The position numbers and the translations under genes were made by a program. Positions 1 to 64,000 of a DNA stretch of 64,000 nucleotides are shown piece after piece; the first letter of the stretch is position 1, and each line of letters opens with the position of its first letter. This DNA comes from a virus, in IMG/VR virus record IMGVR_UViG_3300047557_002769, positions 99,235 through 163,234 of that record. One strand, 5' to 3'. Under the pieces are notes generated by a model. The model had not been told where the DNA came from. It searched no databases and saw only the letters and a list, made by a program, of their open reading frames with translations.

Positions 1-244
1 TAACGTTAAGGAAGCATGGCAGCCTTTGACGTTACAAGGCGCTGGATTGTTTCATGTAGCCATGGGTGTGGTACTTGGTCTTACTACCTGGGGCAGAACA
101 CGTGAACGTATATCTACCAATCAGATGTATGCGCAGTTACCACAAGAACCACAGTTCTACGAAGAGCGTTCCGTAAGAAAAACAACTGTTAGACCGGAAA
201 TAACACCGCCTACCAGACGACCGTTTATTGACCCCGGAGATTAA
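1..244 (+). CDS. Putative membrane protein, 3' end only
   Basis: The frame is open from the first base of the window to a TAA at 242-244, so the gene starts upstream and only about 80 residues are visible. The visible part has one hydrophobic stretch (GLFHVAMGVVLGLTTWG) followed by basic residues and a polar, proline-rich tail, as in a small single-pass membrane protein. It converges on the endolysin gene and the two stop codons overlap. A holin or spanin role is conceivable from this neighbourhood, but no family motif was recognised. It is one of very few plus-strand genes in the window. Confidence 0.55.
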   Translation, partial: NVKEAWQPLTLQGAGLFHVAMGVVLGLTTWGRTRERISTNQMYAQLPQEPQFYEERSVRKTTVRPEITPPTRRPFIDPGD

Positions 245-867
245 CTCACCAGAACGTCGATAGCATGGTTGTAGTGTTTAATTCTATCGGCTAATCCTAT
301 CTTACCTCCATTTATAAGTATAGTCATACCTTCAATATCCGCTATATCAGCGAACGGATTCAAATCTCTTACATACCAGTACCAACAAGCTGAATGAACT
401 GCACCCCTAGGTGTTTCTAGATAAGTAGGTGCCTCTTCTAAACTGATGTTGCAATATTCTGCAAAGGTAGAATAGTTAGATCTACCAGTTAGTTGAATTA
501 AACCTCTACCTCTGTAACGAAAACCGTCTCCACTTGCCTCGCTGCTGTTACCCATTCTATTGGCGTAAACTTTATTAGCAATTTTTGCTGGTTGCCTGTG
601 ATAGGGTTGCGCAGACTCGAGTGTAGGAAATCGTTTGGGCCACGTACGCATTAGACCTTGTGCGCTGTAATTAAGATTTTCTTCTAGCGCAGTATAACCA
701 GCCGACTCATGAGCAGTCTGTGCAATAAATGCAGCTACTCTTTGCACCGAAATTATTTCAAACGTAGGTAGAATTTCTTCTAGCTCTTTAAACCAAACAC
801 CTACACCAAATTTAGCTTTAGGTATAAGTTCTGATAGTTTTTCTTCTGTAAAGTCGAATTCAAACAT
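241..867 (-). CDS. Endolysin, GH19 chitinase-like lysozyme
   Basis: A 208-residue protein with the glycoside hydrolase 19 fold signature used by many phage endolysins to cut peptidoglycan glycan strands. Motifs visible: AQTAHESAG near residues 50-57, with the candidate general acid Glu54; LEENLNYSA at 61-69, carrying a second acidic residue; and the substrate-cleft segment GDGFRYRGRGLIQLTGRSNY around 113-132. There is no signal peptide or membrane anchor, so release would depend on a holin. The start is preceded by a strong ribosome site (GGGAGGG) and a late-promoter-like CTAAATAT, fitting expression late in infection. Confidence 0.9.
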   Translation of the reverse strand: MFEFDFTEEKLSELIPKAKFGVGVWFKELEEILPTFEIISVQRVAAFIAQTAHESAGYTALEENLNYSAQGLMRTWPKRFPTLESAQPYHRQPAKIANKVYANRMGNSSEASGDGFRYRGRGLIQLTGRSNYSTFAEYCNISLEEAPTYLETPRGAVHSACWYWYVRDLNPFADIADIEGMTILINGGKIGLADRIKHYNHAIDVLVS

Positions 868-884
868 AAGCCCTCCCTTTTTAA

Positions 885-892
885 ATATTTAG
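885..892 (-). promoter_or_regulatory. Late-promoter-like box of the endolysin gene
   Basis: Minus strand reads CTAAATAT, a variant of the T4 late consensus TATAAATA, about 18 bases before the endolysin ATG. The same CTAAATAT-AAAAGG arrangement occurs before the PAAR gene at 3898-3906. Confidence 0.45.
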
Positions 893-898
893 AGCTTA

Positions 899-972
899 TG
901 GTGCTGCTAGCAAGAATCGAACTTGCGTTACCGCCTTACCAAGGCGACGTAATACCATTATACTATAGCAGC
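899..972 (-). tRNA. tRNA-Thr(GGT)
   Basis: Acceptor GCTGCTA pairs with TAGCAGC; the anticodon stem is TCGCC/GGCGG with loop TTGGTAA; the T loop is TTCGATT. Discriminator A and CCA are encoded (899-901). It is the 3'-most member of the tRNA cluster. Confidence 0.9.
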
Positions 973-976
973 ATAT

Positions 977-1053
977 TGGCCCGTCCTGAAGAATTCGAAT
1001 CTCCAACCTCTGAGTTCGTAGCCCAGTGCACTATCCAGTTGTGCTAAGGACGG
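977..1053 (-). tRNA. tRNA-Arg(ACG)
   Basis: Acceptor CCGTCCT/AGGACGG, discriminator G, encoded CCA. Anticodon loop CTACGAA gives ACG (A34 is expected to become inosine and read CGN codons). The T loop is normal, TTCGAAT. Confidence 0.9.
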
Positions 1054-1056
1054 TTA

Positions 1057-1131
1057 TGGATGCGGGAGACGGAATCGAACCGCCGTTCTCCAGGTTATGA
1101 GCCTGACGAGATACCTCTTCTCCATCCCGCG
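1057..1131 (-). tRNA. Initiator-like tRNA-Met(CAT)
   Basis: Acceptor CGCGGGA faces TCCCGCA, leaving an unpaired C1-A72, the hallmark of bacterial initiator tRNA. Anticodon loop CTCATAA. Only two of the three G-C pairs usually found at the base of the initiator anticodon stem are present, and position 73 is T rather than A. Confidence 0.85.
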
Positions 1132-1137
1132 TAATTT

Positions 1138-1212
1138 TGGTGGTGATAGTTGGTAACGATCCAACCTGTGAGGCGTATGAAACCCCTGCATATCCGTCTA
1201 TGCTATATCACC
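1138..1212 (-). tRNA. tRNA-Met(CAT), elongator type (or Ile2)
   Basis: Acceptor GGTGATA/TATCACC with encoded CCA; anticodon loop TTCATAC. If C34 were converted to lysidine it would read AUA as Ile. The T loop is ATCGTTA instead of TTCGANN, with A54 and T58 swapped relative to the norm. Confidence 0.8.
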
Positions 1213-1213
1213 G

Positions 1214-1306
1214 TGGTCCCCGAGGTGAGATTCGAACTCACGACCTGCCGCTTATCTGGCGCTGACGGGGTATAAATCCGCTGCTCTACCGCTGAGCTAC
1301 CCGGGG
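1214..1306 (-). tRNA. Atypical 93-nt tRNA, isotype unresolved (Ile-like)
   Basis: Acceptor CCCCGGG/CTCGGGG, D arm GCTC/GAGC, variable AGGTC, T arm GTGAG-TTCGAAT-CTCAC and encoded CCA are all sound. The anticodon region is 18 nt too long. Reading A: a class II-like tRNA whose first hairpin has loop TTTATAC (anticodon TAT) and a mismatched stem. Reading B: an 18-nt insertion between nucleotides 28 and 29; without it a perfect stem GCCGC/GCGGC holds loop CAGATAA (GAT, but A33 instead of T33). Confidence 0.6.
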
Positions 1307-1311
1307 TAAAT

Positions 1312-1401
1312 TGGCCGAGAGTCAGGGAGTCGAACCCTGTGACCGTATTACTACAGTCTACGGATTAGCAATCCGCTGCATTACCATCCTGCCCACTCTC
1401 G
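1312..1401 (-). tRNA. tRNA-Ser(GCT)
   Basis: Class II tRNA of 90 nt. Acceptor CGAGAGT/ACTCTCG, anticodon stem GCGGA/TCCGT, loop TTGCTAA (GCT), long variable arm, T loop TTCGACT, discriminator G, encoded CCA. Confidence 0.9.
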
Positions 1402-1405
1402 TTAT

Positions 1406-1495
1406 TGGAGGAAGCGGTGGGATTCGAACCCACGGACCGCTTTCACGATCGCTAGTTTTCAAGACTAGAGCCATCAACCACTCGACCACGCTTCC
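1406..1495 (-). tRNA. tRNA-Ser(TGA)
   Basis: Class II tRNA of 90 nt. Acceptor GGAAGCG/CGCTTCC, anticodon stem CTAGT/ACTAG with loop CTTGAAA (TGA), long variable arm, T loop TTCGAAT. Discriminator is T, unusual for Ser where G is expected. CCA is encoded. Confidence 0.9.
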
Positions 1496-1500
1496 TTAAT

Positions 1501-1576
1501 TGGTGCCGCCTCTCTGTTACGATCAGAGTTCTCTGGTTCTTCAGACCAGCGTGAGGACCACCTTCACCAAAGCGGC
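1501..1576 (-). tRNA. tRNA-Phe(GAA)
   Basis: Acceptor GCCGCTT/AGGCGGC, anticodon stem CTGGT/ACCAG with loop CTGAAGA (GAA), discriminator A, encoded CCA. The T arm CTCTG/CAGAG carries the swapped loop ATCGTAA. Confidence 0.88.
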
Positions 1577-1580
1577 ATAT

Positions 1581-1654
1581 TGGGTTGAACCGGGGAATCG
1601 AACCCTCTCTACTTGTTTCACGGACAAGTGTGCGACCACTACACTAGGAACAAC
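1581..1654 (-). tRNA. tRNA-His(GTG)
   Basis: Anticodon stem ACTTGT/ACAAGT with loop CCGTGAA gives GTG. An extra 5' G (position -1) faces C73, the His identity pair. Odd points: position 33 is C instead of the near-universal T, and two T-T mismatches lie in the acceptor stem. CCA is encoded. Confidence 0.82.
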
Positions 1655-1660
1655 ATTAAC

Positions 1661-1734
1661 TGGCAGGGATGCTTGGAATCGAACCAAGGACACGGGAATC
1701 AAAATCCTGTGTGATACCATTTCACCACACCCCA
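1661..1734 (-). tRNA. tRNA-Gln(TTG)
   Basis: 5' TGGGGTG faces CATCCCT with an open first pair (T1-T72; Gln tRNAs normally have a weak U1-A72). Anticodon loop TTTTGAT gives TTG; the stem has one A-C mismatch. Discriminator G, encoded CCA. Confidence 0.83.
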
Positions 1735-1744
1735 ACAAAAAAAC

Positions 1745-1820
1745 TGGTCTCCGTAAGAGGATTTGAACCCCTACCGCCTGACCCCAAATCAGGAACGCTG
1801 CCAGATTACGCTATACGGAG
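1745..1820 (-). tRNA. tRNA-Pro(TGG)
   Basis: Acceptor CTCCGTA/TACGGAG, anticodon stem CCTGA/TCAGG with loop TTTGGGG (TGG), T loop TTCAAAT, discriminator A, encoded CCA. Confidence 0.9.
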
Positions 1821-1828
1821 AATAAATT

Positions 1829-1907
1829 TGGTGGACCCAATGACCAGCTACAGTCAATGCCCGCAACCAGGGTTACTGGCGGTCGCTCTTATTGCTACCG
1901 AGGGCCC
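1829..1907 (-). tRNA. Degenerate tRNA-like gene, possibly Val(AAC)
   Basis: GGGCCCT faces TGGGTCC (six pairs) and ends ACCA. A D-like stem CGGT/ACCG and an anticodon-like arm with loop GTAACCC (AAC) follow, but that stem is weak. The T-arm position holds TGACT/GGTCA with loop GTAGCT, lacking TTC. It may be a decayed tRNA or another small RNA. A sound tRNA-Val(TAC) lies at 2307-2381. Confidence 0.4.
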
Positions 1908-1917
1908 ATAAATTGTT

Positions 1918-1993
1918 TGGTGGAAGATAGGGGAATCGAACCCCTGACTCCGACTTGCAAGGCCGGCGTGTTCCCAATTAGCACCAATCCCCC
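1918..1993 (-). tRNA. tRNA-Ala(TGC)
   Basis: Acceptor GGGGGAT/ATCTTCC (two G-T pairs), anticodon stem CCGGC/GTCGG with loop CTTGCAA (TGC), T loop TTCGATT, discriminator A, encoded CCA. Confidence 0.9.
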
Positions 1994-1997
1994 ATTA

Positions 1998-2079
1998 CCA
2001 TATTGAAGCACACTAGCACCACAGCAACCGGCTCAATGGCGGGGAGTCGAACCCACTTTGTTAATGCACTTCAATATGG
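1998..2079 (-). repeat. Inverted-repeat spacer element E1
   Basis: First of four spacer elements bounded by the same inverted repeat. Ends CCATATTGAAG and CTTCAATATGG pair perfectly over 11 bp; on the minus strand TGCATTA/TAGTGTG extends the stem to 18 bp with three G-T pairs. The interior holds a T-arm-like hairpin GGG-TTCGACT-CCC. It ends 4 nt before tRNA-Ala. Confidence 0.75.
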
Positions 2080-2306
2080 CCCCAGCCCCTACACTGGGTA
2101 CATATTGTCTTCTGAGTCGGCAGAAGATTTTATCTCCTGTTGTTCCGCGTTTCTCGGACGACGATCCTCAGGCCTAGACATCCGTATGCGAAGTCCACCA
2201 TCACTCGCATATTTTTAATGACGGGGCTTTCACCCGCCTCGGTATTGTTTGCTCTGCTAACCACTAGGGAATGTGGCAACAAGAGTACCGGGACTAATTG
2301 TTAATC
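2080..2306 (-). other. Unassigned structured segment within the tRNA cluster
   Basis: No credible ORF or standard tRNA in 227 bases. Minus-strand folds visible: CCCGGT near 2292 can pair with GCTGGG next to a GCCA at 2077-2080, like a distant acceptor stem; GCGGG-TGAAAGC-CCCGT; TCTTCTG/CAGAAGA; CCCAG/CTGGG. A D-arm-like AGTGGTTAGCAG is present. It may be a large tRNA-like RNA or a decayed gene. Confidence 0.35.
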
Positions 2307-2381
2307 TGGTGCATCGTGAGAGGATTGAACTCCCGACCTTGGCCTTGTAAGGGCCCTGCTCTACCGCTGAGCTAACGATGC
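2307..2381 (-). tRNA. tRNA-Val(TAC)
   Basis: Acceptor GCATCGT/ACGATGC, D stem GCTC/GAGC, anticodon loop CTTACAA (TAC) on a four-pair stem GGCC/GGCC, T loop TTCAATC, discriminator A, encoded CCA. Confidence 0.88.
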
Positions 2382-2387
2382 GTAATA

Positions 2388-2480
2388 TGGTGGGTGTCCA
2401 CGGAGTCGAACCGCGAATGTTTACCACGAGGGACCGGATTTACAGTCCGGTGCAGCACACGCCTTAGCTGCAAGACACCC
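2388..2480 (-). tRNA. tRNA-Tyr(GTA)
   Basis: Class II tRNA of 93 nt. Acceptor GGGTGTC/GACACCC, anticodon stem CCGGA/TCCGG with loop CTGTAAA (GTA), long variable arm, T loop TTCGACT, discriminator A, encoded CCA. Confidence 0.9.
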
Positions 2481-2488
2481 ATAAAACT

Positions 2489-2565
2489 TGGCTGACCAGG
2501 TAGGGATCGAACCCACGACATCGTGATTAACAGTCACGCGCAACTACCAACTGTGCTACTGGTCA
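2489..2565 (-). tRNA. tRNA-Asn(GTT)
   Basis: Acceptor TGACCAG/CTGGTCA, anticodon stem CGTGA/TCACG with loop CTGTTAA (GTT), T loop TTCGATC, discriminator G, encoded CCA. Confidence 0.9.
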
Positions 2566-2573
2566 AAAAACTC

Positions 2574-2649
2574 TGGAGCGGGTAATCGGTTTCGAACCGA
2601 TGGCCTTAACTTTGGCAAAGTTACGCTCTACCAACTGAGCTATACCCGC
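2574..2649 (-). tRNA. tRNA-Gly(GCC)
   Basis: Acceptor GCGGGTA/TACCCGC, D stem GCTC/GAGC, anticodon stem TAACT/AGTTA with loop TTGCCAA (GCC), T loop TTCGAAA, discriminator T as usual for Gly, encoded CCA. Confidence 0.92.
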
Positions 2650-2652
2650 TTA

Positions 2653-2765
2653 ACCATATTGAAACACACTCGACGGAATCGAACCGTCCACCTCTGCTCC
2701 ATACGGGGCAAGGCTGTATCCAGTCAGTAGGCTTGTACTTTGCCTTGAATGTGCTTCAATATGGT
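2653..2765 (-). repeat. Inverted-repeat element E2 with embedded tRNA-like T arm
   Basis: Ends ACCATATTGAAGCACA and TGTGTTTCAATATGGT pair over 16 bp with one minus-strand G-T. Inside, CACATTC/GAGTGTG continues the stem exactly as an acceptor stem would, followed by a standard T arm GACGG-TTCGATT-CCGTC. No good anticodon arm was found and no CCA follows. It ends 3 nt before tRNA-Gly. Confidence 0.75.
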
Positions 2766-2900
2766 CTCGGGTTTGCACCGAGATCACCGACTAAACGGCT
2801 TTCGCTAGTGATTCACTCATATTACTTGCAGGTCATATGAGGCTCTATGCGATGCTTAAAGACTGATTAAAAGGGCCTGCATTAGTTACCAGTCTCAAAA
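2766..2900 (-). other. Unassigned structured segment between elements E3 and E2
   Basis: No ORF or standard tRNA in 135 bases. The minus strand ends with a T-arm-like hairpin CTCGG-TGCAAAC-CCGAG directly joined to ACCA but without an acceptor strand. Other pairings: TGCAGG/CCTGCA, CTCATAT/ATATGAG and ATCAC/GTGAT. Possibly a tRNA-derived RNA. Confidence 0.35.
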
Positions 2901-2986
2901 ACCATATTGAAACATACTGCACTAGTCAATTGAATACAGTTGACCAGTCTTCCTTATCAGTGAAGCGCAATACGTTTCAATATGGT
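2901..2986 (-). repeat. Inverted-repeat element E3 with anticodon-arm-like hairpin
   Basis: Minus strand begins ACCATATTGAAACGTATTGC and ends GCAGTATGTTTCAATATGGT, a 20-bp stem with two G-T pairs. Inside are an anticodon-arm-like hairpin CTTCA-CTGATAA-GGAAG, whose loop equals that of tRNA-Ile(GAT), and a second hairpin ACTGGTCAA/TTGACTAGT. Its first bases are the CCA of tRNA-Leu. Confidence 0.75.
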
Positions 2987-3059
2987 GCCCCAGAGGAGAC
3001 TCGAACTCCTAAAATTTGGCTTCTAAGACCAACACGTATACCAATTCCGTCACCAGGGC
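2983..3059 (-). tRNA. tRNA-Leu(TAG), short variable arm
   Basis: Acceptor GCCCTGG/CTGGGGC, Leu-type D arm, anticodon stem TTGGT/GCCAA with loop CTTAGAA (TAG), T loop TTCGAGT, discriminator A, CCA. The variable region is only about five bases (ATTTT), whereas bacterial Leu tRNAs normally have a long variable arm. Confidence 0.88.
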
Positions 3060-3098
3060 ATTATAACAATTATATATTATCTTATTTTTAAAATCAAC

Positions 3099-3173
3099 TG
3101 GCGGTCCCAAGGAGTAACGATCTCCTTCTTCATGCGTGACAGGCATGCGTGCGTCCATGAACACTTTGAGACC
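3099..3173 (-). tRNA. tRNA-Asp(GTC)
   Basis: Acceptor GGTCTCA/TGGGACC, anticodon stem CATGC/GCATG with loop CTGTCAC (GTC), discriminator G, encoded CCA. T arm AAGGAG/CTCCTT carries the swapped loop ATCGTTA. Confidence 0.87.
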
Positions 3174-3414
3174 TTATGAATTTGTTAAGCGCCAGCCACC
3201 ACATACATCGGCTGCATTATCCGCAAATTATCCCGGGTGCGGTTATGATCGGATAAGCTCTTTTACAGATAACTTATCTTCACCTAGGGTACGTCACAAT
3301 AATAATCAGCAGGCGGGTGCCATGGTACGTCCTTGAACCGTCACCTTTTTACTATGCTAGATCTTGCAAAATCATCACACAGTGCCTTTTATTAGAGACA
3401 CACTTAACAAAACT
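3174..3414. other. Non-coding spacer in tRNA cluster, some hairpins
   Basis: No tRNA recognised and no convincing gene in about 240 bases. A perfect hairpin AGATAA-C-TTATCT is visible near 3266. Function unknown; it may hold a degenerate tRNA. Confidence 0.3.
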
Positions 3415-3489
3415 TGGTACTCCTGAAGGGTTTCGATCCCTCTTTTCCGCCTTGAAAGGGCAGCGTCCTAGCCAGTAGACGACAGGAGC
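3415..3489 (-). tRNA. tRNA-Glu(TTC)
   Basis: Acceptor GCTCCTG/CAGGAGT, anticodon stem CTGCC/GGCGG with loop CTTTCAA (TTC), discriminator A, encoded CCA. The T loop is ATCGAAA, with A54 but a normal A58. Confidence 0.88.
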
Positions 3490-3496
3490 ATTATTC

Positions 3497-3570
3497 TGGC
3501 ATCCCGGGAGGGACTCGAACCCCCACAAACGGTTTTGGAGACCGCTATGCTGCCATTACACCACCGAGAT
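3497..3570 (-). tRNA. tRNA-Trp(CCA)
   Basis: Acceptor ATCTCGG/CCGGGAT, anticodon stem GCGGT/ACCGT with loop CTCCAAA (CCA), T loop TTCGAGT, discriminator G, encoded 3' CCA. Confidence 0.9.
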
Positions 3571-3571
3571 A

Positions 3572-3883
3572 TTAATAACCGTTTGCGAATACGGTTTTTT
3601 GAGTAACTTCTTGAACAAAGGCACCGCATGTATACGTATCACCTTGTCTTGCGACGTTACGACCGTTCGCAAATACATTAGGGCTAAACGAGTTGATAGT
3701 TGTTGAATAAACAGGTGGGCAGTGCGTGTGTGGAGTATTCGTATCATCTTTACGATGTATTCCTACCCCTGCAACAAACACATTCGTAGAACAACTTAAA
3801 GTTCTAATAAGCCCCGGAACAATACATACCGGGTGTCCCGTGTTAACAATATCAACCTCGTCGCCTCTTGCAATTAATGGCAT
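3572..3883 (-). CDS. PAAR-repeat tail spike tip protein (gp5.4-like)
   Basis: A 103-residue protein beginning MPLIARGDEVD with internal repeats of the PAAR type: NVFVAGVGIHRKDDTNTPH, then SPNVFANGRNVARQGDTYTCG and KTVFANGY. PAAR proteins form the sharpened zinc-binding cone that caps the central spike of contractile tails; T4 gp5.4 is the phage prototype with about the same length. His and Cys residues able to bind the metal are present. The start is set by AAAAGGAGGATAAT before ATG at 3883. It lies inside the tRNA cluster, with its own late-promoter-like box, so it can be read late while the tRNAs are read early. Confidence 0.88.
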   Translation of the reverse strand: MPLIARGDEVDIVNTGHPVCIVPGLIRTLSCSTNVFVAGVGIHRKDDTNTPHTHCPPVYSTTINSFSPNVFANGRNVARQGDTYTCGAFVQEVTQKTVFANGY

Positions 3884-3897
3884 ATTATCCTCCTTTT

Positions 3898-3906
3898 TAT
3901 ATTTAG
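3898..3906 (-). promoter_or_regulatory. Late-promoter-like box of the PAAR gene
   Basis: Minus strand CTAAATATA followed by AAAAGGAGG, the same arrangement as before the endolysin gene. It deviates from TATAAATA at the first bases. Confidence 0.45.
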
Positions 3907-3915
3907 GATAATAAC

Positions 3916-3993
3916 TGGAGTATCGGGTCAGATTCGAACTGACGGTTTTACGGATTTGCAATCCGTTGCCTTTGACCGCTCGGCCACCGATAC
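3916..3993 (-). tRNA. tRNA-Cys(GCA)
   Basis: Acceptor GTATCGG/CCGATAC, anticodon stem ACGGA/TCCGT with loop TTGCAAA (GCA), T loop TTCGAAT, discriminator T as required for Cys, encoded CCA. Confidence 0.9.
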
Positions 3994-3996
3994 ACT

Positions 3997-4121
3997 ACCA
4001 TATTGAAACACACTGCACTATCTAGATGCTTAAGTAGCTGTCACCGGCCGGTTTGTATCTACTATCTACACCCTACGCTCTCTTGGCCAAGAGAATGGCT
4101 TGCAATGTGCTTCAATATGGT
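3997..4121 (-). repeat. Inverted-repeat element E4
   Basis: Longest element (125 nt). Minus strand ACCATATTGAAGCACATTGC pairs with GCAGTGTGTTTCAATATGGT over 20 bp with two G-T pairs. The interior contains palindromic hairpins (CTCTTGG/CCAAGAG, ACCGG/CCGGT). It starts on the CCA of tRNA-Lys and ends 3 nt before tRNA-Cys. Confidence 0.75.
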
Positions 4122-4191
4122 AGGGCTGGAGGGTAACGATCCCTCTTCTACGGATTAAAAGTCCGTTGCTTCACCTTAAAGCTTCAACCCC
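4118..4191 (-). tRNA. tRNA-Lys(TTT)
   Basis: Acceptor GGGGTTG/CAGCCCT, anticodon stem ACGGA/TCCGT with loop CTTTTAA (TTT), discriminator A, CCA shared with element E4. T arm GAGGG/CCCTC with swapped loop ATCGTTA. Confidence 0.88.
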
Positions 4192-4195
4192 AATA

Positions 4196-4269
4196 TGGTA
4201 CCCACAACAGGTAACGATCCTGTGTCTCTCGGTTATCAGCCGAGTGCTCTACCTTTGAGCTATGCGGGT
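4196..4269 (-). tRNA. tRNA-Ile(GAT)
   Basis: First tRNA of the cluster in transcription order. Acceptor ACCCGCA/TGTGGGT, D stem GCTC/GAGC, anticodon stem CTCGG/CCGAG with loop CTGATAA (GAT), discriminator A, encoded CCA. T arm with swapped loop ATCGTTA. Confidence 0.9.
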
Positions 4270-4316
4270 ACTTAAAGTACTGATATGTAAGTTTTTAAAG
4301 AACAATTGATAGAAGA

Positions 4317-4345
4317 ATTATAACTCATCTATCGTTATTGCGCAA
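4317..4345 (-). promoter_or_regulatory. Sigma70-type promoter of the tRNA cluster
   Basis: Minus strand TTGCGC, 17 bases, TATAAT, about 45 bases before the first tRNA (Ile). GTAACAG directly upstream of -35 is shared with other promoters of this phage. Confidence 0.75.
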
Positions 4346-4369
4346 CTGTTACGACGACTGTTACGCAAT

Positions 4370-4401
4370 AAAAAACCCCTAGGGTTTTGAAGCCTAGGGG
4401 T
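4370..4401 (-). terminator. Rho-independent terminator
   Basis: Minus strand CCCCTAGG, loop CTTCAAAAC, CCTAGGGG then TTTTTT. It closes the short unit starting at the promoter 4545-4573 and insulates it from the tRNA promoter. Confidence 0.85.
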
Positions 4402-4538
4402 ACGTGTTTAGAACAGTTTACTCTTTACACGTACCCCGGTGGATTATCCCACTCTGAGGCCACACAAATGCCAAAGCGATAGCCGGGCATTTGACTGCCT
4501 GTCGATCTCTTTGTTAGTTGATGCATTTGTGTTAACAT
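4402..4538 (-). ncRNA. Short transcription unit, small RNA or 33-aa peptide
   Basis: About 140 bases lie between a near-consensus promoter (4545-4573) and a strong terminator (4370-4401), so a discrete RNA of roughly 170 nt is expected. It contains an ORF of 33 codons (ATG at 4523, MHQLTKRST to DNPPGYV) without a clear ribosome site; an internal ATG is preceded by AGG. It could be a regulatory RNA or encode a micropeptide. Confidence 0.45.
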
Positions 4539-4544
4539 ACGTGA

Positions 4545-4573
4545 ATTATAAGCTATTTCTTAACTTTGTGCAA
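4545..4573 (-). promoter_or_regulatory. Sigma70-type promoter
   Basis: Minus strand TTGCAC, 17 bases, TATAAT, followed by the shared initially transcribed motif CACGTATG. GTAACAG precedes the -35 box. Confidence 0.8.
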
Positions 4574-4622
4574 CTGTTACATTGCGTGTTTCGTACTAAT
4601 ATATAGGCTTGAAAGACTATTT

Positions 4623-5240
4623 TTAATCAGTTTTTATATTATATTCCCACATTTTTGTAAAATCAACTGTAAGATCTTCGCTGTACGCCCATTGAGGTTT
4701 ATCTTCTTCGTATTTCCAATTAATTACCGGTTCGCCTTTTTTAATGATCGTAATATTAGAGAACTTTCCGTTACTAGCAGGCGCGTTGATAATAGCGTTA
4801 GATATCTTATAAGGTCGATTGCTAATAAACGTCAGAGTGTCTTCAAGATATTTTTGACGAGTGGTGTCATGGAACATCAGATAACCACCCACCTTAAGTT
4901 TATCCCAATACTTCTCTGCAAATCCAAGACGACTCGTTCTAAGACCATCCACAAAGATCAGATCAACTTCAGGTACCTTATAAGGGTCGCCGTACTTGAA
5001 CAATTTTACTTTCTCACTAGTACCAAGAAAGTCAAGACGTTTCTTCGTTAGTGCAAGCCAGTCGTCGTCTTCCTCGACGCTGATAATAGGGTTAGGTGAG
5101 ACCTGGCTGAAGATCAGAGTACTACCTCCAACTCCAAACTCAAGAATAGATGCAGACTTACTACCATATTCGGCAAGCAAGTCTGCATCTTCCAGGCTCA
5201 GCTTACCTACCCATTTAATTCCAGGTAGGTACTTAAGCAT
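4623..5240 (-). CDS. Class I SAM-dependent methyltransferase
   Basis: A 205-residue Rossmann-type methyltransferase: SAM-binding motif ILEFGVGGSTLIFS near residues 33-46, acidic end of strand 2 in ISVEEDDDW, and motif IV-like DLIFVDGLRTSR. Chosen start is the ATG at 5240, which overlaps the TGA of the DUF932 gene, so translation is probably coupled. The substrate is unknown; with so many modification genes in this genome it could act on DNA precursors, glycans or a protein. It is the last gene of the unit driven by the promoter at 6249-6277. Confidence 0.65.
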   Translation of the reverse strand: MLKYLPGIKWVGKLSLEDADLLAEYGSKSASILEFGVGGSTLIFSQVSPNPIISVEEDDDWLALTKKRLDFLGTSEKVKLFKYGDPYKVPEVDLIFVDGLRTSRLGFAEKYWDKLKVGGYLMFHDTTRQKYLEDTLTFISNRPYKISNAIINAPASNGKFSNITIIKKGEPVINWKYEEDKPQWAYSEDLTVDFTKMWEYNIKTD

Positions 5241-6217
5241 CAAGCAGCCTCGGCGTACTCGACAGCCAGCTCCAGAGCCTTCTCTTTCTTAGCACGATTC
5301 AAACCGTACCAAGATGAGGTCAGACGGCTATCACGCGAACGACCCAGAGTATGATCGGTCATGTACGTAACCGTGTTAAAGGCTTGCCACCAAGAACCTT
5401 CGGCAAACCGAGCACCAGGCTGGGTATGCAGAATAGCCATGGCTTCTTCAGCCTGACGAGAGATCGGCAGCTTGGCCAGATCAACCTTCTTAGCCTCATC
5501 CTTAGACAGAGACGGGAACACACGATTAAAATACTCAACCAGCGATTCACGCTTGTACTTCTTCTTACCCAGGAATTCAGCCTGAGCCTTATAGTCATCA
5601 AGCTTATCCTTGGCGATACCCAGCATCGACTTCACCTGATCCCCGTCAAACTTCGAACGATGGTTCACACGAACGCCATGCTTGGCCTCGGAATTGAGTG
5701 CCAGAGTCATGGTGTTGTTACAGACCACGCGAATCGGCGTAAAGCGAATATCAATCGAACGACCGAACTCGTGGGGGTTAGAGAACAGAAGGAAGCCTTC
5801 GATCACATCACCACCAAACACCTCGAACGACTGCTTGATCTTAGCCAGAGCCCAGACCATTTTGCCATCACGAAGAGAACCAGCGGTATCCATTTCCATG
5901 TCACCGGCCAGAACAAAGTCGTTGAAAAACTCAAACGCTTCCTGATTCTGAACAGGATTCCAGTTATCGGTCACCACCGTCAGAACCTTATTATCGGTCG
6001 AACGAACCAGGGCACGAGCCTTAGTCAGAGAAGGACCAGAATCGGTATTAAAGTACAGTTCTTTCTTAACGACAGACCAGTCAAGATTTGCAGCCTTGAG
6101 CATCTGCTCCGGCGACACATCACTCGGCACTTTCTTACCCAGACCATGCCAGGGCGTTTCACCGGCGTAGGCCATCGAAGCAGTACCATCAGCAGCAATT
6201 TCAAGTTCATGAGACAT
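5240..6217 (-). CDS. DUF932 domain protein
   Basis: A 325-residue protein of the DUF932 (phage/plasmid-related) family, recognised from the N-terminal AYAGETPWHGLGKKV and the long mixed alpha/beta body with FSNPHEFGRSIDIRFTP and VCNNTM. The family is widespread on phages and plasmids and its biochemical role is unknown. I chose ATG at 6217 because AAAAGGAA lies nine bases upstream; a TTG two codons earlier has no room for a ribosome site. The promoter at 6249-6277 lies directly upstream. Confidence 0.8.
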   Translation of the reverse strand: MSHELEIAADGTASMAYAGETPWHGLGKKVPSDVSPEQMLKAANLDWSVVKKELYFNTDSGPSLTKARALVRSTDNKVLTVVTDNWNPVQNQEAFEFFNDFVLAGDMEMDTAGSLRDGKMVWALAKIKQSFEVFGGDVIEGFLLFSNPHEFGRSIDIRFTPIRVVCNNTMTLALNSEAKHGVRVNHRSKFDGDQVKSMLGIAKDKLDDYKAQAEFLGKKKYKRESLVEYFNRVFPSLSKDEAKKVDLAKLPISRQAEEAMAILHTQPGARFAEGSWWQAFNTVTYMTDHTLGRSRDSRLTSSWYGLNRAKKEKALELAVEYAEAA

Positions 6218-6248
6218 TTTCAAGTTCCTTTTCAGTTAATGTACATCA

Positions 6249-6277
6249 ATTATATAGCGGTCGCATGATGAAATCAA
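6249..6277 (-). promoter_or_regulatory. Sigma70-type promoter of DUF932 gene
   Basis: Minus strand TTGATT, 17 bases, TATAAT, then TGATGTACAT. It overlaps the start of the gap after the oxygenase gene. Confidence 0.75.
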
Positions 6278-6282
6278 CTGTT

Positions 6283-6927
6283 TCAGTTAATGTTACGGGT
6301 CATCTTATCCAAATTTTCCCAAAAATCTGCATCTGTCGCGGAAATTTGCTGGTCCAGGAAGGATTCCGTATCAAAAAACTCATACCAACCCGTAGTTACG
6401 TACTTTTCCTGGGTGGGAGACGGGATTCCGCGGTGAATATGCGTAAAATGTGCGGGCCAAACCAGGGTCAACCCCTTTTCCGGCTTGATCCAGGTATTCT
6501 GATACAGAAATTCCGTTTCTCCACCGTCAGTTACGTCGTTCAGATAGGTCATGAAGGCCAGATGACGGCGAAAGTACTGCGGATTCCCGTTATTTTCACA
6601 ATGCCACACCGAATAATGCTTTCCAGGCTCGTATTTCTGAATATTATAGGGAAAAGACAAAGACCAGGAGGCAAGAGACTCGGTAGAATACTTATAAAGT
6701 GCTTTATACTGATTCACCACACCAGACAGAACCTGTTCATAATCGGTTATCAGATCCACATCCATATCGGACGACGGGAGATAGGTATAGCCACGCGCTG
6801 AATGGGCTTGGAAATGATGGGCCCGTCTTGCCTCAAAGTCACTAACCATGCGATCGCAGATATCTTCATCGATGTACCAGCCACCGATGAAGTTCCATGC
6901 ATCATTAATCTTGTGCTGCTTCATCAT
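6283..6927 (-). CDS. 2OG-Fe(II) oxygenase, prolyl-hydroxylase-like
   Basis: A 214-residue protein with the double-stranded beta-helix oxygenase pattern common in T4-like phages. Candidate metal ligands: His and Glu in YSVWHCENN, the distal His in FTHIHRG; conserved strand YLNDVTDGGETEF and KGLTLVWPAHF. A basic residue downstream (near TTGWYEFF) would bind 2-oxoglutarate. The facial triad uses HxE-like spacing instead of HxD, which should be checked. Substrates of phage members are mostly unknown; proteins or modified nucleobases are possible. It begins inside the last codons of the MazG-like gene and lacks an obvious ribosome site, suggesting coupling. Confidence 0.75.
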   Translation of the reverse strand: MMKQHKINDAWNFIGGWYIDEDICDRMVSDFEARRAHHFQAHSARGYTYLPSSDMDVDLITDYEQVLSGVVNQYKALYKYSTESLASWSLSFPYNIQKYEPGKHYSVWHCENNGNPQYFRRHLAFMTYLNDVTDGGETEFLYQNTWIKPEKGLTLVWPAHFTHIHRGIPSPTQEKYVTTGWYEFFDTESFLDQQISATDADFWENLDKMTRNIN

Positions 6928-7174
6928 TAAAAATATTAGAGTAGATTTTCAGCTTTTCTTGTTTGGCTTTGATACGGTTCCATATATCGGTATCAGAGTA
7001 TTCAATAACCTCGAGATCATAAACTAAGTTAATCATGCACTGAAGATCGGCCAGCTCTTGTTTCAGCTGTTCCTCATTATTAGGCATGCCAAAGCGTTTA
7101 ATCTTACAGATAGCCTGAATAACCTCGGCACACTCTTCGGCTAGAATAGTCAAAATTTCATCGGTTTTATTCAT
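6905..7174 (-). CDS. MazG-like nucleotide pyrophosphohydrolase
   Basis: An 89-residue all-alpha protein with the MazG/NTP-PPase pattern: LAEECAEVIQAICKIKRFG near residues 11-29 (EExxE metal-binding helix) and KQELADLQCMIN (second acidic helix, ExxxD). Such enzymes cleave NTPs or ppGpp-like alarmones to monophosphates; phage versions may adjust nucleotide pools or stress signals. Its ATG overlaps the TGA of the upstream gene and its 3' end overlaps the oxygenase gene. Confidence 0.75.
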   Translation of the reverse strand: MNKTDEILTILAEECAEVIQAICKIKRFGMPNNEEQLKQELADLQCMINLVYDLEVIEYSDTDIWNRIKAKQEKLKIYSNIFNDEAAQD

Positions 7175-7473
7175 CGAATCACAATATCGTTATACACATC
7201 ATCAAGCGCTCCGTCATGATGACCATAGAGATCAAGATTCACATCAGTAGTAGGGAATAGCTGATCGAACAGTTCCTCACTTTTGGTAGTCTCGATGCTT
7301 ACATTGACGCTCTTCCATTGACGAAGAACATGCAGTAGATCATTAATCATCTGTGTAGTATGCAGCGGATCCACATAGGACATAATTTCATATTTTTCAC
7401 GATGATTAGACAAAAAGATGTTAACAGTAAGATCTTCGGTCTTACACGACAGATTTAGTGTTTCATTACTCAT
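7171..7473 (-). CDS. Hypothetical protein, 100 aa
   Basis: Not recognised. An acidic 100-residue soluble protein with alternating beta-like and helical stretches, no Cys-rich motif and no membrane segment. The start follows TAAGGAATATC, the ribosome site overlapping the stop of the preceding 30-aa gene; its stop overlaps the start of the MazG-like gene. It is probably co-transcribed from the promoter at 7734-7762. Confidence 0.65.
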   Translation of the reverse strand: MSNETLNLSCKTEDLTVNIFLSNHREKYEIMSYVDPLHTTQMINDLLHVLRQWKSVNVSIETTKSEELFDQLFPTTDVNLDLYGHHDGALDDVYNDIVIR

Positions 7474-7481
7474 GATATTCC

Positions 7482-7574
7482 TTAAAAGAAGAGAAGAACA
7501 ATTGGGCTAACAATCATACTGATCACCGTAAAGAGAATGAACAGTAGAATACAAGAACCAACAAATTGAAGCAT
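7482..7574 (-). CDS. 30-aa single-pass membrane peptide
   Basis: Tiny ORF starting ATG at 7574 and almost entirely hydrophobic (MLQFVGSCILLFILF then IVSPIVLLFF), enough for one transmembrane helix. AAAGG lies eight bases before the ATG, and the stop overlaps the ribosome site of the next gene. Function unknown; similar micro-membrane proteins occur elsewhere in this window. Confidence 0.5.
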   Translation of the reverse strand: MLQFVGSCILLFILFTVISMIVSPIVLLFF

Positions 7575-7733
7575 GATATAGCCTTTGTTAGCGCGCGCAG
7601 AAAAATTCCGGGGGTTTAGCGCGCGGAAAAATTTTTAAAAAAGGGGGGACCGTTAACGCCTGTAAACTAGTTGTATAGAGCAACTATACTTTTTTTCAGA
7701 AGTTGAGTGCCACAGTACTATAGTACCACTGTT
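7575..7733 (-). other. Leader region with imperfect GC-rich repeats
   Basis: No gene. Two imperfect copies of TTAGCGCGCG(CA)GAAAAATT occur at 7588-7609 and 7616-7636, followed by a purine run and a small hairpin GTTG/CAAC at 7670-7684. They lie in the long 5' leader downstream of the promoter 7734-7762. Confidence 0.4.
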
Positions 7734-7762
7734 ATTATACTACAAAGCCGTTAATACGGCAA
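7734..7762 (-). promoter_or_regulatory. Sigma70-type promoter
   Basis: Minus strand TTGCCG, 17 bases, TATAAT. It overlaps the 3' end of the small HTH-like gene and would drive the units from 7574 leftward after an unusually long leader. Confidence 0.65.
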
Positions 7763-7903
7763 CTCCTCGTCCCTATCCATAGTCTCAGCCACAGCCTCTA
7801 CGAAAGACATGGGTACGTTAAGAAACCTTGCGGTCTCTGCATGCGACATGCCCTCTTCCAGGCACTCTTGAATATCCAGCATGAGTTCTGACATTTTCGA
7901 CAT
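7751..7903 (-). CDS. Small HTH-like protein, 50 aa
   Basis: A 50-residue protein whose middle reads EEGMSHAETARFLNVPMSFV, a good match to a helix-turn-helix pattern (helix, turn after the small residue, recognition helix starting VPMSF). A similar motif is in the 40-aa gene at 15238-15360. The start ATG at 7903 follows GGACTAAGAAT; a longer frame upstream runs through the preceding gene and is not credible. A DNA-binding or regulatory role is only an inference from the motif. Confidence 0.6.
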   Translation of the reverse strand: MSKMSELMLDIQECLEEGMSHAETARFLNVPMSFVEAVAETMDRDEELPY

Positions 7904-7907
7904 ATTC

Positions 7908-8090
7908 TTAGTCCGTATAAACAACCACCGTAGCACGACCGTCTTGGTAGCGCTCGACGTAGCCACCGAAGCAAGGATCACCGTCTACTTCGACGAGAAT
8001 CTCATTGTCGGTCTTCTTCTGATCGTTCTCATCGAGTTCGACCGTACAGGTATACTTAGCGTAGCCAATGCTTTTAGAAAGGATTTTCAT
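7908..8090 (-). CDS. Hypothetical protein, 60 aa
   Basis: Not recognised. Acidic, beta-rich looking sequence ending in ATVVVYTD. It begins one base after the stop of the upstream gene and its stop is five bases before the next ATG, so the chain 8480 to 7751 reads as one operon from the promoter at 8505-8532. Confidence 0.6.
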   Translation of the reverse strand: MKILSKSIGYAKYTCTVELDENDQKKTDNEILVEVDGDPCFGGYVERYQDGRATVVVYTD

Positions 8091-8091
8091 A

Positions 8092-8286
8092 TTAATACTT
8101 GAAGAAATCTACAACACGACCTTGTTCATTGACGATACGTGTGACCACATACGTCTCATCCAGTCTGCCTTTTGCCATCATACGAGCATCATCAAGATCC
8201 TCGAAATAAAGTACTTCGTCAGAAAGACCGGTCAGACCGTAGTATGTACCGTTCTTGTCTTGTAGTTCGATGTAGTATTCACTCAT
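8092..8286 (-). CDS. Hypothetical protein, 64 aa
   Basis: Not recognised. Starts MSEYYIELQDKNGTYYGLTG, with tyrosine-rich beta-like strands then a helix DDARMMAKGRLDET. Layout resembles small phage proteins that read as a single sheet packed on one helix. ATG overlaps the TGA of the preceding gene. Confidence 0.6.
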   Translation of the reverse strand: MSEYYIELQDKNGTYYGLTGLSDEVLYFEDLDDARMMAKGRLDETYVVTRIVNEQGRVVDFFKY

Positions 8287-8480
8287 AGGAAGTCGTAAGA
8301 AGTTTCGTTACCAGACTTGACGAAGGACAGAGCCGCCGTCACATTATTCCACAGATGATTAAAGACCTTGACAGCTTCTGCGCTATCGTTCGTGGTCAGG
8401 AACAGAGTACCGTTGGCAAAGTAAGCCGGAGTATCCGTCACCTCAGCCACCACATTCAGAACATGTTTCTCGAATCCCAT
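8283..8480 (-). CDS. Hypothetical protein, 65 aa
   Basis: Not recognised. Small soluble protein, beta-beta-alpha-like order (VAEVTDTPAYFANGTLFLTT then SAEAVKVFNHLW). First gene after the promoter at 8505-8532, with ribosome site TAGGAG seven bases before the ATG. Confidence 0.65.
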   Translation of the reverse strand: MGFEKHVLNVVAEVTDTPAYFANGTLFLTTNDSAEAVKVFNHLWNNVTAALSFVKSGNETSYDFL

Positions 8481-8504
8481 ATCGTTTCTCCTATCGATAC
8501 GTGT

Positions 8505-8532
8505 ATTATACTGGCTTTGGTCCTGAGTGCAA
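8505..8532 (-). promoter_or_regulatory. Early sigma70-type promoter
   Basis: Minus strand TTGCAC, 16 bases, TATAAT, with GGTACCAG upstream of -35 and CACGTATC after -10, both shared among the early promoters. Confidence 0.8.
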
Positions 8533-8543
8533 CTGGTACCGGA

Positions 8544-8717
8544 TCAGACCGTAGGGTCTTCCGTCATCTCTGCAACAGCTTTCGCGATCCCAAGATCCCA
8601 CATCGGCCGGGTGACTTCATGCCACTGGTCGATGAAAAGGACATCACGCTTGCCGTTGCTAATCCGAACAACCAGCGTACCGTTGCGGAAAGGGCGTTCA
8701 ATTCGCGAAACCGTCAT
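8544..8717 (-). CDS. Hypothetical protein, 57 aa
   Basis: Not recognised. Starts ATG at 8717 after AAGGAG; MTVSRIERPFRNGTLVVRIS and an aromatic/charged C-terminal helix (QWHEVTRPMWDLGIAKAVAE). It ends just before the next early promoter. It probably shares the transcript starting at 8971-8998. Confidence 0.6.
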   Translation of the reverse strand: MTVSRIERPFRNGTLVVRISNGKRDVLFIDQWHEVTRPMWDLGIAKAVAEMTEDPTV

Positions 8718-8729
8718 GTTACTTTCTCC

Positions 8730-8963
8730 TTACTCGTAGCTGTAGCAGGCGTACATGTTCAGATCGTGCTCGGCGCACAACCGATCCCAGTACATGTCAT
8801 CGTACTGAGCCTCGACGACCTCGTCCTTGGCCTCGTCAGCCAGCATCTGAAGTTCGGCGTTGATGTCTTCGATCATAGCATCCTTCTCCATGGCAATCAT
8901 CATGTCGTTCAGCAGGTTGCCAAACGCTGCATCGTACTCGGCGGTGGTGATTTCATTCATCAT
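8730..8963 (-). CDS. Hypothetical acidic protein, 77 aa
   Basis: Not recognised. Strongly acidic, helical protein rich in Met, Asp and Glu, with a Tyr-rich tail. The predicted transcription start falls on or next to the first ATG (8963), and no ribosome site lies before it; the mRNA may be leaderless, or an internal Met (second codon, 8960) used. The same leader ATGATGAATGA begins the genes at 10813 and 12663. Confidence 0.6.
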   Translation of the reverse strand: MMNEITTAEYDAAFGNLLNDMMIAMEKDAMIEDINAELQMLADEAKDEVVEAQYDDMYWDRLCAEHDLNMYACYSYE

Positions 8964-8970
8964 ACGTCGT

Positions 8971-8998
8971 ATTATAGTGCGTTTGGTCCTGAGTGCAA
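8971..8998 (-). promoter_or_regulatory. Early sigma70-type promoter
   Basis: Minus strand TTGCAC, 16 bases, TATAAT, then ACGACGTATG. GGTACTAG precedes the -35 box. Confidence 0.8.
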
Positions 8999-9009
8999 CT
9001 AGTACCGGA

Positions 9010-9222
9010 TCAAGCCGGCTGGACTTTGTTCAGGAATTCCGGTACACGGATCAGGTTCTCCGAGTACTCGCGGGAGCCGGAGCCACGGCGAGCATGCACA
9101 CCATAGGAATCCGGGCGAACCACGAACCACTTTTGATCGCCGTAGCCACTCTCCGTCCACAGCAGCGTACCCTGCCACTCGAACGAGATCTCTTTGACGT
9201 TGACGCGCGTACCGTTTTCCAT
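9010..9222 (-). CDS. Hypothetical protein, 70 aa
   Basis: Not recognised. Begins MENGTRVNVKEISFEW; beta-rich with several Trp/Tyr residues and a basic loop HARRGSGSRE. I use the ATG at 9222, six bases after AAGGAG; the ATG at 9225 is too close and the upstream frame lies in the leader. Confidence 0.65.
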   Translation of the reverse strand: MENGTRVNVKEISFEWQGTLLWTESGYGDQKWFVVRPDSYGVHARRGSGSREYSENLIRVPEFLNKVQPA

Positions 9223-9246
9223 CATGTTCTCCTTAACCATGTACCA

Positions 9247-9275
9247 ATTATAGGCCAGCGAGACCAGAAGTGCAA
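9247..9275 (-). promoter_or_regulatory. Early sigma70-type promoter
   Basis: Minus strand TTGCAC, 17 bases, TATAAT, then TGGTACATGG. Confidence 0.8.
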
Positions 9276-9285
9276 CAGCGTAGCC

Positions 9286-9426
9286 CTAGTATCCTGACGG
9301 CTTGCTCAGGTTTATCTTCTCCTGGCGACGCTCGGCCTTACGGCTCTTCTGATGCTTACCCGCTTTGGGCTTGCATTTCAGAAGAGCGAGTACGACATGA
9401 TTACGAGGTTTGGATTTCCTTTTCAT
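9286..9426 (-). CDS. Small basic protein, 46 aa
   Basis: ATG at 9426, MKRKSKPRNHVVLALLKCK followed by KAGKHQKSRKAERRQEK; about a third of residues are Lys or Arg. Short basic proteins with a KxKKAxRR-like helix are common in phages, and nucleic-acid binding is a reasonable guess, but no family was identified. It lies downstream of a 27-bp repeat found again at 63388. Confidence 0.55.
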   Translation of the reverse strand: MKRKSKPRNHVVLALLKCKPKAGKHQKSRKAERRQEKINLSKPSGY

Positions 9427-9467
9427 AATTGGGACCAAATAACATAGATCTTATATTGCCTGGCACA

Positions 9468-9494
9468 TAAAATCCATATGTGGACGGATGAGAA
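9468..9494 (-). repeat. 27-bp dispersed repeat, copy 1
   Basis: Identical to 63388-63414. In both places it starts five bases after the stop codon of a minus-strand gene (9500 and 63420). The minus strand contains TCCA-CATA-TGGA followed by TTTT, a weak hairpin. Confidence 0.8.
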
Positions 9495-9499
9495 AAGGC

Positions 9500-10375
9500 T
9501 TATGCGCCTTGAGTCAATACGTATTTAGCAAGCGACTTCCAATCACCACCGCGATTGGCGATCTTCGATACCTGAATCAGACTACGAAGAGACAGATTAG
9601 GTACTTTGCCGATCTGAGTCTTCAGGAATTCGAGAGCAATCGATTTGACTTTCTTGTCGATCTCCGGAAGGAAATCAGACGAGTCAGCAATCACTTCCAT
9701 ACGCTCAAGCTTCTGACCCTCAGTCATCGAGAGATCAACCACCATAGCACGAGTACGAATGGCTTGATCGATCTTCTCCAGAGGCATATTGCTCACGAAG
9801 ATAACACGACCGGTGAATTCGAATGACTTCGGCAGATCGTCATCACGCATATCAGCCATCCAAGAGATATAGCGCTTGGAATAGCTATCCAGAGCACCCT
9901 TCAGGAGGTTTCGAGCAACATCGTCCTTCAGAATCGAATCGCAGTCATCGAATACAATCGTCATGCCATTGCATTCAAACAGAGTACGATACAGACCCTT
10001 AGCGGTCGAAAAGCCCTTGACCACGCGATAGGACTTAGACGTATTGATACGAGTACCGACTTCAAAGCCAGCCAGATCGGTGATATTCTTGAGACCAGCA
10101 GCCTCGAGAGACTTCATCACGGTATACGACTTGCCGAGACCACCCTCACCGGTAATCACAACAGACGGCATCGTGCCATCGGCAATCATCGAGACCATTT
10201 GCTCGACAAAGCTAAAGCGCTGATTGATACCGAATTCGGAAACCGGAGCCGGGTTAGCCTTGAACGACTCACCCATCTCGGCGACCTTACGCTTGACATA
10301 GTACTCGGACGTCGACTTCACGACAGCCTTGCCATTGACGTAACCCACGAACTTACCGTTTTCGAACTTGATCAT
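9500..10375 (-). CDS. AAA+ ATPase
   Basis: A 291-residue protein with Walker A ITGEGGLGKSYTV (near residues 75-87), Walker B MTIVFDDCDSIL and a sensor-1-like RVIFVSN, then a C-terminal helical domain. It is most like stand-alone phage AAA+ ATPases of unknown substrate; host takeover or protein remodelling are possibilities. ATG at 10375 is chosen for AAGGAAC eight bases upstream; an in-frame ATG five codons earlier overlaps the ribosome site. Own promoter at 10402-10430. Confidence 0.8.
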   Translation of the reverse strand: MIKFENGKFVGYVNGKAVVKSTSEYYVKRKVAEMGESFKANPAPVSEFGINQRFSFVEQMVSMIADGTMPSVVITGEGGLGKSYTVMKSLEAAGLKNITDLAGFEVGTRINTSKSYRVVKGFSTAKGLYRTLFECNGMTIVFDDCDSILKDDVARNLLKGALDSYSKRYISWMADMRDDDLPKSFEFTGRVIFVSNMPLEKIDQAIRTRAMVVDLSMTEGQKLERMEVIADSSDFLPEIDKKVKSIALEFLKTQIGKVPNLSLRSLIQVSKIANRGGDWKSLAKYVLTQGA

Positions 10376-10401
10376 TTTGTGTTCCTTCAATCGATGTATC
10401 G

Positions 10402-10430
10402 ATTATAGGACCTTTCGGTCCCGAGTGCAA
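10402..10430 (-). promoter_or_regulatory. Early sigma70-type promoter of the AAA+ gene
   Basis: Minus strand TTGCAC, 17 bases, TATAAT, then CGATACAT. Confidence 0.8.
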
Positions 10431-10450
10431 CCAGTACCGTTATGCCTTGC

Positions 10451-10813
10451 TCAGGCTTTCTTGAAGTAGTTGTACGGGAGTCCGTGCTGGTAGGCCAGGT
10501 AATCCCAGTCGCCAAAGCAATCGCTGGATTCCATGATCCAACGCAGTGCCGTCTCACGGTCACCGGCACCGGAAGCGATCGTCTGCTCGATCAGCTTACC
10601 AAAGCGAACCACAGCCTGGGCCTGAGCCTCGCGCTCGAAAGCCATCTCACGCTCCAGGACCTGGCACAGCCAATCCCATTCGGCTTGCTTCTCTTCATCG
10701 GTAGCCTTGGCCCAGCGCTCCCAGAAGCCCTCGCCAGGGCGATAGCCGTAGGCGTCCTTGTGCAGATCAGAGATCAGGTCGTCGGAGAAGGTGTAGGTTT
10801 TTTCATTCATCAT
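10451..10813 (-). CDS. Hypothetical protein, 120 aa
   Basis: Not recognised. Helical, Trp-rich, acidic/basic mixed protein (GFWERWAKATDEEKQAEWDW in the middle, YNYFKKA at the end). I start it at ATG 10813 (or 10810), directly after the promoter at 10821-10848; the longer upstream frame runs through promoters and is rejected. No ribosome site lies before the ATG, so leaderless initiation is possible. Confidence 0.65.
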   Translation of the reverse strand: MMNEKTYTFSDDLISDLHKDAYGYRPGEGFWERWAKATDEEKQAEWDWLCQVLEREMAFEREAQAQAVVRFGKLIEQTIASGAGDRETALRWIMESSDCFGDWDYLAYQHGLPYNYFKKA

Positions 10814-10820
10814 ACGACGT

Positions 10821-10848
10821 ATTATAGGGGCTTCCGACCGAAGTGCAA
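10821..10848 (-). promoter_or_regulatory. Early sigma70-type promoter
   Basis: Minus strand TTGCAC, 16 bases, TATAAT, then ACGACGTATG, identical in layout to 8971-8998. Confidence 0.8.
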
Positions 10849-10914
10849 CTGTTTGGTCCAAGTACCTGAGCAGGAAGTACGGTTGAAATACACATAGGCA
10901 CTCTCGCCGTCCAT
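10822..10914 (-). CDS. Possible 30-aa peptide
   Basis: ATG at 10914 follows a very strong purine ribosome site (AGAGGGGG) and the promoter at 10937-10965. The peptide (MDGESAYVYFNRTSCS then KQLHFGRKPL) ends with a TAA lying inside the -10 box of the next promoter. The leader up to codon 3 is repeated on the plus strand at 13648-13669. Either a micropeptide or a leader unit. Confidence 0.4.
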   Translation of the reverse strand: MDGESAYVYFNRTSCSGTWTKQLHFGRKPL

Positions 10915-10929
10915 CCCCCTCTGTTCGAC
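10908..10929 (-). repeat. 22-bp leader repeat, copy 1
   Basis: Minus strand GTCGAACAGAGGGGGATGGA plus CG, containing a ribosome site and ATG. Present in the opposite orientation at 13648-13669. Both copies follow a sigma70 promoter. Confidence 0.75.
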
Positions 10930-10936
10930 CTGGTCC

Positions 10937-10965
10937 ATTATAGGCTAGCAGGACCAGAAGTGCAA
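10937..10965 (-). promoter_or_regulatory. Early sigma70-type promoter
   Basis: Minus strand TTGCAC, 17 bases, TATAAT; preceded by the GTAACAG element. Confidence 0.8.
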
Positions 10966-10985
10966 CTGTTACGTTGCACCAGGCG

Positions 10986-11063
10986 TCACCATTCTCCGGC
11001 GATGATGATTGCAATGCCCATGGCGATGATAGGCGAGGACAGGATGAGAAGAGTAGTGATCAT
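10986..11063 (-). CDS. 25-aa membrane micropeptide
   Basis: ATG at 11063 overlaps the stop of the SprT-like gene. The 25 residues (MITTLLILSSPIIAMG then IAIIIAGEW) are one hydrophobic helix. Translational coupling to the metalloprotease is likely. Function unknown. Confidence 0.5.
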   Translation of the reverse strand: MITTLLILSSPIIAMGIAIIIAGEW

Positions 11064-11542
11064 TGGTTCTCCAGAATAGTGCAGACTTGTTCGGCGAGCG
11101 CGGCTTGACGTTCCCAGGCCTCGAGCTCCCACGGTTGATCGCGATAGGCCTTGTAGGTAGTACCCTTGTTGAAGGAGATCGAACCGTTCCAGACATGAGT
11201 CCAACCACGGCTAACCCAGGTCTTCTCCAGACGCCCGGTATGATACTGTTCGGCATGCACCATCTCGTGGCAGAGCACCTCCAGGGCCTTAGCCCAGTCC
11301 AGGCGACAATCGATCTCTGCCATACGCTCGCCGTTGAAGTAGCGACCGTTGGTATTGCGTGCCTTGATAGGGGCTACGCGAATGGTGACATCCTTAGGCA
11401 GCTTCAAGAGCTTTCTCAGGATCGGCATCGCCTTCCGAACCACCACCACAACCTCGGCAGCCTGCTTGTTCAGCTTCTTGTTGTAGATCGCCGACAGCGA
11501 CATCACAACACCCGGGGCCACAAATTTGTCTGTAAGCTTCAT
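11060..11542 (-). CDS. SprT-like zinc metallopeptidase
   Basis: A protein of about 160 residues with the zincin motif LEVLCHEMVHAEQYHTG (HExxH plus a downstream His) typical of SprT/Spartan-like metallopeptidases, which cleave DNA-bound or damaged proteins. A basic N-terminal region precedes it. Three ATGs lie in tandem; ATG at 11542 has the best spacing from TAGGA. Own promoter at 11567-11594; coupled to the 25-aa membrane peptide downstream. The catalytic Glu and all three likely zinc ligands are present. Confidence 0.75.
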   Translation of the reverse strand: MKLTDKFVAPGVVMSLSAIYNKKLNKQAAEVVVVVRKAMPILRKLLKLPKDVTIRVAPIKARNTNGRYFNGERMAEIDCRLDWAKALEVLCHEMVHAEQYHTGRLEKTWVSRGWTHVWNGSISFNKGTTYKAYRDQPWELEAWERQAALAEQVCTILENQ

Positions 11543-11566
11543 CATCATTTCCTAATCGATGTATCC

Positions 11567-11594
11567 ATTATAGGACCAAACGAGGAAAGTGCAA
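11567..11594 (-). promoter_or_regulatory. Early sigma70-type promoter of the SprT-like gene
   Basis: Minus strand TTGCAC, 16 bases, TATAAT, then GGATACAT. GGTACTAG precedes -35. Confidence 0.8.
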
Positions 11595-11620
11595 CTAGTA
11601 CCGGTACGATTTGCTCAGGT

Positions 11621-11642
11621 AAAAAGCCCCGTGACGTGGGGC
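11621..11642 (-). terminator. Rho-independent terminator
   Basis: Minus strand GCCCC, loop ACGTCAC, GGGGC, TTTTT. It ends the transcript of the HTH gene at 11774-12109 just before the SprT promoter. Confidence 0.8.
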
Positions 11643-11773
11643 CAGACGATCCACTCTAAGTCACCCTGACAGTCTGGTGGCCGTCCCTGTCATGGTTTGC
11701 TAAGGGGCGCCCAGTTCTTGCGGTCGTTTAAGAGTAGGCGGGCGTACCCGCAACATCCACTCCCCCTATACTA
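11643..11773 (-). other. Transcribed 3' region with an 18-codon ORF
   Basis: Between the HTH gene and the terminator. An 18-codon ORF (ATG 11756 to TAG 11700, MLRVRPPTLKRPQELGAP) follows the strong site GGGGGAG. The remainder can fold (CAGAC/GTCTG). It may encode a micropeptide or act as a 3' RNA. Confidence 0.3.
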
Positions 11774-12109
11774 TCAAAGACCGGCGAAAGGAGATGCTAC
11801 GGTAGCACCCGAGGCCTTGAGACCAGCGATCACCGCATCGATCTCAGCGACTTTCTTCGCAGCCTGAGCCGGGGTCGTCTCGGTGATCGGGTTGATCTTG
11901 CGAGCCGGCTTCGAAGCCTTCGCGGTCTTTGCAACCTTCTCGCCCTTGACCGGCTCAACACCCAGAGCCTTCACGGCCTTGGTGAAATAGACGTATGCGT
12001 TCGAGCGAGTCACACCCAGAGTCTCAACGATAGTAGCGATCGCCACTGCACGATCCGGGTTAGCGCGAACGATGTCGGTAGCGCGAGAGAGGTTGGTCAC
12101 TTTAGTCAT
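11774..12109 (-). CDS. HTH-like protein with Lys/Ala-rich tail, 111 aa
   Basis: Begins MTKVTNLSRATDIVRANPD; residues 20-45 (AIATIVETLGVTRSNAYVYF) fit a helix-turn-helix, followed by a Lys/Ala-rich linker and a short C-terminal helix. It resembles small phage transcription regulators or DNA-binding proteins, without a named family. ATG at 12109 follows AAAGGATACATG and a sigma70 promoter at 12140-12168. The reading frame stays open upstream to 12337, see the separate entry. Confidence 0.7.
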   Translation of the reverse strand: MTKVTNLSRATDIVRANPDRAVAIATIVETLGVTRSNAYVYFTKAVKALGVEPVKGEKVAKTAKASKPARKINPITETTPAQAAKKVAEIDAVIAGLKASGATVASPFAGL

Positions 12110-12337
12110 CATGTATCCTTTCGTGTCTTCAGTATGTGTATTACGGCTCTTCTTGGGCTTCAGTGCAACTGGTTCGGTCGATACCTTAGCCGCTCGCTTG
12201 GTCTTTCGGTCACCGGGGTAGCCAGGATAGGGTTCCCCTAACGGTCGCTTGGGATCCATTAGCCATTTGTTATAATGAGCCAATCGATCCTCACCGGCTT
12301 TCCAGTCCATATCGATCGTATAATTAACTCGCTTCAA
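11774..12337 (-). CDS. Longer in-frame form of the HTH gene, 187 aa
   Basis: The frame continues upstream to a TTG at 12337 that overlaps the TGA of the preceding gene and has GAGGA six bases before it. The extra 76 residues (…DMDWKAGEDRLAHYNKWLMD…) look protein-like but run straight through the internal promoter and ribosome site of the short form. Either one locus makes two proteins or the 5' part is an independent gene that lost its stop. Confidence 0.45.
   Translation of the reverse strand: MKRVNYTIDMDWKAGEDRLAHYNKWLMDPKRPLGEPYPGYPGDRKTKRAAKVSTEPVALKPKKSRNTHTEDTKGYMMTKVTNLSRATDIVRANPDRAVAIATIVETLGVTRSNAYVYFTKAVKALGVEPVKGEKVAKTAKASKPARKINPITETTPAQAAKKVAEIDAVIAGLKASGATVASPFAGL
12140..12168 (-). 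promoter_or_regulatory. Early promoter inside an open frame
   Basis: Minus strand TTGCAC, 17 bases, CGTAAT (a weak -10), then ACACATAC. It lies within the 187-aa frame and precedes the 111-aa HTH gene. Confidence 0.55.
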
Positions 12338-12621
12338 AACAAATCCTCAAGAGACATTTCTTTTACGTAATTGCGAATAGCCGATTGCATCGGTTTCGAA
12401 ACAATATCAGCATTCATATAATCAGGATCGAAACGATTAGCTGTGAATTCAATCGCTTGATTAATGACCATATCGCGATATTCTTTAATCGTAATAGCTT
12501 CGCGCTCTTCCACAGAGAGCTCGAGAACCATATCGCCAACGAATTCAGTAGCGCTTTCGATCGAATTCTTCATCAGACCCTGAATCAGATTATCGAAATC
12601 GTTGAAAGTATATTCGTTCAT
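12334..12621 (-). CDS. Hypothetical acidic protein, 95 aa
   Basis: Not recognised. Helical, acidic (MNEYTFNDFDNLIQGLMK start). ATG at 12621 is preceded by AAAGGAAACGA; the in-frame ATGATGAATGAA upstream is the transcript leader, not coding. Stop overlaps the TTG of the next frame. Confidence 0.65.
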   Translation of the reverse strand: MNEYTFNDFDNLIQGLMKNSIESATEFVGDMVLELSVEEREAITIKEYRDMVINQAIEFTANRFDPDYMNADIVSKPMQSAIRNYVKEMSLEDLF

Positions 12622-12651
12622 TTCGTTTCCTTTTTCATTCATCATACGTGA

Positions 12652-12680
12652 ATTATAGACCAAACCGAACCGAAGTGCAA
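12652..12680 (-). promoter_or_regulatory. Early sigma70-type promoter
   Basis: Minus strand TTGCAC, 17 bases, TATAAT, then TCACGTATGATG. Confidence 0.8.
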
Positions 12681-12691
12681 CTGATACCGGA

Positions 12692-12892
12692 TCAATTTGC
12701 TCGGTCGGGGAACGCGGGCTTGGTCAGAGCATGAACCGTCCTGAGGATCTCCATCTGATTCAGAGCAGGAAGCTCGGACATAGCCGTCACCAGCAGCGAA
12801 TGCAGAACACCGCTCGAGAACGCAACATTCTTCTGAGCATCAGCCATGATCCGCAGCGCTTCATCGATTTCCGCACGAGTCATCTTAGCCAT
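12692..12892 (-). CDS. Hypothetical helical protein, 66 aa
   Basis: Not recognised. MAKMTRAEIDEALRIMADAQ start; entirely helical-looking. ATG at 12892 follows GAAAGGAAACAAG. The leader again begins ATGTTGAATGAG directly after the promoter. Confidence 0.65.
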   Translation of the reverse strand: MAKMTRAEIDEALRIMADAQKNVAFSSGVLHSLLVTAMSELPALNQMEILRTVHALTKPAFPDRAN

Positions 12893-12922
12893 CTTGTTTC
12901 CTTTCTCATTCAACATACACGT

Positions 12923-12951
12923 ATTGTAACGGATCCGGACCAGAAGTGCAA
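12923..12951 (-). promoter_or_regulatory. Early sigma70-type promoter
   Basis: Minus strand TTGCAC, 17 bases, TACAAT, then ACGTGTATG. Confidence 0.75.
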
Positions 12952-12981
12952 CTCAGTACCGGATCGCCCGGTACGGTTATA

Positions 12982-13245
12982 CTAGCACTCAGGATCGAAA
13001 TCATGCCATTCCTGAGCCTCGTCAGGCTGGCCATCGGACTCGCGATCGTACTCATCCTGCAATTCCTCAGAGAGATTCATGAAATCCTCACAGGCATTGA
13101 AGAGCTCTTGAAATGCTCGCTTTTCCTCACGAGACATGTCAAACATGAAGCCAACACCCTCATCCTTCATGGCATTGATGATTTGATTCATAGCCAGAAG
13201 AGTGTTCTCGCACATGCAGTAGGACATATTGGGGTAATTTGCCAT
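12982..13245 (-). CDS. Hypothetical acidic protein, 87 aa
   Basis: Not recognised. MANYPNMSYCMCENTLLAMN start and a very acidic C-terminus (DGQPDEAQEWHDFDPEC); the start and end each carry Cys. ATG at 13245 is preceded by TAGGAGATCTGAG. The longer frame upstream covers a promoter and is rejected. Confidence 0.65.
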   Translation of the reverse strand: MANYPNMSYCMCENTLLAMNQIINAMKDEGVGFMFDMSREEKRAFQELFNACEDFMNLSEELQDEYDRESDGQPDEAQEWHDFDPEC

Positions 13246-13270
13246 CTCAGATCTCCTAATCGATGTACGT

Positions 13271-13299
13271 ATTGTAACGGATCGGGACCAGAAGTGCAA
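13271..13299 (-). promoter_or_regulatory. Early sigma70-type promoter
   Basis: Minus strand TTGCAC, 17 bases, TACAAT, then ACGTACATCGATTAGGAG. Confidence 0.75.
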
Positions 13300-13339
13300 C
13301 CCGGTACCTGACTGAACCGTAAGGGTATCAGTGAAACTT

Positions 13340-13513
13340 TCAGTTGAAGTATTCGCGGGAAATACGGAACTTTTCGTTCTCTTCCTCAGAGATAGCAAAG
13401 TCCTCGGCATCAGCCTTCGTATAGAGAGAGCCTACGATTACCCCATCAAAGGGATTAACCACATGCCAGATATCCTCTTCGCGATCGTAAACAACAGTGA
13501 GATTCCGTTCCAT
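13340..13513 (-). CDS. Hypothetical protein, 57 aa
   Basis: Not recognised. MERNLTVVYDREEDIWHVVN, beta-strand rich start, acidic helix ADAEDFAISEEENEK. ATG at 13513 lies six bases after AAGGAG, the same AAGGAGNACATGATGG arrangement as at 9222. Confidence 0.62.
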   Translation of the reverse strand: MERNLTVVYDREEDIWHVVNPFDGVIVGSLYTKADAEDFAISEEENEKFRISREYFN

Positions 13514-13536
13514 CATGTGCTCCTTAGTATGTTCCA

Positions 13537-13565
13537 ATTATAGGACCAAAGGAGATTAAGTGCAA
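13537..13565 (-). promoter_or_regulatory. Early sigma70-type promoter, last of the minus series
   Basis: Minus strand TTGCAC, 17 bases, TATAAT, then TGGAACATAC. Confidence 0.8.
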
Positions 13566-13612
13566 GCCAGAGGGAAAATACCGGAGCCAGCCGTAGGGAT
13601 ACTGCCCAAAAT

Positions 13613-13641
13613 TTGCCCTTTCCCAGGAAAAAGGCTATAAT
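13613..13641 (+). promoter_or_regulatory. Divergent sigma70-type promoter on the plus strand
   Basis: TTGCCC, 17 bases, TATAAT on the plus strand, the only strong plus-strand promoter noticed in this part. It is back to back with the minus promoter at 13537-13565. Confidence 0.6.
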
Positions 13642-13647
13642 CATAGT

Positions 13648-13669
13648 GTCGAACAGAGGGGGATGGACG
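13648..13669 (+). repeat. 22-bp leader repeat, copy 2
   Basis: Exact inverted copy of 10908-10929, again placed just after a promoter and ending in a ribosome site and ATG. Confidence 0.75.
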
Positions 13670-13857
13670 TGGAGGGTGGCCGAGGGCCCGGGAACCGGCA
13701 GGGAGAAAAAGCCTGTTTTCCCCAGAAAAAGTGTGTGAATATACTGCGAAACTCAGGAATAGTGGGCGAATATACACCAGCGCGCTATAATACTATTCTT
13801 ATTTTGGTCCCGTACCAATTTATAATATACACATACGCGGGTATTAGTTTAAGTTAG
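13663..13857 (+). CDS. Possible plus-strand small protein, 64 aa
   Basis: ATG follows AGAGGGGG and the plus-strand promoter. The N-terminus is Gly/Arg rich (MDVEGGRGPGNRQGEK), the C-terminus hydrophobic (NTILILVPYQFIIYTYAG). Codon use looks unlike the neighbours and the ORF ends in the direct repeat 13840-13860, so the coding status is doubtful. Otherwise 13.54-13.88 kb holds no gene. Confidence 0.3.
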   Translation: MDVEGGRGPGNRQGEKACFPQKKCVNILRNSGIVGEYTPARYNTILILVPYQFIIYTYAGISLS

Positions 13858-13892
13858 TAGCCTATACTATAGGTATTAGTTTAAGTTAGTAG
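13840..13892. repeat. 21-bp direct repeat
   Basis: GGTATTAGTTTAAGTTAGTA plus G occurs at 13840-13860 and 13872-13892, 11 bases apart. The second copy contains the stop and last codons of the 66-aa gene at 13876-14076, suggesting a short tandem duplication of a gene end. Confidence 0.8.
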
Positions 13893-14076
13893 AATCGTTA
13901 ATTAGCTTATAGATTCTATCTAGATTTTGATATTTTGACATACCATAAGGAGGTACAATAGTATATTCTATACCGTTTTTTAGTCTAACGAATGCAGTAT
14001 CAGTGTATTCTCTTACATATACACATGCAACTTCATCCGGATTAACATAGTCATTATCCGTTAGTTTAATAAGCAT
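13876..14076 (-). CDS. Hypothetical protein, 66 aa
   Basis: Not recognised. Beta-strand pattern (VACVYVREYTDTAFVRLKNG), probably a small barrel-like fold. Its ATG overlaps the TAA of the 50-aa gene upstream. Here the base composition becomes clearly more AT-rich than in the early region. Confidence 0.55.
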   Translation of the reverse strand: MLIKLTDNDYVNPDEVACVYVREYTDTAFVRLKNGIEYTIVPPYGMSKYQNLDRIYKLINDSTNLN

Positions 14077-14228
14077 TATTCATAGTCCTTATTCTTAATA
14101 CGTTTATCTCTCTTAAACCATTTCTTACACTTTTCCATTTTAAAGATGAATAGATCGTCCCATTTGATCTTATTCAATTTTTTTCTATATCTGGAAACGT
14201 ATTGTTTAAGCTCTCTAGGCCCTTTCAT
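14076..14228 (-). CDS. Small basic protein, 50 aa
   Basis: ATG 14228 overlaps the TGA of the next upstream gene and its TAA overlaps the following ATG. Very basic, aromatic sequence (QYVSRYRKKLNKIKWDD, then KCKKWFKRDKRIKNKDYE). Nucleic-acid or membrane association is possible; no family recognised. Confidence 0.55.
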   Translation of the reverse strand: MKGPRELKQYVSRYRKKLNKIKWDDLFIFKMEKCKKWFKRDKRIKNKDYE

Positions 14229-14611
14229 TGGTCTTTATATCCAAACATAACGTTTTCCATATCCTGGAGAATATTTCCAGCTTCTTCCATATTATAGTCA
14301 TAGATAGCTTGTTCCAATCTACGGATATATGGACGGAATTCACCGAATACTGCCTCGATCATTTGTTTTTTAGCTCTATCGACGGCTTCTTTTAGAGCAT
14401 CGTTATTTTTTAGTACTTCAAGTTCTGATACAGTAAAGGTATTACGAAGAGTAAGCTGAATACGATATTGCTTCAGAACATTGTAATCTTTGGTAGTTTC
14501 CCAGGAAGCTTTCGTATCCACCATTTGTTCGAACAGAGGTGATAGTTTAGTGCGGATTAGTTTACGCTCACCTGTATCCGTCCATTCAATAGCTTTAGAA
14601 ATTTGACTCAT
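14225..14611 (-). CDS. Hypothetical helical protein, 128 aa
   Basis: Not recognised. Almost wholly helical, charged, coiled-coil prone between residues 55 and 120 (SELEVLKNNDALKEAVDRAK). Overlaps both neighbours by four bases. Confidence 0.65.
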   Translation of the reverse strand: MSQISKAIEWTDTGERKLIRTKLSPLFEQMVDTKASWETTKDYNVLKQYRIQLTLRNTFTVSELEVLKNNDALKEAVDRAKKQMIEAVFGEFRPYIRRLEQAIYDYNMEEAGNILQDMENVMFGYKDQ

Positions 14612-14745
14612 TTTTTCTTTTGTTGTTGAATATAATAATCATCTAGTGTCTTTTTCCATTGTTCCGGTGTTGGATCACGGAATAGAGGTTGAGGACCAGA
14701 TGGTTTTCTTGATTTAAGACTATGATATGCTGTTCTAAAACTCAT
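14608..14745 (-). CDS. Hypothetical protein, 45 aa
   Basis: ATG 14745; MSFRTAYHSLKSRKPSGPQP start and a poly-charged end QQQKKK. Its stop overlaps the ATG of the next gene. Resembles short basic phage proteins, no family assigned. Confidence 0.5.
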   Translation of the reverse strand: MSFRTAYHSLKSRKPSGPQPLFRDPTPEQWKKTLDDYYIQQQKKK

Positions 14746-14784
14746 GATTTTTAAGGTTTGCGATTTGCAAATTGCAAATATTGT

Positions 14785-15012
14785 TTATTCTACTCCAAAA
14801 TGTTCTTTGATATCATTAACCAATTCAAACGCCCATACCGGTTCAGCATACTGAGCCGCTTCATTTTCAATCTTATTAAGACATTCCCCGATAATCAACT
14901 CGGCTAACTTTTCAACCTGTTTGCCTACTAGCATAGGGGTCATTGCCTTATTGTCATCATCATATGAGATACCGCCGACTTGTTTAATAAGTTCTCTAAT
15001 TTGTTCGTTCAT
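14785..15012 (-). CDS. Small paralogous protein family member A, 75 aa
   Basis: One of three paralogues in this window (also 15009-15254 and 18837-19058) sharing an N-terminal MNExIRELxxQ helix, a central LAELIIGEC/IVRECxx helix and the C-terminal (K/E)xHFGVE. No function is known to me for the family; it looks like a small three-helix protein. It directly follows paralogue B with a four-base overlap, suggesting tandem duplication. Confidence 0.65.
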   Translation of the reverse strand: MNEQIRELIKQVGGISYDDDNKAMTPMLVGKQVEKLAELIIGECLNKIENEAAQYAEPVWAFELVNDIKEHFGVE

Positions 15013-15254
15013 TCTTCAACTCCGAAATGTTTTTTAATCTCGTTCCTATAATCCAACCAGCCTTGATAGTGTTGATCGTTTTTGTAGTCCAAAGTAAGTT
15101 CAGCACATTCCCTGACAATCAACTCGGCGAACTTTTGGTCATAAGCATGAAGGAAAGTATAATCTATTTCTCCACCATCGTCAACAAAACTACCAAATTT
15201 TTCTCTAGTGTCATTCCAGGCCTGTTCGGCAAGTTCTTTAATTCGTTCGTTCAT
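15009..15254 (-). CDS. Small paralogous protein family member B, 81 aa
   Basis: Paralogue of A and C: MNERIKELAEQAW start, FAELIVRECAELTL centre, KKHFGVEE end. About six residues longer than A. Start ATG at 15254 lies inside the 3' end of the 40-aa HTH-like gene. Confidence 0.65.
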   Translation of the reverse strand: MNERIKELAEQAWNDTREKFGSFVDDGGEIDYTFLHAYDQKFAELIVRECAELTLDYKNDQHYQGWLDYRNEIKKHFGVEE

Positions 15255-15360
15255 TTTCAGTCTCTACCTTTAATACAATTTCAAAAGGAATATCCAGAAT
15301 CAATGCTACTTCTCTGGTTGTATATCCGCTCTGGAGCAATTCTTTAATCCGCCAAATCAT
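15238..15360 (-). CDS. 40-aa HTH-like protein
   Basis: ATG 15360, MIWRIKELLQSGYTTREVALILDIP: a helix, a turn after Thr-Thr and a recognition-type helix, very similar in layout to the 50-aa protein at 7751-7903. It overlaps the genes on both sides by 17 bases, in different frames. Confidence 0.5.
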   Translation of the reverse strand: MIWRIKELLQSGYTTREVALILDIPFEIVLKVETENERTN

Positions 15361-15631
15361 TATAACCTTCATCCAACGTAGATTCAAGCAACCTTATCAT
15401 TTGTTTAACCGCCAAAGGACCTAGGTACAGAGTAACGACAGTACTATCACTTTCTACACGCAATACTGTCTTATTTTCAATAGTCCTTCCAACTGTGTAA
15501 AAGCACTTATTGGTATTTAAAATATTAGGAGTAGTGACTGGATTAACAGGAGTAGTAGGAGGTTCGTAATTATACATGGCTGCTTTAAGCTTTCGATTAA
15601 ATGGGTAGATGTATTTACTGAATACTGACAT
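15344..15631 (-). CDS. Hypothetical protein, 95 aa
   Basis: Not recognised. A proline/threonine-rich stretch (PPTTPVNPVTTPN) separates a basic N-terminus from a beta-rich C-terminal half (TVLRVESDSTVVTLYLGP). Overlaps the next genes by one base and 17 bases. Confidence 0.6.
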   Translation of the reverse strand: MSVFSKYIYPFNRKLKAAMYNYEPPTTPVNPVTTPNILNTNKCFYTVGRTIENKTVLRVESDSTVVTLYLGPLAVKQMIRLLESTLDEGYNDLAD

Positions 15632-15825
15632 TATTCATCATTACAATTACAATCACCAGTACCTAGTACAAATTCACCGCAATAAGGACATCCTGTAGGG
15701 CGATTTGGTTCTAATTTATTCAGAAGATCATAGTATTCTTTAGTTCCTACCGGGCCACCACATGCCATAGCAATAGCACCTACAGAATAACCCTTGGCTA
15801 GCAACTCTTTAATCTGATTGTTCAT
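15631..15825 (-). CDS. Small zinc-ribbon protein, 64 aa
   Basis: MNNQIKELLAKGYSVGAIAM start with an HTH-like N-terminal half, then CPYCGEFVLGTGDCNC, a CxxC...CxC zinc-ribbon pattern. ATG 15825 overlaps the TGA of the kinase gene, which is why the longer frame starting at 15903 is not used. Confidence 0.62.
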   Translation of the reverse strand: MNNQIKELLAKGYSVGAIAMACGGPVGTKEYYDLLNKLEPNRPTGCPYCGEFVLGTGDCNCNDE

Positions 15826-16283
15826 ACCAAAATAATTTGACTGAAGCCTTCTTCTTTCGTAGGCATTTCGAATTGATTGATCATGCTTTCGATTACATGC
15901 CATGGAATCGTTTTACCCGGGCGAGATGCCAGACGACGCTTGAGCTCTTCTTCCGAAGGAGTCTTAAAGATTATAGCGATATGATCATAATCCGGCAACA
16001 TATTAAACTTCTTTTTACGACTCTTAACAGTAGTACTCGTCTGATCCCAGATAATATCACGATTAAATTCTCGTGCCAGAGCAACCTCTTTTGCCATCAA
16101 TTCTACGGCCATCGGCATAAACGATTCAAATACCTCCGAATACGTTCTCCCGACTTCCTTGGCGTAAATATCTACCCATTTGTCAGTAGAAATATAGGCA
16201 AAAGATAGACCGTCAATAAACTTATTTACCCCGGTTGTCTTTCCTGATCCCGGTACTCCAACCAATTGATAACACTTAGGCAT
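15822..16283 (-). CDS. P-loop nucleotide/polynucleotide kinase-like
   Basis: A 153-residue P-loop kinase: Walker A LVGVPGSGKTTG at residues 7-18, DKWVDIY substrate segment, IIWDQTSTTVKSR (cf. the kinase domain of T4 polynucleotide kinase, DQTNL/KSR), and a lid ELKRRLASRPGKTIP. Probably phosphorylates 5' ends of nucleic acids or nucleotides; the 3'-phosphatase domain of T4 Pnk is absent. Given tRNA genes and likely RNA repair needs, a role in RNA end-healing is plausible. Confidence 0.7.
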   Translation of the reverse strand: MPKCYQLVGVPGSGKTTGVNKFIDGLSFAYISTDKWVDIYAKEVGRTYSEVFESFMPMAVELMAKEVALAREFNRDIIWDQTSTTVKSRKKKFNMLPDYDHIAIIFKTPSEEELKRRLASRPGKTIPWHVIESMINQFEMPTKEEGFSQIILV

Positions 16284-17098
16284 TATTCAATCCTAACAAT
16301 ATTAGTAAAGCCTCTATTCTTTGTGCCATGATTCTTATAACGATCTTCAGCAGTACCGTATCGAATAAAAGCATCTAGAGGATCTTCATTATACTGAATT
16401 TCTTCCGAATGGCCAGTCGTACCACCTTTCCAACTACCCTTCTCATAACCAATTTCCTTATTGAAACATAGTTCAAGTCGACAAGTAATAAGAGGTTTTT
16501 TGAAATACCTCAGCCATTTGAATAGCCCGGTACCATACTCATGCCTCATTTCACTGATATGGCATGTGGCAATAATCTCTTCCCCGTCGTAATCATTGAA
16601 CTTAAACTTAACCTTAGGCACAAGGTCTCTAGCTTTTTGTAATTGATCGAAGTCTAGTCTTCCGCTCTTAAACGGCTTTACCACACCAAATTCTTTCCAA
16701 TCCGGGGTATAAAACTTCTCATGAATATACTGTCTTTCTCTCCATGGAATACCGAATAGCTTGGTATGATCAGAATTCTTCTTATCCTTAGAAGACCAAC
16801 TACCCGGCTGAATACCATAATGAATATGAATATTCTCTTCATAGATAGTAAATCCATATTCCCGACGAATGTGCTCCCAATAACCAGGACCCTTAGCCCA
16901 TTCGTATTTACTCGTATCTACCCACTTCTTTTTTGGTTTGAAGATTTCAGGAATAATAAACCACCAAGAATGTTTACCAAATGCAATATTCAATAGACAA
17001 TACTTAGTCTGCTCTGGATAATACTCATACGGATTACTGATATTAAAGGCATACCGGTGATAGTTGGCATCCTTATTATATTCTTTAAGTCGGATCAT
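16283..17098 (-). CDS. Hypothetical protein, 271 aa
   Basis: Not recognised. Tyr/Trp-rich soluble protein (HSWWFIIPEIF; GPGYWEHIRREYGFTIYEENI; WLRYFKKPLITCRLELCF). No catalytic motif stands out. Starts within the last 14 bases of the upstream gene; its stop joins the kinase gene start. Confidence 0.65.
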   Translation of the reverse strand: MIRLKEYNKDANYHRYAFNISNPYEYYPEQTKYCLLNIAFGKHSWWFIIPEIFKPKKKWVDTSKYEWAKGPGYWEHIRREYGFTIYEENIHIHYGIQPGSWSSKDKKNSDHTKLFGIPWRERQYIHEKFYTPDWKEFGVVKPFKSGRLDFDQLQKARDLVPKVKFKFNDYDGEEIIATCHISEMRHEYGTGLFKWLRYFKKPLITCRLELCFNKEIGYEKGSWKGGTTGHSEEIQYNEDPLDAFIRYGTAEDRYKNHGTKNRGFTNIVRIE

Positions 17099-17408
17099 TT
17101 AGTTTCTTCTTTAGTTGACGAATTTCAGCTTTAAGCCCGCGATTCTCGTAATCTGCCTGGTAAGCACGCTCCTGCATTTCTTTCATTTGTTTTGCAAAGT
17201 CTCGATCACTAGGCGTTAGATCTTCTTCTGGGGTAATAATGAATTTACCCTGATCCCAGTCAAAGCCTAGTTGAACGTGTTTAACTTTAACTACCGGGCT
17301 TCCTCCCACGGTAGTATAAGGTAATTTGATCTGAATTACAACCTCAGCATCTTTATCACTATAGGTCACCATTCGCCCGATATGCTCGTATAATTCACCG
17401 ACTTTCAT
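17085..17408 (-). CDS. Hypothetical protein, 107 aa
   Basis: Not recognised by name. MKVGELYEHIGRMVTYSDKD start, beta-rich first half and a C-terminal coiled coil (QADYENRGLKAEIRQLKKKL). The layout is familiar from small phage proteins of unknown function. Confidence 0.62.
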   Translation of the reverse strand: MKVGELYEHIGRMVTYSDKDAEVVIQIKLPYTTVGGSPVVKVKHVQLGFDWDQGKFIITPEEDLTPSDRDFAKQMKEMQERAYQADYENRGLKAEIRQLKKKLNDPT

Positions 17409-17590
17409 TATTTCACCTCAAATACGTCAAAGTCAGCATAGGAGATATGCGCAAGTTTCTCCAGTTTACCTACGATTGCTCGAGCTTTCTCAATGCTATC
17501 GTAAACACCCTCGATCTTACGCTGCTCAACCCCTCTTTCACCTACACCATAATAGAATTCATCATAAAATACAACAAAGACATCGTTCAT
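17408..17590 (-). CDS. Hypothetical protein, 60 aa
   Basis: Not recognised. MNDVFVVFYDEFYYGVGERG: strand, loop, then helix SIEKARAIVGKLE and a final strand. TAATG overlap with the downstream gene. Confidence 0.55.
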   Translation of the reverse strand: MNDVFVVFYDEFYYGVGERGVEQRKIEGVYDSIEKARAIVGKLEKLAHISYADFDVFEVK

Positions 17591-17598
17591 AATAATCC

Positions 17599-17805
17599 TT
17601 AGTTATAGGTGACGCTGACTATACGAAAGTTTTTATAGAAACGTTTGAGTTTCTTATTAGCGTAAGATTCAACAGCTTCATGAGCTGATTTAGAATTACA
17701 GTAAAAGTCCTCCTCGATCTGTCGAAAAAATCCTTCCTCGTTCTGATACCAGAACTTAACGGTATAGGTTTCCGTCATTCCATAAGGAGCTTCTGATACT
17801 TTCAT
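17599..17805 (-). CDS. Hypothetical protein, 68 aa
   Basis: Not recognised. TYTVKFWYQNEEGFFRQIEE strands then a helix AHEAVESYANKKLK; similar strand-helix layout to its neighbour 17408-17590, but no clear sequence identity. Confidence 0.55.
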   Translation of the reverse strand: MKVSEAPYGMTETYTVKFWYQNEEGFFRQIEEDFYCNSKSAHEAVESYANKKLKRFYKNFRIVSVTYN

Positions 17806-17806
17806 A

Positions 17807-18049
17807 TTAACCTCGAGTAAAGAAATGCCACCAACGACGAGGAATAGTTTCTTTTTCTACATAGAACCTTGCACCCGGTCCACAATCATTGTCTTTTTCC
17901 GGAACCGGTCTAACAGTAAAGGAACTAGATTGTCGACTGGTAGATGCAAATACGACATTAGCTTTACCAGTTACCGGGCTGATTCCATTAGATGGGGAAA
18001 TACAGAAATTAGAACCCGAGAAGTACTTACAGTTGACACAGAGTTTCAT
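17807..18049 (-). CDS. Cys-rich hypothetical protein, 80 aa
   Basis: MKLCVNCKYFSGSNFCISP start (CxxC plus a further Cys, a probable metal site), C-terminal PRRWWHFFTRG. ATG at 18049 follows a near-perfect ribosome site AAAGGAGGT. First gene of a unit from the promoter at 18073-18100. Confidence 0.65.
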   Translation of the reverse strand: MKLCVNCKYFSGSNFCISPSNGISPVTGKANVVFASTSRQSSSFTVRPVPEKDNDCGPGARFYVEKETIPRRWWHFFTRG

Positions 18050-18072
18050 AAGACCTCCTTTGAACAAACCTT

Positions 18073-18100
18073 ATTATAATAGAAATAAAAAAAAGAGCAA
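18073..18100 (-). promoter_or_regulatory. Sigma70-type promoter
   Basis: Minus strand TTGCTC, 16 bases, TATAAT; GTAACGTAACAG lies upstream of -35. Confidence 0.72.
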
Positions 18101-18108
18101 CTGTTACG

Positions 18109-18399
18109 TTACTCTTTTACTCTTATCTTAAGAAGGTATGTTGCTTTGTTCAATACCCAGAAATCTCTATGCGGTAAGTGATTACCGGTAGCCCCGGTCC
18201 AATCTTTAAAGTTTTCATCATAGAAATTGAGTTTACAGCAGTCTGGATTATCTCTCTGTAGTTTTTCTAATTCATCGGCCCAGGCCTGCCATTGATGATC
18301 TGATACTAGATTATCGTTCAATTCATAATAAATGCAAGAATGAACGAGCATTAACCGTCGCAGCTTAATAATTCGCTGCTTAATTTCCTCTTGGTTCAA
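18109..18399 (-). CDS. Hypothetical protein with ligase-like N-terminal helix pair, 96 aa
   Basis: The segment YYELNDNLVSDHQWQAWADE followed by LEKLQRDNPD resembles the N-terminal Ia domain of NAD-dependent DNA ligases (YYxxDxPxxSDxxYDxLxxEL). The adenylation domain is absent, so it cannot be a ligase by itself; an NMN-binding or purely structural remnant is possible. The start is a TTG at 18399 with AGGTG seven bases upstream. Confidence 0.5.
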   Translation of the reverse strand: MNQEEIKQRIIKLRRLMLVHSCIYYELNDNLVSDHQWQAWADELEKLQRDNPDCCKLNFYDENFKDWTGATGNHLPHRDFWVLNKATYLLKIRVKE

Positions 18400-18676
18400 C
18401 TTTCTTCACCTGCCAACTATGACTGATTCCCTTGATCCCGTCATCATATTGTAACTCTAAATTACCCCAAAACGATTCTGATTGATCGTATTGAAGCATT
18501 TGACGAATAACGGTAGCTTCTTGTCTCATAGGATGAACATAAACTCGATCACCGGGAAGGAATTTAGGCCCTCGTCCATCTGAATCTATATTACAAATAC
18601 AACATTCATACTCTGGAGAATCAGCATCGATCTCCATAAAATCCCACTCTTTACAGAAATGTCTATAGTTAGGCAT
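18380..18676 (-). CDS. Hypothetical protein with CxxC, 98 aa
   Basis: Not recognised. YECCICNIDSDGRG (Cys cluster) followed by an SH3-like beta segment PGDRVYVHPMRQEATVIRQM. Overlaps the next gene by 20 bases. Confidence 0.6.
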   Translation of the reverse strand: MPNYRHFCKEWDFMEIDADSPEYECCICNIDSDGRGPKFLPGDRVYVHPMRQEATVIRQMLQYDQSESFWGNLELQYDDGIKGISHSWQVKKVEPRGN

Positions 18677-18837
18677 TAGAAGTGCTTACCGAAGAAACAA
18701 TACACCGCAAACCATTTCCAACGAGGATTGTACTTGCGTTCAGTTTCGTGAATATGGTTATAGCTCCACCGCATACCATCAGGACCCCATTGCCAATGGT
18801 ACAAACCAAATCGAATATTAAACCATAGGTTACTCAT
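18676..18837 (-). CDS. Trp-rich small protein, 53 aa
   Basis: MSNLWFNIRFGLYHWQWGPD start, six Trp residues in 53, basic C-terminus ending GKHF. Start overlaps the stop of paralogue C (an in-frame ATG three bases earlier is also possible); TAATG overlap with the next gene. Confidence 0.5.
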   Translation of the reverse strand: MSNLWFNIRFGLYHWQWGPDGMRWSYNHIHETERKYNPRWKWFAVYCFFGKHF

Positions 18838-19058
18838 CATTCAACTCCGAAATGTTCAGCTATAGCTTTCATAGCATGTACACCAACCATACCTGAAACT
18901 TCTCTGTCAACAATATCTAAACAATCATGCACAATTAACTCTGCGAGTTTCACCGAATAGTAGTCAACCCATTTGTTGATATCTTTTTCATAATAATCAG
19001 TATCCAGGTTAGTTGTAATGCCAGCCTGCTCAATTAATTCTCTAATTCGCTCATTCAT
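18837..19058 (-). CDS. Small paralogous protein family member C, 73 aa
   Basis: Paralogue of the genes at 14785 and 15009: MNERIRELIEQAG start, KLAELIVHDCLDIV centre, AEHFGVE end. Separated from the other two by nearly 4 kb. ATG overlaps the stop of the 58-aa gene. Confidence 0.65.
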   Translation of the reverse strand: MNERIRELIEQAGITTNLDTDYYEKDINKWVDYYSVKLAELIVHDCLDIVDREVSGMVGVHAMKAIAEHFGVE

Positions 19059-19231
19059 ACAGTTAAACTGCCTTTTCGCCTGAGACTTTCTTGATGTTCT
19101 TCTGGTGAACGATTAACACATAACCCACCATCATACAGCATCGGTTGACCGCACCAAGCCAACCACTCCAGTGTATTGAGTGTAAACTTGCTATTAGTTA
19201 CACTCCAATACCTTTGAAAAGTTTCGTTCAT
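19055..19231 (-). CDS. Hypothetical protein, 58 aa
   Basis: MNETFQRYWSVTNSKFTLNT start, LEWLAWCGQPMLYDGGLCVN centre with two Cys. ATGA overlaps at both ends place it firmly in the operon. Not recognised. Confidence 0.5.
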   Translation of the reverse strand: MNETFQRYWSVTNSKFTLNTLEWLAWCGQPMLYDGGLCVNRSPEEHQESLRRKGSLTV

Positions 19232-19455
19232 CTCGGATCCATTCCCCCGTTGCTGACAATATCAGTATAACTGGAATTTGTTTTATTTGCAAGATACTTA
19301 ACAGCTTCTTCCCAACCTTCCTGGAAAGTTTGCCAGTGATCTTCTAGTGCATCGCTGACATATTCGCCATTTGGTTTACGGCGTAGGTTATGCCCGGATG
19401 TTACTACAAAATTAGGATAGCATACAGTCTCAAATGCTTCACGAATCGGATCCAT
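19228..19455 (-). CDS. Hypothetical protein, 75 aa
   Basis: MDPIREAFETVCYPNFVVTS start, WQTFQEGWEEAVKYLANK helix. ATG 19455 chosen because GGGAGAG sits five bases upstream; a GTG two codons earlier is the alternative. Not recognised. Confidence 0.58.
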   Translation of the reverse strand: MDPIREAFETVCYPNFVVTSGHNLRRKPNGEYVSDALEDHWQTFQEGWEEAVKYLANKTNSSYTDIVSNGGMDPR

Positions 19456-19672
19456 TATCACTCTCCCATGCCCAGTTAACTACTATAAAATCCTCTAAGC
19501 AGTCTTCAAAGCAATACTTAGAATCTACTACGTCCTTACCGTACTTCTTACACATTAGCTCATACCAGTAAGGCCAATACTCATTACGAATATCTTCCTC
19601 TGACTTAGTAACCACAATAGGATCCACCACAGGATCAGTGATATAGCCATTATATGAGAAATAACGCATCAT
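19439..19672 (-). CDS. Hypothetical protein, 77 aa
   Basis: Not recognised. Tyr/Trp-rich acidic protein (NEYWPYWYELMCKKYGKDV; CFEDCLEDFIVVNWAW). Overlaps both neighbours. Confidence 0.58.
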   Translation of the reverse strand: MMRYFSYNGYITDPVVDPIVVTKSEEDIRNEYWPYWYELMCKKYGKDVVDSKYCFEDCLEDFIVVNWAWESDNGSDS

Positions 19673-20136
19673 TCAACTCGTTCTTTATATTCCGTCTTAG
19701 GTACATAAGGAAACGTAACCGGTACACGGCTTTCCATACTGGTAAAGTATGACTTATATTTTTCACCTGTTTCAGGGTCCGTATACCAATCATAAAAAAC
19801 AATACCATCAATGTCATAAGCACCATTAACGTCTTTGAATACATGACCGCATCGTTTGTTTTGCCATAGAGGGCCACCACTATATTCGCCAACGTCCATC
19901 CATTCCCAGTCTTCCCCAGTCAATGGAGCAATAGGTTTAAAGCTAGCAATCTTCTCAAACAAAGAAATAGCATACGGGGCAGATGAACCGGAATGCCCTT
20001 CTCCCTCGAATACCTCTAGCAGCTTAAGTACATGATTGCAGATCATCTCCTGCATCTCATCCTTAAACTTGCCATTCTCATCAAGCCAACCAGCAGCTTT
20101 AAATTCGGTCCATGCGTGTTTTTCGTAGTTATTCAT
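19669..20136 (-). CDS. Hypothetical protein, 155 aa
   Basis: Contains EGEGHSGSSAPYAISLFEKI and PLTGEDWEWMDVG, a pattern I associate with a phage protein family of unknown function, then a beta-rich C-terminal half (CGHVFKDVNGAYDIDGIVFY). No catalytic residues can be assigned with confidence. Confidence 0.68.
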   Translation of the reverse strand: MNNYEKHAWTEFKAAGWLDENGKFKDEMQEMICNHVLKLLEVFEGEGHSGSSAPYAISLFEKIASFKPIAPLTGEDWEWMDVGEYSGGPLWQNKRCGHVFKDVNGAYDIDGIVFYDWYTDPETGEKYKSYFTSMESRVPVTFPYVPKTEYKERVE

Positions 20137-20137
20137 A

Positions 20138-20485
20138 TCAAATCAAGAAGTTAGTTACTTTGTTTTCAGCGTCTTCGATGTTGTATTTTTTACAGAATGC
20201 ATGAAGCATTAAACTTTCATACTCTGCTGTAAAGATAGAATTATGAATGGCCAGGTAGCCAGCTTCTTGAGCCAGCATATAAGCCTCTGGACCAAATCCG
20301 AATACAGAGTAAAGAACATGACGATAGGAGCCTTTGTTCTTAATCTCTCCCTCGAAAATACGTCGAGAGACGCAACAAAAGGCATCCAGTTGCTGTTCCT
20401 TAGTTAGTGAATTCCAGTATTCTTCCTGCTTCTTGACCATTCGATCAACAGCTTCCTGATACTGATTAGACAGTTCTTCATTCAT
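20138..20485 (-). CDS. Hypothetical helical protein, 115 aa
   Basis: Not recognised. Helical, acidic; CCVSRRIFEGEIKNKGSYRH and GPEAYMLAQEAGYLAIHNSI are the most distinctive segments. One base separates its stop from the next gene. Confidence 0.62.
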   Translation of the reverse strand: MNEELSNQYQEAVDRMVKKQEEYWNSLTKEQQLDAFCCVSRRIFEGEIKNKGSYRHVLYSVFGFGPEAYMLAQEAGYLAIHNSIFTAEYESLMLHAFCKKYNIEDAENKVTNFLI

Positions 20486-20616
20486 TCTTTTACCTTAAAT
20501 GTATTCATAAACAATACGAGAAGACACCACCACCAGCTACCAGTATACCATACAAGGAAGCAAATTGCAATAAGAACCGCAATGTTTTCTAGGACTGCCC
20601 AGCCAATCGCGCTCAT
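20482..20616 (-). CDS. 44-aa membrane protein
   Basis: ATG 20616 overlaps the TGA of the upstream gene. Sequence MSAIGWAVLENIAVLIAICF then VWYTGSWWWCLLVLF gives one long or two short transmembrane helices with a short basic tail. Function unknown. Confidence 0.5.
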   Translation of the reverse strand: MSAIGWAVLENIAVLIAICFLVWYTGSWWWCLLVLFMNTFKVKE

Positions 20617-20843
20617 ACAATTCTTCCCAACCCATACCAGATCATCTCATCCAGCATTTGATCATATGGTTTACCGGTACGGCGCGCCTGAAAAATATTC
20701 TCAAGCAGCTCCCGCATTGCATCTCCATCGACACCTTTAGTGTTCAGGTCGATACCTCGGTTCTCGAGCTCCTCGATCAGGTCATCGGTGTCGAAGTCAG
20801 AGAAGTCGACTTCAACATCAGTAGTGATATATGCACGTACCAT
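20613..20843 (-). CDS. Hypothetical acidic protein, 76 aa
   Basis: MVRAYITTDVEVDFSDFDTD then LIEELENRGIDLNTKGVDGD, a beta strand followed by helices; resembles small T4-like phage proteins of unknown role. Coupled to the 44-aa membrane protein. Confidence 0.6.
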   Translation of the reverse strand: MVRAYITTDVEVDFSDFDTDDLIEELENRGIDLNTKGVDGDAMRELLENIFQARRTGKPYDQMLDEMIWYGLGRIV

Positions 20844-20844
20844 A

Positions 20845-21042
20845 TTACTTTGTTCCTACGTCAAATCTCTCTTCAATCTGTTCTGCAGTAAAATGATCAT
20901 CAAGATCATCTCTTACAAACATAGCAACATACTTAACAGTCTGCTCTACTAGAAATTCTAGTTCTTTAGCAGATACTTCTTTATTGCTAAGGGTAATATA
21001 CACCCCTACATCCTCTATCATTCTCTTTGCAAAATCAGACAT
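20845..21042 (-). CDS. Hypothetical protein, 65 aa
   Basis: Not recognised. Short helical acidic protein; EDVGVYITLSNKEVSAKELE and DDLDDHFTAEQIEERF. TAATG-type junctions on both sides. Confidence 0.58.
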   Translation of the reverse strand: MSDFAKRMIEDVGVYITLSNKEVSAKELEFLVEQTVKYVAMFVRDDLDDHFTAEQIEERFDVGTK

Positions 21043-21302
21043 TATGCAACCTCAAAGAAAACACCTTCACCCCTAGACATAATACGAACGACTTTCTTAT
21101 CGCCGATTTTATATCCTACGGAAATGAAAGGACCGCCATCCGGGTCAAAGAAACCAAGATCTTCATAATTGAAACCAGTTTGATTTTCCTTACCACCAAA
21201 TCGGCAGTACATTGTATCACCTTCGAACTTATAGGTAATTTTGTCAACCGGTACTAAAGAGTAGACCTTACCGTAGCGAGATTTGAGAGTAATCGTTTCC
21301 AT
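21042..21302 (-). CDS. Hypothetical protein, 86 aa
   Basis: Beta-rich (METITLKSRYGKVYSLVPVD; DTMYCRFGGKENQTGF). ATG at 21302 follows TTGGAGAAAAC; the upstream in-frame codons lie over the promoter at 21324-21352. Not recognised. Confidence 0.62.
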   Translation of the reverse strand: METITLKSRYGKVYSLVPVDKITYKFEGDTMYCRFGGKENQTGFNYEDLGFFDPDGGPFISVGYKIGDKKVVRIMSRGEGVFFEVA

Positions 21303-21323
21303 GTTTTCTCCAATTGATGTAGT

Positions 21324-21352
21324 ATTATAACCTAAATCGACCATTAGATCAA
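21324..21352 (-). promoter_or_regulatory. Sigma70-type promoter
   Basis: Minus strand TTGATC, 17 bases, TATAAT, then ACTACATC. It overlaps the 3' end of the gene at 21344-21901. Confidence 0.68.
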
Positions 21353-21901
21353 CTCACCGTTACGGTTAATGTAAAGCCGTCTATGGTTAGTACATCCCAT
21401 TTTCCCGTTCCTATAAACAAAGAAACCTGTAGTAATTGCACCGTTCTTCACAACGTCAATAATTACATCTTTAGAAATGTGACTATGATTCCATGCAGTA
21501 TGACAGAATGTCATATCAACATATGGGAAGATCTCAACGTCCTTAAACGCGGGGACTTTCTTTTTTGTTACATCGCATACCTTACTCTTCCAGGAAACAA
21601 CATCATACTTTTTCTTTGGATTAATTCCATAGAATAAATTAGTAAAGCGAGGATTCCATTCTTCTTTTTCTAACAATTCAACCAAGCAGCTACGGCATAC
21701 ACAAGCCTTATGATTACCGACCATTACTCGTTGGTTGTTAACTGTATGCTCAATATTATACACACGAACATACATCTTTGCATTGCAGCGAATGCATCGA
21801 TCAGGATTAAGCTTATAGACCCATTTACGAACGAAATTCTTTGCATCTTCGAATCGACCGAAAATAGAATCAGGAATATTGAACGACAGATTGATCTTCA
21901 T
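21344..21901 (-). CDS. Cys-rich hypothetical protein, 185 aa
   Basis: Two clear CxxC pairs, CIRCNAKMYVRV near residue 36 and CVCRSC near 69, then a His-rich segment CHTAWNHSHIS; this looks like a treble-clef or zinc-ribbon protein with HNH-like spacing of Cys and His, but the ββα core is not convincing. Unknown function. Confidence 0.6.
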   Translation of the reverse strand: MKINLSFNIPDSIFGRFEDAKNFVRKWVYKLNPDRCIRCNAKMYVRVYNIEHTVNNQRVMVGNHKACVCRSCLVELLEKEEWNPRFTNLFYGINPKKKYDVVSWKSKVCDVTKKKVPAFKDVEIFPYVDMTFCHTAWNHSHISKDVIIDVVKNGAITTGFFVYRNGKMGCTNHRRLYINRNGELI

Positions 21902-22032
21902 AGTAAAGCCTTAATGCCTTTGACAATCCAGTAACACACAACAAGTAATACAAAAAACCAAATAGTTGACACCAGGGCAATAAAAATATACCCTAGTGTC
22001 TTAATTATAAGGGAAATCAGACGATCGATCAA
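21898..22032 (-). CDS. 44-aa membrane protein, TTG start
   Basis: TTG at 22032 overlaps the TGA of the upstream gene; TGA overlaps the next ATG. Sequence (RLISLIIKTLGYIFIALVST, WFFVLLVVCYWIVKGIKALL) is one long or two tight membrane helices. Several genes in this genome pair a TTG with an overlapping TGA. Confidence 0.45.
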   Translation of the reverse strand: MIDRLISLIIKTLGYIFIALVSTIWFFVLLVVCYWIVKGIKALL

Positions 22033-22409
22033 CTAAATTCTCTGGTAGTGAAACTATACCCTAGATCATCATCCCAGTCGTATTCTGGATTAAACCAGGG
22101 GTACTTATCCTTTTTCCCAGCCTCGTTATGCTGTTGATTCTTTTTACCATTAGGATTAATAAAGCCAGGTGCCTTGACGGTTTCTACAAGCGTTACAAAA
22201 TCTTCGTAACTAATCGCATCTCCGTACTCATCCTTAATAGTTTTGTCTTTCAAAAACTCTTTCCACATCTTCCAGCTGGTTAGCTTATCGTACTTGTAGC
22301 CTTGAAAAGAAAAAGACCAGCCATGCGAAGACTTACCGATATGATATTCCTCATCATACCGATTGCAACATTTGCATTCGTTGGAAATAACGTAGTAGTT
22401 AGTCCCCAT
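22029..22409 (-). CDS. Cys-rich hypothetical protein, 126 aa
   Basis: MGTNYYVISNECKCCNRYDE then YHIGKSSHGWSFSFQGYKYD, a Cys/His cluster and a conserved-looking HGWSF core seen in many phage hypothetical proteins. ATG at 22409 follows AGGTGATTGGA; it overlaps the 3' end of the preceding gene by 11 bases. Confidence 0.68.
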   Translation of the reverse strand: MGTNYYVISNECKCCNRYDEEYHIGKSSHGWSFSFQGYKYDKLTSWKMWKEFLKDKTIKDEYGDAISYEDFVTLVETVKAPGFINPNGKKNQQHNEAGKKDKYPWFNPEYDWDDDLGYSFTTREFS

Positions 22410-22626
22410 TCCAATCACCTTTCATCACCGGGTTAATAATATCCCTTTCTTCAGCATCAGCTATTTCAGAGAAATGATCGGCAACATCACGAGTGTTAAT
22501 TACATACCCCGAAGCCCGAAGAAAAGCTAAGTAATGATTCATCATTTCAGGCCAAGTTACATCATGTTCGGTGTAAATCTTGTATGTAATGCCGAATTCT
22601 TGGTTATCGTTTTCAAGAATAATCAT
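22399..22626 (-). CDS. Hypothetical protein, 75 aa
   Basis: MIILENDNQEFGITYKIYTE start, TWPEMMNHYLAFLRASGYV helix. ATG at 22626 lies about 17 bases after the -10 box 22643-22648, leaving almost no leader and no clear ribosome site. Not recognised. Confidence 0.55.
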   Translation of the reverse strand: MIILENDNQEFGITYKIYTEHDVTWPEMMNHYLAFLRASGYVINTRDVADHFSEIADAEERDIINPVMKGDWNGD

Positions 22627-22642
22627 ATTGTTTAGAGTTAAT

Positions 22643-22671
22643 ATTATATAAATAATCACATGCTAATACAA
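22643..22671 (-). promoter_or_regulatory. Sigma70-type promoter
   Basis: Minus strand TTGTAT, 17 bases, TATAAT. It overlaps the plus-strand late box and the start of the plus-strand gene at 22660. Confidence 0.6.
22647..22654 (+). promoter_or_regulatory. Late promoter TATAAATA, plus strand
   Basis: Exact T4 late consensus on the plus strand, 6 bases before the ATG of the NUMOD3-like gene. Confidence 0.6.
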
Positions 22672-23007
22672 CTACTCGAATATTCAATGTCTGCCTCTCA
22701 CAAGGCATCTATCGCTCGTTCTAGACGCGGTACTAGACATTCACCTCAAACCAAGTCAAAGATTGCAAAATCTATGGCTGGTAAGTCTAATCATGAGGGA
22801 AAGAAGCATACTCGTCTTGCTAAATCACGAATCTCCATTAAAAGAGGTGATTATGATCCAATCGGGGATAAGAGATGGATTGTGAATATTAATGGTAAGA
22901 CGTATAGAAGAAAGAAAGCTCCAGAGGGCTACAAACTAGGACAGCGTAACTGGAACGAAGAGTTTATTGGCTTCGCGCAGTTTTTGGAACAAAGCGACCA
23001 GTCTTAA
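22660..23007 (+). CDS. NUMOD3-type homing endonuclease remnant, 115 aa
   Basis: Plus-strand gene of DNA-binding repeats: SHKASIARSRRGTRHSPQTK then KSKIAKSMAGKSNHEGKKH, the NUMOD3 pattern of GIY-YIG/HNH homing enzymes, and a C-terminal KAPEGYKLGQ shared with the gene at 29745-30305 (DAPVGFSLGR). No nuclease domain is present, so it is probably a truncated or degraded homing endonuclease. The start may be ATG 22660 or 22687. It converges on and overlaps the minus gene at 22964 by 44 bases. Confidence 0.65.
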   Translation: MLIQLLEYSMSASHKASIARSRRGTRHSPQTKSKIAKSMAGKSNHEGKKHTRLAKSRISIKRGDYDPIGDKRWIVNINGKTYRRKKAPEGYKLGQRNWNEEFIGFAQFLEQSDQS

Positions 23008-23146
23008 CTTTCTTAAATTCTTCGTTTTCTCTATACTTCTTAGCCTCGGTTTTCCGGGGCTTACTTTTGTTCAAAAGACGATAGATGGCTAGCTGATCTT
23101 CATCGAGCCCGCAAGCGTCAGCAAAATCAAATCGATCACGTTTCAT
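22964..23146 (-). CDS. Hypothetical basic protein, 60 aa
   Basis: MKRDRFDFADACGLDEDQLA start and a Lys/Arg-rich tail. ATG 23146 lies inside the 3' end of the preceding gene. Not recognised. Confidence 0.52.
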   Translation of the reverse strand: MKRDRFDFADACGLDEDQLAIYRLLNKSKPRKTEAKKYRENEEFKKVKTGRFVPKTARSQ

Positions 23147-23366
23147 TTTTATGAGCAACGTATTCTTCCAGAGTGGATTGCATTTTTTCAAATTTAACCT
23201 GATAGATCGTAAACAGACCAAGTAGGTAATTATCTACATCATCTTCCGATAACCTATCACGAGAATAATAGAGTGCTTTAATATCATCTACGACATTCCA
23301 GCACTCCATCATAGACTGCTCAACATCGTAGATATTCTTAGGAGCAAAAGTAAGTTTATCAAACAT
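23136..23366 (-). CDS. Hypothetical protein, 76 aa
   Basis: MFDKLTFAPKNIYDVEQSMM; helical, acidic. ATG at 23366 is three bases after the stop of the exported protein gene; a TTG four codons earlier is the alternative. Not recognised. Confidence 0.55.
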   Translation of the reverse strand: MFDKLTFAPKNIYDVEQSMMECWNVVDDIKALYYSRDRLSEDDVDNYLLGLFTIYQVKFEKMQSTLEEYVAHKNET

Positions 23367-23368
23367 AA

Positions 23369-23674
23369 TTAAAGGCAAACAATACGCTGTTCGTAGTAGA
23401 TGTTACCAAAGTTATCTGCACGAGGAAGCACCTGAACGGCACAGACTGGTTGACGAATCACAGGAGGATGACCATATACACCGGGGAAAGGCATATTAAT
23501 AACTGGAGGAATAGGTTGAACAACAGGCGGAACTTGTACTTGACCGTTACGCATAATTTGCTGGAGGATGATAGTACCAGCGATACCAGCCAGAGCACCT
23601 TGCTCACGATCACCCCAAGCAAGAGCTGGAACAGAAGCAGCAGCAATAAGACCGGCGACGATAAGTTTCTTCAT
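23369..23674 (-). CDS. Exported small protein with Sec signal peptide, 101 aa
   Basis: MKKLIVAGLIAAASVPALAW is a textbook Sec signal peptide with AxA cleavage near residue 19. The mature part has a glycine-rich hydrophobic stretch (GALAGIAGTIILQQIM), a proline-rich linker and two Cys that could form a disulfide. It probably acts in the periplasm or envelope, for example in superinfection exclusion, but that is inference. Strong ribosome site AAAGGAG and its own promoter at 23698-23725. Confidence 0.72.
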   Translation of the reverse strand: MKKLIVAGLIAAASVPALAWGDREQGALAGIAGTIILQQIMRNGQVQVPPVVQPIPPVINMPFPGVYGHPPVIRQPVCAVQVLPRADNFGNIYYEQRIVCL

Positions 23675-23697
23675 ACAAATCTCCTTTAGATGTATGT

Positions 23698-23725
23698 ATT
23701 ATATAGTAATCTCGGGTAATTGCAA
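23698..23725 (-). promoter_or_regulatory. Sigma70-type promoter of the exported protein
   Basis: Minus strand TTGCAA, 16 bases, TATAAT, then ACATACATC; GTAACTGG precedes the -35 box. It overlaps the 3' end of the nucleotidase gene. Confidence 0.72.
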
Positions 23726-24205
23726 CCAGTTACGTAACGCCCCGATAGTTACGTCTACATCAGAGTGAAGAATAGCTTTTCCTCCCGCTTCTTCGAAATC
23801 ATCAATATTAGCCCATGTATCGTCAATCAGGAAAGAATTAGCGTCTGCAAAACCTTTTTTATACTTTTTCCCAGGAACGACAATAGGTGTCCAGTCAATA
23901 TTGTGACGCTTTAACCAAAATACCTTTTGTTCACGAATCGTTTCGTAAAACTCGTAACCAGCAGATGAAGATAGAATTACCTTTTCAACATCCAGAGAAT
24001 GAAGAAACGAAATAAGTTTCTGTGCTCCTTCATGGTAATCAAGAAAAGCAAAACCGTTAGAGCTTACAAAGGCCTTCCAGTTACGTCGATATTCTTTATC
24101 CTTACCAGCTTTACGAAGATCTAGCCCGTTAACTCCAAACATTTCAAAGTAATGTTTATCGAAGTCACAGAGTACTCCGTCCATATCAACAAAAATTCGT
24201 TTCAT
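23699..24205 (-). CDS. 5'(3')-deoxyribonucleotidase-like HAD hydrolase
   Basis: A 168-residue HAD-fold phosphatase: motif I FVDMDGVLCDFD at residues 5-16 (both catalytic Asp), motif II VILSSSAG, motif III Lys near FWLKRHN, motif IV SFLIDDTWANIDDF. Very close in layout to 5'(3')-deoxyribonucleotidases (NT5C family). It would dephosphorylate dNMPs and so tune nucleotide pools, for instance removing host-type dGMP or dUMP. ATG overlaps the stop of the upstream gene. Confidence 0.8.
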   Translation of the reverse strand: MKRIFVDMDGVLCDFDKHYFEMFGVNGLDLRKAGKDKEYRRNWKAFVSSNGFAFLDYHEGAQKLISFLHSLDVEKVILSSSAGYEFYETIREQKVFWLKRHNIDWTPIVVPGKKYKKGFADANSFLIDDTWANIDDFEEAGGKAILHSDVDVTIGALRNWLQLPEITI

Positions 24206-24387
24206 AGGTGAAATTCTCGCAGTTTTTCAAATGTCCTGCCCTTAGCGCTAAAGCCAATAGGACTCTTAAAGATTTTACCTTCCCCGGTAATACCGTTAAT
24301 GTAGGCGTACATATAACGTTTACTGTTATCAGTAAAGTAAATATGCAGCGGGAAAGGCCAGGGAGTAGTTTCTTGAAGGACTAGCAT
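24202..24387 (-). CDS. Hypothetical protein, 61 aa
   Basis: Not recognised. MLVLQETTPWPFPLHIYFTD and a beta-rich YMYAYINGITGEGKIFKS. First gene after the promoter 24394-24422. Confidence 0.58.
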   Translation of the reverse strand: MLVLQETTPWPFPLHIYFTDNSKRYMYAYINGITGEGKIFKSPIGFSAKGRTFEKLREFHL

Positions 24388-24393
24388 GAATAC

Positions 24394-24422
24394 ATTATAT
24401 GATAAAACTAAAAACCCGGCAA
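24394..24422 (-). promoter_or_regulatory. Sigma70-type promoter overlapping a terminator
   Basis: Minus strand TTGCCG, 17 bases, TATAAT. The -35 box is part of the terminator hairpin at 24410-24432. Confidence 0.7.
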
Positions 24423-24432
24423 CTGCCGGTTT
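24410..24432 (-). terminator. Rho-independent terminator after ahpD
   Basis: Minus strand CCGGC, loop AGTT, GCCGG(G) followed by TTTTT; A-tract on the other side makes it potentially bidirectional. Confidence 0.75.
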
Positions 24433-24437
24433 TACTG

Positions 24438-24950
24438 TTACGATGCCATTACTCTTGATACTGCCGTCATTACTGCAGCTATCCGACCAATATCCCGTAA
24501 CTGTTCTACCGAATAGCCTTCGTTACGTAATGTCTTGTAGTGAGCATTAACGCAGAAGTGACATTTTCCAACGATAGATGCAGCAAGTGAATATGCTTCG
24601 AATCTTGCTTTAGTAGTTCCACCGTGAGTTGCAATAGCGTTCATTCTTAATTGAGCTGGAAGGCCTTCTAGTTGAGGATCGTCTGCCATTTCAACATAAG
24701 GATACCAAACGTTGTTCATTGCCATTAGCGATGCAGCGGTAATAGATGCGTTTACTTCTGTTTTATTCTCAATAACGCTAGACATCCATGTCCAGAGTTT
24801 GGTATTACCGGTAGCAAATACAGCAGCTAATGCACAGGCTTCAGCTTCTTCTGGAGCCAGAGTACTACGCTTAACAACAGCATCGATGTTCAAACGAGTA
24901 TCTTTTGCGTAATCAGGAATGGTTTCTTTTAATTGATCTACCCAGTTCAT
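24438..24950 (-). CDS. ahpD: AhpD-like alkylhydroperoxidase / carboxymuconolactone decarboxylase family
   Basis: A 170-residue, all-helical protein matching full-length AhpD: the redox motif GKCHFCVNAHYKTLRNEGYS (CxxC plus His, preceded by Glu/Ala-rich helix) is at residues about 127-146, as expected for the family. AhpD reduces oxidised AhpC using lipoylated acyltransferase and also has weak peroxidase activity. It is the last gene of a three-gene unit with AhpC and a class II aldolase, overlapping the aldolase stop. A complete AhpC/AhpD pair is very unusual on a phage. Confidence 0.85.
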   Translation of the reverse strand: MNWVDQLKETIPDYAKDTRLNIDAVVKRSTLAPEEAEACALAAVFATGNTKLWTWMSSVIENKTEVNASITAASLMAMNNVWYPYVEMADDPQLEGLPAQLRMNAIATHGGTTKARFEAYSLAASIVGKCHFCVNAHYKTLRNEGYSVEQLRDIGRIAAVMTAVSRVMAS

Positions 24951-25555
24951 TTATACCCCTTTGCAGTTAGAACGATCTTACAAATATGTTCTAGTCGTTC
25001 AATATGTTCAAATGCACGCCAGGGTGAAGTATCTACTGCAACAACTCCATGACGGTCAATTCCTACGATGTGATTATACAACCCACCATCCTGTGCAACA
25101 CCAATAGCAGGTAGTGTAGCATCTGCTAACGCCTGACTAATAGGAGGTACATTAGGGACATTAGGTCCTACTCGTGTATACCGTCCTAGCTCTGGAAACT
25201 CTTTTACTAATTGATCTAGTTGAATTCCAGCATACATAGCAGCTACTGTGTAGGTAGGATGCATGTGAAGAACAACTCTGACCTCTGTATCGATATTTTT
25301 TTGAAGACCGTAATGAAGAGGCATTTCTCCGCTTGGTCTAAGTGCCGAACTAAGATCAGTATAGTTCATAGCCTTGTAACCGCTTAGACTCCACTTGATA
25401 AACATTTCAGGTTGTAGAGTCTGTTTACGAATACCACTGGGTGTGATATACATATGATCGCGATCACGCCAGCGGATACTGGCATTGCCATCTCTGGCAG
25501 TAATCCAGTTCCGCTTATAAGCTTCCTGAAATAATTCAGAAACCGTCTCTAACAT
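24947..25555 (-). CDS. Class II (zinc) aldolase/adducin-family protein
   Basis: A 202-residue protein of the fuculose-1-phosphate/ribulose-5-phosphate aldolase fold: ITARDGNASIRWRDRDHMYI (phosphate/substrate strand), ALRPSGEMPLHYGLQ with the catalytic Glu, VVLHMHPTY (HxH zinc ligands) and GIDRHGVVAV with the third His. Such enzymes cleave or epimerise sugar phosphates; the substrate here is unknown. ATG 25555 overlaps the TAA of ahpC (TAATG) and its end overlaps ahpD, so the three are translated together, which suggests a shared function. Confidence 0.82.
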   Translation of the reverse strand: MLETVSELFQEAYKRNWITARDGNASIRWRDRDHMYITPSGIRKQTLQPEMFIKWSLSGYKAMNYTDLSSALRPSGEMPLHYGLQKNIDTEVRVVLHMHPTYTVAAMYAGIQLDQLVKEFPELGRYTRVGPNVPNVPPISQALADATLPAIGVAQDGGLYNHIVGIDRHGVVAVDTSPWRAFEHIERLEHICKIVLTAKGYK

Positions 25556-26121
25556 TATAGAGTTTCTCCGCCCACTGTGCGATTGCAAGCGCAAAGCTCT
25601 CCAGTCTGAAGTGCATCTAGAATACGAAGAGTTTCTTCAGGTGAACGACCGACGTTCAGGTTATTAACCGTAACGTGTTGAATGACGTTATCTGGATCAA
25701 CAATGAATGTTGCACGAAGAGCAGCACCAGCTGGAGCGTAGAACACTCCAAGTTGCTCGATCAGACTCAGGTTCTTGTATTTACCATCTTCAGTATAATG
25801 CCCGCGTTGCGTATCAGCAAACTGAATATGCTTGATATTTTTAAGATCAGAACGAGACACTTGCCAAGAAATCTTACAGAACTCGTTATCAGTAGAACCG
25901 GTCAGCAGAACTGCATCACGATCTTCGAAGTCTTGGAACAGCTTATCGTAAGCAACGATCTCAGTCGGGCAAACGAAAGTAAAGTCTTTCGGGTAATATA
26001 CAATGACTTTCCATTTACCTTCGAAAGACTTCTCGGTAATGTCAAAGAAAGCGTCATTTGGTTGTCCAGGTTTAACACCAGTAACAACAAAAGGTTCAAG
26101 TTTATGGCCAACGGTTTTCAT
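25555..26121 (-). CDS. ahpC: AhpC-type 2-Cys peroxiredoxin
   Basis: A 188-residue peroxiredoxin: peroxidatic site DFTFVCPTE near residue 50, downstream Arg in the conserved R-containing strand ALRATFIVD, and a C-terminal resolving Cys in GELCACNR. The C-terminal motif with two Cys matches AhpC proteins that pair with AhpD rather than AhpF. It would detoxify H2O2 and organic peroxides in the host cytoplasm. ATG 26121 follows TGGAGAAAAT; upstream in-frame codons lie in the leader and hairpin. Confidence 0.9.
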   Translation of the reverse strand: MKTVGHKLEPFVVTGVKPGQPNDAFFDITEKSFEGKWKVIVYYPKDFTFVCPTEIVAYDKLFQDFEDRDAVLLTGSTDNEFCKISWQVSRSDLKNIKHIQFADTQRGHYTEDGKYKNLSLIEQLGVFYAPAGAALRATFIVDPDNVIQHVTVNNLNVGRSPEETLRILDALQTGELCACNRTVGGETL

Positions 26122-26133
26122 ATTTTCTCCATT

Positions 26134-26170
26134 TAAAAAAAGAAAGCAGTACACAACGTACTGCTCGATT
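26134..26170 (-). terminator. Terminator in the ahpC leader, overlapping a -10 box
   Basis: Minus strand AGCAGTAC, loop GTTGT, GTACTGCT, TTCTTTTTTT. A TATAAT (26168-26173) lies directly upstream, so transcripts starting there begin inside the hairpin and would escape it, while read-through from the upstream gene would stop. No good -35 box is visible; ATTACAAT/ATTGTAAT inverted repeats lie at 26183-26211. Confidence 0.7.
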
Positions 26171-26226
26171 ATATAATTACTTATTACAATAGTCTATCAA
26201 TTACCCATTGTAATTAACTATTACAG

Positions 26227-26685
26227 TTATAGTGGGATCGGGGGATCAAAGTCTCCTTTTGCTTTAAACACTATTTCTTTACTACCGCTATTAATGTCAA
26301 ATGACATATTCTGGTAGTATGCTTCTACGAGACCTTTACGTGCAAGACTAACTCCAGCGGTAATAAGACGAAGCACACCTACTTTCTTACCCATTTCTTC
26401 TGGAGATTCAGACGTAATGCCTTCTGCTCTGGAAAGGATCTCTGCCAGAAGAAGCAACTCTGAAATTGCATCATCATCGTCGCGCTCACAAAGAGCAGAC
26501 AGCTCCATTAGATCAAAGTCGTTTAGACCTTTAAAGAAATCACCTACAGAGATGTAAGGTGAGTCCATTAGATCAAGTGCCAGGGTGCGAGTTATCTTTG
26601 TAAAAGGCTTATGTGTTGAAACCTTCTGAAGATTAATGATGAAAGAACCATCATCTGGGTAAAGGCTGGAGTAAAGATTATCCAT
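26227..26685 (-). CDS. Hypothetical protein, 152 aa
   Basis: Not recognised. Helical acidic protein (FDLMELSALCERDDDDAISE; LLLLAEILSRAEG). Its ATG once overlapped the stop of the upstream gene (TAATG), before the tandem duplication at 26708-26795. Confidence 0.62.
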   Translation of the reverse strand: MDNLYSSLYPDDGSFIINLQKVSTHKPFTKITRTLALDLMDSPYISVGDFFKGLNDFDLMELSALCERDDDDAISELLLLAEILSRAEGITSESPEEMGKKVGVLRLITAGVSLARKGLVEAYYQNMSFDINSGSKEIVFKAKGDFDPPIPL

Positions 26686-26707
26686 TATTGGTCCTCGTAT
26701 TCATATT

Positions 26708-26795
26708 CATTATCTTCAATAAATTCAGGATCGGTGTCGATTACAATGTGACATTATCTTCAATAAATTAAGGATCGGTGTCGATTACAATGTGA
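26708..26795. repeat. 44-bp tandem duplication
   Basis: Two adjacent 44-bp copies (26708-26751 and 26752-26795) differing at one base. That base turns a GAA codon of the minus-strand gene into TAA in the second copy, giving the gene at 26768 a new, earlier stop. Confidence 0.92.
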
Positions 26796-27148
26796 CCGAT
26801 ATGAATTTTACCGTCTTCGTAATAGCATTCAAAATCTTTGGAAAAGTCAATAATATAACCTCCGTGAATATAATTAACACTATTACTTAGATTTAGGTCT
26901 TCTACTTTAATACATCCGATCAAGCCAGCATCTACACCGTAACCTCTTTCTTGCTCGTCCTCATAGAAGCCATCTCCCCAGCGGGTGTTGTAGCTTACAA
27001 AGCGTCTACCATCTTTAAGGGTAAACTCGCCCTGGTTACAACCGTGATCAGTTCTCCCTTCGAAGAATAGATTACAACACTCATCCCATTCATCATGAAG
27101 GACGTAGCAGAGATCTCCAACGTAATATCTTCCTGCCGGCATAGTCAT
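26768..27148 (-). CDS. Hypothetical protein, 126 aa, recently truncated at its C-terminus
   Basis: Starts MTMPAGRYYVGDLCYVLHDE; beta-rich with Trp/Gly, a type of small phage protein of unknown function that I have seen described only as hypothetical. The original end, still readable in the downstream copy, was ...VIDTDPEFIEDNEYEYEDQ. The 44-bp duplication plus one substitution removed these last 13 residues. Loss is confined to an acidic tail, so the protein may still work. Confidence 0.68.
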   Translation of the reverse strand: MTMPAGRYYVGDLCYVLHDEWDECCNLFFEGRTDHGCNQGEFTLKDGRRFVSYNTRWGDGFYEDEQERGYGVDAGLIGCIKVEDLNLSNSVNYIHGGYIIDFSKDFECYYEDGKIHIGHIVIDTDP

Positions 27149-27336
27149 TCTGTTACCTCACCTCGAGCAAGACGCTCACTAAATGTTTGCATCCAAGTAA
27201 TAACATACTCTCTTGCCTCGTGACGTTTTACACCGAAATATTCCTCAACATAAGGACCAGCACCAAACATGTTAGTAACACCGCTTGCACGCAGACCATC
27301 GAGATACAGATTAACTTCAGATTGATCAGGTTTCAT
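27145..27336 (-). CDS. Hypothetical protein, 63 aa
   Basis: MKPDQSEVNLYLDGLRASGV and GAGPYVEEYFGVKRHEAREY, a small helical protein with an HTH-like turn; common in phages as a hypothetical. Stop overlaps the next ATG. Confidence 0.6.
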   Translation of the reverse strand: MKPDQSEVNLYLDGLRASGVTNMFGAGPYVEEYFGVKRHEAREYVITWMQTFSERLARGEVTE

Positions 27337-27338
27337 GA

Positions 27339-27815
27339 TTAGCTTCCACAGTGGAGATAAAGTTTATTGCCTTCTTGCCTGAACGCTTCAATAAAGATAT
27401 GATGAGTATCACCTGATGCGTTAATAGCTTTCTCAGCTGCTACGTACAAATCCCACCACTTAAGATTACCCCCGGGTAGAGGGATACGAACCTCATTACC
27501 CCACCCAGAGTATACTAGCTCTTCAGCTACAAATCCAGAGAGATCAAAAAGATTCGTTGCATCATATAACGACCAGATAGACTTAAACCCGTTTCGTGAA
27601 CGAATATCTTCGTAATGATCATTTTTCATATCGTTAATGCGATCATACTCATCCATAATAGGTCTGCGAACCTTATTCAACAGATCAAGACTTTTATTGA
27701 GTTCAGTCAAAGCACTTACAGAAAGCATGCTCTCCATTCGCTCCTTAAAGCTACGAAGATAGCAGTAAGAGTTATGCAGATCGGAAAGCTGATCTTTAGT
27801 AATAGTAAAATTCAT
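27339..27815 (-). CDS. Hypothetical protein, 158 aa
   Basis: Not recognised. N-terminal coiled-coil-like half (MNFTITKDQLSDLHNSYCYL, NKSLDLLNKVRRPIMDEYDR) and a mixed C-terminal half (GWGNEVRIPLPGGNLKWWDL). Preceded by the promoter at 27845-27873. Confidence 0.62.
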   Translation of the reverse strand: MNFTITKDQLSDLHNSYCYLRSFKERMESMLSVSALTELNKSLDLLNKVRRPIMDEYDRINDMKNDHYEDIRSRNGFKSIWSLYDATNLFDLSGFVAEELVYSGWGNEVRIPLPGGNLKWWDLYVAAEKAINASGDTHHIFIEAFRQEGNKLYLHCGS

Positions 27816-27988
27816 GATATAGTTCGCCTTTCTTCAGCCCTGATAGTATAGTATATAACATAGACTTCGGCAACTGTTACTTTGTAACGACTTGCCAATT
27901 CGGTCATCTCACTATGTAACGTCTCTCTAGTAACCTGATCGAAACGTTTAATAGTTGCTTTTACATCTTCGTGAAGTTCTGAGGTCAT
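27812..27988 (-). CDS. Hypothetical protein, 58 aa
   Basis: MTSELHEDVKATIKRFDQVT then ELASRYKVTVAEVYVIYYTI, the second half HTH-like. ATG 27988 follows ACGGAGCC. The gene also contains the promoter of the next gene. Confidence 0.55.
   Translation of the reverse strand: MTSELHEDVKATIKRFDQVTRETLHSEMTELASRYKVTVAEVYVIYYTIRAEERRTIS
27845..27873 (-). promoter_or_regulatory. Sigma70-type promoter
   Basis: Minus strand TTGCCG, 17 bases, TATACT, with GTAACAG upstream of -35. It lies inside the 58-aa gene. Confidence 0.62.
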
Positions 27989-28010
27989 ACAAGGCTCCGT
28001 TAACAAGATG

Positions 28011-28039
28011 ATTATAGCTTAACTCTTTTTCATAATCAA
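28011..28039 (-). promoter_or_regulatory. Sigma70-type promoter
   Basis: Minus strand TTGATT, 17 bases, TATAAT, spanning the stop codon of the carbamoyltransferase gene. Confidence 0.7.
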
Positions 28040-29746
28040 CGTACCGTCGATAAAGATTCCATCTAATTCTGTTGTTTTTAATACTTTAAAAGCATCTTTA
28101 ATAGTAGAAACTATAGGTTTACCATCCACATTAAAAGATGTATTAAGAATCATACCTATACCAGTCGCTTTATCTAACTCAGTTAATACATCGTAAATAA
28201 ATTGATTCTGTTCTCGTGTAATAGTCTGTACTCTAGCAGTTCCATCATAGTGCACTACAGGCTTGATTTTATCCTTATATTGTTCTCTAACCTGAGGAGA
28301 AAACGTCATAAATCTAGACTCTCTATCCCAATCAAAATAAAGAGAAACATCTTCCAATCTAACTATAGGGGAAAAAGGACGATACCATTCTCTATGTTTG
28401 ACTTTAGCATTAATAATATCTTTCATATCAGGATGTTTAACAGAGCAAATAATACTTCTGTTACCTAAAGCACGCGGACCTCTTTCACTTCTTCCCTGGC
28501 ATATTCCTAATATCTTTCCCTTAGCAATCAAACTAGCAACATCTTTAGGAGAAGCTTCCGATACATTATAGTTTCCCCCTACCCCATTCTCCTCATATAG
28601 ATAGGTTGCTAGACTATCTCTATCTAAAAGTTCAGGTCCTAGGTACGGGTCGTTGATTACTTTATCTGGCTTAATGTAGTTAAGCATTGCCCCAAAACTT
28701 AGTCCGCAATCTGTAGGATCAGGGGGAACAAATACTTCTCTATCTATTTCTTTTACTAACCTAGTATTAAAAGAAATATTTAAAGCACATCCACCTGAAA
28801 TACAAATAGGTAACTCTGGATACATCTTTATATAAGGAAGCATAAGCTTAATAGCTGCTTCTTCAAATGCAAGCTGAACTGAAGCTGCAAGAGTATATGC
28901 TTCTTCTCCTTCTATTCTTTTTTCAGTGAACGGGTTTTCTAATTCTGAAATAATTTTTATTTTTTTAGAAGCTTGTTTAAAAATACCAGAGTATTCTATC
29001 TTTTTCATAAAGTCTACAAGGAATAAAGGAACCAGCACTTCTACTAGTTCATTATCCGGTACCCCTAATCCAGCATACCCCATTAGCTTACCAGGGTAAG
29101 TAACACTTTGACCATGCACGGTATACTTAATATCTTTAAGTAATCTACCAAATTTGTAATACGTTCTACCTAGCGATGTATCTCCAATTGGTAACCATTG
29201 GATTGGTTTACCTCTTTCGTAAATACCTGCTGTTGTATTACCATCAATTGAACCTCCATCAATAGTAAAAACAAGAGCTTTATCATAAGGAGATTGATAG
29301 AATGCTCCTGCGCCATGGGATAAGTGGTGTGATTCTCTGTACCATTTCTTTGCGTTGAAATATTCGTCTAGCTTTATCTCTACACCTGGTAGCATTAACC
29401 TATCAACAAAAATACCTACCGCAAACTCTTGAGTGTATTTTCTGGATAAATATTTTTGTACTTCTTTAAGCTGTGAACGAACTACCTTTTCATTCCATTC
29501 TGAATATTCTGAAGAGTGTGGTTCTCTCCAAACCTTAATAGAGTAATCTGCGTTTTTTAGATTTATGAACCGTTCTAATTCGAGCACCTCTAAAACATTT
29601 TTACCTTTGGCGACTGTTACTGATGCATTATGCCCTGTGAACGCAATAGCTACAGAATAATCACTATCATTAATTACAGGGTAAACTCTATCACTTAATT
29701 CTAAGTGTAGTTTTTTAAGAGTTGTATATACTCTATAATCAGACAT
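28019..29746 (-). CDS. Carbamoyltransferase (NodU/TobZ family)
   Basis: A 575-residue two-domain enzyme. N-terminal Kae1-like domain: VAIAFTGHNASVTV, HHLSHGAGAF (metal/phosphate site), FTIDGGSIDG and ISGGCALN. C-terminal YrdC-like domain: GRSERGPRALGNRSI, KHREWYRPFSPIV and ILNTSFNVDGKPIV. Family members use carbamoyl phosphate and ATP to carbamoylate a hydroxyl (or amino) group of antibiotics or Nod factors; phage homologues have been linked to carbamoylated DNA bases. Target here unknown. Its ATG shares the CATG palindrome with the plus-strand gene at 29745. Confidence 0.88.
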   Translation of the reverse strand: MSDYRVYTTLKKLHLELSDRVYPVINDSDYSVAIAFTGHNASVTVAKGKNVLEVLELERFINLKNADYSIKVWREPHSSEYSEWNEKVVRSQLKEVQKYLSRKYTQEFAVGIFVDRLMLPGVEIKLDEYFNAKKWYRESHHLSHGAGAFYQSPYDKALVFTIDGGSIDGNTTAGIYERGKPIQWLPIGDTSLGRTYYKFGRLLKDIKYTVHGQSVTYPGKLMGYAGLGVPDNELVEVLVPLFLVDFMKKIEYSGIFKQASKKIKIISELENPFTEKRIEGEEAYTLAASVQLAFEEAAIKLMLPYIKMYPELPICISGGCALNISFNTRLVKEIDREVFVPPDPTDCGLSFGAMLNYIKPDKVINDPYLGPELLDRDSLATYLYEENGVGGNYNVSEASPKDVASLIAKGKILGICQGRSERGPRALGNRSIICSVKHPDMKDIINAKVKHREWYRPFSPIVRLEDVSLYFDWDRESRFMTFSPQVREQYKDKIKPVVHYDGTARVQTITREQNQFIYDVLTELDKATGIGMILNTSFNVDGKPIVSTIKDAFKVLKTTELDGIFIDGTLIMKKS

Positions 29747-30305
29747 GTTTAACTTTTACCTTTATCAATTAGATAAAAAAATTGTAATTTCAGACTTACC
29801 TTCTGAAAAGGTTAAATCTAAGTTTGGCTATAAGTTTGAAATTCTTACTTCAGTAAGAGAAAAAGAATCTCTCCCTACCGTTATTGAAAGAATAAAAAGA
29901 CAATACAGTTTATTTAGTATTGAAGAGTATTTCTATAAGAAACGTAAACCAAGATCAGAAGAGTCTAATAAAAAGATATCGCTTGCTAAACTCGGTAAGC
30001 CTAGAGATGAAGCAACAAGGCTTAAAATATCTCGGGCTTTAAAGGGCAGGTCTAATTTCCAAGGTAAGAAGCACCGTGAAGATACTAAAGAAGTAATGGC
30101 TGAAAAGAAACTGGGAAATAAACACACAGAAGGCTATTACTGGGTGCATGACCCTAGAGGAAGTAAAGAAAAAAGAGTCAAAGATAAAAAAGACGCCCCA
30201 GTAGGTTTTTCTCTGGGGCGTGACTATTACTCAACGGAAGCTGGTCTCTATATTATGAACCATGAATTACGATCGAGTGATAGCCAAGAACTTATCGATG
30301 AATGA
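29745..30305 (+). CDS. NUMOD3-type putative homing endonuclease, 186 aa
   Basis: Plus-strand intruder between two minus-strand genes. Central NUMOD3 repeats (SEESNKKISLAKLGKPRDEA; RLKISRALKGRSNFQGKKHR) and a C-terminal domain YYWVHDPRGSKEKRVKDKKD-APVGFSLGR shared with 22660-23007. The N-terminal 60 residues are not an obvious GIY-YIG or HNH domain, so nuclease activity is uncertain. ATG overlaps the ATG of the carbamoyltransferase; its 3' end overlaps the next minus gene by 39 bases. Confidence 0.68.
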   Translation: MFNFYLYQLDKKIVISDLPSEKVKSKFGYKFEILTSVREKESLPTVIERIKRQYSLFSIEEYFYKKRKPRSEESNKKISLAKLGKPRDEATRLKISRALKGRSNFQGKKHREDTKEVMAEKKLGNKHTEGYYWVHDPRGSKEKRVKDKKDAPVGFSLGRDYYSTEAGLYIMNHELRSSDSQELIDE

Positions 30306-30671
30306 CTCAATAACCTGACGTCTATTAGGCCATTTAATAAACTCTTTTGTATCTGCATCTTTAAGAAGGTTAGTAAGAAGAGGCATTACCATAGCTTCTA
30401 CCTTCTTTAACTTCTCCCTTACATCTTTCTCAATTAGTTCTTTATATTCATCAGTATCTAGGGTAGGTGTATTAACCTGTTCTAATCGTTCAAGAATATT
30501 AAGAACTTCTCCTACGTTTCTCTCTAAGCTGTTAATTCTTTCTAGAATAGGACCAGAAATCTCTTCTGTATTGACTTGAGGTGGAGGCGGAGGATTAACA
30601 GCGTCTGGATCACTGACAGCAGTAAATCCAAAGTCAAAGTTACTTACATATTCTTCTGGTATAGTAGACAT
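30267..30671 (-). CDS. Conserved phage protein with coiled coil, 134 aa
   Basis: N-terminal VSNFDFGFTAVSDPDAVNPP, a proline run, then a coiled coil (ERINSLERNVGEVLNILERL) and a helical end. The FDFGFTAVSD motif is familiar from T4-like phages where the role is unknown. Stop overlaps the plus-strand intruder. Confidence 0.62.
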   Translation of the reverse strand: MSTIPEEYVSNFDFGFTAVSDPDAVNPPPPPQVNTEEISGPILERINSLERNVGEVLNILERLEQVNTPTLDTDEYKELIEKDVREKLKKVEAMVMPLLTNLLKDADTKEFIKWPNRRQVIESFIDKFLAITRS

Positions 30672-31234
30672 TAACTTGTCTCCATTTGTTTCTGAATATT
30701 CATAAGCTGCGTCTGCACTCCCTTACGAATAATTCTCTTGGTTCTTTTTATCATGCGATTAAAAGCCAGATCCCATTTTAGTTTAGATACTCTATCCTTC
30801 ATAGTAATACCTTGCATGTGATCATACTCATGTAAGAAGATTCTAGCTGAAAGGCCTGTAAATGTCTTTCTAACTATTTCCCCACTAACGTCTTGATATT
30901 CTACCTCGATATTAGCTGGGCGCTTTACCTTAACATAAACACCAGGGAACGATAGACACCCTTCATCAATGGATACTTCTTCTTTAGACATACCAATAAT
31001 TTTAGGATTAAACACCACCAGCCCTACTTCATTAATTCCCATTGCAAAGACCGAAACATTAACTCCAACCTGATTAGCTGATAGACCTACTCCTCCGTAA
31101 TCTCGCATCTTATCCAAAAGAATATTAGCAAACAAAGATGCATCTAGATCACCTTTAAAATCAAAAGGCGATGGAGGTGTTTTAAGGAAAGGGGAATCGT
31201 GTTTGACCAATTTCAATTCAGATTTTTTAATCAT
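30671..31234 (-). CDS. def: Peptide deformylase
   Basis: A 187-residue PDF with all three motifs: GVGLSANQVG (motif 1), DEGCLSFPG (Cys metal ligand) and LHEYDHMQG (HExxH). It removes the N-formyl group from nascent proteins. Phage PDFs are usually shorter; this one keeps a long C-terminal basic helix (AFNRMIKRTKRIIRKG) that could contact the ribosome as in bacterial enzymes. Confidence 0.93.
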   Translation of the reverse strand: MIKKSELKLVKHDSPFLKTPPSPFDFKGDLDASLFANILLDKMRDYGGVGLSANQVGVNVSVFAMGINEVGLVVFNPKIIGMSKEEVSIDEGCLSFPGVYVKVKRPANIEVEYQDVSGEIVRKTFTGLSARIFLHEYDHMQGITMKDRVSKLKWDLAFNRMIKRTKRIIRKGVQTQLMNIQKQMETS

Positions 31235-32943
31235 TTTGCAATCCTGCTAAAGTTATTATGTTTCTCAAATCGAATTACCGACCTAAACTTATCGAATAGA
31301 GCATCCTTATGACTAATAATAAAAATATTATTATCTTCACCAATAGTATTTAGGATCGTCATCACATAGTCGGTGCCATTTACATCCAAGGAGCCGTCGA
31401 ACACTTCATCTAGTAGTAACAGATTAGTATTTGCAGAGTTTTTCATTCTAGCTATAGAGCGCCAAGCAAACAATAATGCAAGGTCAATCTTAGCCTTTTC
31501 ACCTTCACTAAACGAAGCATAACTAAACTCATCTCTATGTCTGGATTTAATCTTCTCATTGAATGCTTCATCCAGTTCAAATGAGACGAAGAAATCCATC
31601 GCCTGTAAGAACTTATTTACCAGTTTATTAATGACTGGTAAGTATTGCTTGATAATCTTAGTCTTAATGCCGGTATCTTTAAGCAAAATTCCGGCTACAT
31701 CCAGGTAGTGTTTTTCCTCCACAAGCGTGGATTTTTCATTTGATAGACCAACAACCTCTTTTGCAAGGGACTTAAGTTTCGACTTCTCTTCTTCAATATT
31801 TCCTCGTTCAGCACTCTCTGTAGATAACTCCGCGTTGAGTTTTTGTATATACTGCTGACCGGCGATGATACTGGAATTGACTCTGATAATGGTAGATTTG
31901 TGTTCAGATATTTTTGTCTCGATGTTAGCAATCTCATCAAGTCTACTTTCAATTGCCTGGATTTGACCGGATAGCTGCTCAATGGCTTTTTCAATTTCCT
32001 CGATCTTATGACTATGCCCCGATACCGCTGATTGTTTAAGTGATTCGTCCAAATCTTGGTTACACGTTGGACATATGTCATGGTCGTGATAGAACTGTAT
32101 GCTTTCCTCCTGCGTTTTAATTCTTGAGGTAAGCTTCTTAAGGAGAGATGCCATTTCCTGTCGTTTAGTACGCTTTTCATCCGCGTCATGTATAGAGGAT
32201 TGCAGATTATTTGCCTCTTGCTCTTCTCGTTGACAGTCCAGAGATAGTTTTGCAATCTCTGCATTCGTTTCAGATATTCGCTTTTGTACATCATCAACTT
32301 TTTTCTGCTTGTCTTCTTCAAGCGTCTTAATATAGTCTTGTTGAAGTTTTACCTTTTGCTTACCTACTTCTATCTTATTTTCGATTTCAGTAATTTTAGT
32401 CTTTATATCACTATACTTGTCTTTTAAGACATCGTTCATTACCGAGAAGATCTTTATATCAAGTAGGTCCTCAATAACTTCTCTTCGATGTGCAGCCGGT
32501 AGCTGCATGAACGGCGTAAAAGAGGCTGACCCCAGAATAACGATCTGTGTGAAAGATTTATAGTTGAGTTTAAGTACATGTTCTTCTAAGTATTTTTGAT
32601 AGTCCCTGGCCGCAGCATCCTGATTGATAAGATCACCGTTAAGATAGATCTCAAACAGATTAGGTTTAATACCACGTGCAATTCTGTATTCTTTAGTGCC
32701 GATACTAAATTCAACCTCTGCTACTAACCCTTTGCTATTGATACTATTCAACAGCTGAGGTTTATTGATATTACGAAACGGTTTACCAAAGAGGGTAAAA
32801 CATAGCGCATCTAGAATGGTACTTTTACCAGCACCATTCTCACCAACAATTAACGTAGTAGGGGATTTATTTAGATATACTTCTGTAAAATTAGCACCGG
32901 TGCTTAAGAAGTTTTTCCAGCGAATTACTTTGAATTTGATCAT
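31231..32943 (-). CDS. 46: Recombination endonuclease subunit gp46 (Rad50/SbcC-like)
   Basis: A 570-residue SMC-like ATPase: Walker A VGENGAGKSTILDAL near residue 36, Q-loop, two long coiled-coil arms around a zinc hook CPTCNQD near residue 285, signature FSEGEKAKIDLALL and Walker B NLLLLDEVFDGSLD. With gp47 it resects DNA ends for recombination-dependent replication and degrades host DNA in T4. Confidence 0.95.
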   Translation of the reverse strand: MIKFKVIRWKNFLSTGANFTEVYLNKSPTTLIVGENGAGKSTILDALCFTLFGKPFRNINKPQLLNSINSKGLVAEVEFSIGTKEYRIARGIKPNLFEIYLNGDLINQDAAARDYQKYLEEHVLKLNYKSFTQIVILGSASFTPFMQLPAAHRREVIEDLLDIKIFSVMNDVLKDKYSDIKTKITEIENKIEVGKQKVKLQQDYIKTLEEDKQKKVDDVQKRISETNAEIAKLSLDCQREEQEANNLQSSIHDADEKRTKRQEMASLLKKLTSRIKTQEESIQFYHDHDICPTCNQDLDESLKQSAVSGHSHKIEEIEKAIEQLSGQIQAIESRLDEIANIETKISEHKSTIIRVNSSIIAGQQYIQKLNAELSTESAERGNIEEEKSKLKSLAKEVVGLSNEKSTLVEEKHYLDVAGILLKDTGIKTKIIKQYLPVINKLVNKFLQAMDFFVSFELDEAFNEKIKSRHRDEFSYASFSEGEKAKIDLALLFAWRSIARMKNSANTNLLLLDEVFDGSLDVNGTDYVMTILNTIGEDNNIFIISHKDALFDKFRSVIRFEKHNNFSRIAK

Positions 32944-33986
32944 GCTTCTTCATAATTCTGAGCTTCCACATACAACGTCTTCATCAACGTCTTAATACGG
33001 TTCTTGTCAGCGTCAGTTTCTAGGTTATCTACATACTGTGATAATAGCGTCAAAGTATCTTCTAAATCCACGTCCTCGGTACCTAAAGCTTCCGCTTCAA
33101 ATTCAGACATGTCTTCGATGATCTTTAACTCTAATGGATTACCTGCTTCTAGCTTCTCAACAAAGCGATCGAACTTATAGTAATCGGTTTTATTTACTAC
33201 TATAAGTTTTATATGCTTGTTACTACTATCCGGAATATTCATTTCCGTAGTGTCGTCGTAGTAGATTTTCGTAAAGATCGTAAACGGATTTTGAATGAAT
33301 TCCAACGACTTCGTACTGGTGTCGAATATATGAAAGCCTCGAGGGTCTTCAAAATCCGCCCAGGTAAGTTCATAAGGATTTCCAAGATAGTTAATGTTAC
33401 CATTACTACTACGGTGGTGAAAATGCCCGCTACAAACAAGATCGAATTTTTTAAAAAGGTCCGGCTTGAAACCTTCATCGTTCTCATGTCCTTTATACAT
33501 CTGAAAGCCAGCGATTTCAAAGTGACCGAAAAGAACCGGTGACTTAGAAAATTCTAACGCCTTCATACATTCGTTATAGTTATCAGTACAAATCCATGGC
33601 ATTAAGAGGATAGAAAGGCCATCAATGTTATAATCCATAGGGCCAGAATAAGCAACAATATTGTCATAATCTTTAAGTAGTAAGCCTGGAGAATTAACAT
33701 TATTGGTATTCTTAAAGAAGGTATCGTGATTACCAACAATCATAACTACTTCAACATTTCGTTTTTTAGCTGCATCAAAGAAATATTCTCTACAACTATT
33801 AAGTGTGTTGAAGTTAATATACTTGCGTCTATCGAAACAATCACCCAGATGGAAGATAGTCTTAATACCTCTTTTATCAATCTCGGGCCAGAAGCTCTCT
33901 TCGTAAAATTTACGGAAGAAGTTATCAAATGGAATAGAATCCGACCGAGCACCAAAATGTGTATCTGTTATTAGAGCAACTTTCAT
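32940..33986 (-). CDS. 47: Recombination endonuclease subunit gp47 (Mre11/SbcD-like)
   Basis: A 348-residue calcineurin-type nuclease: ITDTHFGARSDS (motif I), FHLGDCFDRRKY (II), VGNHDTFF (III), LFGHFEIAG and CSGHFHHRS (IV/V), giving the two-metal site. Overlaps gp46 start by four bases. Partner of gp46. Confidence 0.95.
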   Translation of the reverse strand: MKVALITDTHFGARSDSIPFDNFFRKFYEESFWPEIDKRGIKTIFHLGDCFDRRKYINFNTLNSCREYFFDAAKKRNVEVVMIVGNHDTFFKNTNNVNSPGLLLKDYDNIVAYSGPMDYNIDGLSILLMPWICTDNYNECMKALEFSKSPVLFGHFEIAGFQMYKGHENDEGFKPDLFKKFDLVCSGHFHHRSSNGNINYLGNPYELTWADFEDPRGFHIFDTSTKSLEFIQNPFTIFTKIYYDDTTEMNIPDSSNKHIKLIVVNKTDYYKFDRFVEKLEAGNPLELKIIEDMSEFEAEALGTEDVDLEDTLTLLSQYVDNLETDADKNRIKTLMKTLYVEAQNYEEA

Positions 33987-35152
33987 ATTAGTTCAGCAAC
34001 CATTTTTCCTGTTACAGCACCTAATGTCCAACCTAGATGCCCATGCCCACCGTTGTAAAAGACATTATCGTTTACTTTTGACTTTTGTACAATAGGCATC
34101 ATATTAGAATTCATAGGACGTAAACATGCCCAAGAGCTATAGTCTTCTGTTGAAACATCTTCGAAGTTCTCTTGTACCCAATTAAGCAAAGGCTTAATGC
34201 GATCTCGTCTTATATCAAAATTAACGTCATCAAGTTCAGCTGTTCCTGCTACTCTTAGCCTATTGCCCATTCTAGATGCTACAATCTTTTTATTATTGTC
34301 AAGCAATGAGACCCAGGGAGCCGACATTATGCTCTTTTCGCTATTTAAGTTTACAGTAATAGAGTAACCTTTAACTGGGTAAATATTAAAAGAGTCACCT
34401 ATTTCTTTAGCATGATTTTGCATTTCGTAACCAGTAGCAATAACTGTAGGGTAGATAATATCATTAACGTTAAAAGTTTCATTAAAGTTAAATACTACTC
34501 CCTTTGTTACTAGAATCTTTTTAATAAGATTGCAGTATTTGTGTATATCTCCTGACCAGCCACTTCTAATATAAGTCCCACCAACAATATTTTTAAAACT
34601 CTTTAAAGCAGGTTCAATTTCTAATACTCTATCCGGGCTAATCATTTCCCAATCTAACCCGTAAGCATGGTACAGCTCCATCATACTACATGCATGATAG
34701 TAATCACTTTCATTGGTATGAATATGCATCATACCATTATCAACTTTATTGTAAAGAGATTCTAACCCGTGTTTTTTATCTATTTCGTTATAAAGATTTC
34801 TGCTTTCTATTCCTAGCTTAATAGTCTTAATGGTATTGTCAATATGACTTCCATTAAGTGTATGCCTAAGAAATCCAGCCACCCATTTCATCTTAGCTAA
34901 AGAAGGATAAGGTCTAATTAAGAGAGGTGCGTCTTTCTTAAAAAGCCATTTAGCACCTTTCCAAACGGTAGGCCAATTATTCCAGGTTTCGGAATTACAA
35001 ACAGATATCTGTCCACCGTTAGCATAAGAGCATTGCATTGCAGGATAAGGTTCTCTTTCATATACTGTAACCTTATATCCTTTTTCTACTAGATAATAAG
35101 CTGACATAAGACCAGAAATTCCGGCACCAATGACATCGACTTGTTTTTTCAT
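33983..35152 (-). CDS. FAD-dependent oxidoreductase, D-amino-acid dehydrogenase-like
   Basis: A 389-residue DadA/DAO-family flavoenzyme: dinucleotide fold IGAGISGLMSAYYL, AMQCSYANGGQIS (flavin-binding loop typical of DadA), RLRVAGTAEL and a C-terminal YNGGHGHLGWTLG. Substrate is unknown; family members oxidise amines or amino acids. In a genome with several base-modification enzymes, oxidation of an amino group on a modified base or precursor is a reasonable but untested idea. Embedded between gp47 and the QueD region. Confidence 0.82.
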   Translation of the reverse strand: MKKQVDVIGAGISGLMSAYYLVEKGYKVTVYEREPYPAMQCSYANGGQISVCNSETWNNWPTVWKGAKWLFKKDAPLLIRPYPSLAKMKWVAGFLRHTLNGSHIDNTIKTIKLGIESRNLYNEIDKKHGLESLYNKVDNGMMHIHTNESDYYHACSMMELYHAYGLDWEMISPDRVLEIEPALKSFKNIVGGTYIRSGWSGDIHKYCNLIKKILVTKGVVFNFNETFNVNDIIYPTVIATGYEMQNHAKEIGDSFNIYPVKGYSITVNLNSEKSIMSAPWVSLLDNNKKIVASRMGNRLRVAGTAELDDVNFDIRRDRIKPLLNWVQENFEDVSTEDYSSWACLRPMNSNMMPIVQKSKVNDNVFYNGGHGHLGWTLGAVTGKMVAELI

Positions 35153-35634
35153 TCTACGGGGTTTCCTTCGTCGTCAACTTCAATCCAAGTATGATCACCT
35201 AACCATCTTACTCTAGCAACATACTGGTAGGTTTCGGGTACTCCCGTGCACCAGTCACCTGGGCCATTAATTACTAGAATCATTCTATTCTTATCGTTCT
35301 CATATACCAGCCAGTAACATCTTCCATGATAAAGCTGGAAATTATATACTGCGCTGTGTACCTGGTCTGTAATATCTAAACGCCTTTTAATACCTTCGGC
35401 TTGTTTTTGCAGCACGTTAACGAGCTCCATAATTCGATCATACTCTTGCCTGGCATGAAGCCTGGCAACATTAAGCATGATGTCTTTTTGTTTTGTAACT
35501 GGAACAAGATCAAACTTAGGACCTCCTGCCTCAGTAGGGTAAGGTGTTACATTACGATTTACAAACGAGACAAGAGAACCAGCTATGTTTGAATCATAAC
35601 TGGTTCTTCCTTTAGCTGTATTAGATTCTGTCAC
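35149..35634 (-). CDS. DUF2452-like protein, 161 aa
   Basis: Second half VYNFQLYHGRCYWLVYENDK followed by a PGDWCTGVPETYQYVARVRW core fits the DUF2452 family as I remember it, whose function is unknown. N-terminal half is polar with a helix that could be coiled. Overlaps both neighbours by four bases. Confidence 0.55.
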   Translation of the reverse strand: MTESNTAKGRTSYDSNIAGSLVSFVNRNVTPYPTEAGGPKFDLVPVTKQKDIMLNVARLHARQEYDRIMELVNVLQKQAEGIKRRLDITDQVHSAVYNFQLYHGRCYWLVYENDKNRMILVINGPGDWCTGVPETYQYVARVRWLGDHTWIEVDDEGNPVE

Positions 35635-36131
35635 GCAAACAGATCTTCATTCCACTGACGATGACCTTCTCGGAAAGCCATATTAGACTGAGTCTCGCGA
35701 ACCTCTACACGGAAACACCACAGTCTCTGTGCTTCTCCCGGGCCCCAGAAGTCGGGAATGTAAACACCATTAACGTACTTATAGAGCTGATCGGCAAGAC
35801 CTTCACAACCAAGTCTAGGTAGAATAGTCAGCTTAGCCATCTTTCGTTCTTGCAATAGCTTAAACGTCTCGATCTCAGGATCATCTTCAGCTACCAGCAG
35901 AGTATGATCGAACTGATCCTGAAGAACACTCTTAAGTTCTTTCAAACCACCGTAATCAGCTACCCAGTTACGAACATCTAGATGATCAGTTCCGAAATAG
36001 AACTTCATACTAAAGCTATAACCATGAATCAGATTACAATGCGAATCAGCTCTCCATTGACGATACGCACAAGGAAACGCATCGTGATATTCTTTAGTAC
36101 TAACGTACTTATAAACTACAGGTTGATTCAT
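35631..36131 (-). CDS. queD: 6-carboxy-tetrahydropterin synthase (QueD)
   Basis: A 166-residue 6-pyruvoyl-tetrahydropterin-synthase-fold enzyme: SHCNLIHGYSF (catalytic Cys and zinc His), ADYGGLKELK, FDHTLLV (His of the catalytic dyad) and an Glu/Arg-rich end. QueD makes CPH4 from dihydroneopterin triphosphate, the second step of preQ0 synthesis after FolE. The first metal His is in a slightly unusual context, N-terminal to the Cys. Part of the 7-deazaguanine pathway with folE, queE and queC. Confidence 0.85.
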   Translation of the reverse strand: MNQPVVYKYVSTKEYHDAFPCAYRQWRADSHCNLIHGYSFSMKFYFGTDHLDVRNWVADYGGLKELKSVLQDQFDHTLLVAEDDPEIETFKLLQERKMAKLTILPRLGCEGLADQLYKYVNGVYIPDFWGPGEAQRLWCFRVEVRETQSNMAFREGHRQWNEDLFA

Positions 36132-36871
36132 TTCTTCTTCCTTATTACTGCAATATAGTCTTCTGCTAGTTTAGGAGTCTTTTCTGTAACCCCAAATCGA
36201 GGCCAGACTTCTTTATTAGCCAGAATATTTGCCCAGCCTTCGTTACGATGACTATACACCGCAACATAATGACCTTGTTCTTCTAGTTTCTCTAGCATAT
36301 TAAAGACAACTTCCTTGCCAGGATTATAGTATCTAGCAGAAATATCTTCAATGAAATAATAGCCACCCGGTTCTAATAAATCCCAGGTAGCTTTAAATGT
36401 ATCTACTTGATCTAAGGGAAGATGTGAGCCGTCATCAATAATGACCTTAAAGGTATCGAAGACGGACATATTCCAATGAGTCTTTTCTCTCGAATCAAAG
36501 TACTGAATTTTTACTCTAGAGAACTCATCATGCTCTTTAAGCAAATTAAGATGGTTCTTCACCCAAGTAGTATCAGACTCTACACCCGTAACATGTACTT
36601 TTGGAAAGTATCTAGCCCAGGCAAGAAGACCATACCCTGAATGTACACCAATTTCAAGAAGATTAAACTTCTCGTCTTGAAACTCCCAAAGATACTTAGA
36701 GTAGACTCTATTGTAGCCTCTCCAACCACCTCTGTCAGTTTCATTAGGGTTACGCCCGGTTACAGCTTGCTGCTTCTTAGTGTATGAGCTATGCCAGGGA
36801 TTGAAGTTAAGACACTCTTTAAGACGGGGATCACCTTCATGCAGATCAGTGAACGGTGTGATTACTATCAT
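36128..36871 (-). CDS. Class I SAM-dependent methyltransferase
   Basis: A 247-residue methyltransferase resembling sugar/antibiotic O-methyltransferases: NLLEIGVHSGYGLLAWARYF (SAM motif I), VTGVESDTTW, VIIDDGSHLPLDQVDTFKAT (motif with DDGSH) and LEPGGYYFIEDI. The DDGSH segment is typical of glycosyl methyltransferase relatives. Substrate unknown. Next to an NDP-sugar epimerase, so a sugar substrate is plausible. Confidence 0.75.
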   Translation of the reverse strand: MIVITPFTDLHEGDPRLKECLNFNPWHSSYTKKQQAVTGRNPNETDRGGWRGYNRVYSKYLWEFQDEKFNLLEIGVHSGYGLLAWARYFPKVHVTGVESDTTWVKNHLNLLKEHDEFSRVKIQYFDSREKTHWNMSVFDTFKVIIDDGSHLPLDQVDTFKATWDLLEPGGYYFIEDISARYYNPGKEVVFNMLEKLEEQGHYVAVYSHRNEGWANILANKEVWPRFGVTEKTPKLAEDYIAVIRKKK

Positions 36872-37799
36872 GTTTTAATCTCTTAAAATTATCTGAGTTA
36901 TACCACTGTACCAAGTCACTAACGATATCGTCAAGAGAATTAACAGGGGCCCATTTCAGTAGTACTTTTGCAATAGAAGGATCAGCAATAAGCTTATCAA
37001 CGTCACCAGCTCGACGAGGACCAATCTCTACAGGCTTCTCTCCAATAACGTTAAACACATGATCCATAATTTCTTTATTAGAGAAGCCAACTCCACTACC
37101 TAGATTATATATTCCTTCTGCACCCTCGTACATTGCGTTAATATGAGCACTTACAATATCACTTACATGAATATAGTCTCGAATACAAGTACCGTCCTTG
37201 GTGTCAAAATCATCGCCGTTCAGCCTAAAAGTCTCTCCCTCGAACAGTTTGGGGAAAATATGCTCTGCCCCGGGAGGCTGTCCATGCTGCTCTCCTATAG
37301 CACCGCATGCATTGAAGTATCTGAAGATGCAGTACTTCAACCCATATGCTACTCTATAGTCTTCACAGATTCGCTCGATAGAATACTTCGAAAACGAATA
37401 CGGTGAAACGGGCATTATAGGGCTATTTTCAGCAAGAGGTTCGTTACTTGTCTTATAGACCGAAGCTGTACTGCTAAAGAAGAACGGAACATTATTCTTA
37501 GAAATAATGCTATTAAGAAGTAGAATAGTCTTAACTGTATTATTAAAGTAATAATCAGCTGGCTTTTCCACGCTATCTCCAACCATAATAGAGCTAGCAC
37601 AATGAATAACCATATCAACATCTTCAACTAGATTAAGCTTATTGAAGATATCTGCATTGTGGAATTCATCGATATAGTCAAGCATATGCTCGCGTCTTAC
37701 TTGGTCAACACCAACAATAGTATGACCAAGTTTCTTTAACTCAATGCAAATAGCGCCACCGATAAAACCGGTGGCGCCTGTAACTAAAATCTTAGCCAT
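36846..37799 (-). CDS. NDP-sugar 4-epimerase, GalE-like
   Basis: A 317-residue extended short-chain dehydrogenase: VTGATGFIGGAI (NAD binding), FFSSTASVY (catalytic Ser), PYSFSKYSIE (YxxxK) and a GalE-like CIRDYIHVSDIV. It would interconvert UDP-glucose/galactose or a related NDP-sugar. ATG 37799 follows AAGAAAT; 22 extra in-frame codons upstream overlap the preceding gene and are rejected. Confidence 0.88.
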   Translation of the reverse strand: MAKILVTGATGFIGGAICIELKKLGHTIVGVDQVRREHMLDYIDEFHNADIFNKLNLVEDVDMVIHCASSIMVGDSVEKPADYYFNNTVKTILLLNSIISKNNVPFFFSSTASVYKTSNEPLAENSPIMPVSPYSFSKYSIERICEDYRVAYGLKYCIFRYFNACGAIGEQHGQPPGAEHIFPKLFEGETFRLNGDDFDTKDGTCIRDYIHVSDIVSAHINAMYEGAEGIYNLGSGVGFSNKEIMDHVFNVIGEKPVEIGPRRAGDVDKLIADPSIAKVLLKWAPVNSLDDIVSDLVQWYNSDNFKRLKHDSNHTVH

Positions 37800-38286
37800 A
37801 TTTCTTATCGTGTGCTTTACCGATACCGTAATCTCCGTCATACATACGAAGAGTTTCAGCATCAAATGACAGATACTGCCCTACCCGCGTCCCCTGTTTA
37901 ATCCTAGCCGTACCAGTCGTAACGTGTAGGACACCGGCCATAACACCGTGATAACCAGAATCATAAAGACCTGAAGTGATAAAACACCCGTTGCGGTTAA
38001 GAGTGCTGCGAGTAATGACCCAACCAGCTTCACCCTCTCCCACATTGATGATGTTCTCCATAACGATCTCATAAGACCCCGGCTGTAGCGTATAATAGCC
38101 TTCTGCGTCTGGAGTGATTTCTTCAGTGCCTCTATGTTTTTTGTGTTCATTTGAAATCTCAAATACTTCTGGAAGAATACGGAACACTTTACCCAGTCGA
38201 AGGTCTACAGCATTAGGCTGCACATCACCTTCTTTTACACCAGATAGGGTTGATTTACTCCCGAATACACTTGCAATATGCTTCAT
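37792..38286 (-). CDS. dCTP deaminase/dUTPase-family protein
   Basis: A 164-residue trimeric dUTPase/Dcd fold: VQPNAVDLRLGKVFRI, TRSTLNRNGCFITSGLYDSG (RSxL-type phosphate motif and dUTPase-like Asp), TGTARIKQGTRVGQYL. The Glu used as general base by dCTP deaminases is not evident at the position after the YHG loop, so dUTPase or another nucleotide activity is as likely. Controls dUTP or dCTP pools. Confidence 0.75.
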   Translation of the reverse strand: MKHIASVFGSKSTLSGVKEGDVQPNAVDLRLGKVFRILPEVFEISNEHKKHRGTEEITPDAEGYYTLQPGSYEIVMENIINVGEGEAGWVITRSTLNRNGCFITSGLYDSGYHGVMAGVLHVTTGTARIKQGTRVGQYLSFDAETLRMYDGDYGIGKAHDKKYG

Positions 38287-38447
38287 TCTTTATCCTTTTT
38301 ACTTAGCGGTGCTCGTCGCGCTTCTTCTTCAGCGAGCTGTGCTTGTACCATAGCCCGGAGGTATTCACCTCGCTTATGCGGGTCGATAAATTTAGCAGCC
38401 ATAATTTTAGTCTGCTTTCTCATTTTAAACGTAGATGTAGGTTTCAT
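38283..38447 (-). CDS. Hypothetical basic protein, 54 aa
   Basis: ATG 38447, MKPTSTFKMRKQTKIMAAKF start and a helix EYLRAMVQAQLAEEEARRAP. ATGA overlaps at both ends. Not recognised. Confidence 0.55.
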   Translation of the reverse strand: MKPTSTFKMRKQTKIMAAKFIDPHKRGEYLRAMVQAQLAEEEARRAPLSKKDKE

Positions 38448-39064
38448 AGTGTTTCAGGAATGTAGTAAGGGTTTTCGAACGTTTCAAATTCTGCTTCCTT
38501 ATAGAAGCATTTATTATTAAGATCTAGTTTATGTACGACATTTGGCGGTAGTGGTTGCGAACCGTCAAATTTAGTAGAAGAAAAGTTAAAGTTATAATCG
38601 AAGAACAGAGGAGAGATCTCGTTTCTGAATACATAGAGATCACCGCTCCAGTACATAACACATGCAAATGTACCATCTACTCTAGATAACGAACTCCATC
38701 CATAATCAGAAATCTGTTCTAGTAGCCATTGTGTATCCCAGACACCTGCAGAAATATTTTTCTGCTTTACGATACCGTTATGCCACAGTAGTGCTTTTCC
38801 ATATACCGCCGGGTGAATATTTCTGGTTTCAGTAGTAGGAGCCTGAGAATGTGCGATAAAGAATCTACCTGGTTGATCATGCATTGCATGAAGTACATTC
38901 AAGTCCAGTGGTCCTTCATCCTGAAACAATACATTTAGTCTAAGTCTATTTTCATTATCATATTCGAAAGAGGTAAGAGAATAACTCCTCTCACCTCGAT
39001 AAGCATTAAGCTTATAAAGCTCTTCAAGCTTTGCCTTACTAAAAGAACCAGAAATAGCACACAT
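38444..39064 (-). CDS. Class II glutamine amidotransferase
   Basis: A 206-residue Ntn-hydrolase of the GATase_2 type: N-terminal nucleophile Cys2 (MCAISGSFS), YRGERSYSLT, FFIAHSQAPT and LLWHNGIV (oxyanion and Gln-binding). It would release ammonia from glutamine for a partner synthase. It lies one base after queC; in some phages a Gat domain is fused to QueC and makes amido-deazaguanine (dADG), so a two-gene version of that system is a candidate. Confidence 0.82.
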   Translation of the reverse strand: MCAISGSFSKAKLEELYKLNAYRGERSYSLTSFEYDNENRLRLNVLFQDEGPLDLNVLHAMHDQPGRFFIAHSQAPTTETRNIHPAVYGKALLWHNGIVKQKNISAGVWDTQWLLEQISDYGWSSLSRVDGTFACVMYWSGDLYVFRNEISPLFFDYNFNFSSTKFDGSQPLPPNVVHKLDLNNKCFYKEAEFETFENPYYIPETL

Positions 39065-39065
39065 T

Positions 39066-39857
39066 TTAAACTTTCATTCTTTCGATTAGTTGCTTCCAGT
39101 CGATATTAACTGAGTATTGAACCGGATCTTTAATACCGACTTTAGCAAAGTTAGCAATACGCTCCGAACAAGAAGGACACGCACCACACGATTCGCCTTC
39201 TTCATTAGGATTATAACATGTAAGTGTAAATAAAGTCAAGTCCATATTACCATCCAGTTCCCGAAGGATACTTAACTCATCATATTTACTTAGCTTACTA
39301 AAGGGTGCAACTAGTTTAATTTTAATGATACGGTTTTCAGATAGAAGATCGTTTACTTTGTCAACCCAACGTTGAGTCGTATCATGATACCCATACTCGT
39401 CATGCACTTGAAGACCGCATAGAATAGTATCTACGTTTTGCGTCTCAGCATAAGCAGCAGCAATTGCCATCAGAATCATATTACGATTAGGTACATACGT
39501 CTTAGGTCTCGGGTCACCTAAAACATCCTTGATCGTAGGCATTGCAATATCAGTATCAACATTAGCAGAGAAGCCTTTAGAGATTTCGCCGAGGAAAGAT
39601 GCATCCACTACCTTATGCTTTACACCCAGCATATTAGTAGAGATCTTAGCCATTTCGATCTCGCGCTTCTGCTTCTGCCCATAAAAGAAAGTAAGAGCAG
39701 ATACGTTTTCCTTACCATACTTCTCTACTGCAAGACGCATAGTAATAGTAGAGTCCATACCACCGGAAAGGATAACAACACATCCTTTAGTATTCGGTAG
39801 CAATGCTAGTGCTTCATTTGCCGTCGTCACGTTGAATCTCTCTTTCTTTCTGAACAC
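39066..39857 (-). CDS. queC: 7-cyano-7-deazaguanine synthase (QueC)
   Basis: A 263-residue PP-loop ATPase: SGGMDSTITMRL at about 31-42, YVPNRNMILM, CGLQVHDEYGYHDTTQRW and the zinc site CYNPNEEGESCGACPSC. QueC converts 7-carboxy-7-deazaguanine to preQ0 with ammonia and ATP. The N-terminus is about 30 residues longer than in bacterial QueC. Neighbour of the amidotransferase, which may feed it ammonia. Confidence 0.93.
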   Translation of the reverse strand: MFRKKERFNVTTANEALALLPNTKGCVVILSGGMDSTITMRLAVEKYGKENVSALTFFYGQKQKREIEMAKISTNMLGVKHKVVDASFLGEISKGFSANVDTDIAMPTIKDVLGDPRPKTYVPNRNMILMAIAAAYAETQNVDTILCGLQVHDEYGYHDTTQRWVDKVNDLLSENRIIKIKLVAPFSKLSKYDELSILRELDGNMDLTLFTLTCYNPNEEGESCGACPSCSERIANFAKVGIKDPVQYSVNIDWKQLIERMKV

Positions 39858-40026
39858 GGTGAATATAAACTACAGCATCCATTAGTTCTTCTTTAAGATG
39901 CTGAATCCATTGATCAAAGTCAAGATCGGTTCTCTCAGTAGTTACACCGTACTTGTTAAACCCATGCTGCGAGCGAGTGATAAACTCGTGACAGATCTCA
40001 TTTACGTTATTATCAGGGGATTTCAT
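39814..40026 (-). CDS. MazG-like / dNTP pyrophosphohydrolase-like small protein, 70 aa
   Basis: FNKYGVTTERTDLDFDQWIQ then HLKEELMDAVVYIHRV: the HxxEExxDAxxYxxR pattern of small phage MazG-related or dATP/dGTP pyrophosphohydrolase-like proteins. Overlaps queC by 44 bases and queF by four. In this operon it could discard unwanted purine dNTPs, but this is inference. Confidence 0.62.
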   Translation of the reverse strand: MKSPDNNVNEICHEFITRSQHGFNKYGVTTERTDLDFDQWIQHLKEELMDAVVYIHRVQKEREIQRDDGK

Positions 40027-40949
40027 TGTCTTGGTGTCTTTGTACAGAAGTTAGTTACATCGGCGATCGCACCGTATTTCCAGAGAACTTTTGAGCTTGA
40101 AGCTCGTACAGGGTTAATGTCAATACCACCTCTCCGAGTATAGAGACATGCCACGAATAGCTCTTCGGGTTGTAGCAGATCCCACAAGCGCTTATAAATG
40201 CACTCGGCAATCTCTTCGTGAAAATGATTCTCTTTACGCATCGAGACAATATACTTAAGCAGAGATTCTGGAGTAACTGCCTTATCTCCTTTAATATGTA
40301 CATACACGTCACCCCAGTCAGGCTGATTAGTTACTCGACAGTTAGAACGCAGAGAATAAGAACGCCAGCGTTCATAACGACCGATTGACTGCACGACTTC
40401 TAGAGTACCTGCATACTCATTATATTCGTTAAACTGCATTTTTTCAACATTACAGTAATGCTCTAACGAAATAAAGTCACCAATAATTGGCTTAACCGTA
40501 TCAATATCGCCCCATCGCAGAAATACGTTTACTTCTGCGCCAACTGCATTAGATAAATCGGAAGCAATCTTATCTTCAACCGTCCAGATATCGTCTGTAG
40601 AGTTGATAAGTCTAGCCATATTAAAAGAGTTCAAGTACAGCTTAACCGACTTAGACTCTACAATATTAGGTGAATTGCTTGGGTAAGTAAATTTAAGCCA
40701 ACCAGATACAGGGAAGCCGTTTTTAAGTAGCGTGCTAAATTCGTAAGCATTCCAAGCATCCATTCCTTCAAACGGAAGATTATTATCATCAATGTTATAT
40801 GCTGTACGGTTTAGATGCCTAGGTACTGAAACCAGCAAGCTGGGATCTACATCATCAGGCGTTACATAAGGCTTAACAACCGTCCCATCCCCTGCTTTAC
40901 CAAGGTGAACGGAGACCAAGCTATTTAGAACTTGTTGATTATCATTCAT
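40023..40949 (-). CDS. queF: NADPH-dependent 7-cyano-7-deazaguanine reductase (QueF)
   Basis: A 308-residue, bimodular QueF of the long (E. coli-like) type: VPRHLNRTAYNI and LPFEGMDAWNAYE N-terminal half, SKSVKLYLNSFN (NADPH-binding motif), LRSNCRVTNQPDWGDVYVHI with the catalytic Cys and Asp, NHFHEEIAE and YTRRGGIDINP. It reduces preQ0 to preQ1. A phage-encoded QueF means that the DNA base is likely preQ1-derived rather than preQ0 or ADG. Confidence 0.93.
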   Translation of the reverse strand: MNDNQQVLNSLVSVHLGKAGDGTVVKPYVTPDDVDPSLLVSVPRHLNRTAYNIDDNNLPFEGMDAWNAYEFSTLLKNGFPVSGWLKFTYPSNSPNIVESKSVKLYLNSFNMARLINSTDDIWTVEDKIASDLSNAVGAEVNVFLRWGDIDTVKPIIGDFISLEHYCNVEKMQFNEYNEYAGTLEVVQSIGRYERWRSYSLRSNCRVTNQPDWGDVYVHIKGDKAVTPESLLKYIVSMRKENHFHEEIAECIYKRLWDLLQPEELFVACLYTRRGGIDINPVRASSSKVLWKYGAIADVTNFCTKTPRQ

Positions 40950-40952
40950 ATT

Positions 40953-41486
40953 TTATCGTCCTTCCAAAATACCAATAACCATATCAACACGGTTCCTTAC
41001 AGAACCTTTGATACGGGTAACATTAAGCTTATTCTTTGTAATAACGGTTTCGAAATATTCAACAATCTCATCTCGGAAACCAACATCGGCACTACGTTCA
41101 CCGTCATCTACAATCTCAAACTCGGGTTCGATATAAAAGATATGATTATATGACTTAATCAGTCTCTTAAAAACCATTTCAACATAGGAAAGAGTCTTGA
41201 GATCAACATTACCTTTTTTATGTAAATACAGACTATAGACCATACCATCAAGAGCAGTTCTATCAGTCAACATCTTTTCATTCATATAAACGTTGACAAT
41301 ATGCTCATTCATAATCAATCGCTGCGTTACATTAGTACCGCTTTCATTAATAGGAATACCGTAACTACGTACACGGCGAGTTACTTCGTCACAAATAGCA
41401 TAATCTTTAAAGAATTTTTCACTGCGTAGAGCATTAAGTAAAGTAGTCTTTCCTACACTCTGCGCACCAGTAATACCAATTCTCAT
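40953..41486 (-). CDS. P-loop ATPase/kinase, NadR-like AAA_28
   Basis: A 177-residue ATPase starting MRIGITGAQSVGKTTLLNAL (Walker A at 6-13), DEVTRRVRSYG, MLTDRTALDGMVYSL. Most like the kinase domain of NadR or Ttd14-type ATPases. ATG 41486 overlaps the TGA of the formyltransferase and has AAGG upstream. Possible nucleoside or riboside kinase; position inside the deazaguanine operon suggests a related metabolic role. Confidence 0.7.
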   Translation of the reverse strand: MRIGITGAQSVGKTTLLNALRSEKFFKDYAICDEVTRRVRSYGIPINESGTNVTQRLIMNEHIVNVYMNEKMLTDRTALDGMVYSLYLHKKGNVDLKTLSYVEMVFKRLIKSYNHIFYIEPEFEIVDDGERSADVGFRDEIVEYFETVITKNKLNVTRIKGSVRNRVDMVIGILEGR

Positions 41487-42025
41487 AGACCTTTTTCCTT
41501 CAAGAAGAAATTCCATGCCGACAGAGATGCTATACGTAAGTTATTGTACAGATCATCTTTAGTATAATTTCTATTTCTAAAATGAACTGCTTTTACAATT
41601 TCACCCGCATCCAGCTCAGCAGTACACTTATGTACTACGCTGCCGATTATAGTATATTTGTCATTTTCCTGCCACACTCTTTCCTGTGGATCCTTACCTT
41701 TTAGCTCGGGATAAAGATCAATAGCGCCTGGATGACCATTATAGATTTCATACATGTTACATACGTCTGCAGGTAGAATTCTAAGATAACCGTGAAGAGT
41801 AATCAGAGTATCTTTAGGATCAAAAATACGTTGACCTCTTAGGTAATCCATTAGAATATCATGGCGTGCAGACTGGATAGTTACATCCAGTTCACGAATA
41901 CCTGGGTTGAACTTGTACTTTTCTTCGAAGTTATTTGTAATCAATAGATCTGGTTTTCTACCAAGACTCTTTGACAGTTCAACTATTTCAGACCCTGTCT
42001 GACTAAAAAATGTAATCCACTTCAT
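41483..42025 (-). CDS. Formyltransferase, candidate dPreQ1 formyltransferase (DpdN-like)
   Basis: A 180-residue protein of the PurN/Fmt formyltransferase fold: YNGHPGAIDLYP contains the Asn-x-His catalytic pair and HKCTAELDAGEIV the catalytic Asp seen in PurN. It is shorter than PurN by about 30 residues. Its four-base overlap with the DpdA-like gene and nearness to queF make it a strong candidate for the enzyme class (DpdN) proposed to formylate preQ1 in phage DNA. An unrelated 10-formyl-THF-dependent reaction is not excluded. Confidence 0.78.
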   Translation of the reverse strand: MKWITFFSQTGSEIVELSKSLGRKPDLLITNNFEEKYKFNPGIRELDVTIQSARHDILMDYLRGQRIFDPKDTLITLHGYLRILPADVCNMYEIYNGHPGAIDLYPELKGKDPQERVWQENDKYTIIGSVVHKCTAELDAGEIVKAVHFRNRNYTKDDLYNNLRIASLSAWNFFLKEKGL

Positions 42026-42822
42026 CTCGTACCGTTTACAAAAGCTCTGAACAGTTCAATATTATGCTCGATTTTCCTCAACTGTTCTTGTTTAGGTTTA
42101 GCACCAAGCAGGTCAACTAGTTTAATAGATTGCTTTTCAAGCAAACCACCTGGTTCATAGTAGATATCAAGAAGACCATGCACCACCGGATTAGAAGTAT
42201 CGAGAGATTCAAGCCAGCTAAAGTCTTTATTACGATAGAATAAAAACTCAATAGGTAGAGCACAGCCCAGTAGATGATGCGGTTTATTTTTATTAATAAT
42301 TCCGTCTTTATAAAGTCTAGACAGTGTTTGTACTCTACCCATTGCATACCCCATCCATTTATTAGGATGAGGGCAAACATTTAAGTACAAAGAATAGTCA
42401 AACGAAATAGCCAGCTTATCTACATTTATAACTGAATCAAGGTAGGCATAGCACTCAATTAGTTCGTCATACGTTTTACCTTGAACTACCCCTATTTTTT
42501 TACCCGGTAGATTAGAATATTTTTTATTCCAATCATATGCATTGCGCATAGTACCATAAGAGTCTTCTAGAACATCTGGAATAATATACTCGGTAGGCTT
42601 AAGCTCATTAATCCAGTAGACAAAGCGATCAGAATCAAATGCAGTACCGAGTTCAAAGATCGAGTTATCAAGTATAACGTGTCTACCACTTGTAACAGAA
42701 TGCTTAAAGAAGTCTAGATACTCTTTATTCTCTTCGAAGAGATGAACCAGAGCATAATCATAGTCATTATAATAACGAGACTGCGCAAGCAGACTTAGAG
42801 GGGATTCGTGTGAAATTTTCAT
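42022..42822 (-). CDS. dpdA: DpdA-like DNA guanine transglycosylase
   Basis: A 266-residue member of the tRNA-guanine-transglycosylase superfamily. Visible: HVILDNSIFELG (N-terminal barrel strand), YIIPDVLEDSYGT, IGVVQGKTYDEL, HHLLGCALPIEFLF and SLDTSNPVVHG, the latter two matching the substrate and nucleophile segments of phage DpdA proteins. It should swap guanine in DNA for a 7-deazaguanine base. Much shorter than Tgt; lacks the usual Tgt zinc domain. Subfamily (DpdA1/2/3) cannot be decided here. Confidence 0.82.
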   Translation of the reverse strand: MKISHESPLSLLAQSRYYNDYDYALVHLFEENKEYLDFFKHSVTSGRHVILDNSIFELGTAFDSDRFVYWINELKPTEYIIPDVLEDSYGTMRNAYDWNKKYSNLPGKKIGVVQGKTYDELIECYAYLDSVINVDKLAISFDYSLYLNVCPHPNKWMGYAMGRVQTLSRLYKDGIINKNKPHHLLGCALPIEFLFYRNKDFSWLESLDTSNPVVHGLLDIYYEPGGLLEKQSIKLVDLLGAKPKQEQLRKIEHNIELFRAFVNGTR

Positions 42823-43253
42823 TGCAGTTTATGGATCAATTCATTGCTGACATGAATGTAGAGAATATAATCAAAGGTTTTTGTCTTTTTAATTACCGGT
42901 TTAACTTTGTCAATATATTCTCTCATTTCTAAAACATTATAGCGGTAGATAGACTTCGTATCAACATCCACCCCATAAATTTGCTCAGCAGTCGTTGTAT
43001 ATATCCACCCAGGTTTATTTTTTCTAGTATGAACTTCTACAACCAAATAGCCCTTAAAATAATTTGATTTCACATCAACCGGAATACCGTCAATGATGCA
43101 ATCTATCTTTAGGTTAACTTGGCTGTGAAGGTCGCTTTTTTCCTCGTAAAGAATATTATTAGCTTGACAATATTCTTTTACAATTCGCTCACCAAGGTCG
43201 CCCTTGGCGCCATTAGCACCATAGCGACCTTCTGAATTTGCATACCAAACCAT
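42819..43253 (-). CDS. Putative PD-(D/E)XK nuclease, 144 aa
   Basis: GAKGDLGERIVKEYCQANNI (Glu-bearing helix), then KIDCIIDGIPVDVKSNYFKG, an Asp strand followed by a D-x-K, the classic PD-(D/E)XK core; VVEVHTRK follows. Target unknown. Directly beside dpdA, so a nuclease that attacks unmodified DNA (host) is an attractive idea, but a resolvase-like role is also possible. Confidence 0.6.
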   Translation of the reverse strand: MVWYANSEGRYGANGAKGDLGERIVKEYCQANNILYEEKSDLHSQVNLKIDCIIDGIPVDVKSNYFKGYLVVEVHTRKNKPGWIYTTTAEQIYGVDVDTKSIYRYNVLEMREYIDKVKPVIKKTKTFDYILYIHVSNELIHKLQ

Positions 43254-43260
43254 TTGTATC

Positions 43261-43938
43261 TCACTTTTTAATCAGTGACATAAACTCCGCACGACATTCA
43301 GGCTCGCTACGGAAGCATCCACCAAGCTTAGCTGTCATAGTATACGAAGAATGATCTTCAACGCCTCGACTCTTCACGCAGTAATGAACACCTTCAATAA
43401 CAACCGCTACATCTTCAGTACCAAGAATAAAGACCAGAGCATGGTAAACTTGCTCGGCGATACGTTCTTGCACCTGCGGACGACGTGCGAAGTATTCCAC
43501 AATACGATTAAGCTTAGATAAGCCAAGAACCTTATTCTTAGGAATATATGCTACGTGAGCCTTGCCGTCAATCGTTACGAAATGATGCTCGCAGTTAGAC
43601 ATCAGAGTAATGTCTTTTTCGATAACCATTTCATCGTACCCCATCTTATTATCGATAACGGTACACTTAGGAAAATTCTCAGGTTTCAGACCCCAGAAGA
43701 TTTCATTGACGTACATCTTAGCAACTCGCTTAGGAGTCTCTTCAAGAGAGTCATCCTTACGATCAAGACCAAGAAGATCCATAATCTCAGCAAAATGCTT
43801 TTCAATTTTCTTAATCTTAGTCTCGTCTTTTACCTCGAGAGCTTCAGTAATAGTAGGGGTAGCAACACCCTTGCTTTTCAGATACTCTTCTACTTTATAA
43901 CCCAGCTCGGCGTCAGTTTTACCCTTTTGCAGACTCAT
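43261..43938 (-). CDS. folE: GTP cyclohydrolase I (FolE)
   Basis: A 225-residue enzyme with MSNCEHHFVTIDGKAHVAYI (zinc Cys and His, GTP-binding His), KVLGLSKLNRIVEYFARRPQ and GVHYCVKSRGVED. It converts GTP to dihydroneopterin triphosphate, the first step of 7-deazaguanine synthesis. N-terminal 40 residues are charged and unique. Confidence 0.95.
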   Translation of the reverse strand: MSLQKGKTDAELGYKVEEYLKSKGVATPTITEALEVKDETKIKKIEKHFAEIMDLLGLDRKDDSLEETPKRVAKMYVNEIFWGLKPENFPKCTVIDNKMGYDEMVIEKDITLMSNCEHHFVTIDGKAHVAYIPKNKVLGLSKLNRIVEYFARRPQVQERIAEQVYHALVFILGTEDVAVVIEGVHYCVKSRGVEDHSSYTMTAKLGGCFRSEPECRAEFMSLIKK

Positions 43939-44128
43939 ACTTGCTCCTATTTTCCTTTACAAACTCTTCTTCCCCAACGAACGTCGGGCACTTAGACAAG
44001 AGGCTGTCAACCAGCCATTTAATCTCGTATAGTTTTTGCTTATTAGCAAAGCAATAAAATCCATCCATTCTAGGATCAGTTACTTTATAATAAGTATCGT
44101 ACATGAAATCTTTTGTTGAGATCATCAT
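43919..44128 (-). CDS. Hypothetical protein, 69 aa
   Basis: MMISTKDFMYDTYYKVTDPR then FANKQKLYEIKWLVDSLLSK; not recognised. ATG 44128 forms TAATG with queE. Overlaps folE by 20 bases. Confidence 0.58.
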   Translation of the reverse strand: MMISTKDFMYDTYYKVTDPRMDGFYCFANKQKLYEIKWLVDSLLSKCPTFVGEEEFVKENRSKYESAKG

Positions 44129-44973
44129 TAGGTTCCCCATTCATTCTTAAAAAGAGGTACTTGAAGTCGATCGCTATAACGCCAACCTTTCTTCATTGCA
44201 AGCTCAGCTACTCGACGGTTATTCAAAGAATAAACACTTTCAACACCACCGACTGGCATCAGATATACCGGACCACTAAAACCGGCTTTACGATACTCAT
44301 CTACTGCTTGTTCGGCTTCTTTTACATCTTCTTCAGATGCAACGACAAACTTAAGGTAAGTATAACCGTATTCATCATATTGAGCCACTACTTCCGGGCA
44401 GATAGCTTCTTCCCACTTCTCACCAGAGACAGAAAGCTTAGGACTTACACTAAACGTCAGAGAGAAGTAACCCTTAGTATGTACCCATTCGTCATGAAGG
44501 AACTCGGCAAAGTCTTTAGTTAAGAGTTGTGTACCATTTGTTTCAAAAGTAAGCTCTTTGAGAGGAAGCATCTTTGGGTGGCTTAGCAGATCAGGATAAG
44601 AGCGCTGCCAGCCTAGCAGAGGCTCACCACCAGTAATTACCAGATGTTCGTCTTCCCACCTCTGGTGAGGAAGTAGGTCCATAATCGTATCGGTAATAGC
44701 ATCAGTAGATAGAACAGGACTAAGATGCTTGAAACGAGGATCCCAAGAAGCGTAAGAGTCGCACCCAGAAGAAACGAGAGGAAGATCTTTATAACTGCTA
44801 AAGGAGCTTGCGTCAATTTTGTTACGCTCATTACTTAATTCTCCTTTAGGCATTCCAAAGCCTTCGCATTTAAAGTTACAACCGAATACGCGAAGGAAGA
44901 CACTAGGTACACCCATGTACCTACCTTCACCCTGAACTGAATAGAACAGCTCAGACACTTTCAATTTACTCAT
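44128..44973 (-). CDS. queE: 7-carboxy-7-deazaguanine synthase (QueE), expanded cluster loop
   Basis: A 281-residue radical SAM enzyme: YSVQGEGRYMGVPSVFLRVF (QueE signature), cluster Cys at 32 and 36 (GCNFKC) and, after a 34-residue insertion, Cys71 in GCDSYASW; VITGGEPLLGWQR, FETNGTQ, FSVSPKLS. It rearranges CPH4 to CDG. The wide gap between the second and third Cys differs from CxxxCxxC but such loops occur in some QueE proteins. Confidence 0.92.
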   Translation of the reverse strand: MSKLKVSELFYSVQGEGRYMGVPSVFLRVFGCNFKCEGFGMPKGELSNERNKIDASSFSSYKDLPLVSSGCDSYASWDPRFKHLSPVLSTDAITDTIMDLLPHQRWEDEHLVITGGEPLLGWQRSYPDLLSHPKMLPLKELTFETNGTQLLTKDFAEFLHDEWVHTKGYFSLTFSVSPKLSVSGEKWEEAICPEVVAQYDEYGYTYLKFVVASEEDVKEAEQAVDEYRKAGFSGPVYLMPVGGVESVYSLNNRRVAELAMKKGWRYSDRLQVPLFKNEWGT

Positions 44974-45140
44974 ACTAATTCCTCTGCAATACCAATGATT
45001 TCAGCGATGATTAAAAAGACTCCAGCCAGAATAATACTCTGTGGCCAAATAAGGGAAATACCAGCCGCGATTCTGAAGGCGCTCTTTACGAAGCTCAGAC
45101 GGGCATGCCAGGTCGGATCTGGCAATTGAAACTTAAGCAT
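44970..45140 (-). CDS. Small membrane protein, 56 aa
   Basis: ATG 45140 after AGGAG; MLKFQLPDPTWHARLSFVKS then FRIAAGISLIWPQSIILAGV and FLIIAEIIGIAEE, two membrane helices. First gene after the promoter 45202-45230 and coupled to queE by ATGA. Confidence 0.58.
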   Translation of the reverse strand: MLKFQLPDPTWHARLSFVKSAFRIAAGISLIWPQSIILAGVFLIIAEIIGIAEELV

Positions 45141-45201
45141 ATTAACTCCTAGTTATTGTACAGCTGGAAGGTCAGCTGCATAGTTTACGTGGAATGGCAC
45201 G

Positions 45202-45230
45202 ATTATATAATATATTTATTAATCAATCAA
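45202..45230 (-). promoter_or_regulatory. Sigma70-type promoter of the queE-folE-dpdA unit
   Basis: Minus strand TTGATT, 17 bases, TATAAT, with about 55 bases of leader. -35 overlaps the stop of the TylF-like gene. Confidence 0.75.
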
Positions 45231-45747
45231 CTACTTTATAAATTTTTCCGGTACTGCTTATAGAAAAATTATCATCGTAAAGATCAGTTACTGCGTTCCT
45301 TGCACCTAGGATATCTGGGGCGTCATCAAACCAAAAAATACCACCTTTAACCATTAGTGGTGTAAGATAATTCACGGTATCGATGATCGATTTGTATTGG
45401 TCACAGTCAACATGCACGAAAGCAATATCTTTCATAGGTACAGCACTGTCGGGAAAGATACCTTTAACTACCGTAGCATAAGGTATGTTACTTTTTACCT
45501 CTTCAAATGATGTGTCGTTAAAATCACCCACTGCGTGCTTATCGCCTTTTTCTTCATCTGTGTAAGGGATACCTTCAAAGGTATCATACAAAAATATAGC
45601 TCGACCTTGTACTTCAGCAACATTAGCAAGTCTAACGGCCGACCCTCCTTTGTATACCCCTACTTCTACAAAAGAACCAGGAGGAGCTGTTGACGCCATC
45701 CCTATCATGTCGTTTAATACTTCATCAATAATAACAGATACTGTCAT
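45223..45747 (-). CDS. TylF/macrocin-O-methyltransferase-like enzyme
   Basis: A 174-residue methyltransferase: GSFVEVGVYKGGSAVRLANV, FLYDTFEGIPYTD, FVHVDCDQYKSIIDTVNYLT, KGGIFWFDDAP. The family O-methylates sugars using a metal (VDxD motif). With the neighbouring dehydrogenase it suggests a phage-made modified sugar. Confidence 0.82.
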   Translation of the reverse strand: MTVSVIIDEVLNDMIGMASTAPPGSFVEVGVYKGGSAVRLANVAEVQGRAIFLYDTFEGIPYTDEEKGDKHAVGDFNDTSFEEVKSNIPYATVVKGIFPDSAVPMKDIAFVHVDCDQYKSIIDTVNYLTPLMVKGGIFWFDDAPDILGARNAVTDLYDDNFSISSTGKIYKVVD

Positions 45748-46496
45748 TCTCTACCTAGCTTCTTGTTAATATCGAGTAAATTTCTGAAGAACCCGTGTGT
45801 TTCGACAGACGCCATACATTCTAGATCTTTAGGTAGACAATGCCCTTTAAAACCCTTTAATCCATCATCAGGGCTAGGTACAACGGAATATTGAATACCT
45901 ACTCTTTCGTCAGCACCGATTCCTCTGCGTACAAGATCATAATTAGCATTGTACTTCTCGCATAGCTCATTGATCATATTATAAAAGATAACTTTTGTAG
46001 CTAGACCAGAATTCTGACCTAGTTTAACAATAGCTGCTTCTTCCCAGCTCATTAAAAGATACTTACTTCGATCTTTGCAGTAGCCTGTCTGTACAAGAAT
46101 ATCCATTAATTTAACAGTATCAGCTAATAAACCACCAAGAACAACTACCCATGGGTTGTCCAGTTTGAGGTCATCAGTCTGCCTCATAAACTCGGGGAAC
46201 ATTACAATTCGCAGTGATGTGTCAGCTAACCCCATAATATAATTAGGATTAATAGTGCATCTTATCGCTACAATACCTTTAAACTTATTGTCGATTAAAT
46301 TACTAACAACACTAGTAAGATCCTTATGATCGTCCGGGCCTGCTCTTAAGGTATCAACACAGACGATAGCTAGATCGTAAGGAGCAAAGTCATTAATGAC
46401 ATGCCCTTTATAAGGGTCGTGATAGTCAACCGGTACGTTAAATGTTTGACCTGTTGCCTCTCCTACTTTACCTTTACCAATAATAACAATTTTCAT
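45744..46496 (-). CDS. UDP-glucose/GDP-mannose dehydrogenase-like
   Basis: A 250-residue protein: NAD site IIGKGKVGEATG, VMFPEFMRQ, central helix KLGQNSGLATKVIFYNMINE, and GFKGHCLPKDLECM with the catalytic Cys of the family. Bacterial homologues are about 400 aa; the third (C-terminal) domain is missing, so it may make a dehydrogenase with altered specificity or act as a dimeric minimal form. Confidence 0.75.
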   Translation of the reverse strand: MKIVIIGKGKVGEATGQTFNVPVDYHDPYKGHVINDFAPYDLAIVCVDTLRAGPDDHKDLTSVVSNLIDNKFKGIVAIRCTINPNYIMGLADTSLRIVMFPEFMRQTDDLKLDNPWVVVLGGLLADTVKLMDILVQTGYCKDRSKYLLMSWEEAAIVKLGQNSGLATKVIFYNMINELCEKYNANYDLVRRGIGADERVGIQYSVVPSPDDGLKGFKGHCLPKDLECMASVETHGFFRNLLDINKKLGRE

Positions 46497-47059
46497 TCTT
46501 GATCCTCAGGAAGAACTTCGGTAGCTTTTTTCTTCTTAGTCTTAATATTTTTTCTTTCGGGTTCAATCATATCAGAATGTCTACGAGCTGTTTCTAAGAG
46601 CTGGTTAACAAATTCCTCATTACCGTCCGAATGAGCTATTAGCTGATCAATATCGATATTCTCTAACAGCTTATACTTAGTAGCTTGTTGTTTCTTTTCT
46701 TTTTGAATTCGACGAACAAATGCAAAGAATGTAATCTGAGTGTAGTATGCGAAAGGATTAGTGCCTCTCTCCGGGTCAAATTTCTCAACAGCTGTCAGAC
46801 AGTTCTCAATACCATCTGAAATCATATCGTCTTTAAACGTGTAGTTAATAAAGTTAGCCTTGTATGATAGGTGTGTAGCAATCTTTAAGAAGCATTCGCC
46901 AATATACTCACTTACCTTCGGCTTTTCAAGACCATTTTCTTTTGCATGATCAACAGACCTTCTATATTCTACAAGCGCTTCGTAGAATTTTTTATTATCA
47001 ACATAATGTGTTGTTTTAGGTGGTTCAATGATAGGTTGTTCTAACTGGCTTGTGCTCAT
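46493..47059 (-). CDS. 55: Late sigma factor gp55
   Basis: A 188-residue protein with a reduced sigma region 2: HLSYKANFINYTFKDDMISD, GIENCLTAVEKFDPERGTNP and FAYYTQITFFAFVRRIQKEK, typical of T4-type gp55. It directs host RNA polymerase to TATAAATA promoters, which are present in this window, together with sliding clamp and gp33-like coactivator not seen here. Confidence 0.93.
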   Translation of the reverse strand: MSTSQLEQPIIEPPKTTHYVDNKKFYEALVEYRRSVDHAKENGLEKPKVSEYIGECFLKIATHLSYKANFINYTFKDDMISDGIENCLTAVEKFDPERGTNPFAYYTQITFFAFVRRIQKEKKQQATKYKLLENIDIDQLIAHSDGNEEFVNQLLETARRHSDMIEPERKNIKTKKKKATEVLPEDQE

Positions 47060-47432
47060 GATCTTCGTCTTCTTCCATTAACTCGTCTTGTTCATCTTCT
47101 TGCATTCCGTCAAAATATTCTGGTATAATATTATCTAATGTGGTTTCATTTTGTATTTCATCGATATAGTTTCTATATTGTGTTTCGGTTTGCTCAGTAA
47201 TATCAGCAGTAACTAGAATATTTCTTGTAGAAAGCTCAAAAGCAGTACCTTTAGCTAACTTAAGCCAAGTCTGCATAATGAACGTTTCCATAATTATCTG
47301 ACCTACTGGTGTGCGTACAGAATAAACTAAAACAGGGTTAACAATCTTAACCGTGTCTTGATTTACTGTTTCACTTTCTACTGTACCCACGATCATTTCA
47401 CCATTGATTAGTTTGAATAACTTACAGTACAT
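47025..47432 (-). CDS. Conserved T4-like hypothetical protein, 135 aa
   Basis: LFKLINGEMIVGTVESETVN, then IVNPVLVYSVRTPVGQIIME: an LSm-like beta barrel followed by a very acidic tail (GMQEDEQDELMEEDEDHEHK). Occurs next to gp55 or UvsW in T4-like phages as hypothetical. Overlaps gp55 by 35 bases. Confidence 0.65.
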   Translation of the reverse strand: MYCKLFKLINGEMIVGTVESETVNQDTVKIVNPVLVYSVRTPVGQIIMETFIMQTWLKLAKGTAFELSTRNILVTADITEQTETQYRNYIDEIQNETTLDNIIPEYFDGMQEDEQDELMEEDEDHEHKPVRTTYH

Positions 47433-48910
47433 CAGATCTTAACTTTTGCGAGTTGATAATCGAAATGCTCGTCATTATAAATTTTTACTCTTTCGATCAT
47501 ATGCAATAGTGTATAGTTTTTTCTTGTCTTCCATGTCATATCGTCACCTATGTCGTATAGATTACAGTGAGTCTTTTCATCGCCTTTGCGTAGACCGCGA
47601 CCGATAGATTGTAGGTTGCGAATTCTAGACTTGGTAGGTGATGCAAATATAATATTATGTAAGTTTCTAATATTTATCCCTGTGGAAAACGTGCCGTAGG
47701 AAGCAACAATAATAGCGTCTGTTTCTTTCTCAGTAATTTTGCGAATATTTTCTCTTTGTTCAGTATCTGTACCACCATATACAAAGAATACTTGTCTATC
47801 TGGTACTTTATTTTTTATCATGTCAAATAGAATCTGACCATGCTTTTCTACGTACTGAAATAAAACTAGTGAGTTGCCTTTTTGTGCAATAGCTAGATTA
47901 CGAATGAATTTATTTCTAGGCTCATACCCACAAAGAAAATCCATCTCATCTGGGTATTTAAAATCTTTATTAGCTTTCTTAATCTCATCAGGATATTCTA
48001 ACACAACCGCATATATTTTTAGATCTGCGAGCTGGTTACTATCCATTAGCTGTCTGGTCGTTGTAACCTTATAGACTGATCCGAATAGACCCTCTAATAC
48101 TAGTTTATGTGTTTTAGTACCGTCAAGTGTACCTGTTGTACCGATACGATAGGGTGTACTAGACATCTTGTGCATGATGCTAGTTAACGACTTTGCTTTA
48201 AAGGTATGAGCCTCGTCACCGTAAACTACTTGATAGTTTTCGAAAAACTTTTTAGGTAAATCGTAAACAGACTGCCAGGTAGTGATTACGATAGGTAAAA
48301 GATTTTCTTTAGAATGTCCTGCGTATATTCTCGAGCAATTATAAGAAGCCTTCCAGCCGTTATTCTGACTATAAGATTGAAAGTCAGAGTACATTTGCTC
48401 CACTAGAGATGTTGTCGGTACGAGAATGATCTGCCTGCGATCAAACTTTTCATTCCATCTAAGCAAGCAATAAATGATTAGAGACTTACCTGAACCGGTA
48501 GGTGAAAGGAGAAGACGTCTACCATCAGTAATAGCACGGTAGACAGCATCAAGCTGATAGTCGCGAATCTTCTCACCACCAGGCAGCGAAAGATCAAGAC
48601 CATCAACAAACTCCTTCACGTCTTCTAGTGTTACTGTATCAGCTTGTCTATTAAACTTTTCGTAATCAATAGTGTAGTTGTTAACTTCAGCAAAATGTTC
48701 GAGGTAGCTCAATAGACCGATGTATAGCTCTTTTGTAAGAATAGAAAAAAGTCTAATTTTTCCATCCCACATCTTACTGCGATATAGTGGATGGAATTTA
48801 GCACCGGGTGCATCAAAGCAAAAATGATCTGACAGTTCTTGTGCAATAGAAGGATCGCACTGAACTATCATATGAACTTCGTTCTTTTTTCTAATCGATA
48901 TATCTGCCAT
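47432..48910 (-). CDS. uvsW: UvsW-type recombination helicase
   Basis: A 492-residue SF2 helicase: LLLSPTGSGKSLIIY (Walker A), VVYGDEAHTFKAKSL (DEAH), GTTGTLDGTKTH (motif III), IVASYGTFSTGINIRNLHNI and SIGRGLRKGD (motifs V/VI). UvsW unwinds R-loops and drives branch migration at the end of origin replication. Confidence 0.93.
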   Translation of the reverse strand: MADISIRKKNEVHMIVQCDPSIAQELSDHFCFDAPGAKFHPLYRSKMWDGKIRLFSILTKELYIGLLSYLEHFAEVNNYTIDYEKFNRQADTVTLEDVKEFVDGLDLSLPGGEKIRDYQLDAVYRAITDGRRLLLSPTGSGKSLIIYCLLRWNEKFDRRQIILVPTTSLVEQMYSDFQSYSQNNGWKASYNCSRIYAGHSKENLLPIVITTWQSVYDLPKKFFENYQVVYGDEAHTFKAKSLTSIMHKMSSTPYRIGTTGTLDGTKTHKLVLEGLFGSVYKVTTTRQLMDSNQLADLKIYAVVLEYPDEIKKANKDFKYPDEMDFLCGYEPRNKFIRNLAIAQKGNSLVLFQYVEKHGQILFDMIKNKVPDRQVFFVYGGTDTEQRENIRKITEKETDAIIVASYGTFSTGINIRNLHNIIFASPTKSRIRNLQSIGRGLRKGDEKTHCNLYDIGDDMTWKTRKNYTLLHMIERVKIYNDEHFDYQLAKVKI

Positions 48911-49350
48911 TACATCATACCGTTTGTAAACTTATGCCATTCTACCGCGGTTTTGATATCCCAGGTTCGGGAATTGATAGAACGAATAATTTGTTCGAGA
49001 GTATAGATAACTGTTTTGAAGTATTCCATCTTATCCTGCAGCTCGATTAAATCTTTATCGCACTGAAGGAACTCATCCATTTCGTTCTTCAAAGGTTTAT
49101 TACCTTGGAACTGCTCCCACTCCATTACAGCTAACTCTTCACGTGTCATCTCACCTCTATAATACCGGTACTTTAGACGCCTGGTATTATAGTAGTCTGA
49201 TTCAGCTTTACGTAGCTGTAAGCGAGCTTTAGAGATAAGGGTAATATACTTAGCGTGAAGTGTAGGTACTTTAGTAGACTCGCGACCGAGGTTAGTTTCA
49301 TCGATACGTGAGTCTTCTTCCCACATCTCTTGAATTTCAGTGAGTTTCAT
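48910..49350 (-). CDS. uvsY: Recombination mediator UvsY
   Basis: A 146-residue helical protein with MKLTEIQEMWEEDSRIDETN start, IDxxxL motif and DYYNTRRLKYRYYRGEMTR, corresponding to UvsY, which loads UvsX on gp32-coated ssDNA. Adjacent to uvsW as in T4-like genomes. Confidence 0.85.
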   Translation of the reverse strand: MKLTEIQEMWEEDSRIDETNLGRESTKVPTLHAKYITLISKARLQLRKAESDYYNTRRLKYRYYRGEMTREELAVMEWEQFQGNKPLKNEMDEFLQCDKDLIELQDKMEYFKTVIYTLEQIIRSINSRTWDIKTAVEWHKFTNGMM

Positions 49351-49366
49351 TATATAAAAGGTTCAA

Positions 49367-50251
49367 TTAGCTAACGTCGTCAGGTAGGTCAAGTGTAACG
49401 ACGTCCTTCTTCACCACCGGTTGTTCTTGCACAGGCGGTCCCCATTGAATGATAGCTTGAGGGTTACCCTGGAAGCAGAAATGACCGTAATGATTAAGAG
49501 AGATAGAGGGATCAAGCCAGATATCTCCACCGATATCTTGCCAGCGACGGCAGAAGGTATAATCCTCAGACAGATAGCGCTTATCAATCGGATCAATCAT
49601 AGTATCAAACAGAGCGTAGAAATTATCTGTTAGATGTTCATTATTAATCATAACATCGTTATTGTACTTAAGCTCAGGGTAAGCTTTAAGCAACTTCAGA
49701 ATAGCATCGCGCTTAATCATCATAAAGCCGGTACCAGCATCGTGCAGTTTTACAAGACCGTTTTCTACAGCAATAGTCTTATCGTCTCTATTCAAGAATT
49801 TAAAGTTAATCGCATAGTCTGAACCGAATGCAGCAATTTCTTTATCTGAATGCTGCTTGTTTCGACTACCTTCTTGCTGCATATTCTCTTTGATACGCTG
49901 CCATGCGACGCCCTTTTTAGGATATGCCCCAACAATAACGTCTTTATTGTGGACGTAAAGTTTTAGAATATCTTCTACCTGAAACTCAATATCTGCATCA
50001 ATGAACAGCAGATGAGTAAAATCAGAAGAAAGGAAATAAGCTAGAAGAACGTTACGCGCTCTCGTAACTAGAGACTCGTTTGCAATCGTACCGAATGCAA
50101 GAGGAATGTTATGCTGATTAAAAAAGGTCATAGTCTTAATGACTGACCTAAAATAAGGCTCCATCAACTGACCACCGTAGCAAGGCGTAGCGATGAAGAA
50201 CTTATTCTTACGCATATCGTCAAGATTCAATTCAATTCGTCTTTGGTTCAT
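49367..50251 (-). CDS. Glycosyltransferase, GT-A fold
   Basis: A 294-residue glycosyltransferase-like protein: NKFFIATPCYGGQLMEPYF, HLLFIDADIEFQVEDIL (DxD), YPKKGVAW, DAGTGFMMIKRDAI and YLSEDYTFCRRWQDIGGDIW. Similar GT-A enzymes occur near structural genes of T4-like phages; the acceptor (DNA base, virion protein) is unknown. The neighbouring NDP-sugar genes could supply donor. Confidence 0.75.
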   Translation of the reverse strand: MNQRRIELNLDDMRKNKFFIATPCYGGQLMEPYFRSVIKTMTFFNQHNIPLAFGTIANESLVTRARNVLLAYFLSSDFTHLLFIDADIEFQVEDILKLYVHNKDVIVGAYPKKGVAWQRIKENMQQEGSRNKQHSDKEIAAFGSDYAINFKFLNRDDKTIAVENGLVKLHDAGTGFMMIKRDAILKLLKAYPELKYNNDVMINNEHLTDNFYALFDTMIDPIDKRYLSEDYTFCRRWQDIGGDIWLDPSISLNHYGHFCFQGNPQAIIQWGPPVQEQPVVKKDVVTLDLPDDVS

Positions 50252-50278
50252 ACCGACTCCGTTAAAAATGAAATTATA

Positions 50279-50875
50279 TTATAACTGCTCTATTTCAAAA
50301 GATCTATACTTGAATGTAGCAGAAGAGGTTAAATAGTCAATGGTTTCAACCGTAACATCGTATGCAATTGGTTCTAATGCAATTGGGAATACGTCCTTAT
50401 AGGTGATTGATAAAGAAGGAATATTAGAAGAGTTAAGAATGATTAGCTTAGCATCCGACGAAGGAGGCAGGCTTAATGAATTTGTCTTTTTAATAAAAGG
50501 AAACCTACCCAAACGATCTCCTGCCAGTCTGGTATACTGCTGATAATTTTCCTGGTATCCTAGTGCCATCATCCAGTCAAAAATTTCGATGTAGTTAGCC
50601 ATATCTTCATCGATTATAAACTGAACTGTAAGATCACTAAATGCTATTTTATCCCCGATTACCGGAATGTCAATACCACCAGGGGTAGGCTGCATTACGA
50701 AGCCAAAAGAAACACCCGGAATATTAGCAACCTGGCAGGTATAAGATACGGCAGGAAGCTCTTGGAATATTAATCTGAAACCGTTAGGCTTTAAAAAATT
50801 TCTTACTGCACCGTCATTAATCTTAGCGATATCACTTAGTATGGTAGCATCTGAAGGTACACTTATATTTGACAT
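50279..50875 (-). CDS. gp19/gp54-like tube or baseplate-junction protein, 198 aa
   Basis: FRLIFQELPAVSYTCQVANI, IGDKIAFSDLTVQFIIDEDM and MMALGYQENYQQYTRL match the beta-sandwich of tail-tube-type proteins. It is smaller than gp54 and clearly different from the main tube gp19 at 56887, so it is probably a tube initiator or a baseplate/tail completion homologue. Late promoter TATAAATA 21 bases before its start region. Confidence 0.65.
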   Translation of the reverse strand: MSNISVPSDATILSDIAKINDGAVRNFLKPNGFRLIFQELPAVSYTCQVANIPGVSFGFVMQPTPGGIDIPVIGDKIAFSDLTVQFIIDEDMANYIEIFDWMMALGYQENYQQYTRLAGDRLGRFPFIKKTNSLSLPPSSDAKLIILNSSNIPSLSITYKDVFPIALEPIAYDVTVETIDYLTSSATFKYRSFEIEQL

Positions 50876-50895
50876 AGATAAATCTCCTTATCAGA

Positions 50896-50903
50896 TATTT
50901 ATA
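50896..50903 (-). promoter_or_regulatory. Late promoter TATAAATA
   Basis: Exact T4 late consensus upstream of the tube-like gene, placed between its start and the gp23 terminator. Confidence 0.85.
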
Positions 50904-50904
50904 A

Positions 50905-50933
50905 CAAAAAAAGAGGGAGCCGAAGCTCCCTCT
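50905..50933 (-). terminator. Strong terminator after gp23
   Basis: Minus strand AGAGGGAGC, UUCG tetraloop, GCTCCCTCT, TTTTTT. Ends the capsid transcript; the next late promoter overlaps its T-run. Confidence 0.95.
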
Positions 50934-50960
50934 CAAACCCGATCTGTGTCGGTTTTTTAA

Positions 50961-52292
50961 TTACATCAGGTTGACAACCTTGGTACGACGATAGTACTGG
51001 TTGCGGTTAGCTGTAAATGTATCGGTATCAGCAACAGCGCTGTTAGCGTTGGTTGTAACGTATGGGTTAGCAATCATGCCATAACGTGTCTTGAAGCCGA
51101 TCTTTGGCTGGAAGCTGTTAGGATCAACTGCACGAACCATTTGTAGAGGAACGTATGGGCAGTAGAAGATACCAGCGTCATAAGGTGATGTGCCCTTATA
51201 GCCAGCAACGTAGAACTGAGATGCAGCACCTAGGTTAGCTGAATAAGGATCAACATATACACGGAAGCGACCATTCAGAACACCAGCGAATGTGTTGCCT
51301 GTATCGTCAACGTTCAGGTTGGTAGACAGGGCAGGAGCGTAGTCTAGAACGCCAGCCATTGCTAGGGCAGAAGCAACGTCAGCAGAGCAGACGATGAAGT
51401 TACCCTTACCACGACGGGTGTCTTGACCAATGTGGTTAGCATCGCGTTCGATGTTGAACAGCAGACCCTTGAAGCGCTCAACAGACCAGCGGCCGTTAGA
51501 GTCAACGTCTAGGTTGAAGGTACCAGCAGTAGCGGTAGCAGGCGAACCTTGCTTAGCAACGGTATAGATAGTACGAACAACTTCACGGTTGATTTCAAAC
51601 ATGATTTCCTGAGACAGGATGTTTGAAAGCTCAGACTCAGCATCCAGACCGTGAACAGCCTTAAGATCTTGAGCCAGTTCAAGTGTGTACTCAGCCTTCA
51701 GAGCACGTGTACGAGCTGTAACGGTTGTCTTGTCGATAGCGAAAGCCATTGAACCGAAAGCGTTGTTAGCGCTATCACCCAGGGCTTCACCTTCGGCGGT
51801 GGTCATACCCTTACCAGTGGTGTAAGAACCATCAACAGGGTTAGAACCAGCGTGAGTACCGTTCTTAGGAGTACCAGCGTAAGCAGAGTCGAAACCAGAT
51901 GAAGAGAAGTCTGTATCAGCTTCGTTGAACAGAGCTTCGGTTAGACCGGAATCTGTACGAACGTTACCGTAAACAGAACGCATTGCGAAGATCAGGCCTG
52001 TAGGACCAGTCATTGGCTGAACGCCGCAGATGTCGTAAGCCATCAGGTTAGGCATAGCACGACGTACCAGACCGATCAGGATAGGATCGTAACGGTCGAT
52101 ACCGGCTGTTTCTGCAGAGTTGTTAGCAGGAGCTAGCTCTGACAGCATCTGACGCTCTTCGCGAAGAGCTTTCTCTTGGTTCTCAAGCAGAACCGCAGTA
52201 ACGGAACGCTTGTACGAGTCTTTAATCTCAGGTAGATCGCCGTGATTAAGAACGGCTCCCCATTTGTCCTGTAGTTGTTCTGATAGGTACAT
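50961..52292 (-). CDS. 23: Major capsid protein gp23
   Basis: A 443-residue HK97-fold capsid protein with the T4-type N-terminal region (MYLSEQLQDKWGAVLNHGDL), DPILIGLVRRAMPNLMAYDI, QPMTGPTGLIFAMRSVYG and NPYVTTNANS near the end. The N-terminal domain should be cut off by gp21 during maturation. Late promoter TATAAATA lies upstream and a strong terminator follows. It forms the hexamers of the head. Confidence 0.95.
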   Translation of the reverse strand: MYLSEQLQDKWGAVLNHGDLPEIKDSYKRSVTAVLLENQEKALREERQMLSELAPANNSAETAGIDRYDPILIGLVRRAMPNLMAYDICGVQPMTGPTGLIFAMRSVYGNVRTDSGLTEALFNEADTDFSSSGFDSAYAGTPKNGTHAGSNPVDGSYTTGKGMTTAEGEALGDSANNAFGSMAFAIDKTTVTARTRALKAEYTLELAQDLKAVHGLDAESELSNILSQEIMFEINREVVRTIYTVAKQGSPATATAGTFNLDVDSNGRWSVERFKGLLFNIERDANHIGQDTRRGKGNFIVCSADVASALAMAGVLDYAPALSTNLNVDDTGNTFAGVLNGRFRVYVDPYSANLGAASQFYVAGYKGTSPYDAGIFYCPYVPLQMVRAVDPNSFQPKIGFKTRYGMIANPYVTTNANSAVADTDTFTANRNQYYRRTKVVNLM

Positions 52293-52320
52293 TACCTTCT
52301 CCTTTGTTGGAAATACTAGT

Positions 52321-52328
52321 TATTTATA
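52321..52328 (-). promoter_or_regulatory. Late promoter TATAAATA of gp23
   Basis: Exact consensus, 29 bases before the gp23 ATG. Confidence 0.85.
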
Positions 52329-52330
52329 AA

Positions 52331-53431
52331 TTAACGGGTTTTGAGCGTTCTAGATAAAGCCTGAACGTACTTATTCATAGAGCTGTTATCTGCAAATGCA
52401 GCTGGATTGGTGCCAGCTTCTTCGACTAAAACTTTCTCGGGCGAAGACTTAACACCTTTAGGGAAATAGTTTTCCTTAATGACGCTAACTTTCTCACGAT
52501 AAAGCTCTTCGTTCTCAAAATCAACACCTTCCATTAGCTTCTTTAGTTTTTCAACTTCAGTAGCAGCTAGATCTTTGGTTTGTTCTTCAAAAATCTTTGC
52601 AGCTTTTAGCTCTGAAAGCTCTTTTGCAATAGCAATATTTTTGTTGATCTCTTCATCAAGCTTGCCCTCTAGTGAGGTAGCTTTTTGCTCTAGGTCTTCT
52701 AGAACATTATACTTTTCTTCAGGAACTTCAATGTAGTGTTCCTTGAACAGTGTCTTAAGACCGGTAATAAAATCTTCTGCAATTTCGGTTCTCAGACCAG
52801 ATTCAACTGCAAGTTGATTTTCTTCCATCCACTGCTCAACAACGTAATTAAGATAGCTATCAACTTTCTCAACTAAATGATCTTTGTATTCTTGTAGAGT
52901 GGCTTCGGTCTGCTCTTCTAGCTTAGCAGTTACTTTTTCCATTTCGCTATTTACGCGAGCGATAACTGCAGCTTCGAAAATAGAAGTAGCTTTTGTTTTA
53001 AAATCTTCAGAAAGCTCTTCACCGAAAATAGAGTTAAGTTGAGTAGAAATATCAACTTCTTCTTCAGTAATAGCTTCACCCTCTACTTGCTCTTCTTCCA
53101 TAGCAGGTGTCTTTACAGACTTGGCATCGCCCTTAGAGTCTGGTAGACCTGCCTTAGAGATACTAGCAGCTGATTTAGCACCTGGGTTAGTATCATCCTC
53201 ATCATGTGATGTGAAAGAGGCTTTCTCGGAAGAACCTTGCATTGGGTTAGATGCATCACCGGCTGTCGAAGCTTGAGCGGCTTTAGAAGTATCCTTCTTT
53301 GTAGCAACAGCAGCTTTGTTAGCAGCAGCAATAATCTCGCCTTCAGCTAGTTCTTTTTGAGATTCCTCAGCCAGCTGTTGCTTACCGGTAGTGCGGTTTA
53401 GCAACTCCTTAATTTTTTGTTCGACTGACAT
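52331..53431 (-). CDS. 22: Prohead scaffold protein gp22
   Basis: A 366-residue, highly charged protein, rich in Glu, Lys and Ala, with long coiled coils (SEMEKVTAKLEEQTEATLQE; ATSLEGKLDEEINKNIAIAK) and an N-terminal low-complexity tail. Position between gp21 and gp23 and composition fit the internal scaffold that gp21 degrades. Confidence 0.9.
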   Translation of the reverse strand: MSVEQKIKELLNRTTGKQQLAEESQKELAEGEIIAAANKAAVATKKDTSKAAQASTAGDASNPMQGSSEKASFTSHDEDDTNPGAKSAASISKAGLPDSKGDAKSVKTPAMEEEQVEGEAITEEEVDISTQLNSIFGEELSEDFKTKATSIFEAAVIARVNSEMEKVTAKLEEQTEATLQEYKDHLVEKVDSYLNYVVEQWMEENQLAVESGLRTEIAEDFITGLKTLFKEHYIEVPEEKYNVLEDLEQKATSLEGKLDEEINKNIAIAKELSELKAAKIFEEQTKDLAATEVEKLKKLMEGVDFENEELYREKVSVIKENYFPKGVKSSPEKVLVEEAGTNPAAFADNSSMNKYVQALSRTLKTR

Positions 53432-53464
53432 CCGTTTTCTCCTAAGAGTACTGTTTAACGTTAT

Positions 53465-53472
53465 TATTTATA
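53465..53472 (-). promoter_or_regulatory. Late promoter TATAAATA of gp22
   Basis: Exact consensus, about 34 bases before the gp22 ATG, just after the gp21 stop. Confidence 0.85.
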
Positions 53473-53480
53473 AGGTTTAA

Positions 53481-54125
53481 TTATTTGATCTTGTTTAAGA
53501 AGGTCTCAAAAAGCTTTAGCTTTGTTTCAGCTAAATTAGCTTTAGATGTTTTCTTAATCACTTGTTGAGCACGCTCAACATCAATGGCTTTCCAAACTCC
53601 GTTCTCAAGAACCCACTCGGCAGATTCCATAATGCCTTGAACGAATGCATCTGGTGCAGAAGGATCTGCAACAATATCAACTGTAGCTAGGTGGAAGTCA
53701 TCTTGTACTTCATTTACACCATTTTTCTCTTTTAGTGAGCCTAGACCGCGTGATGATACACCTAGACGTACACCTTCTTCAATAAAGTTTTGCGCAATTT
53801 TACCCATAGGGGTATCAAGAATCTTAGCCTTACCAACAATGTCATTACCTTCAAATCTTAGGTTGGTAATAAGATGTGATACTTTGTCTAGATTGATAGA
53901 AGGGTTGGGAGGATGACCTAGTTCACCTAGAGATCTTTTTTCTTGAATAAGAGATTGATATCTTTCAAGCTCTTTTTCCATAATGCCTTTTGGATACAGG
54001 CGACCATTTCTGTTAGGTTTTTCGGCCTGCATAAAGATACCTTCAATAAAGATACCTTTTTTACCGTTTTCATGAGCTTCAGTTAAATACTTAAGCTCTT
54101 GTGAAATTTCTTTAATTAGTTTCAT
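53481..54125 (-). CDS. 21: Prohead core protease gp21
   Basis: A 214-residue serine protease of the U9/herpes-assemblin-like family: GIFMQAEKPNRNGRLYPKGI, ERYQSLIQEKRSLGELGHPP (His of the active site) and LGVSSRGLGS (nucleophile Ser), then ATVDIVADPSAPDAFV. It cleaves scaffold, core and capsid precursors. TAATG overlap with the upstream gene. Confidence 0.93.
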   Translation of the reverse strand: MKLIKEISQELKYLTEAHENGKKGIFIEGIFMQAEKPNRNGRLYPKGIMEKELERYQSLIQEKRSLGELGHPPNPSINLDKVSHLITNLRFEGNDIVGKAKILDTPMGKIAQNFIEEGVRLGVSSRGLGSLKEKNGVNEVQDDFHLATVDIVADPSAPDAFVQGIMESAEWVLENGVWKAIDVERAQQVIKKTSKANLAETKLKLFETFLNKIK

Positions 54126-54517
54126 TATAGTGACCCTGGTCCTTGGTTTTGTCTGTTGGGATCATTATAACCAGCACCCTTACTAAATTGTAAGATACAG
54201 ACGCCTTCAGTCGATCCTAAGTCAACAACCACGTTAGCGTTTGCTTGCTCGTTTAGGTTCACACCAATATCAGCAGTAAAGTTAAATGTATCTGCTGATC
54301 CCGATGGCATTACCAGTATTAAATTACCGTTACGCTTAACGTTACCGCTTGCCGTAGTCATGAACGAAGCATCAGTCAGCATTAACTCTAAGTTAGCAGT
54401 AGTTACAGTTTGATCAGCGTAAGCTAGCTCGTAAACACTGATAGTAGCGTTTCCGGTGCCGGATACTTTAACAGCTGCCTGTCTTCGAGTATTCTTAAGA
54501 ATGTGTTTATCTGCCAT
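54125..54517 (-). CDS. Putative head-associated protein, 130 aa
   Basis: Beta-rich Ser/Thr/Asn-rich protein (VKVSGTGNATISVYELAYAD; IGVNLNEQANANVVVDLGST) in the head gene block, between portal/core genes and protease. It is most likely a virion protein such as a decoration or internal head protein of cyanophage-like T4 relatives; not identified further. Confidence 0.6.
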   Translation of the reverse strand: MADKHILKNTRRQAAVKVSGTGNATISVYELAYADQTVTTANLELMLTDASFMTTASGNVKRNGNLILVMPSGSADTFNFTADIGVNLNEQANANVVVDLGSTEGVCILQFSKGAGYNDPNRQNQGPGSL

Positions 54518-54532
54518 TTTTTACTCTTTAAG

Positions 54533-55096
54533 TTAAGCTGTTTTATCAACAGGAGGCTTATTAGGGTTAGGCTTTTTTCTTAGATCACCTTTAGCGGTAA
54601 ATTTACCATACTTACGCTCATAAGCGTAGGTGCCTTTGGGTGGTTCACCGGTCATCTTTTTAGATGTGACAATAATTTCTGCTTCACCAAGTTCAGCTTC
54701 TTCTGAATAAGATCTATGTGAAACAGGATCGTAGCCACCTAAAGGATACTTATCTTGTGTAGGTTCAACAGGGCGCGCCGGTTTGTTTTTTCTTTCTGCC
54801 TCACGCTTTTTTAACATGTCCTCAGTTTCTTTTTTCTTCTGAGCTGTTGTAGTCAGTCGTGCGTTTGCAAACCCTTTGGAATGAGCCATCTTAAGAAAAT
54901 CAGCTGCAAGATTTTCATCCATTCCCTCGGCTACTTTTTTAGCTGTAGCTGTTGCAATGGCCATTTTTTTAGCCATAGGCATACCAGGATTCTCACGTTC
55001 AATAGCTTTTGCTACTTCTTCGCGCTTTTTCTTTTCAGCAGCTGTAAGAGTCTTTTCACTCAGACTCTTGCGAAGTGTCGACAGCGTTATTGTCAT
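54533..55096 (-). CDS. Prohead core-type basic protein, 187 aa
   Basis: Lys/Ala-rich helical protein (MAKKMAIATATAKKVAEGMD; KKKETEDMLKKREAERKNKP) with a proline-rich tail. Its place between gp67-like and the head genes suggests a core or internal protein; overlaps the gp67-like gene by 41 bases in another frame. Confidence 0.6.
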   Translation of the reverse strand: MTITLSTLRKSLSEKTLTAAEKKKREEVAKAIERENPGMPMAKKMAIATATAKKVAEGMDENLAADFLKMAHSKGFANARLTTTAQKKKETEDMLKKREAERKNKPARPVEPTQDKYPLGGYDPVSHRSYSEEAELGEAEIIVTSKKMTGEPPKGTYAYERKYGKFTAKGDLRKKPNPNKPPVDKTA

Positions 55097-55292
55097 CTGT
55101 TTCGTCCTGTTCCGTGTCTTGTTCTACTTCTTGTGTGTCGCTGTATACACCTTGCGCAACTTCTAGCTTTTTTGCATCTAAAGCATCTGTAAGCTTAGAA
55201 GATATAATAGAAGCAAATGTATCTTTAGCGGCTAAATTATCACCTGATAAAATACTGTCAATCATACTGCTGATATTACTTTGAACATCCAT
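55056..55292 (-). CDS. Prohead core protein gp67-like, 78 aa
   Basis: N-terminal helices (ISSMIDSILSGDNLAAKDTF; KLTDALDAKKLEVAQGVY) and a Glu/Asp-rich tail match gp67-type core proteins, encoded directly after gp20 in T4. Late promoter TATAAATA precedes it. Confidence 0.72.
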   Translation of the reverse strand: MDVQSNISSMIDSILSGDNLAAKDTFASIISSKLTDALDAKKLEVAQGVYSDTQEVEQDTEQDETDDNNAVDTSQESE

Positions 55293-55310
55293 AATTTTTC
55301 TCCTATGATG

Positions 55311-55318
55311 TATTTATA
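55311..55318 (-). promoter_or_regulatory. Late promoter TATAAATA of the gp67-like gene
   Basis: Exact consensus, 19 bases before the ATG at 55292, overlapping the gp20 end. Confidence 0.82.
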
Positions 55319-55321
55319 CCG

Positions 55322-56869
55322 TTATTGTTGATTCTCTCTGCTAAGCGCAGCAATCTGCTCAGAGCCAGGCATACCAGGTTGAATCTCTAACGGATCATCT
55401 TCATTTTCATTTTCAATCTGCTCAATGTCGTTATCAGATAACATTAAGACTTTCTTACGTACGTAATGCTTACTAAAATAAGTACCTACGTAAGGCGTCA
55501 TTTGATTTACAACATCAATACGATTGCGTAAATTTTCTAAATCTTTAATCTCTTGGTAGTACTGATCTTGAGCGTACTCATAGTTGAGTTTCTCTTTGAT
55601 ATCAGCCCAGTCATCAACAGTAATTACACCTTTAAGAATTAACTGTGTGAATAATAAGTCGTCAAATAAAGCATTAAACTTTCTACGAAGTCTACTAATA
55701 AATTTAGCGAACTTCATTTCTTCTCTAGAAATTTCAGCAGCTCGTCCGAAATTAAACCCGGAAGCTTGTTGTTGGAATCTAGATGAAGGTACGTTTAATG
55801 ACTGATAAACTTTGTTCTGGAAGAATTCAATATCGGCAATCTGACCTAGATTCTCTCCACCAGGTAGAGTTGTAATCTCTGTACCTCTACCACCTTCGCG
55901 TCTTGGAAGCCAGAAATCTTCCAGCATAGTCATAAATTTACGATCGTCTTTAATTTCACCAGTACTAGAATCATACACGATCTTATTACGATATCGTGTC
56001 ATGATATCTTTCATGTACTGTTCGGCTTTATTCTTAGGTAAGTTACCGATATCAATGTAAAAGATTCTACGCTCAGGGGCTCGTGCTAGTCTGTAAATCA
56101 CCAGCGAGTCAGCCATCATCTTAAGCTGATTAACAGGTTTAATTGCCTTATGTAGGTAACCGATGACAACGTTTCTGTCTAAGTCTAAAAGACCCGAAGG
56201 ACAGAAAGCAATTGCATCTGTTGAAATTTTTATACCGGAGTTATTAGCCGAAGTAGGTGGTACCCCTGCAGCGTAATTTAAACCGCGTTCGTTATAGATA
56301 AAAAACTCATCTATAGACTTTACAACATCAACCCCGTTTTGAAGTTTTTCTTTCTTAACTTCACGCACTTTGCGAATTTTTCTAGGGTCAATGTATCTTA
56401 ATTCTTGAATGCCCTTCTTAGGGCTAGAAGGATCAATTACTTTTTGATAATATACTCTACCATCAATATACCATCTTCTAAAAATATCATGTGCTTTATC
56501 TTTAAAATCTAACAAAGAAAGTATTTCATTAAACTCTAGTTGTATAGATTTTTTAATCGTGTCGGAAAGATCAAGATCATCTAAATTAAGGGAAACCGGG
56601 GCCTCGCTGTCAATAGCAGCGATAGCCTCGGTTACAATTTCTTCAATAGCAGTGTCGCAGTCAGGGTAATTAGAAATTTCTCTATACCGTGAAATTAACT
56701 CTGACTCAGAACGAGCAGAGGCATCTATGTCTACGAACGTACCATAATAGCCGCCCGCAGAAACTGTAGATGCCCCGTCCTCGGCAACAGGAGTTATGAA
56801 CGATTGATTCTTTAACTCCTGTTGCTTATCCTCACGACCAATTGTAAAGCCAAATAAATTTATTGCCAT
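55322..56869 (-). CDS. 20: Portal protein gp20
   Basis: A 515-residue T4-type portal: RYREISNYPDCDTAIEEIVT, RRWYIDGRVYYQKVIDPSSP, LRYIDPRKIRKVREVKKEKL, YLHKAIKPVNQLKMMADSLV and LAREPERRIFYIDIGNLPK-like segment. It forms the 12-mer through which DNA enters. The C-terminal part is shorter than in T4. Confidence 0.95.
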   Translation of the reverse strand: MAINLFGFTIGREDKQQELKNQSFITPVAEDGASTVSAGGYYGTFVDIDASARSESELISRYREISNYPDCDTAIEEIVTEAIAAIDSEAPVSLNLDDLDLSDTIKKSIQLEFNEILSLLDFKDKAHDIFRRWYIDGRVYYQKVIDPSSPKKGIQELRYIDPRKIRKVREVKKEKLQNGVDVVKSIDEFFIYNERGLNYAAGVPPTSANNSGIKISTDAIAFCPSGLLDLDRNVVIGYLHKAIKPVNQLKMMADSLVIYRLARAPERRIFYIDIGNLPKNKAEQYMKDIMTRYRNKIVYDSSTGEIKDDRKFMTMLEDFWLPRREGGRGTEITTLPGGENLGQIADIEFFQNKVYQSLNVPSSRFQQQASGFNFGRAAEISREEMKFAKFISRLRRKFNALFDDLLFTQLILKGVITVDDWADIKEKLNYEYAQDQYYQEIKDLENLRNRIDVVNQMTPYVGTYFSKHYVRKKVLMLSDNDIEQIENENEDDPLEIQPGMPGSEQIAALSRENQQ

Positions 56870-56886
56870 TATATACTTATGCTAGA

Positions 56887-57432
56887 TTAAACAGCTGATT
56901 CACCACCAGTCACATTGAAGTGCTGGTACTGCCAGGTAACTGTGAATGTAGAGATCTGGTCGTTTGCACCGAAATCAAGCGCAACAGGTGATAGATCTAC
57001 AGGCATTGCACTTCTTAGGACATAAGTCTTAAGAACTCTACCGTTTCTGTCTAGCTGGCTAACGGATAGATCAGACTGATATTCGAAAGGCTGTAAACGG
57101 CCTCTCTTAGCAGCTAGATCATCCATACCATCCATCCACTGCTCAATACCGTTTCTGATAGAGAAATCAGAATCGTTTAGAACAGTAATGGTCCATGGCG
57201 CAAATACTCTGTCGCCAGCAAACTTTACTTCACGGCCACGATATTGCACAATGGCAGGGTTTACAGTTTGACCAGGTAGCTCAGCAACTGATACTAGGAA
57301 CGGTGCACGTGCAACAGCTAAGGCTCCGATCGTAACATAGCTAGGAAACGAAAGTGCTACTTGGAACTGATTAGGACGAGCGCCGCCGTTAGTAAGAGAT
57401 GCTTTAAAAGCTTCTACGTTAAATGTTGACAT
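56887..57432 (-). CDS. 19: Tail tube protein gp19
   Basis: A 181-residue tube subunit: RPNQFQVALSFPSYVTIGAL, VAELPGQTVNPAIVQYRGRE, KFAGDRVFAPWTITVLNDSD and GIEQWMDGMD. Stacked hexamers make the inner tail tube. Confidence 0.93.
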   Translation of the reverse strand: MSTFNVEAFKASLTNGGARPNQFQVALSFPSYVTIGALAVARAPFLVSVAELPGQTVNPAIVQYRGREVKFAGDRVFAPWTITVLNDSDFSIRNGIEQWMDGMDDLAAKRGRLQPFEYQSDLSVSQLDRNGRVLKTYVLRSAMPVDLSPVALDFGANDQISTFTVTWQYQHFNVTGGESAV

Positions 57433-57446
57433 TTACTCTCTCCCTA

Positions 57447-59117
57447 TTAAGCGCCTACTTCTTCGAACGAAATACCTGATCTCGTAGCAATGAAGTTCAG
57501 TTGAATGAAGTTGATTGCGCGAGCAGGCTTGATGAAGATATCTGCCACGAATTCGTTGCGATCGATAACTTCACCAGTGTTGTTTGTTTCGTCGCAGACA
57601 ACCTTAAAGTCGGTAATACCACGACGACCCTGTACATCACGCAGGAACGGTTCAACTAGATTCTTGAACTGAGCACGTGTGAACTGGTCGTTGAACTCGA
57701 ACAGCTGGAATTTAGCTGCTGTAGCAACGGCTTTCTCAAGCACGATAAACAGACGACGTACGTTAATACGATCGAATGCAGAAGGCTTAGCAAGAAGAGT
57801 CTTGTCTCCGAACAGAACGGTACCTTGACCGGGTAGTGTAACAACAGGGTTAACACCAGCCTTATACAGGGTATCGCGTTCAGTCTTGCTTGGCGAGAAT
57901 GCCAGCTTAACAACGTTCTTGATCTGACCGCGGTTTAGACCAGCAGGAGAGAACCAAGGATCAGCAACGAAATCAGTGCGCACTGCGCAACCTGCAACGT
58001 CGCCGTTCAGAGGAACCCAACGATACTTGTCGTTGTAGCGATCGTATTGATACTTCCAGCCTGAATCCATAACTGCGTAAGACGAGCTTGGTAGCGTGTT
58101 ACGGAATGCAACCACGTCGTTAGCTTCATCGCCTAGGTTATTAACAACATCAGCTAGCTCAGGAGAAATGAATGCTACGCAGTCTTTTCTCACTTCAGCT
58201 ACGCTGTTAATAATGTAGTTTGCAGTAGCAGTATCTGCTTCACCAGCACAAATTAGAGAAACATCAAACTTCTCGTCGTTTGCAAACAGTGAGTAGCCAG
58301 TCTGTACATTACCAGCAGAAGGTGCATCGTTTACACCTAAAGAAAGTGAAGCTGTAACATTAGAAACTAGGTTGGCGAATGTAACGCCTTGTGCAGCTGT
58401 ACCCCAATTGGTACCAGCAGCAGGGTGATCCATCCAGTAAACGTACTTAGATGTTCCATTTAGAACATTTTTGTAGTAGTTTGTTGAACCATCAGCCTTC
58501 TTAGCATCAGAAGCTTTAGATACAAAAGCAAACTTCTCTAAAGTTGTACCAGCTGTACCTGTCCACGCACCGTCTTCATCGATAACGATAATGTGAAGCT
58601 CGTCGTGAGCACCACCAAAGTCGCTTGCGTAAGTAGAGGTGGAAGGAGCAGAATCAAATAGGTCTTTGTATGCCCATGAGCTAAAAGTATTAGCGTCAGC
58701 AGCGGATACCTTTAGAGAGTTACCTAGTGTACCAGGATACTTAGCAGCGAATTCACCAACGTTAGCAGAACCGTCAGCATATGTGTTCTCATATGCATCT
58801 TCGTTCTTAATTAAAAGAGCGGTAGCGCTAGCGTTAGCAATAGCATTTCTAGCAGCTGAACCAACAACACGAACAACCTGCAGGTTATTACCGTAAGCTA
58901 AGAAGTTAGCTGCGGTAAAGAATGATTTAAAGACTGAATCGTTAGGCTTACCGAAACGTTCAACAAGTTTATTTTCCGAATCTACCGTAACAACTTCTTC
59001 TACGGGACCCCATTGAAAAGCCCCAGCAAATGCTCCGGCGGTCGTAGAAACTGCAGGGACAATCGCTGTAAGGTCCCTTTCAGTAACTAGCACACCAGGT
59101 GATAACTGAAATGCCAT
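57447..59117 (-). CDS. 18: Tail sheath protein gp18
   Basis: A 556-residue contractile sheath protein: FQLSPGVLVTERDLTAIVPA, GAFAGAFQWGPVEEVVTVDS, RLFIVLEKAVATAAKFQLFE, NDQFTRAQFKNLVEPFLRDV. It should contract to drive the tube. CATAAATA late-like box precedes it. Confidence 0.95.
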   Translation of the reverse strand: MAFQLSPGVLVTERDLTAIVPAVSTTAGAFAGAFQWGPVEEVVTVDSENKLVERFGKPNDSVFKSFFTAANFLAYGNNLQVVRVVGSAARNAIANASATALLIKNEDAYENTYADGSANVGEFAAKYPGTLGNSLKVSAADANTFSSWAYKDLFDSAPSTSTYASDFGGAHDELHIIVIDEDGAWTGTAGTTLEKFAFVSKASDAKKADGSTNYYKNVLNGTSKYVYWMDHPAAGTNWGTAAQGVTFANLVSNVTASLSLGVNDAPSAGNVQTGYSLFANDEKFDVSLICAGEADTATANYIINSVAEVRKDCVAFISPELADVVNNLGDEANDVVAFRNTLPSSSYAVMDSGWKYQYDRYNDKYRWVPLNGDVAGCAVRTDFVADPWFSPAGLNRGQIKNVVKLAFSPSKTERDTLYKAGVNPVVTLPGQGTVLFGDKTLLAKPSAFDRINVRRLFIVLEKAVATAAKFQLFEFNDQFTRAQFKNLVEPFLRDVQGRRGITDFKVVCDETNNTGEVIDRNEFVADIFIKPARAINFIQLNFIATRSGISFEEVGA

Positions 59118-59171
59118 TTTCTTCTCCTTTTGTTATACTATGAAGGCAATGATCATATTAAAATTACTTTT

Positions 59172-59179
59172 TATTTATG
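59172..59179 (-). promoter_or_regulatory. Late-promoter-like CATAAATA of gp18
   Basis: One base off the consensus, about 55 bases before the sheath ATG, in a 73-base gap after terminase. Confidence 0.6.
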
Positions 59180-59190
59180 CTTTTAGAATT

Positions 59191-60855
59191 TTAAAGATGC
59201 CCATTGTTGAGTAAGAAATTCTTCAAATCACCTTGAAATTTATCTGTTAACCATAAATCTCCACCCGAAACTTCAGGAATATCGTCTTCAGCAACTCCAT
59301 TATCAATAAACCCAAACGGTGTAAGTTCTTCTTCAATATTCTTAATCTGCTGACTGAATAGTGCCTGTCTGTTATTTGCGTTCATAATGTCTTTAAACAT
59401 AGTATCATTAGACACCCATGCAAAGAGAACCAGAGTCATTGTTAGGTCATCGTTATAACCTTCGTCAGCTTCAAACGAACCATTATGTTCGATAAAGGTT
59501 GAGAACTCTGATATAATATCTTTATCAAAAACAAGTAATTTATTATTCTCAACTAATGATTTCAGAGTTGCACAACCAATTCTTTTGATCTGTTTGGTTG
59601 TTCTAACACCAAGCGTTGCGTTCTTACCAGAACTAGACAGCACTTGACCATATCTAGAGTCAGAACCGACCCAGATCATGTTTTCATATTCTAGTTCATT
59701 GTGAATGATATCAGCAACCTGCTGACCAATATCGTTAATCTCAACTAGAACAAAAGCATTGTTATAGTCTTTTGCCGCTTTAAGAATAAAAGAAGGGTAT
59801 AGCAGCGGTGAGACTTTATTGTCCCTGTACTTAGCAACCACAGAGAAAGGGTATTCAGTTGTATCGATTACAGTAAATGCTGAGTAATCTCCTCCAACAC
59901 CTCTTGATGTATCTACTACAATAAAGTAAGCATGCTTTTCTTTGGGAGGTTCGAGAACATCTAGTCCATCACTTGAGAATGTATAGGGCTTAGGTGATAA
60001 TCTTGCAATCGTATCAGCATTAATAAGTGTATTAGATGAACCAAGGAATGCACAAAGAACTTCTTGGTTGAATTTAATTTCACCCAATAGTGCTTTCTGT
60101 TCATCAGCCCATTTCTTATCACGCTTGGGATGCTCATGATACTCAACGCGAAGAGGTGTAAATCCATTAGTTCCATTCTCAGCTTCATTCCAGAACTTCC
60201 AGAAGTGATTGTAACCAAGCGGGGTAGATGTAAGAATAATCTTGGTTGTCTCACCAGCAGATACAACAGGATAAACAGAAGTAAAGAACGCTTCAGCAAT
60301 ATTGTTAGGAATAATAGCAGCTTCGTCAACATAGAGTAAGTTAACTGACTTACCACGAATACCAGCTGAAGAAGTAGCTGCTGTAAACACCGAGGATCCA
60401 TTTTCTAATTCTACGTCGCCCTTGTTCCAGGTCTTTATACCTTGCTGCATCCATAGGGGAACGTTCTCGTACATAAGCTGATAACGAGACAAAATTTCCA
60501 TCGCTGCATCAGATTTATGCGCTAGAATAGCAACAGTCTTGTTGTTATTAAACAATGAATACCATAGAACATACGCTGCAACCGTTTGCGACTTACCCAT
60601 CTGTCTGGGCTGCATACTAATAACACGTCTGTTATTTTGTAACGTGTTAATAAAATTCTCTTGATAAGGGTATAACGAGAACGGAATTAGTTCTTCACTA
60701 TCAAGTGAAACTATCTTACAATATGTTTTTATGAAGTAGATCGGATCATCTTTACATTTCATGAGCTCCATTACCTGCTCATGAGAGTACTGAATTACAT
60801 AACCAATCTGCTTTAAAGAACGATTGCCGTTATACGAATTTTTATTCTGGGTCAA
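59191..60855 (-). CDS. 17: Terminase large subunit gp17
   Basis: A 554-residue packaging motor: SMQPRQMGKSQTVAAYVLWY (Walker A variant), VNLLYVDEAAIIPN (Walker B), ILTSTPLGYNHFWKF (coupling motif), and nuclease domain AYFIVVDTSRGVGGDYSAFT and later acidic residues (EGYNDDLTMTLVLFAW). It cuts concatemers and pumps DNA. Confidence 0.96.
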   Translation of the reverse strand: MTQNKNSYNGNRSLKQIGYVIQYSHEQVMELMKCKDDPIYFIKTYCKIVSLDSEELIPFSLYPYQENFINTLQNNRRVISMQPRQMGKSQTVAAYVLWYSLFNNNKTVAILAHKSDAAMEILSRYQLMYENVPLWMQQGIKTWNKGDVELENGSSVFTAATSSAGIRGKSVNLLYVDEAAIIPNNIAEAFFTSVYPVVSAGETTKIILTSTPLGYNHFWKFWNEAENGTNGFTPLRVEYHEHPKRDKKWADEQKALLGEIKFNQEVLCAFLGSSNTLINADTIARLSPKPYTFSSDGLDVLEPPKEKHAYFIVVDTSRGVGGDYSAFTVIDTTEYPFSVVAKYRDNKVSPLLYPSFILKAAKDYNNAFVLVEINDIGQQVADIIHNELEYENMIWVGSDSRYGQVLSSSGKNATLGVRTTKQIKRIGCATLKSLVENNKLLVFDKDIISEFSTFIEHNGSFEADEGYNDDLTMTLVLFAWVSNDTMFKDIMNANNRQALFSQQIKNIEEELTPFGFIDNGVAEDDIPEVSGGDLWLTDKFQGDLKNFLLNNGHL

Positions 60856-61258
60856 TTGTTTTAGCCTTTTGCGCGCTAATCATCTTCATTAGGTCCGATG
60901 TAGAGCCTGCAAATACGATGTTGTTCTGAGTGCGAATATTATTATTTTCTGTATTGCCTTCTAGATCTTTTTTCTGCTTATGAATACCCATTAGATCTTT
61001 AGCAATATCGGACTGGGCTTTTATAAGCTGCCCTACTACTTCGTAAGCTCTAGGATGTTCAGAGTTTCTAGCTAGATCTACTAAATCAGTAATTACAGCT
61101 TCATTTTTATTGATTAAATTACGAAGAGTATTTCTTGCAAGATCAAAGTCATCATCTTTTTGCTCTTCCTGATTTACTGGAAGAGGTAATAACTCTTGAT
61201 TGTTTTCTCTAACAGGCTCTACATTAAATAGCTTGCCGAGATTTTCATCCATTTTCAT
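60842..61258 (-). CDS. 16: Terminase small subunit gp16
   Basis: A 138-residue helical protein with DDDFDLARNTLRNLINKNEA, ARNSEHPRAYEVVGQLIKAQ and KDLMGIHKQKKDLEGN, the T4-type gp16 core that forms rings and recognises DNA for packaging. Overlaps gp17 by 14 bases. Confidence 0.85.
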   Translation of the reverse strand: MKMDENLGKLFNVEPVRENNQELLPLPVNQEEQKDDDFDLARNTLRNLINKNEAVITDLVDLARNSEHPRAYEVVGQLIKAQSDIAKDLMGIHKQKKDLEGNTENNNIRTQNNIVFAGSTSDLMKMISAQKAKTIDPE

Positions 61259-62007
61259 TAGAAATCCTCAAACGTTTCTATAATATCAAAGTCATCGTCT
61301 GGTTTTGCATCTAGCGGATCCAGAATAGCATTGTACCTTTGAATTCTAGCTGTCAATTCTGGATTACTATATGTATTGACAGTCGCAGAACGAATAATGC
61401 CTTGCTTAGAAATCGGTCCGAAGAAGTTAAGTTTCAGCGTAAAGTTAAAAGTCCAAACAATAGCTCTTCTCTGCGTAAAGTCGCCTTCATATGTATCTTC
61501 ATAGTCTACTGAATTGAGAATAATAGGTAAATCGTTCTTAATACCTAATGCAGGCATTGCATTCAATGATAGGTTATATTCCGGATTAAAGTAAGGAAGT
61601 ATTTGCTCTACAATTTGTAATCCGTCATCTTGATTCTTAGTATACACATAAAGAAGCATGTTAACGTTATAAGGGGTAGGCGCGTACTGCGTATTAAGAG
61701 TATTGGCTGTATTATTAACAACTCTGTTGTTCTGTACCAGGCTTACTCTTCTTTGCGCGTCATACACAATACCTGTCATTTCAAAAGCCATTCTTGGAAG
61801 AAAGATTTGAAACTTTTCGTCAGGTAGATTAGCTTCAGCTTTAATACGAGCTAAGAACTTTTGTCTCGGTGCATAGGATAGAGGTACTTTTAATGTCTGT
61901 ACCACATTACCTTCGGCATCTCTTCTATCAATAAAAATATTATTGAAAAGATTACCAAAAGCAATAACCGATTTTCTTATCGTACCCCAATAGAATTTTT
62001 GTAACAT
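61258..62007 (-). CDS. 15: Proximal tail sheath stabiliser gp15
   Basis: A 249-residue protein in the gp15 position with FYWGTIRKSVIAFGNLFNNI, LKVPLSYAPRQKFLARIKAE, AFEMTGIVYDAQRRVSLVQN and VDYEDTYEGDFTQRRAIVWT, the characteristic gp15 pattern; it caps the tail end and joins head. Confidence 0.92.
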   Translation of the reverse strand: MLQKFYWGTIRKSVIAFGNLFNNIFIDRRDAEGNVVQTLKVPLSYAPRQKFLARIKAEANLPDEKFQIFLPRMAFEMTGIVYDAQRRVSLVQNNRVVNNTANTLNTQYAPTPYNVNMLLYVYTKNQDDGLQIVEQILPYFNPEYNLSLNAMPALGIKNDLPIILNSVDYEDTYEGDFTQRRAIVWTFNFTLKLNFFGPISKQGIIRSATVNTYSNPELTARIQRYNAILDPLDAKPDDDFDIIETFEDF

Positions 62008-62750
62008 TATACTATGATCTCCCCGAATGGATTCTTCTCAGAGAAATCCAGAATATCAATATCCCCTCTGAAGTCTTCGTTCTGAGCTAGAGGATCGATA
62101 TTATTAATATCGTAAGCTTCATTAATAACCGCTGCAGGAGTGATGTATTCCAGAAGCATTCTTGAATTGTTCTCAAGCATAATGTTATACTCGTTGACAT
62201 CTAGAGATTGAACTGTTGCACCGTTATCGATCTCAGATACACCAGTATTAAATCTCTCTGAAGAGAACTGCATCAGCTCACATTGTAGTTTATAAACGTA
62301 TAGCTTACCGACCTGATAGAATGGATCTCTGGTTTCTACTTTTCTAATTTCAAAGTAGGATTTCGTTAACGGGAAGTAAACAATATCGCCTTCAGCTGGT
62401 CTGGTTGTAATTTGAGCATTACCAGACTTAGCGATTACCTCATCCCATCTTCTTCTTGCTACAACAAATGTTACAGTGTCTCTGATCTCAACACCAAATT
62501 TAGTTAGCAGGTCTCCTTCACCCTCGAACCCTGTTACATTTTGCATGTACATCTCAAGAGGGTATGCGTTTTGGTAATCGTTTAACGCATCTTCAGTCAG
62601 GATATCGTCTTGGTTTTGAGTTGTTCTAGGAATATAGTACGTATCAAAGCCATAGATCTTAAGGCATTCAATTATAATATCTTCCATGAGCAATTGCTCT
62701 GAAGATCTGCCTCCCGGTATACCAGATTGAAAGTAGAACGAAGTAGACAT
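62007..62750 (-). CDS. 14: Neck protein gp14
   Basis: A 247-residue neck protein: RSSEQLLMEDIIIECLKIYG, FDTYYIPRTTQNQDDILTED, FEIRKVETRDPFYQVGKLYV, a pattern of T4 gp14. It joins head and tail with gp13 and gp15. Confidence 0.92.
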   Translation of the reverse strand: MSTSFYFQSGIPGGRSSEQLLMEDIIIECLKIYGFDTYYIPRTTQNQDDILTEDALNDYQNAYPLEMYMQNVTGFEGEGDLLTKFGVEIRDTVTFVVARRRWDEVIAKSGNAQITTRPAEGDIVYFPLTKSYFEIRKVETRDPFYQVGKLYVYKLQCELMQFSSERFNTGVSEIDNGATVQSLDVNEYNIMLENNSRMLLEYITPAAVINEAYDINNIDPLAQNEDFRGDIDILDFSEKNPFGEIIV

Positions 62751-63331
62751 TATGTTCTACCTTTCATATTCTTAGGCCATGATAATAGCCCGTTTCTTCT
62801 TTTTTCCCACATATCTGCTGACTTTTTACTTAAATGCTGCTTATATTCTGGGTCATTTTTTCTTTTTTCAGCAGACTTTTTGCCAGCATTAGAAAGATGT
62901 TGCTTACCTTCTTCTGTAAGGCTTCTTCTTTTAGCCGATTCAGACGCTTTTACTTTACCATCTTCAGAAAGAGGCTTCCCTAATCTAGGCTTATCGGTTC
63001 TTTTATTTCTAGCAATTTTTAATTTTTGCCTAGTAGCTTCCGCATGGCCTTTGTTAAAAAAATTACCATCACCATTATGCATGTTATAAAACCCTGGGTC
63101 TTGAGCTGCATTAATTGATTTTAAAATCGCAGCTTCAAATTTTATCATTTCTGCATATGTACCAAAAGCTAAAATTTCTCGTGAGAAATCATCTGGTCTT
63201 TTTTTATATTCTTCTAGCATTGCTTTACTCGAGCAAATATAGGTATCGTCAGGAGAGCCCTTATGGGTACCAACATAAAGAAGATTTTTAGTTTTGTCAG
63301 TCCAACAATATGCGAAAGCTTCGGTAGCCAT
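62750..63331 (-). CDS. GIY-YIG homing endonuclease (Seg-like)
   Basis: A 193-residue protein with an N-terminal GIY-YIG-type domain (YCWTDKTKNLLYVGTHKGSP, DDTYICSS, catalytic Glu in KFEAAILKS) and C-terminal NUMOD-like basic repeats (SEDGKVKASESAKRRSLTEE; HLSNAGKKSAEKRKN). It is inserted between gp13 and gp14, genes that are adjacent in T4, as a freestanding homing endonuclease. Its first-domain Tyr/Gly pattern is partly degenerate (YVG rather than GIY...YIG). A 27-bp repeat lies upstream. Confidence 0.78.
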   Translation of the reverse strand: MATEAFAYCWTDKTKNLLYVGTHKGSPDDTYICSSKAMLEEYKKRPDDFSREILAFGTYAEMIKFEAAILKSINAAQDPGFYNMHNGDGNFFNKGHAEATRQKLKIARNKRTDKPRLGKPLSEDGKVKASESAKRRSLTEEGKQHLSNAGKKSAEKRKNDPEYKQHLSKKSADMWEKRRNGLLSWPKNMKGRT

Positions 63332-63387
63332 GTTACTTTATCTTTCTGTTTGGTAAACTGAGCATGGATGATCTATTGCATTGCATG

Positions 63388-63414
63388 TAAAATCCATATG
63401 TGGACGGATGAGAA
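63388..63414 (-). repeat. 27-bp dispersed repeat, copy 2
   Basis: Identical to 9468-9494. It begins five bases after the gp13 stop and precedes the Seg-like gene; further similarity continues leftward (GCAATA...AGATC). Confidence 0.8.
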
Positions 63415-63419
63415 TAGAA

Positions 63420-64000
63420 TTAACCAGTAAAGAAATCGACTGGTAATTGAAATGTACTTTGAACTTCTTCTTTAAGATTAGCTATTTCTTCAGTAGCTTC
63501 GTCGAAGATCTTCTGTCCATTCATAGTTACACCACCAGGTAATTGTACACCTTCGAACTTCTTAAGGTTTGTACCCCATTGCTGCTTAATTAAAGCTGTA
63601 GCGTATCTCTTTAACCATCCATCGTTATATACATCGGTAAACGTTGATGGATCGAGTATTCGATAAGCTTGTACGATTACGTAATCACCAATATCTAAAT
63701 CATCGCTCCAGTTCATATCAATATAGACACGGTTTTGATGTCTATTGAATCTAATTGGTTTTTGACCAACTAGAAGATCATTGATAAGCTGTAATTGAGT
63801 TTTTACTTGGCTGTAATAAATCATATCCGTTGATTGCAACGAATATAGATCGTTTAGTAGGATTTGATAGCGTACATCAAAAAGATCAATACCCCTGGTT
63901 GTAGAGGACATTGGTAAAACTTTTTCTACACCAACTACAGCATCGTTCAGGGAAATATAACGATTATCAAAATTACCTAACGTAATAGAAGATAGAGTAG
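63420..64000 (-). CDS. 13: Neck protein gp13, 3' end (5' end beyond the window)
   Basis: The frame is open to the last base, so only about 193 C-terminal residues are visible. SLNDAVVGVEKVLPMSSTTR, NDGWLKRYATALIKQQWGTN and FEGVQLPGGVTMNGQKIFDE are strongly gp13-like. T4 gp13 is about 309 residues, so roughly a third lies outside. An internal Met (63911) is not the start. Confidence 0.92.
   Translation of the reverse strand, partial: TLSSITLGNFDNRYISLNDAVVGVEKVLPMSSTTRGIDLFDVRYQILLNDLYSLQSTDMIYYSQVKTQLQLINDLLVGQKPIRFNRHQNRVYIDMNWSDDLDIGDYVIVQAYRILDPSTFTDVYNDGWLKRYATALIKQQWGTNLKKFEGVQLPGGVTMNGQKIFDEATEEIANLKEEVQSTFQLPVDFFTG

Follow-up and report, generated by a model that had tools for sequence, protein, structure and literature searches.

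The window, meaning the whole 64 kb stretch of viral DNA analysed here, carries an array of tRNA genes from a phage of the T4 superfamily. The array spans positions 899–4269 and contains 23 tRNAs predicted by ARAGORN, all on the minus strand, 20 of which reach the Rfam tRNA gathering score. Four elements lie among these genes in the same orientation: E1 (82 nt, 1998–2079), E2 (113 nt, 2653–2765), E3 (86 nt, 2901–2986) and E4 (125 nt, 3997–4121), each bounded by inverted repeats at the positions where an earlier sequence-only reading had placed them. The flanks that it described were also recovered. The 5′ ends of E3 and E4 are the CCA of tRNA-Leu (2983–3059) and tRNA-Lys (4118–4191), as annotated by ARAGORN, and E1, E2 and E4 stop 3–4 nt ahead of tRNA-Ala, tRNA-Gly and tRNA-Cys, respectively (4 nt for E1). 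Most tRNA junctions in the window are devoid of any such element.

The four elements share a closing stem of the form CCATATTGAA-RYACATT / AGTGTRY-TTCAATATGG, here called the clamp. Exact copies of CCATATTGAA number eight in the 64 kb and correspond to the eight element arms; with one mismatch allowed, the count rises to 14 where 5.7 would be expected, and none of 100 shuffles reached it. A covariance model of the stem, built from 57 sequences that include E1 and E3, scores 51–57 bits on the minus strand (E1, 57; E2, 51.1; E3, 53.5; E4, 51.1) versus 33–37 bits on the plus strand, and beyond E1–E4 it matched nothing in the 64 kb. The predicted minus-strand fold energies of E1 to E4 are −34.5, −49.6, −42.6 and −49.0 kcal/mol, compared with −26.8, −44.2, −31.0 and −38.5 kcal/mol on the plus strand, which is weaker for all four; fold z-scores are −6.5 for E2, −9.7 for E3 and −5.0 for E4.

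Inside the clamp, the four elements differ. In E1 (5′ clamp arm 2063–2079, 3′ arm 1998–2014), the interior holds a T-arm-like hairpin, GGGTTCGACTCCC, and a homologous unit with 85% identity is found at L100:3589-3668. From its sequence, E1 could conceivably also be read as self-cleaving or as a permuted tRNA, with a T arm followed by a 5′-half-like stretch. The interior of E2 (clamp arms 2749–2765 and 2653–2669) is cloverleaf-like: it forms a D-arm-like, a long central and a T-arm-like hairpin, and an anticodon arm is not recognisable. Relatives of E2 occur in 11 loci, eight of which span at least 60% of its length, and the family (eight sequences) shows both-sided change at 7 of 36 predicted pairs. 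E3 combines the clamp with two hairpins in a three-way junction, and its interior is found again in L080 and L089 within another clamp. E4 has internal hairpins and relatives in L026, L097 and L051; in this family of four sequences, 14 of 39 predicted pairs changed on both sides, 13 of them inside the clamp. The tRNA-like arms previously proposed for E1–E3 are clear in E2 only, and the presumed anticodon arm of E3 is a hairpin conserved in two relatives. None of the four elements yields a tRNA prediction, even at permissive E-values.

Stem scans of public viral contigs collected at least 617 related elements from at least 295 loci. Pairing was part of the selection score for this set (cut 33), so pairing statistics were drawn from sets chosen otherwise; reversed sequences, run as a control, yielded 84 raw hits, counted before the stricter cut of 33 was applied. 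When elements were picked by their outer 10 bp only and read on the tRNA-sense strand, pairs 11–17 comprised 605 Watson–Crick, 195 G·U, 8 A·C and 11 other combinations in 819 cells, that is, 800 of 819 standard pairs. Among 57 diverse elements, which were found partly through pairing, 96.5% of 1026 cells are paired; both-sided change is seen at 12 of the 18 stem pairs, a figure attained in none of 500 shuffles. These counts uphold the proposal that selection acts on the units as single strands folded in the tRNA sense; relatives, far from being absent or random DNA, are numerous and show covariation. The narrower claim that departures from perfect pairing become wobbles on the minus strand alone holds in the window, where each of the four elements has its stronger fold on the minus strand, but not throughout the relatives: in those with other outer stems, pair 8 on the tRNA-sense strand is often A·C or C·A (74 of the 191 non-redundant elements from which the statistics for pairs 6–10 come, 64 of the 191 carrying the exact core used for selection).

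The placement of the collected elements is equally distinctive. A tRNA lies within 20 nt of 420 of the 617 (68%; for random positions the figure is 24%), and 566 of 601 share the strand of the tRNAs. CCA-initial elements share that CCA with an ARAGORN tRNA in 294 of 513 cases, 94 of which adjoin tRNAs at both ends. Cellular genomes gave 24 stem matches, which seem to be chance hits. The clamp is conserved, strand-specific and covarying, and it is restricted to phage tRNA arrays. The outer 10 bp are identical in 18% of within-locus pairs and 13% of pairs between loci, which lends little support to concerted evolution of the outer stems within a phage, the mark of a dedicated stem-reading protein; with outer stems barely more alike within loci, nothing points to a single protein that reads them.

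Neither Rfam 15 nor the literature searched describes clamped elements. No Rfam 15 family was found at E1–E4, either at the gathering score or at E-values up to 5. At 30 further loci, the matches listed place no family at the elements; they comprise tRNAs, one GOLLD, one permuted tmRNA and one group I intron, all outside them. BLAST searches of INPHARED phages with E4 and two other elements as queries returned no match, the interiors diverging too rapidly for such searches. One isolate was found with the stem model instead: Synechococcus phage BUCT-ZZ01 (ON615601.1; host Synechococcus elongatus PCC 7942), whose member, about 87 nt long, lies at 123303–123389 on the minus strand next to tRNA-Lys. 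With a cyanobacterial isolate carrying a member, the family is open to testing. E1–E4 apparently belong to a large, undescribed family of small structured RNAs in the tRNA arrays of T4-like phages.

The enclosed sequences, or cargos, are diverse and modular. The 536 distinct elements fall into 317 interior sequence clusters, 210 of them singletons, with element lengths of 57–259 nt among the 317 cluster representatives. The same interior can turn up under different outer stems and beside different neighbours. One interior, searched without its clamp, lies in a clamp at 44 of 46 places, the remaining two being truncated by an end but retaining parts of the arms, and a second interior searched likewise is clamped at 14 of 14 places; the clamp finder also responds at 281 of 2000 randomly chosen places. 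Without the clamp, interiors scarcely exceed shuffled sequence in stability (mean z −0.48, with 10% of them below −2). Stability is therefore weak as proof of structure, and covariation was used in its place: two interior families, those of E4 and F3, covary internally (in F3, the stretch without variation had been part of the search pattern), which argues that they are not filler. Whole units also come and go. Some are missing precisely between the CCA of one tRNA and the following tRNA, and presence and absence are clear when L180 and L200 are compared with L155, the single well-resolved site on which this case rests and where, between L155 and L180, an 11-nt spacer occupies the position of the element. 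With a loose cut, 89 candidate empty sites were obtained; several of the 25 inspected were unclean, the subject carrying another element or the match covering only tRNAs. Cargos are interchangeable, the whole unit is present or absent, and two cargo families covary internally.

Several readings of this architecture were weighed. In one, the elements are spacers for processing only: the long helix would direct cleavage of the tRNA transcript or protect its ends, and the interior would be filler. The location of the elements exactly between tRNAs, the shared CCA start (294 of 513) and the occasional abutment on the next tRNA fit this reading, as do the great diversity and thermodynamic weakness of the interiors; we nevertheless consider it unlikely, given that families of interiors covary internally and are found in different phages with different clamps around them, and that the window leaves most of its tRNA junctions bare. 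Still less probable, in our estimate, is that the elements are degenerate or unusual tRNAs, with a lengthened acceptor stem and a body that has decayed or taken on a new role. T-arm-like hairpins (stem of at least 4 bp) do occur in 19 of the 317 interior cluster representatives, against 0.65 expected from shuffles, and often sit 0–2 nt from the inner stem, as in a tRNA. The derivation from tRNAs suggested by the sequence-only reading draws some support from this excess and from the cloverleaf-like E2 family, but the majority of interiors lack any tRNA feature, E1–E4 receive no tRNA call at the gathering score or at E-values up to 5, and an overlap of over 15 nt with an ARAGORN tRNA is seen for just 1 of the 617 collected elements.

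Two further readings place the function in DNA. Integron attC sites have conserved paired ends, a variable centre and strand-specific folding, and similar sites, acting as folded single DNA strands, could swap tRNA-gene cassettes; the elements resemble them in their paired ends, their variable centre, the asymmetry between strands and the shuffling of neighbours. The end boxes of attC are RYYYAAC/GTTRRRY, however, and these R boxes are absent from the ends of the elements, which read CCATANNNNN/NNNNNTATGG. A tyrosine recombinase (PF00589) was detected in none of 38 carrier records, 37 of them hand-picked among listed contigs longer than 100 kb, and in 14 of 14 control genomes, although a host enzyme could still act. 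Interiors are not tied to one upstream gene, and neither covariation within conserved, structured cargos nor the tRNA-array setting resembles attC. The earlier idea of recombination cassettes for exchanging tRNA genes is not supported in that form: interiors can be exchanged, but what varies is the element itself, and the 38 carrier records yielded no tyrosine recombinase. In a MITE-type mobile DNA element, the stem would represent terminal inverted repeats, in keeping with the inverted ends, the presence/absence polymorphism and the finding of one unit beside different genes. Yet the same cluster appears twice in one locus in just 2 of 172 multi-element loci, no target-site duplication was found between L155 and L180/L200 (one well-resolved site), and the wobbles are strand-specific. 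The integron-like and transposon readings are not supported, and we regard both as highly improbable.

The reading we favour, with a probability of roughly 0.7, is that E1–E4 are clamp-and-cargo RNA genes co-transcribed with the tRNAs, in which the stem serves as a general-purpose handle for processing and protection. They would be four distinct small RNA genes of one architecture, in which a clamp of 17–18 bp, starting on or supplying a CCA, closes a cargo of about 25–220 nt. In the course of events that we infer, from transcription through release and stability to all statements on targets, the elements would be transcribed together with the phage tRNAs, and the clamp would fold in the nascent transcript and set the unit apart from its neighbours. 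The clamp might then be trimmed by the host enzymes that free tRNA ends, RNase P downstream and 3′-end processing at the CCA upstream, to yield an RNA with paired ends that would resist exonucleases. RNase III was found in none of the 38 carrier records; should RNase III cleave the helix, the enzyme may be the host's. The upstream tRNA and the element lay claim to the same CCA, so it may be impossible to obtain both intact from one transcript. The cargo would be the working part, our best guess being a binder of host protein or RNA, for example, a decoy for ribonucleases that attack tRNAs.

A bolder version, which we offer tentatively and hold to be doubtful, sees an RNA-effector cassette system, whereby the generic clamp carries, matures and protects any small structured RNA in a tRNA array. 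Phages would then exchange an open-ended RNA library, each member aimed at a different host factor, such as tRNA-cleaving defence nucleases, as an RNA counterpart to exchangeable anti-defence genes. CRISPR-type arrays likewise join a constant scaffold to open-ended variable inserts, a likeness of logic only: in the elements, what stays constant is a single helix that closes around each insert, the inserts are conserved between phages, and the copies are scattered among tRNA genes.

The reason for phage tRNA arrays is still debated. In many large T4-like phages, the arrays also hold this class of modular RNAs that are not tRNAs; such a phage carries from one to several, out of hundreds of kinds that tRNA finders and Rfam have overlooked. 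The stem model is a direct tool for finding them. If expressed, they would represent a large, as yet unexploited source of effector RNAs from phages, and the array would be an RNA island that serves as more than a translation aid. Among the closest parallels is phage T4, where the small stable RNAs rnaC (species 1) and rnaD (species 2) are annotated in the tRNA cluster beside tRNA-Arg, and the fold of rnaC has a T-arm-like hairpin near its closing stem. Unlike the elements, they have no clamp (the stem model gives no match in the T4 genome), and no interchangeable cargo is seen in the one record. According to the part of PMC12286853 that treats them, the phage RNAs GOLLD and ROOL have no known function and often lie close to islands of tRNA genes. 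Compared with elements of 57–259 nt, they are hundreds of nucleotides long and have one conserved fold each, a point that the same part makes for GOLLD. The two kinds of RNA meet in one carrier array, where GOLLD lies at L085:7302-7765 and an element at 7770-7862, 5 nt after it.

The window (G000:C1:99235-163234 of a virus record of 163,234 bases) opens with an array of 23 tRNAs called by ARAGORN (899-4269, minus strand). The phage belongs to the T4 superfamily, with protein families for tail sheath, portal, terminase and major head protein; the head protein has its best named relatives in Pelagibacter phage Mosig (66.7% identity) and in Methylophilales phage Melnitz-1 (65.8%). Four inverted repeats claimed from the sequence alone were found between the tRNA genes on the minus strand: E1 (1998-2079), E2 (2653-2765), E3 (2901-2986) and E4 (3997-4121). 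The 64 kb contain eight exact copies of the ten-base arm, all within E1-E4, and the strand preference proposed in the same reading was borne out, with the minus strand folding better than the plus strand in all four.

The elements share a closing stem of 17-18 bp, the clamp, whose pairs are numbered from the outer end and which surrounds a variable interior, or cargo. To follow its pairing, 117 non-redundant elements were picked solely on their outer ten base pairs and oriented by their own tRNAs: pairs 11-17 comprise 605 Watson-Crick, 195 G.U, 8 A.C and 11 other cells, with U.G at pair 16 in 96 elements and G.U at pair 11 in 62. A second set of 191 elements left pairs 6-10 outside the search pattern (64 carry the core of the stricter pattern search); standard pairing was present at pair 6 in 191, pair 7 in 189, pair 9 in 181 and pair 10 in 191. 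Pair 8 shows standard pairing in 106 and an A.C or C.A mismatch in 74, and elements with this mismatch and a tRNA within 1 kb lie in the tRNA sense in 162 of 163 cases, which places the mismatch in the transcript. Across 57 diverse elements, 96.5% of 1026 stem cells are paired, and 12 of 18 stem pairs display both-sided change, a level reached in 0 of 500 shuffles. These patterns show that selection acts on the clamp as a folded single strand, the one with the sense of the tRNAs.

Clamped elements are a widespread phage family. The pattern CCATATTGAA-N(45-75)-TTCAATATGG matched at least 120 stretches in IMG/VR contigs, nearly all of those listed being within tRNA arrays, and patterns leaving pairs 6-10 free matched at least 120 and at least 119. 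The first of these patterns gave 24 matches in 84,980 cellular genomes, which look like chance because the inner consensus RYACATT/AGTGTRY is absent from all of them and ARAGORN calls no tRNA at 22 of these 24 loci. A search of the viral loci for inner stem and pairing (score at least 33) yielded 617 elements in 295 loci, 536 of them distinct. Of the 617 elements, 420 (68%) have a tRNA no more than 20 nt away, compared with 24% for 2873 positions drawn at random from the same loci; 11 are more than 1 kb from any tRNA, 5 are in tRNA-less loci, and 566 of 601 share the strand of the nearest tRNA. The 513 elements starting with CCA include 294 in which the CCA is common to element and ARAGORN tRNA, 94 of these with tRNAs directly at both ends. 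Some of the remaining elements follow promoters or CCA-ending non-tRNA units; in L005, L024, L112 and L120, elements seen by eye directly 3' of TTGACC-N17-TACAAT-like promoters are the array's first unit, with no preceding tRNA. In 38 carrier records (the window's record and 37 hand-picked contigs above 100 kb), a covariance model of the clamp matched 37, the strict pattern 32 and the reversed-pattern control none; 27 encode a T4-type head protein.

Clamp and cargo are modular. The interiors group into 317 clusters, of which 210 are singletons, and a single interior can recur under several outer stems and next to different tRNAs. Two interior families, F3 and F9, were searched without the clamp. 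F3 turned up at 46 places and was clamped at 44 of them, under 14 different outer stems; at the remaining two an end interrupts the unit, leaving partial arms visible. F9 was clamped at 14 of 14 places, under six outer stems. This association lies far above background, since the clamp finder gives a match at 281 of 2000 places taken at random. The E3 interior is also present in L080 and L089, there within a stem without the ACATT/AGTGT part. One cluster occurs twice in the same locus in only 2 of 172 multi-element loci. A clean empty site is provided by L155, where a tRNA with CCAGTTTATGG is followed by the same next tRNA as in L180 and L200, in which an element follows the tRNA-CCA.

At least some cargos are structured. 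Comparison of E4 with three relatives shows both-sided change at 14 of the 39 predicted pairs, 13 of these inside the clamp; for E2 the figure is 7 of 36. The F3 interior adopts a predicted three-way fold whose first hairpin, not part of the search pattern, covaries: at pair 23-32, 10 of 19 sequences have G-C and 9 have A-U, pair 25-30 has four pair types, and 599 of 608 cells pair in a structure derived from the same alignment. Against cargo structure, the interiors of the 317 cluster representatives, folded alone, show only a marginal gain in stability over shuffles (mean z -0.48, with 10% below -2). The sequence-only reading had offered derivation from tRNAs as one of its two explanations; this likeness is real for a minority, as T-arm-like hairpins occur in 19 of the 317 representatives where 0.65 are expected, and does not extend to most.

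The elements thus described combine a conserved, strand-specific closing helix, a fixed place between tRNAs and exchangeable, conserved cargos. They would be co-transcribed with the tRNAs, host tRNA-processing enzymes would release the unit at the clamp base, the clamp would protect the RNA ends, and the cargo would act on a host partner. RNase III was found in 0 of 38 carrier records (control positive in 8 of 14 genomes), so processing would be the host's. An integron-like reading of the elements lacks its required enzyme, with a tyrosine recombinase in 0 of 38 carriers and a positive control in 14 of 14 genomes. That a released cargo might serve as a decoy is an idea from context alone, prompted by phage tRNAs being discussed as counter-defence (a theme of PMC10264068 and PMC12851939, among others).

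No Rfam 15 family matches E1-E4 or, among the matches listed, the elements of 30 further loci, and no title or abstract beginning listed from the open-access PMC library describes such an element. The ten-base string of the arm occurs in 34 papers, of which the 20 listed have unrelated titles. We consider the clamp-and-cargo architecture new in kind, because no other RNA family known to us combines a single constant clamp with hundreds of unrelated cargos. On a sceptical view it could instead be classed as a large new branch of the small phage RNAs that lie close to tRNA genes. T4 has rnaC and rnaD within its own tRNA cluster, whereas the stem model matched no clamp in the T4 genome. GOLLD and ROOL, phage RNAs whose function is unknown, are described as neighbours of tRNA islands (PMC12286853), and manA and wcaG are mentioned for T4-like cyanophages (PMC2864571). 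In L085, a clamped element (7770-7862) begins 5 nt after a GOLLD RNA (7302-7765) with a tRNA inside (7365-7435).

Synechococcus phage BUCT-ZZ01, whose host is S. elongatus PCC 7942, provides an experimental handle on clamped elements. Of 12 named phage records scanned over their full length with the stem model under stricter filters, it alone matched, with an element at 123303-123389 (minus strand, 35 bits) just after a tRNA-Lys. A second, nearly strand-symmetric match (117247-117369) is a clamp-like inverted repeat overlapping a permuted tmRNA. Phage-encoded permuted tmRNA genes lie inside tRNA arrays in L387 (1362-1792; ON615601.1, BUCT-ZZ01), with the tag ANDETFSMALAA predicted by ARAGORN, and in L117 (4826-5042). 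The BUCT-ZZ01 element is immediately followed by a second unit (L387:7680-7810, minus), whose closing stem has a different inner sequence, ACACAAT/ATTGTGT, so clamps may be more varied than the stem model.

Four other stretches of the window's array are of note, all on the minus strand. An 88-nt unit between tRNA-Pro and tRNA-Ala (1824-1911), with a tRNA-like fold, a GGGCCC/GGGTCC acceptor followed by ACCA and no TTCRA T loop, is uncalled as a tRNA and has no relatives among the fetched loci. Directly upstream of E1, an unannotated 227-nt RNA-like unit (2080-2306), which contains a TGAGGATCGTCGTCC stretch and ends in a hairpin-GCCA, is kept in nine fetched loci, in five over at least 60% of its length. 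The unassigned stretch between E3 and E2 (2766-2900), which ends in a CTCGG-TGCAAAC-CCGAG hairpin immediately preceding the E2 CCA, has no relatives among the fetched loci. Between tRNA-Asp and tRNA-Glu, the ends of a 241-nt unit (3174-3414) pair via a different long terminal stem, and its last ~70 nt recur in six loci. Further closed RNA units may be present in the array. Elsewhere, L012 carries a group I intron at gathering score (13185-13378) on the same contig as an element. Upstream of elements in L008, L021, L083 and L095 is a unit with a GCAGACTAAAGAT...TAGATAGTCC stretch, which we take to resemble a group I intron and to which Rfam gave no match. Just upstream of an element in L026 (4762) and L080 (4165) lies a closed unit with the stem CCATAATATGTGTGC/GCACACATATTATGG; units can therefore be placed in tandem.
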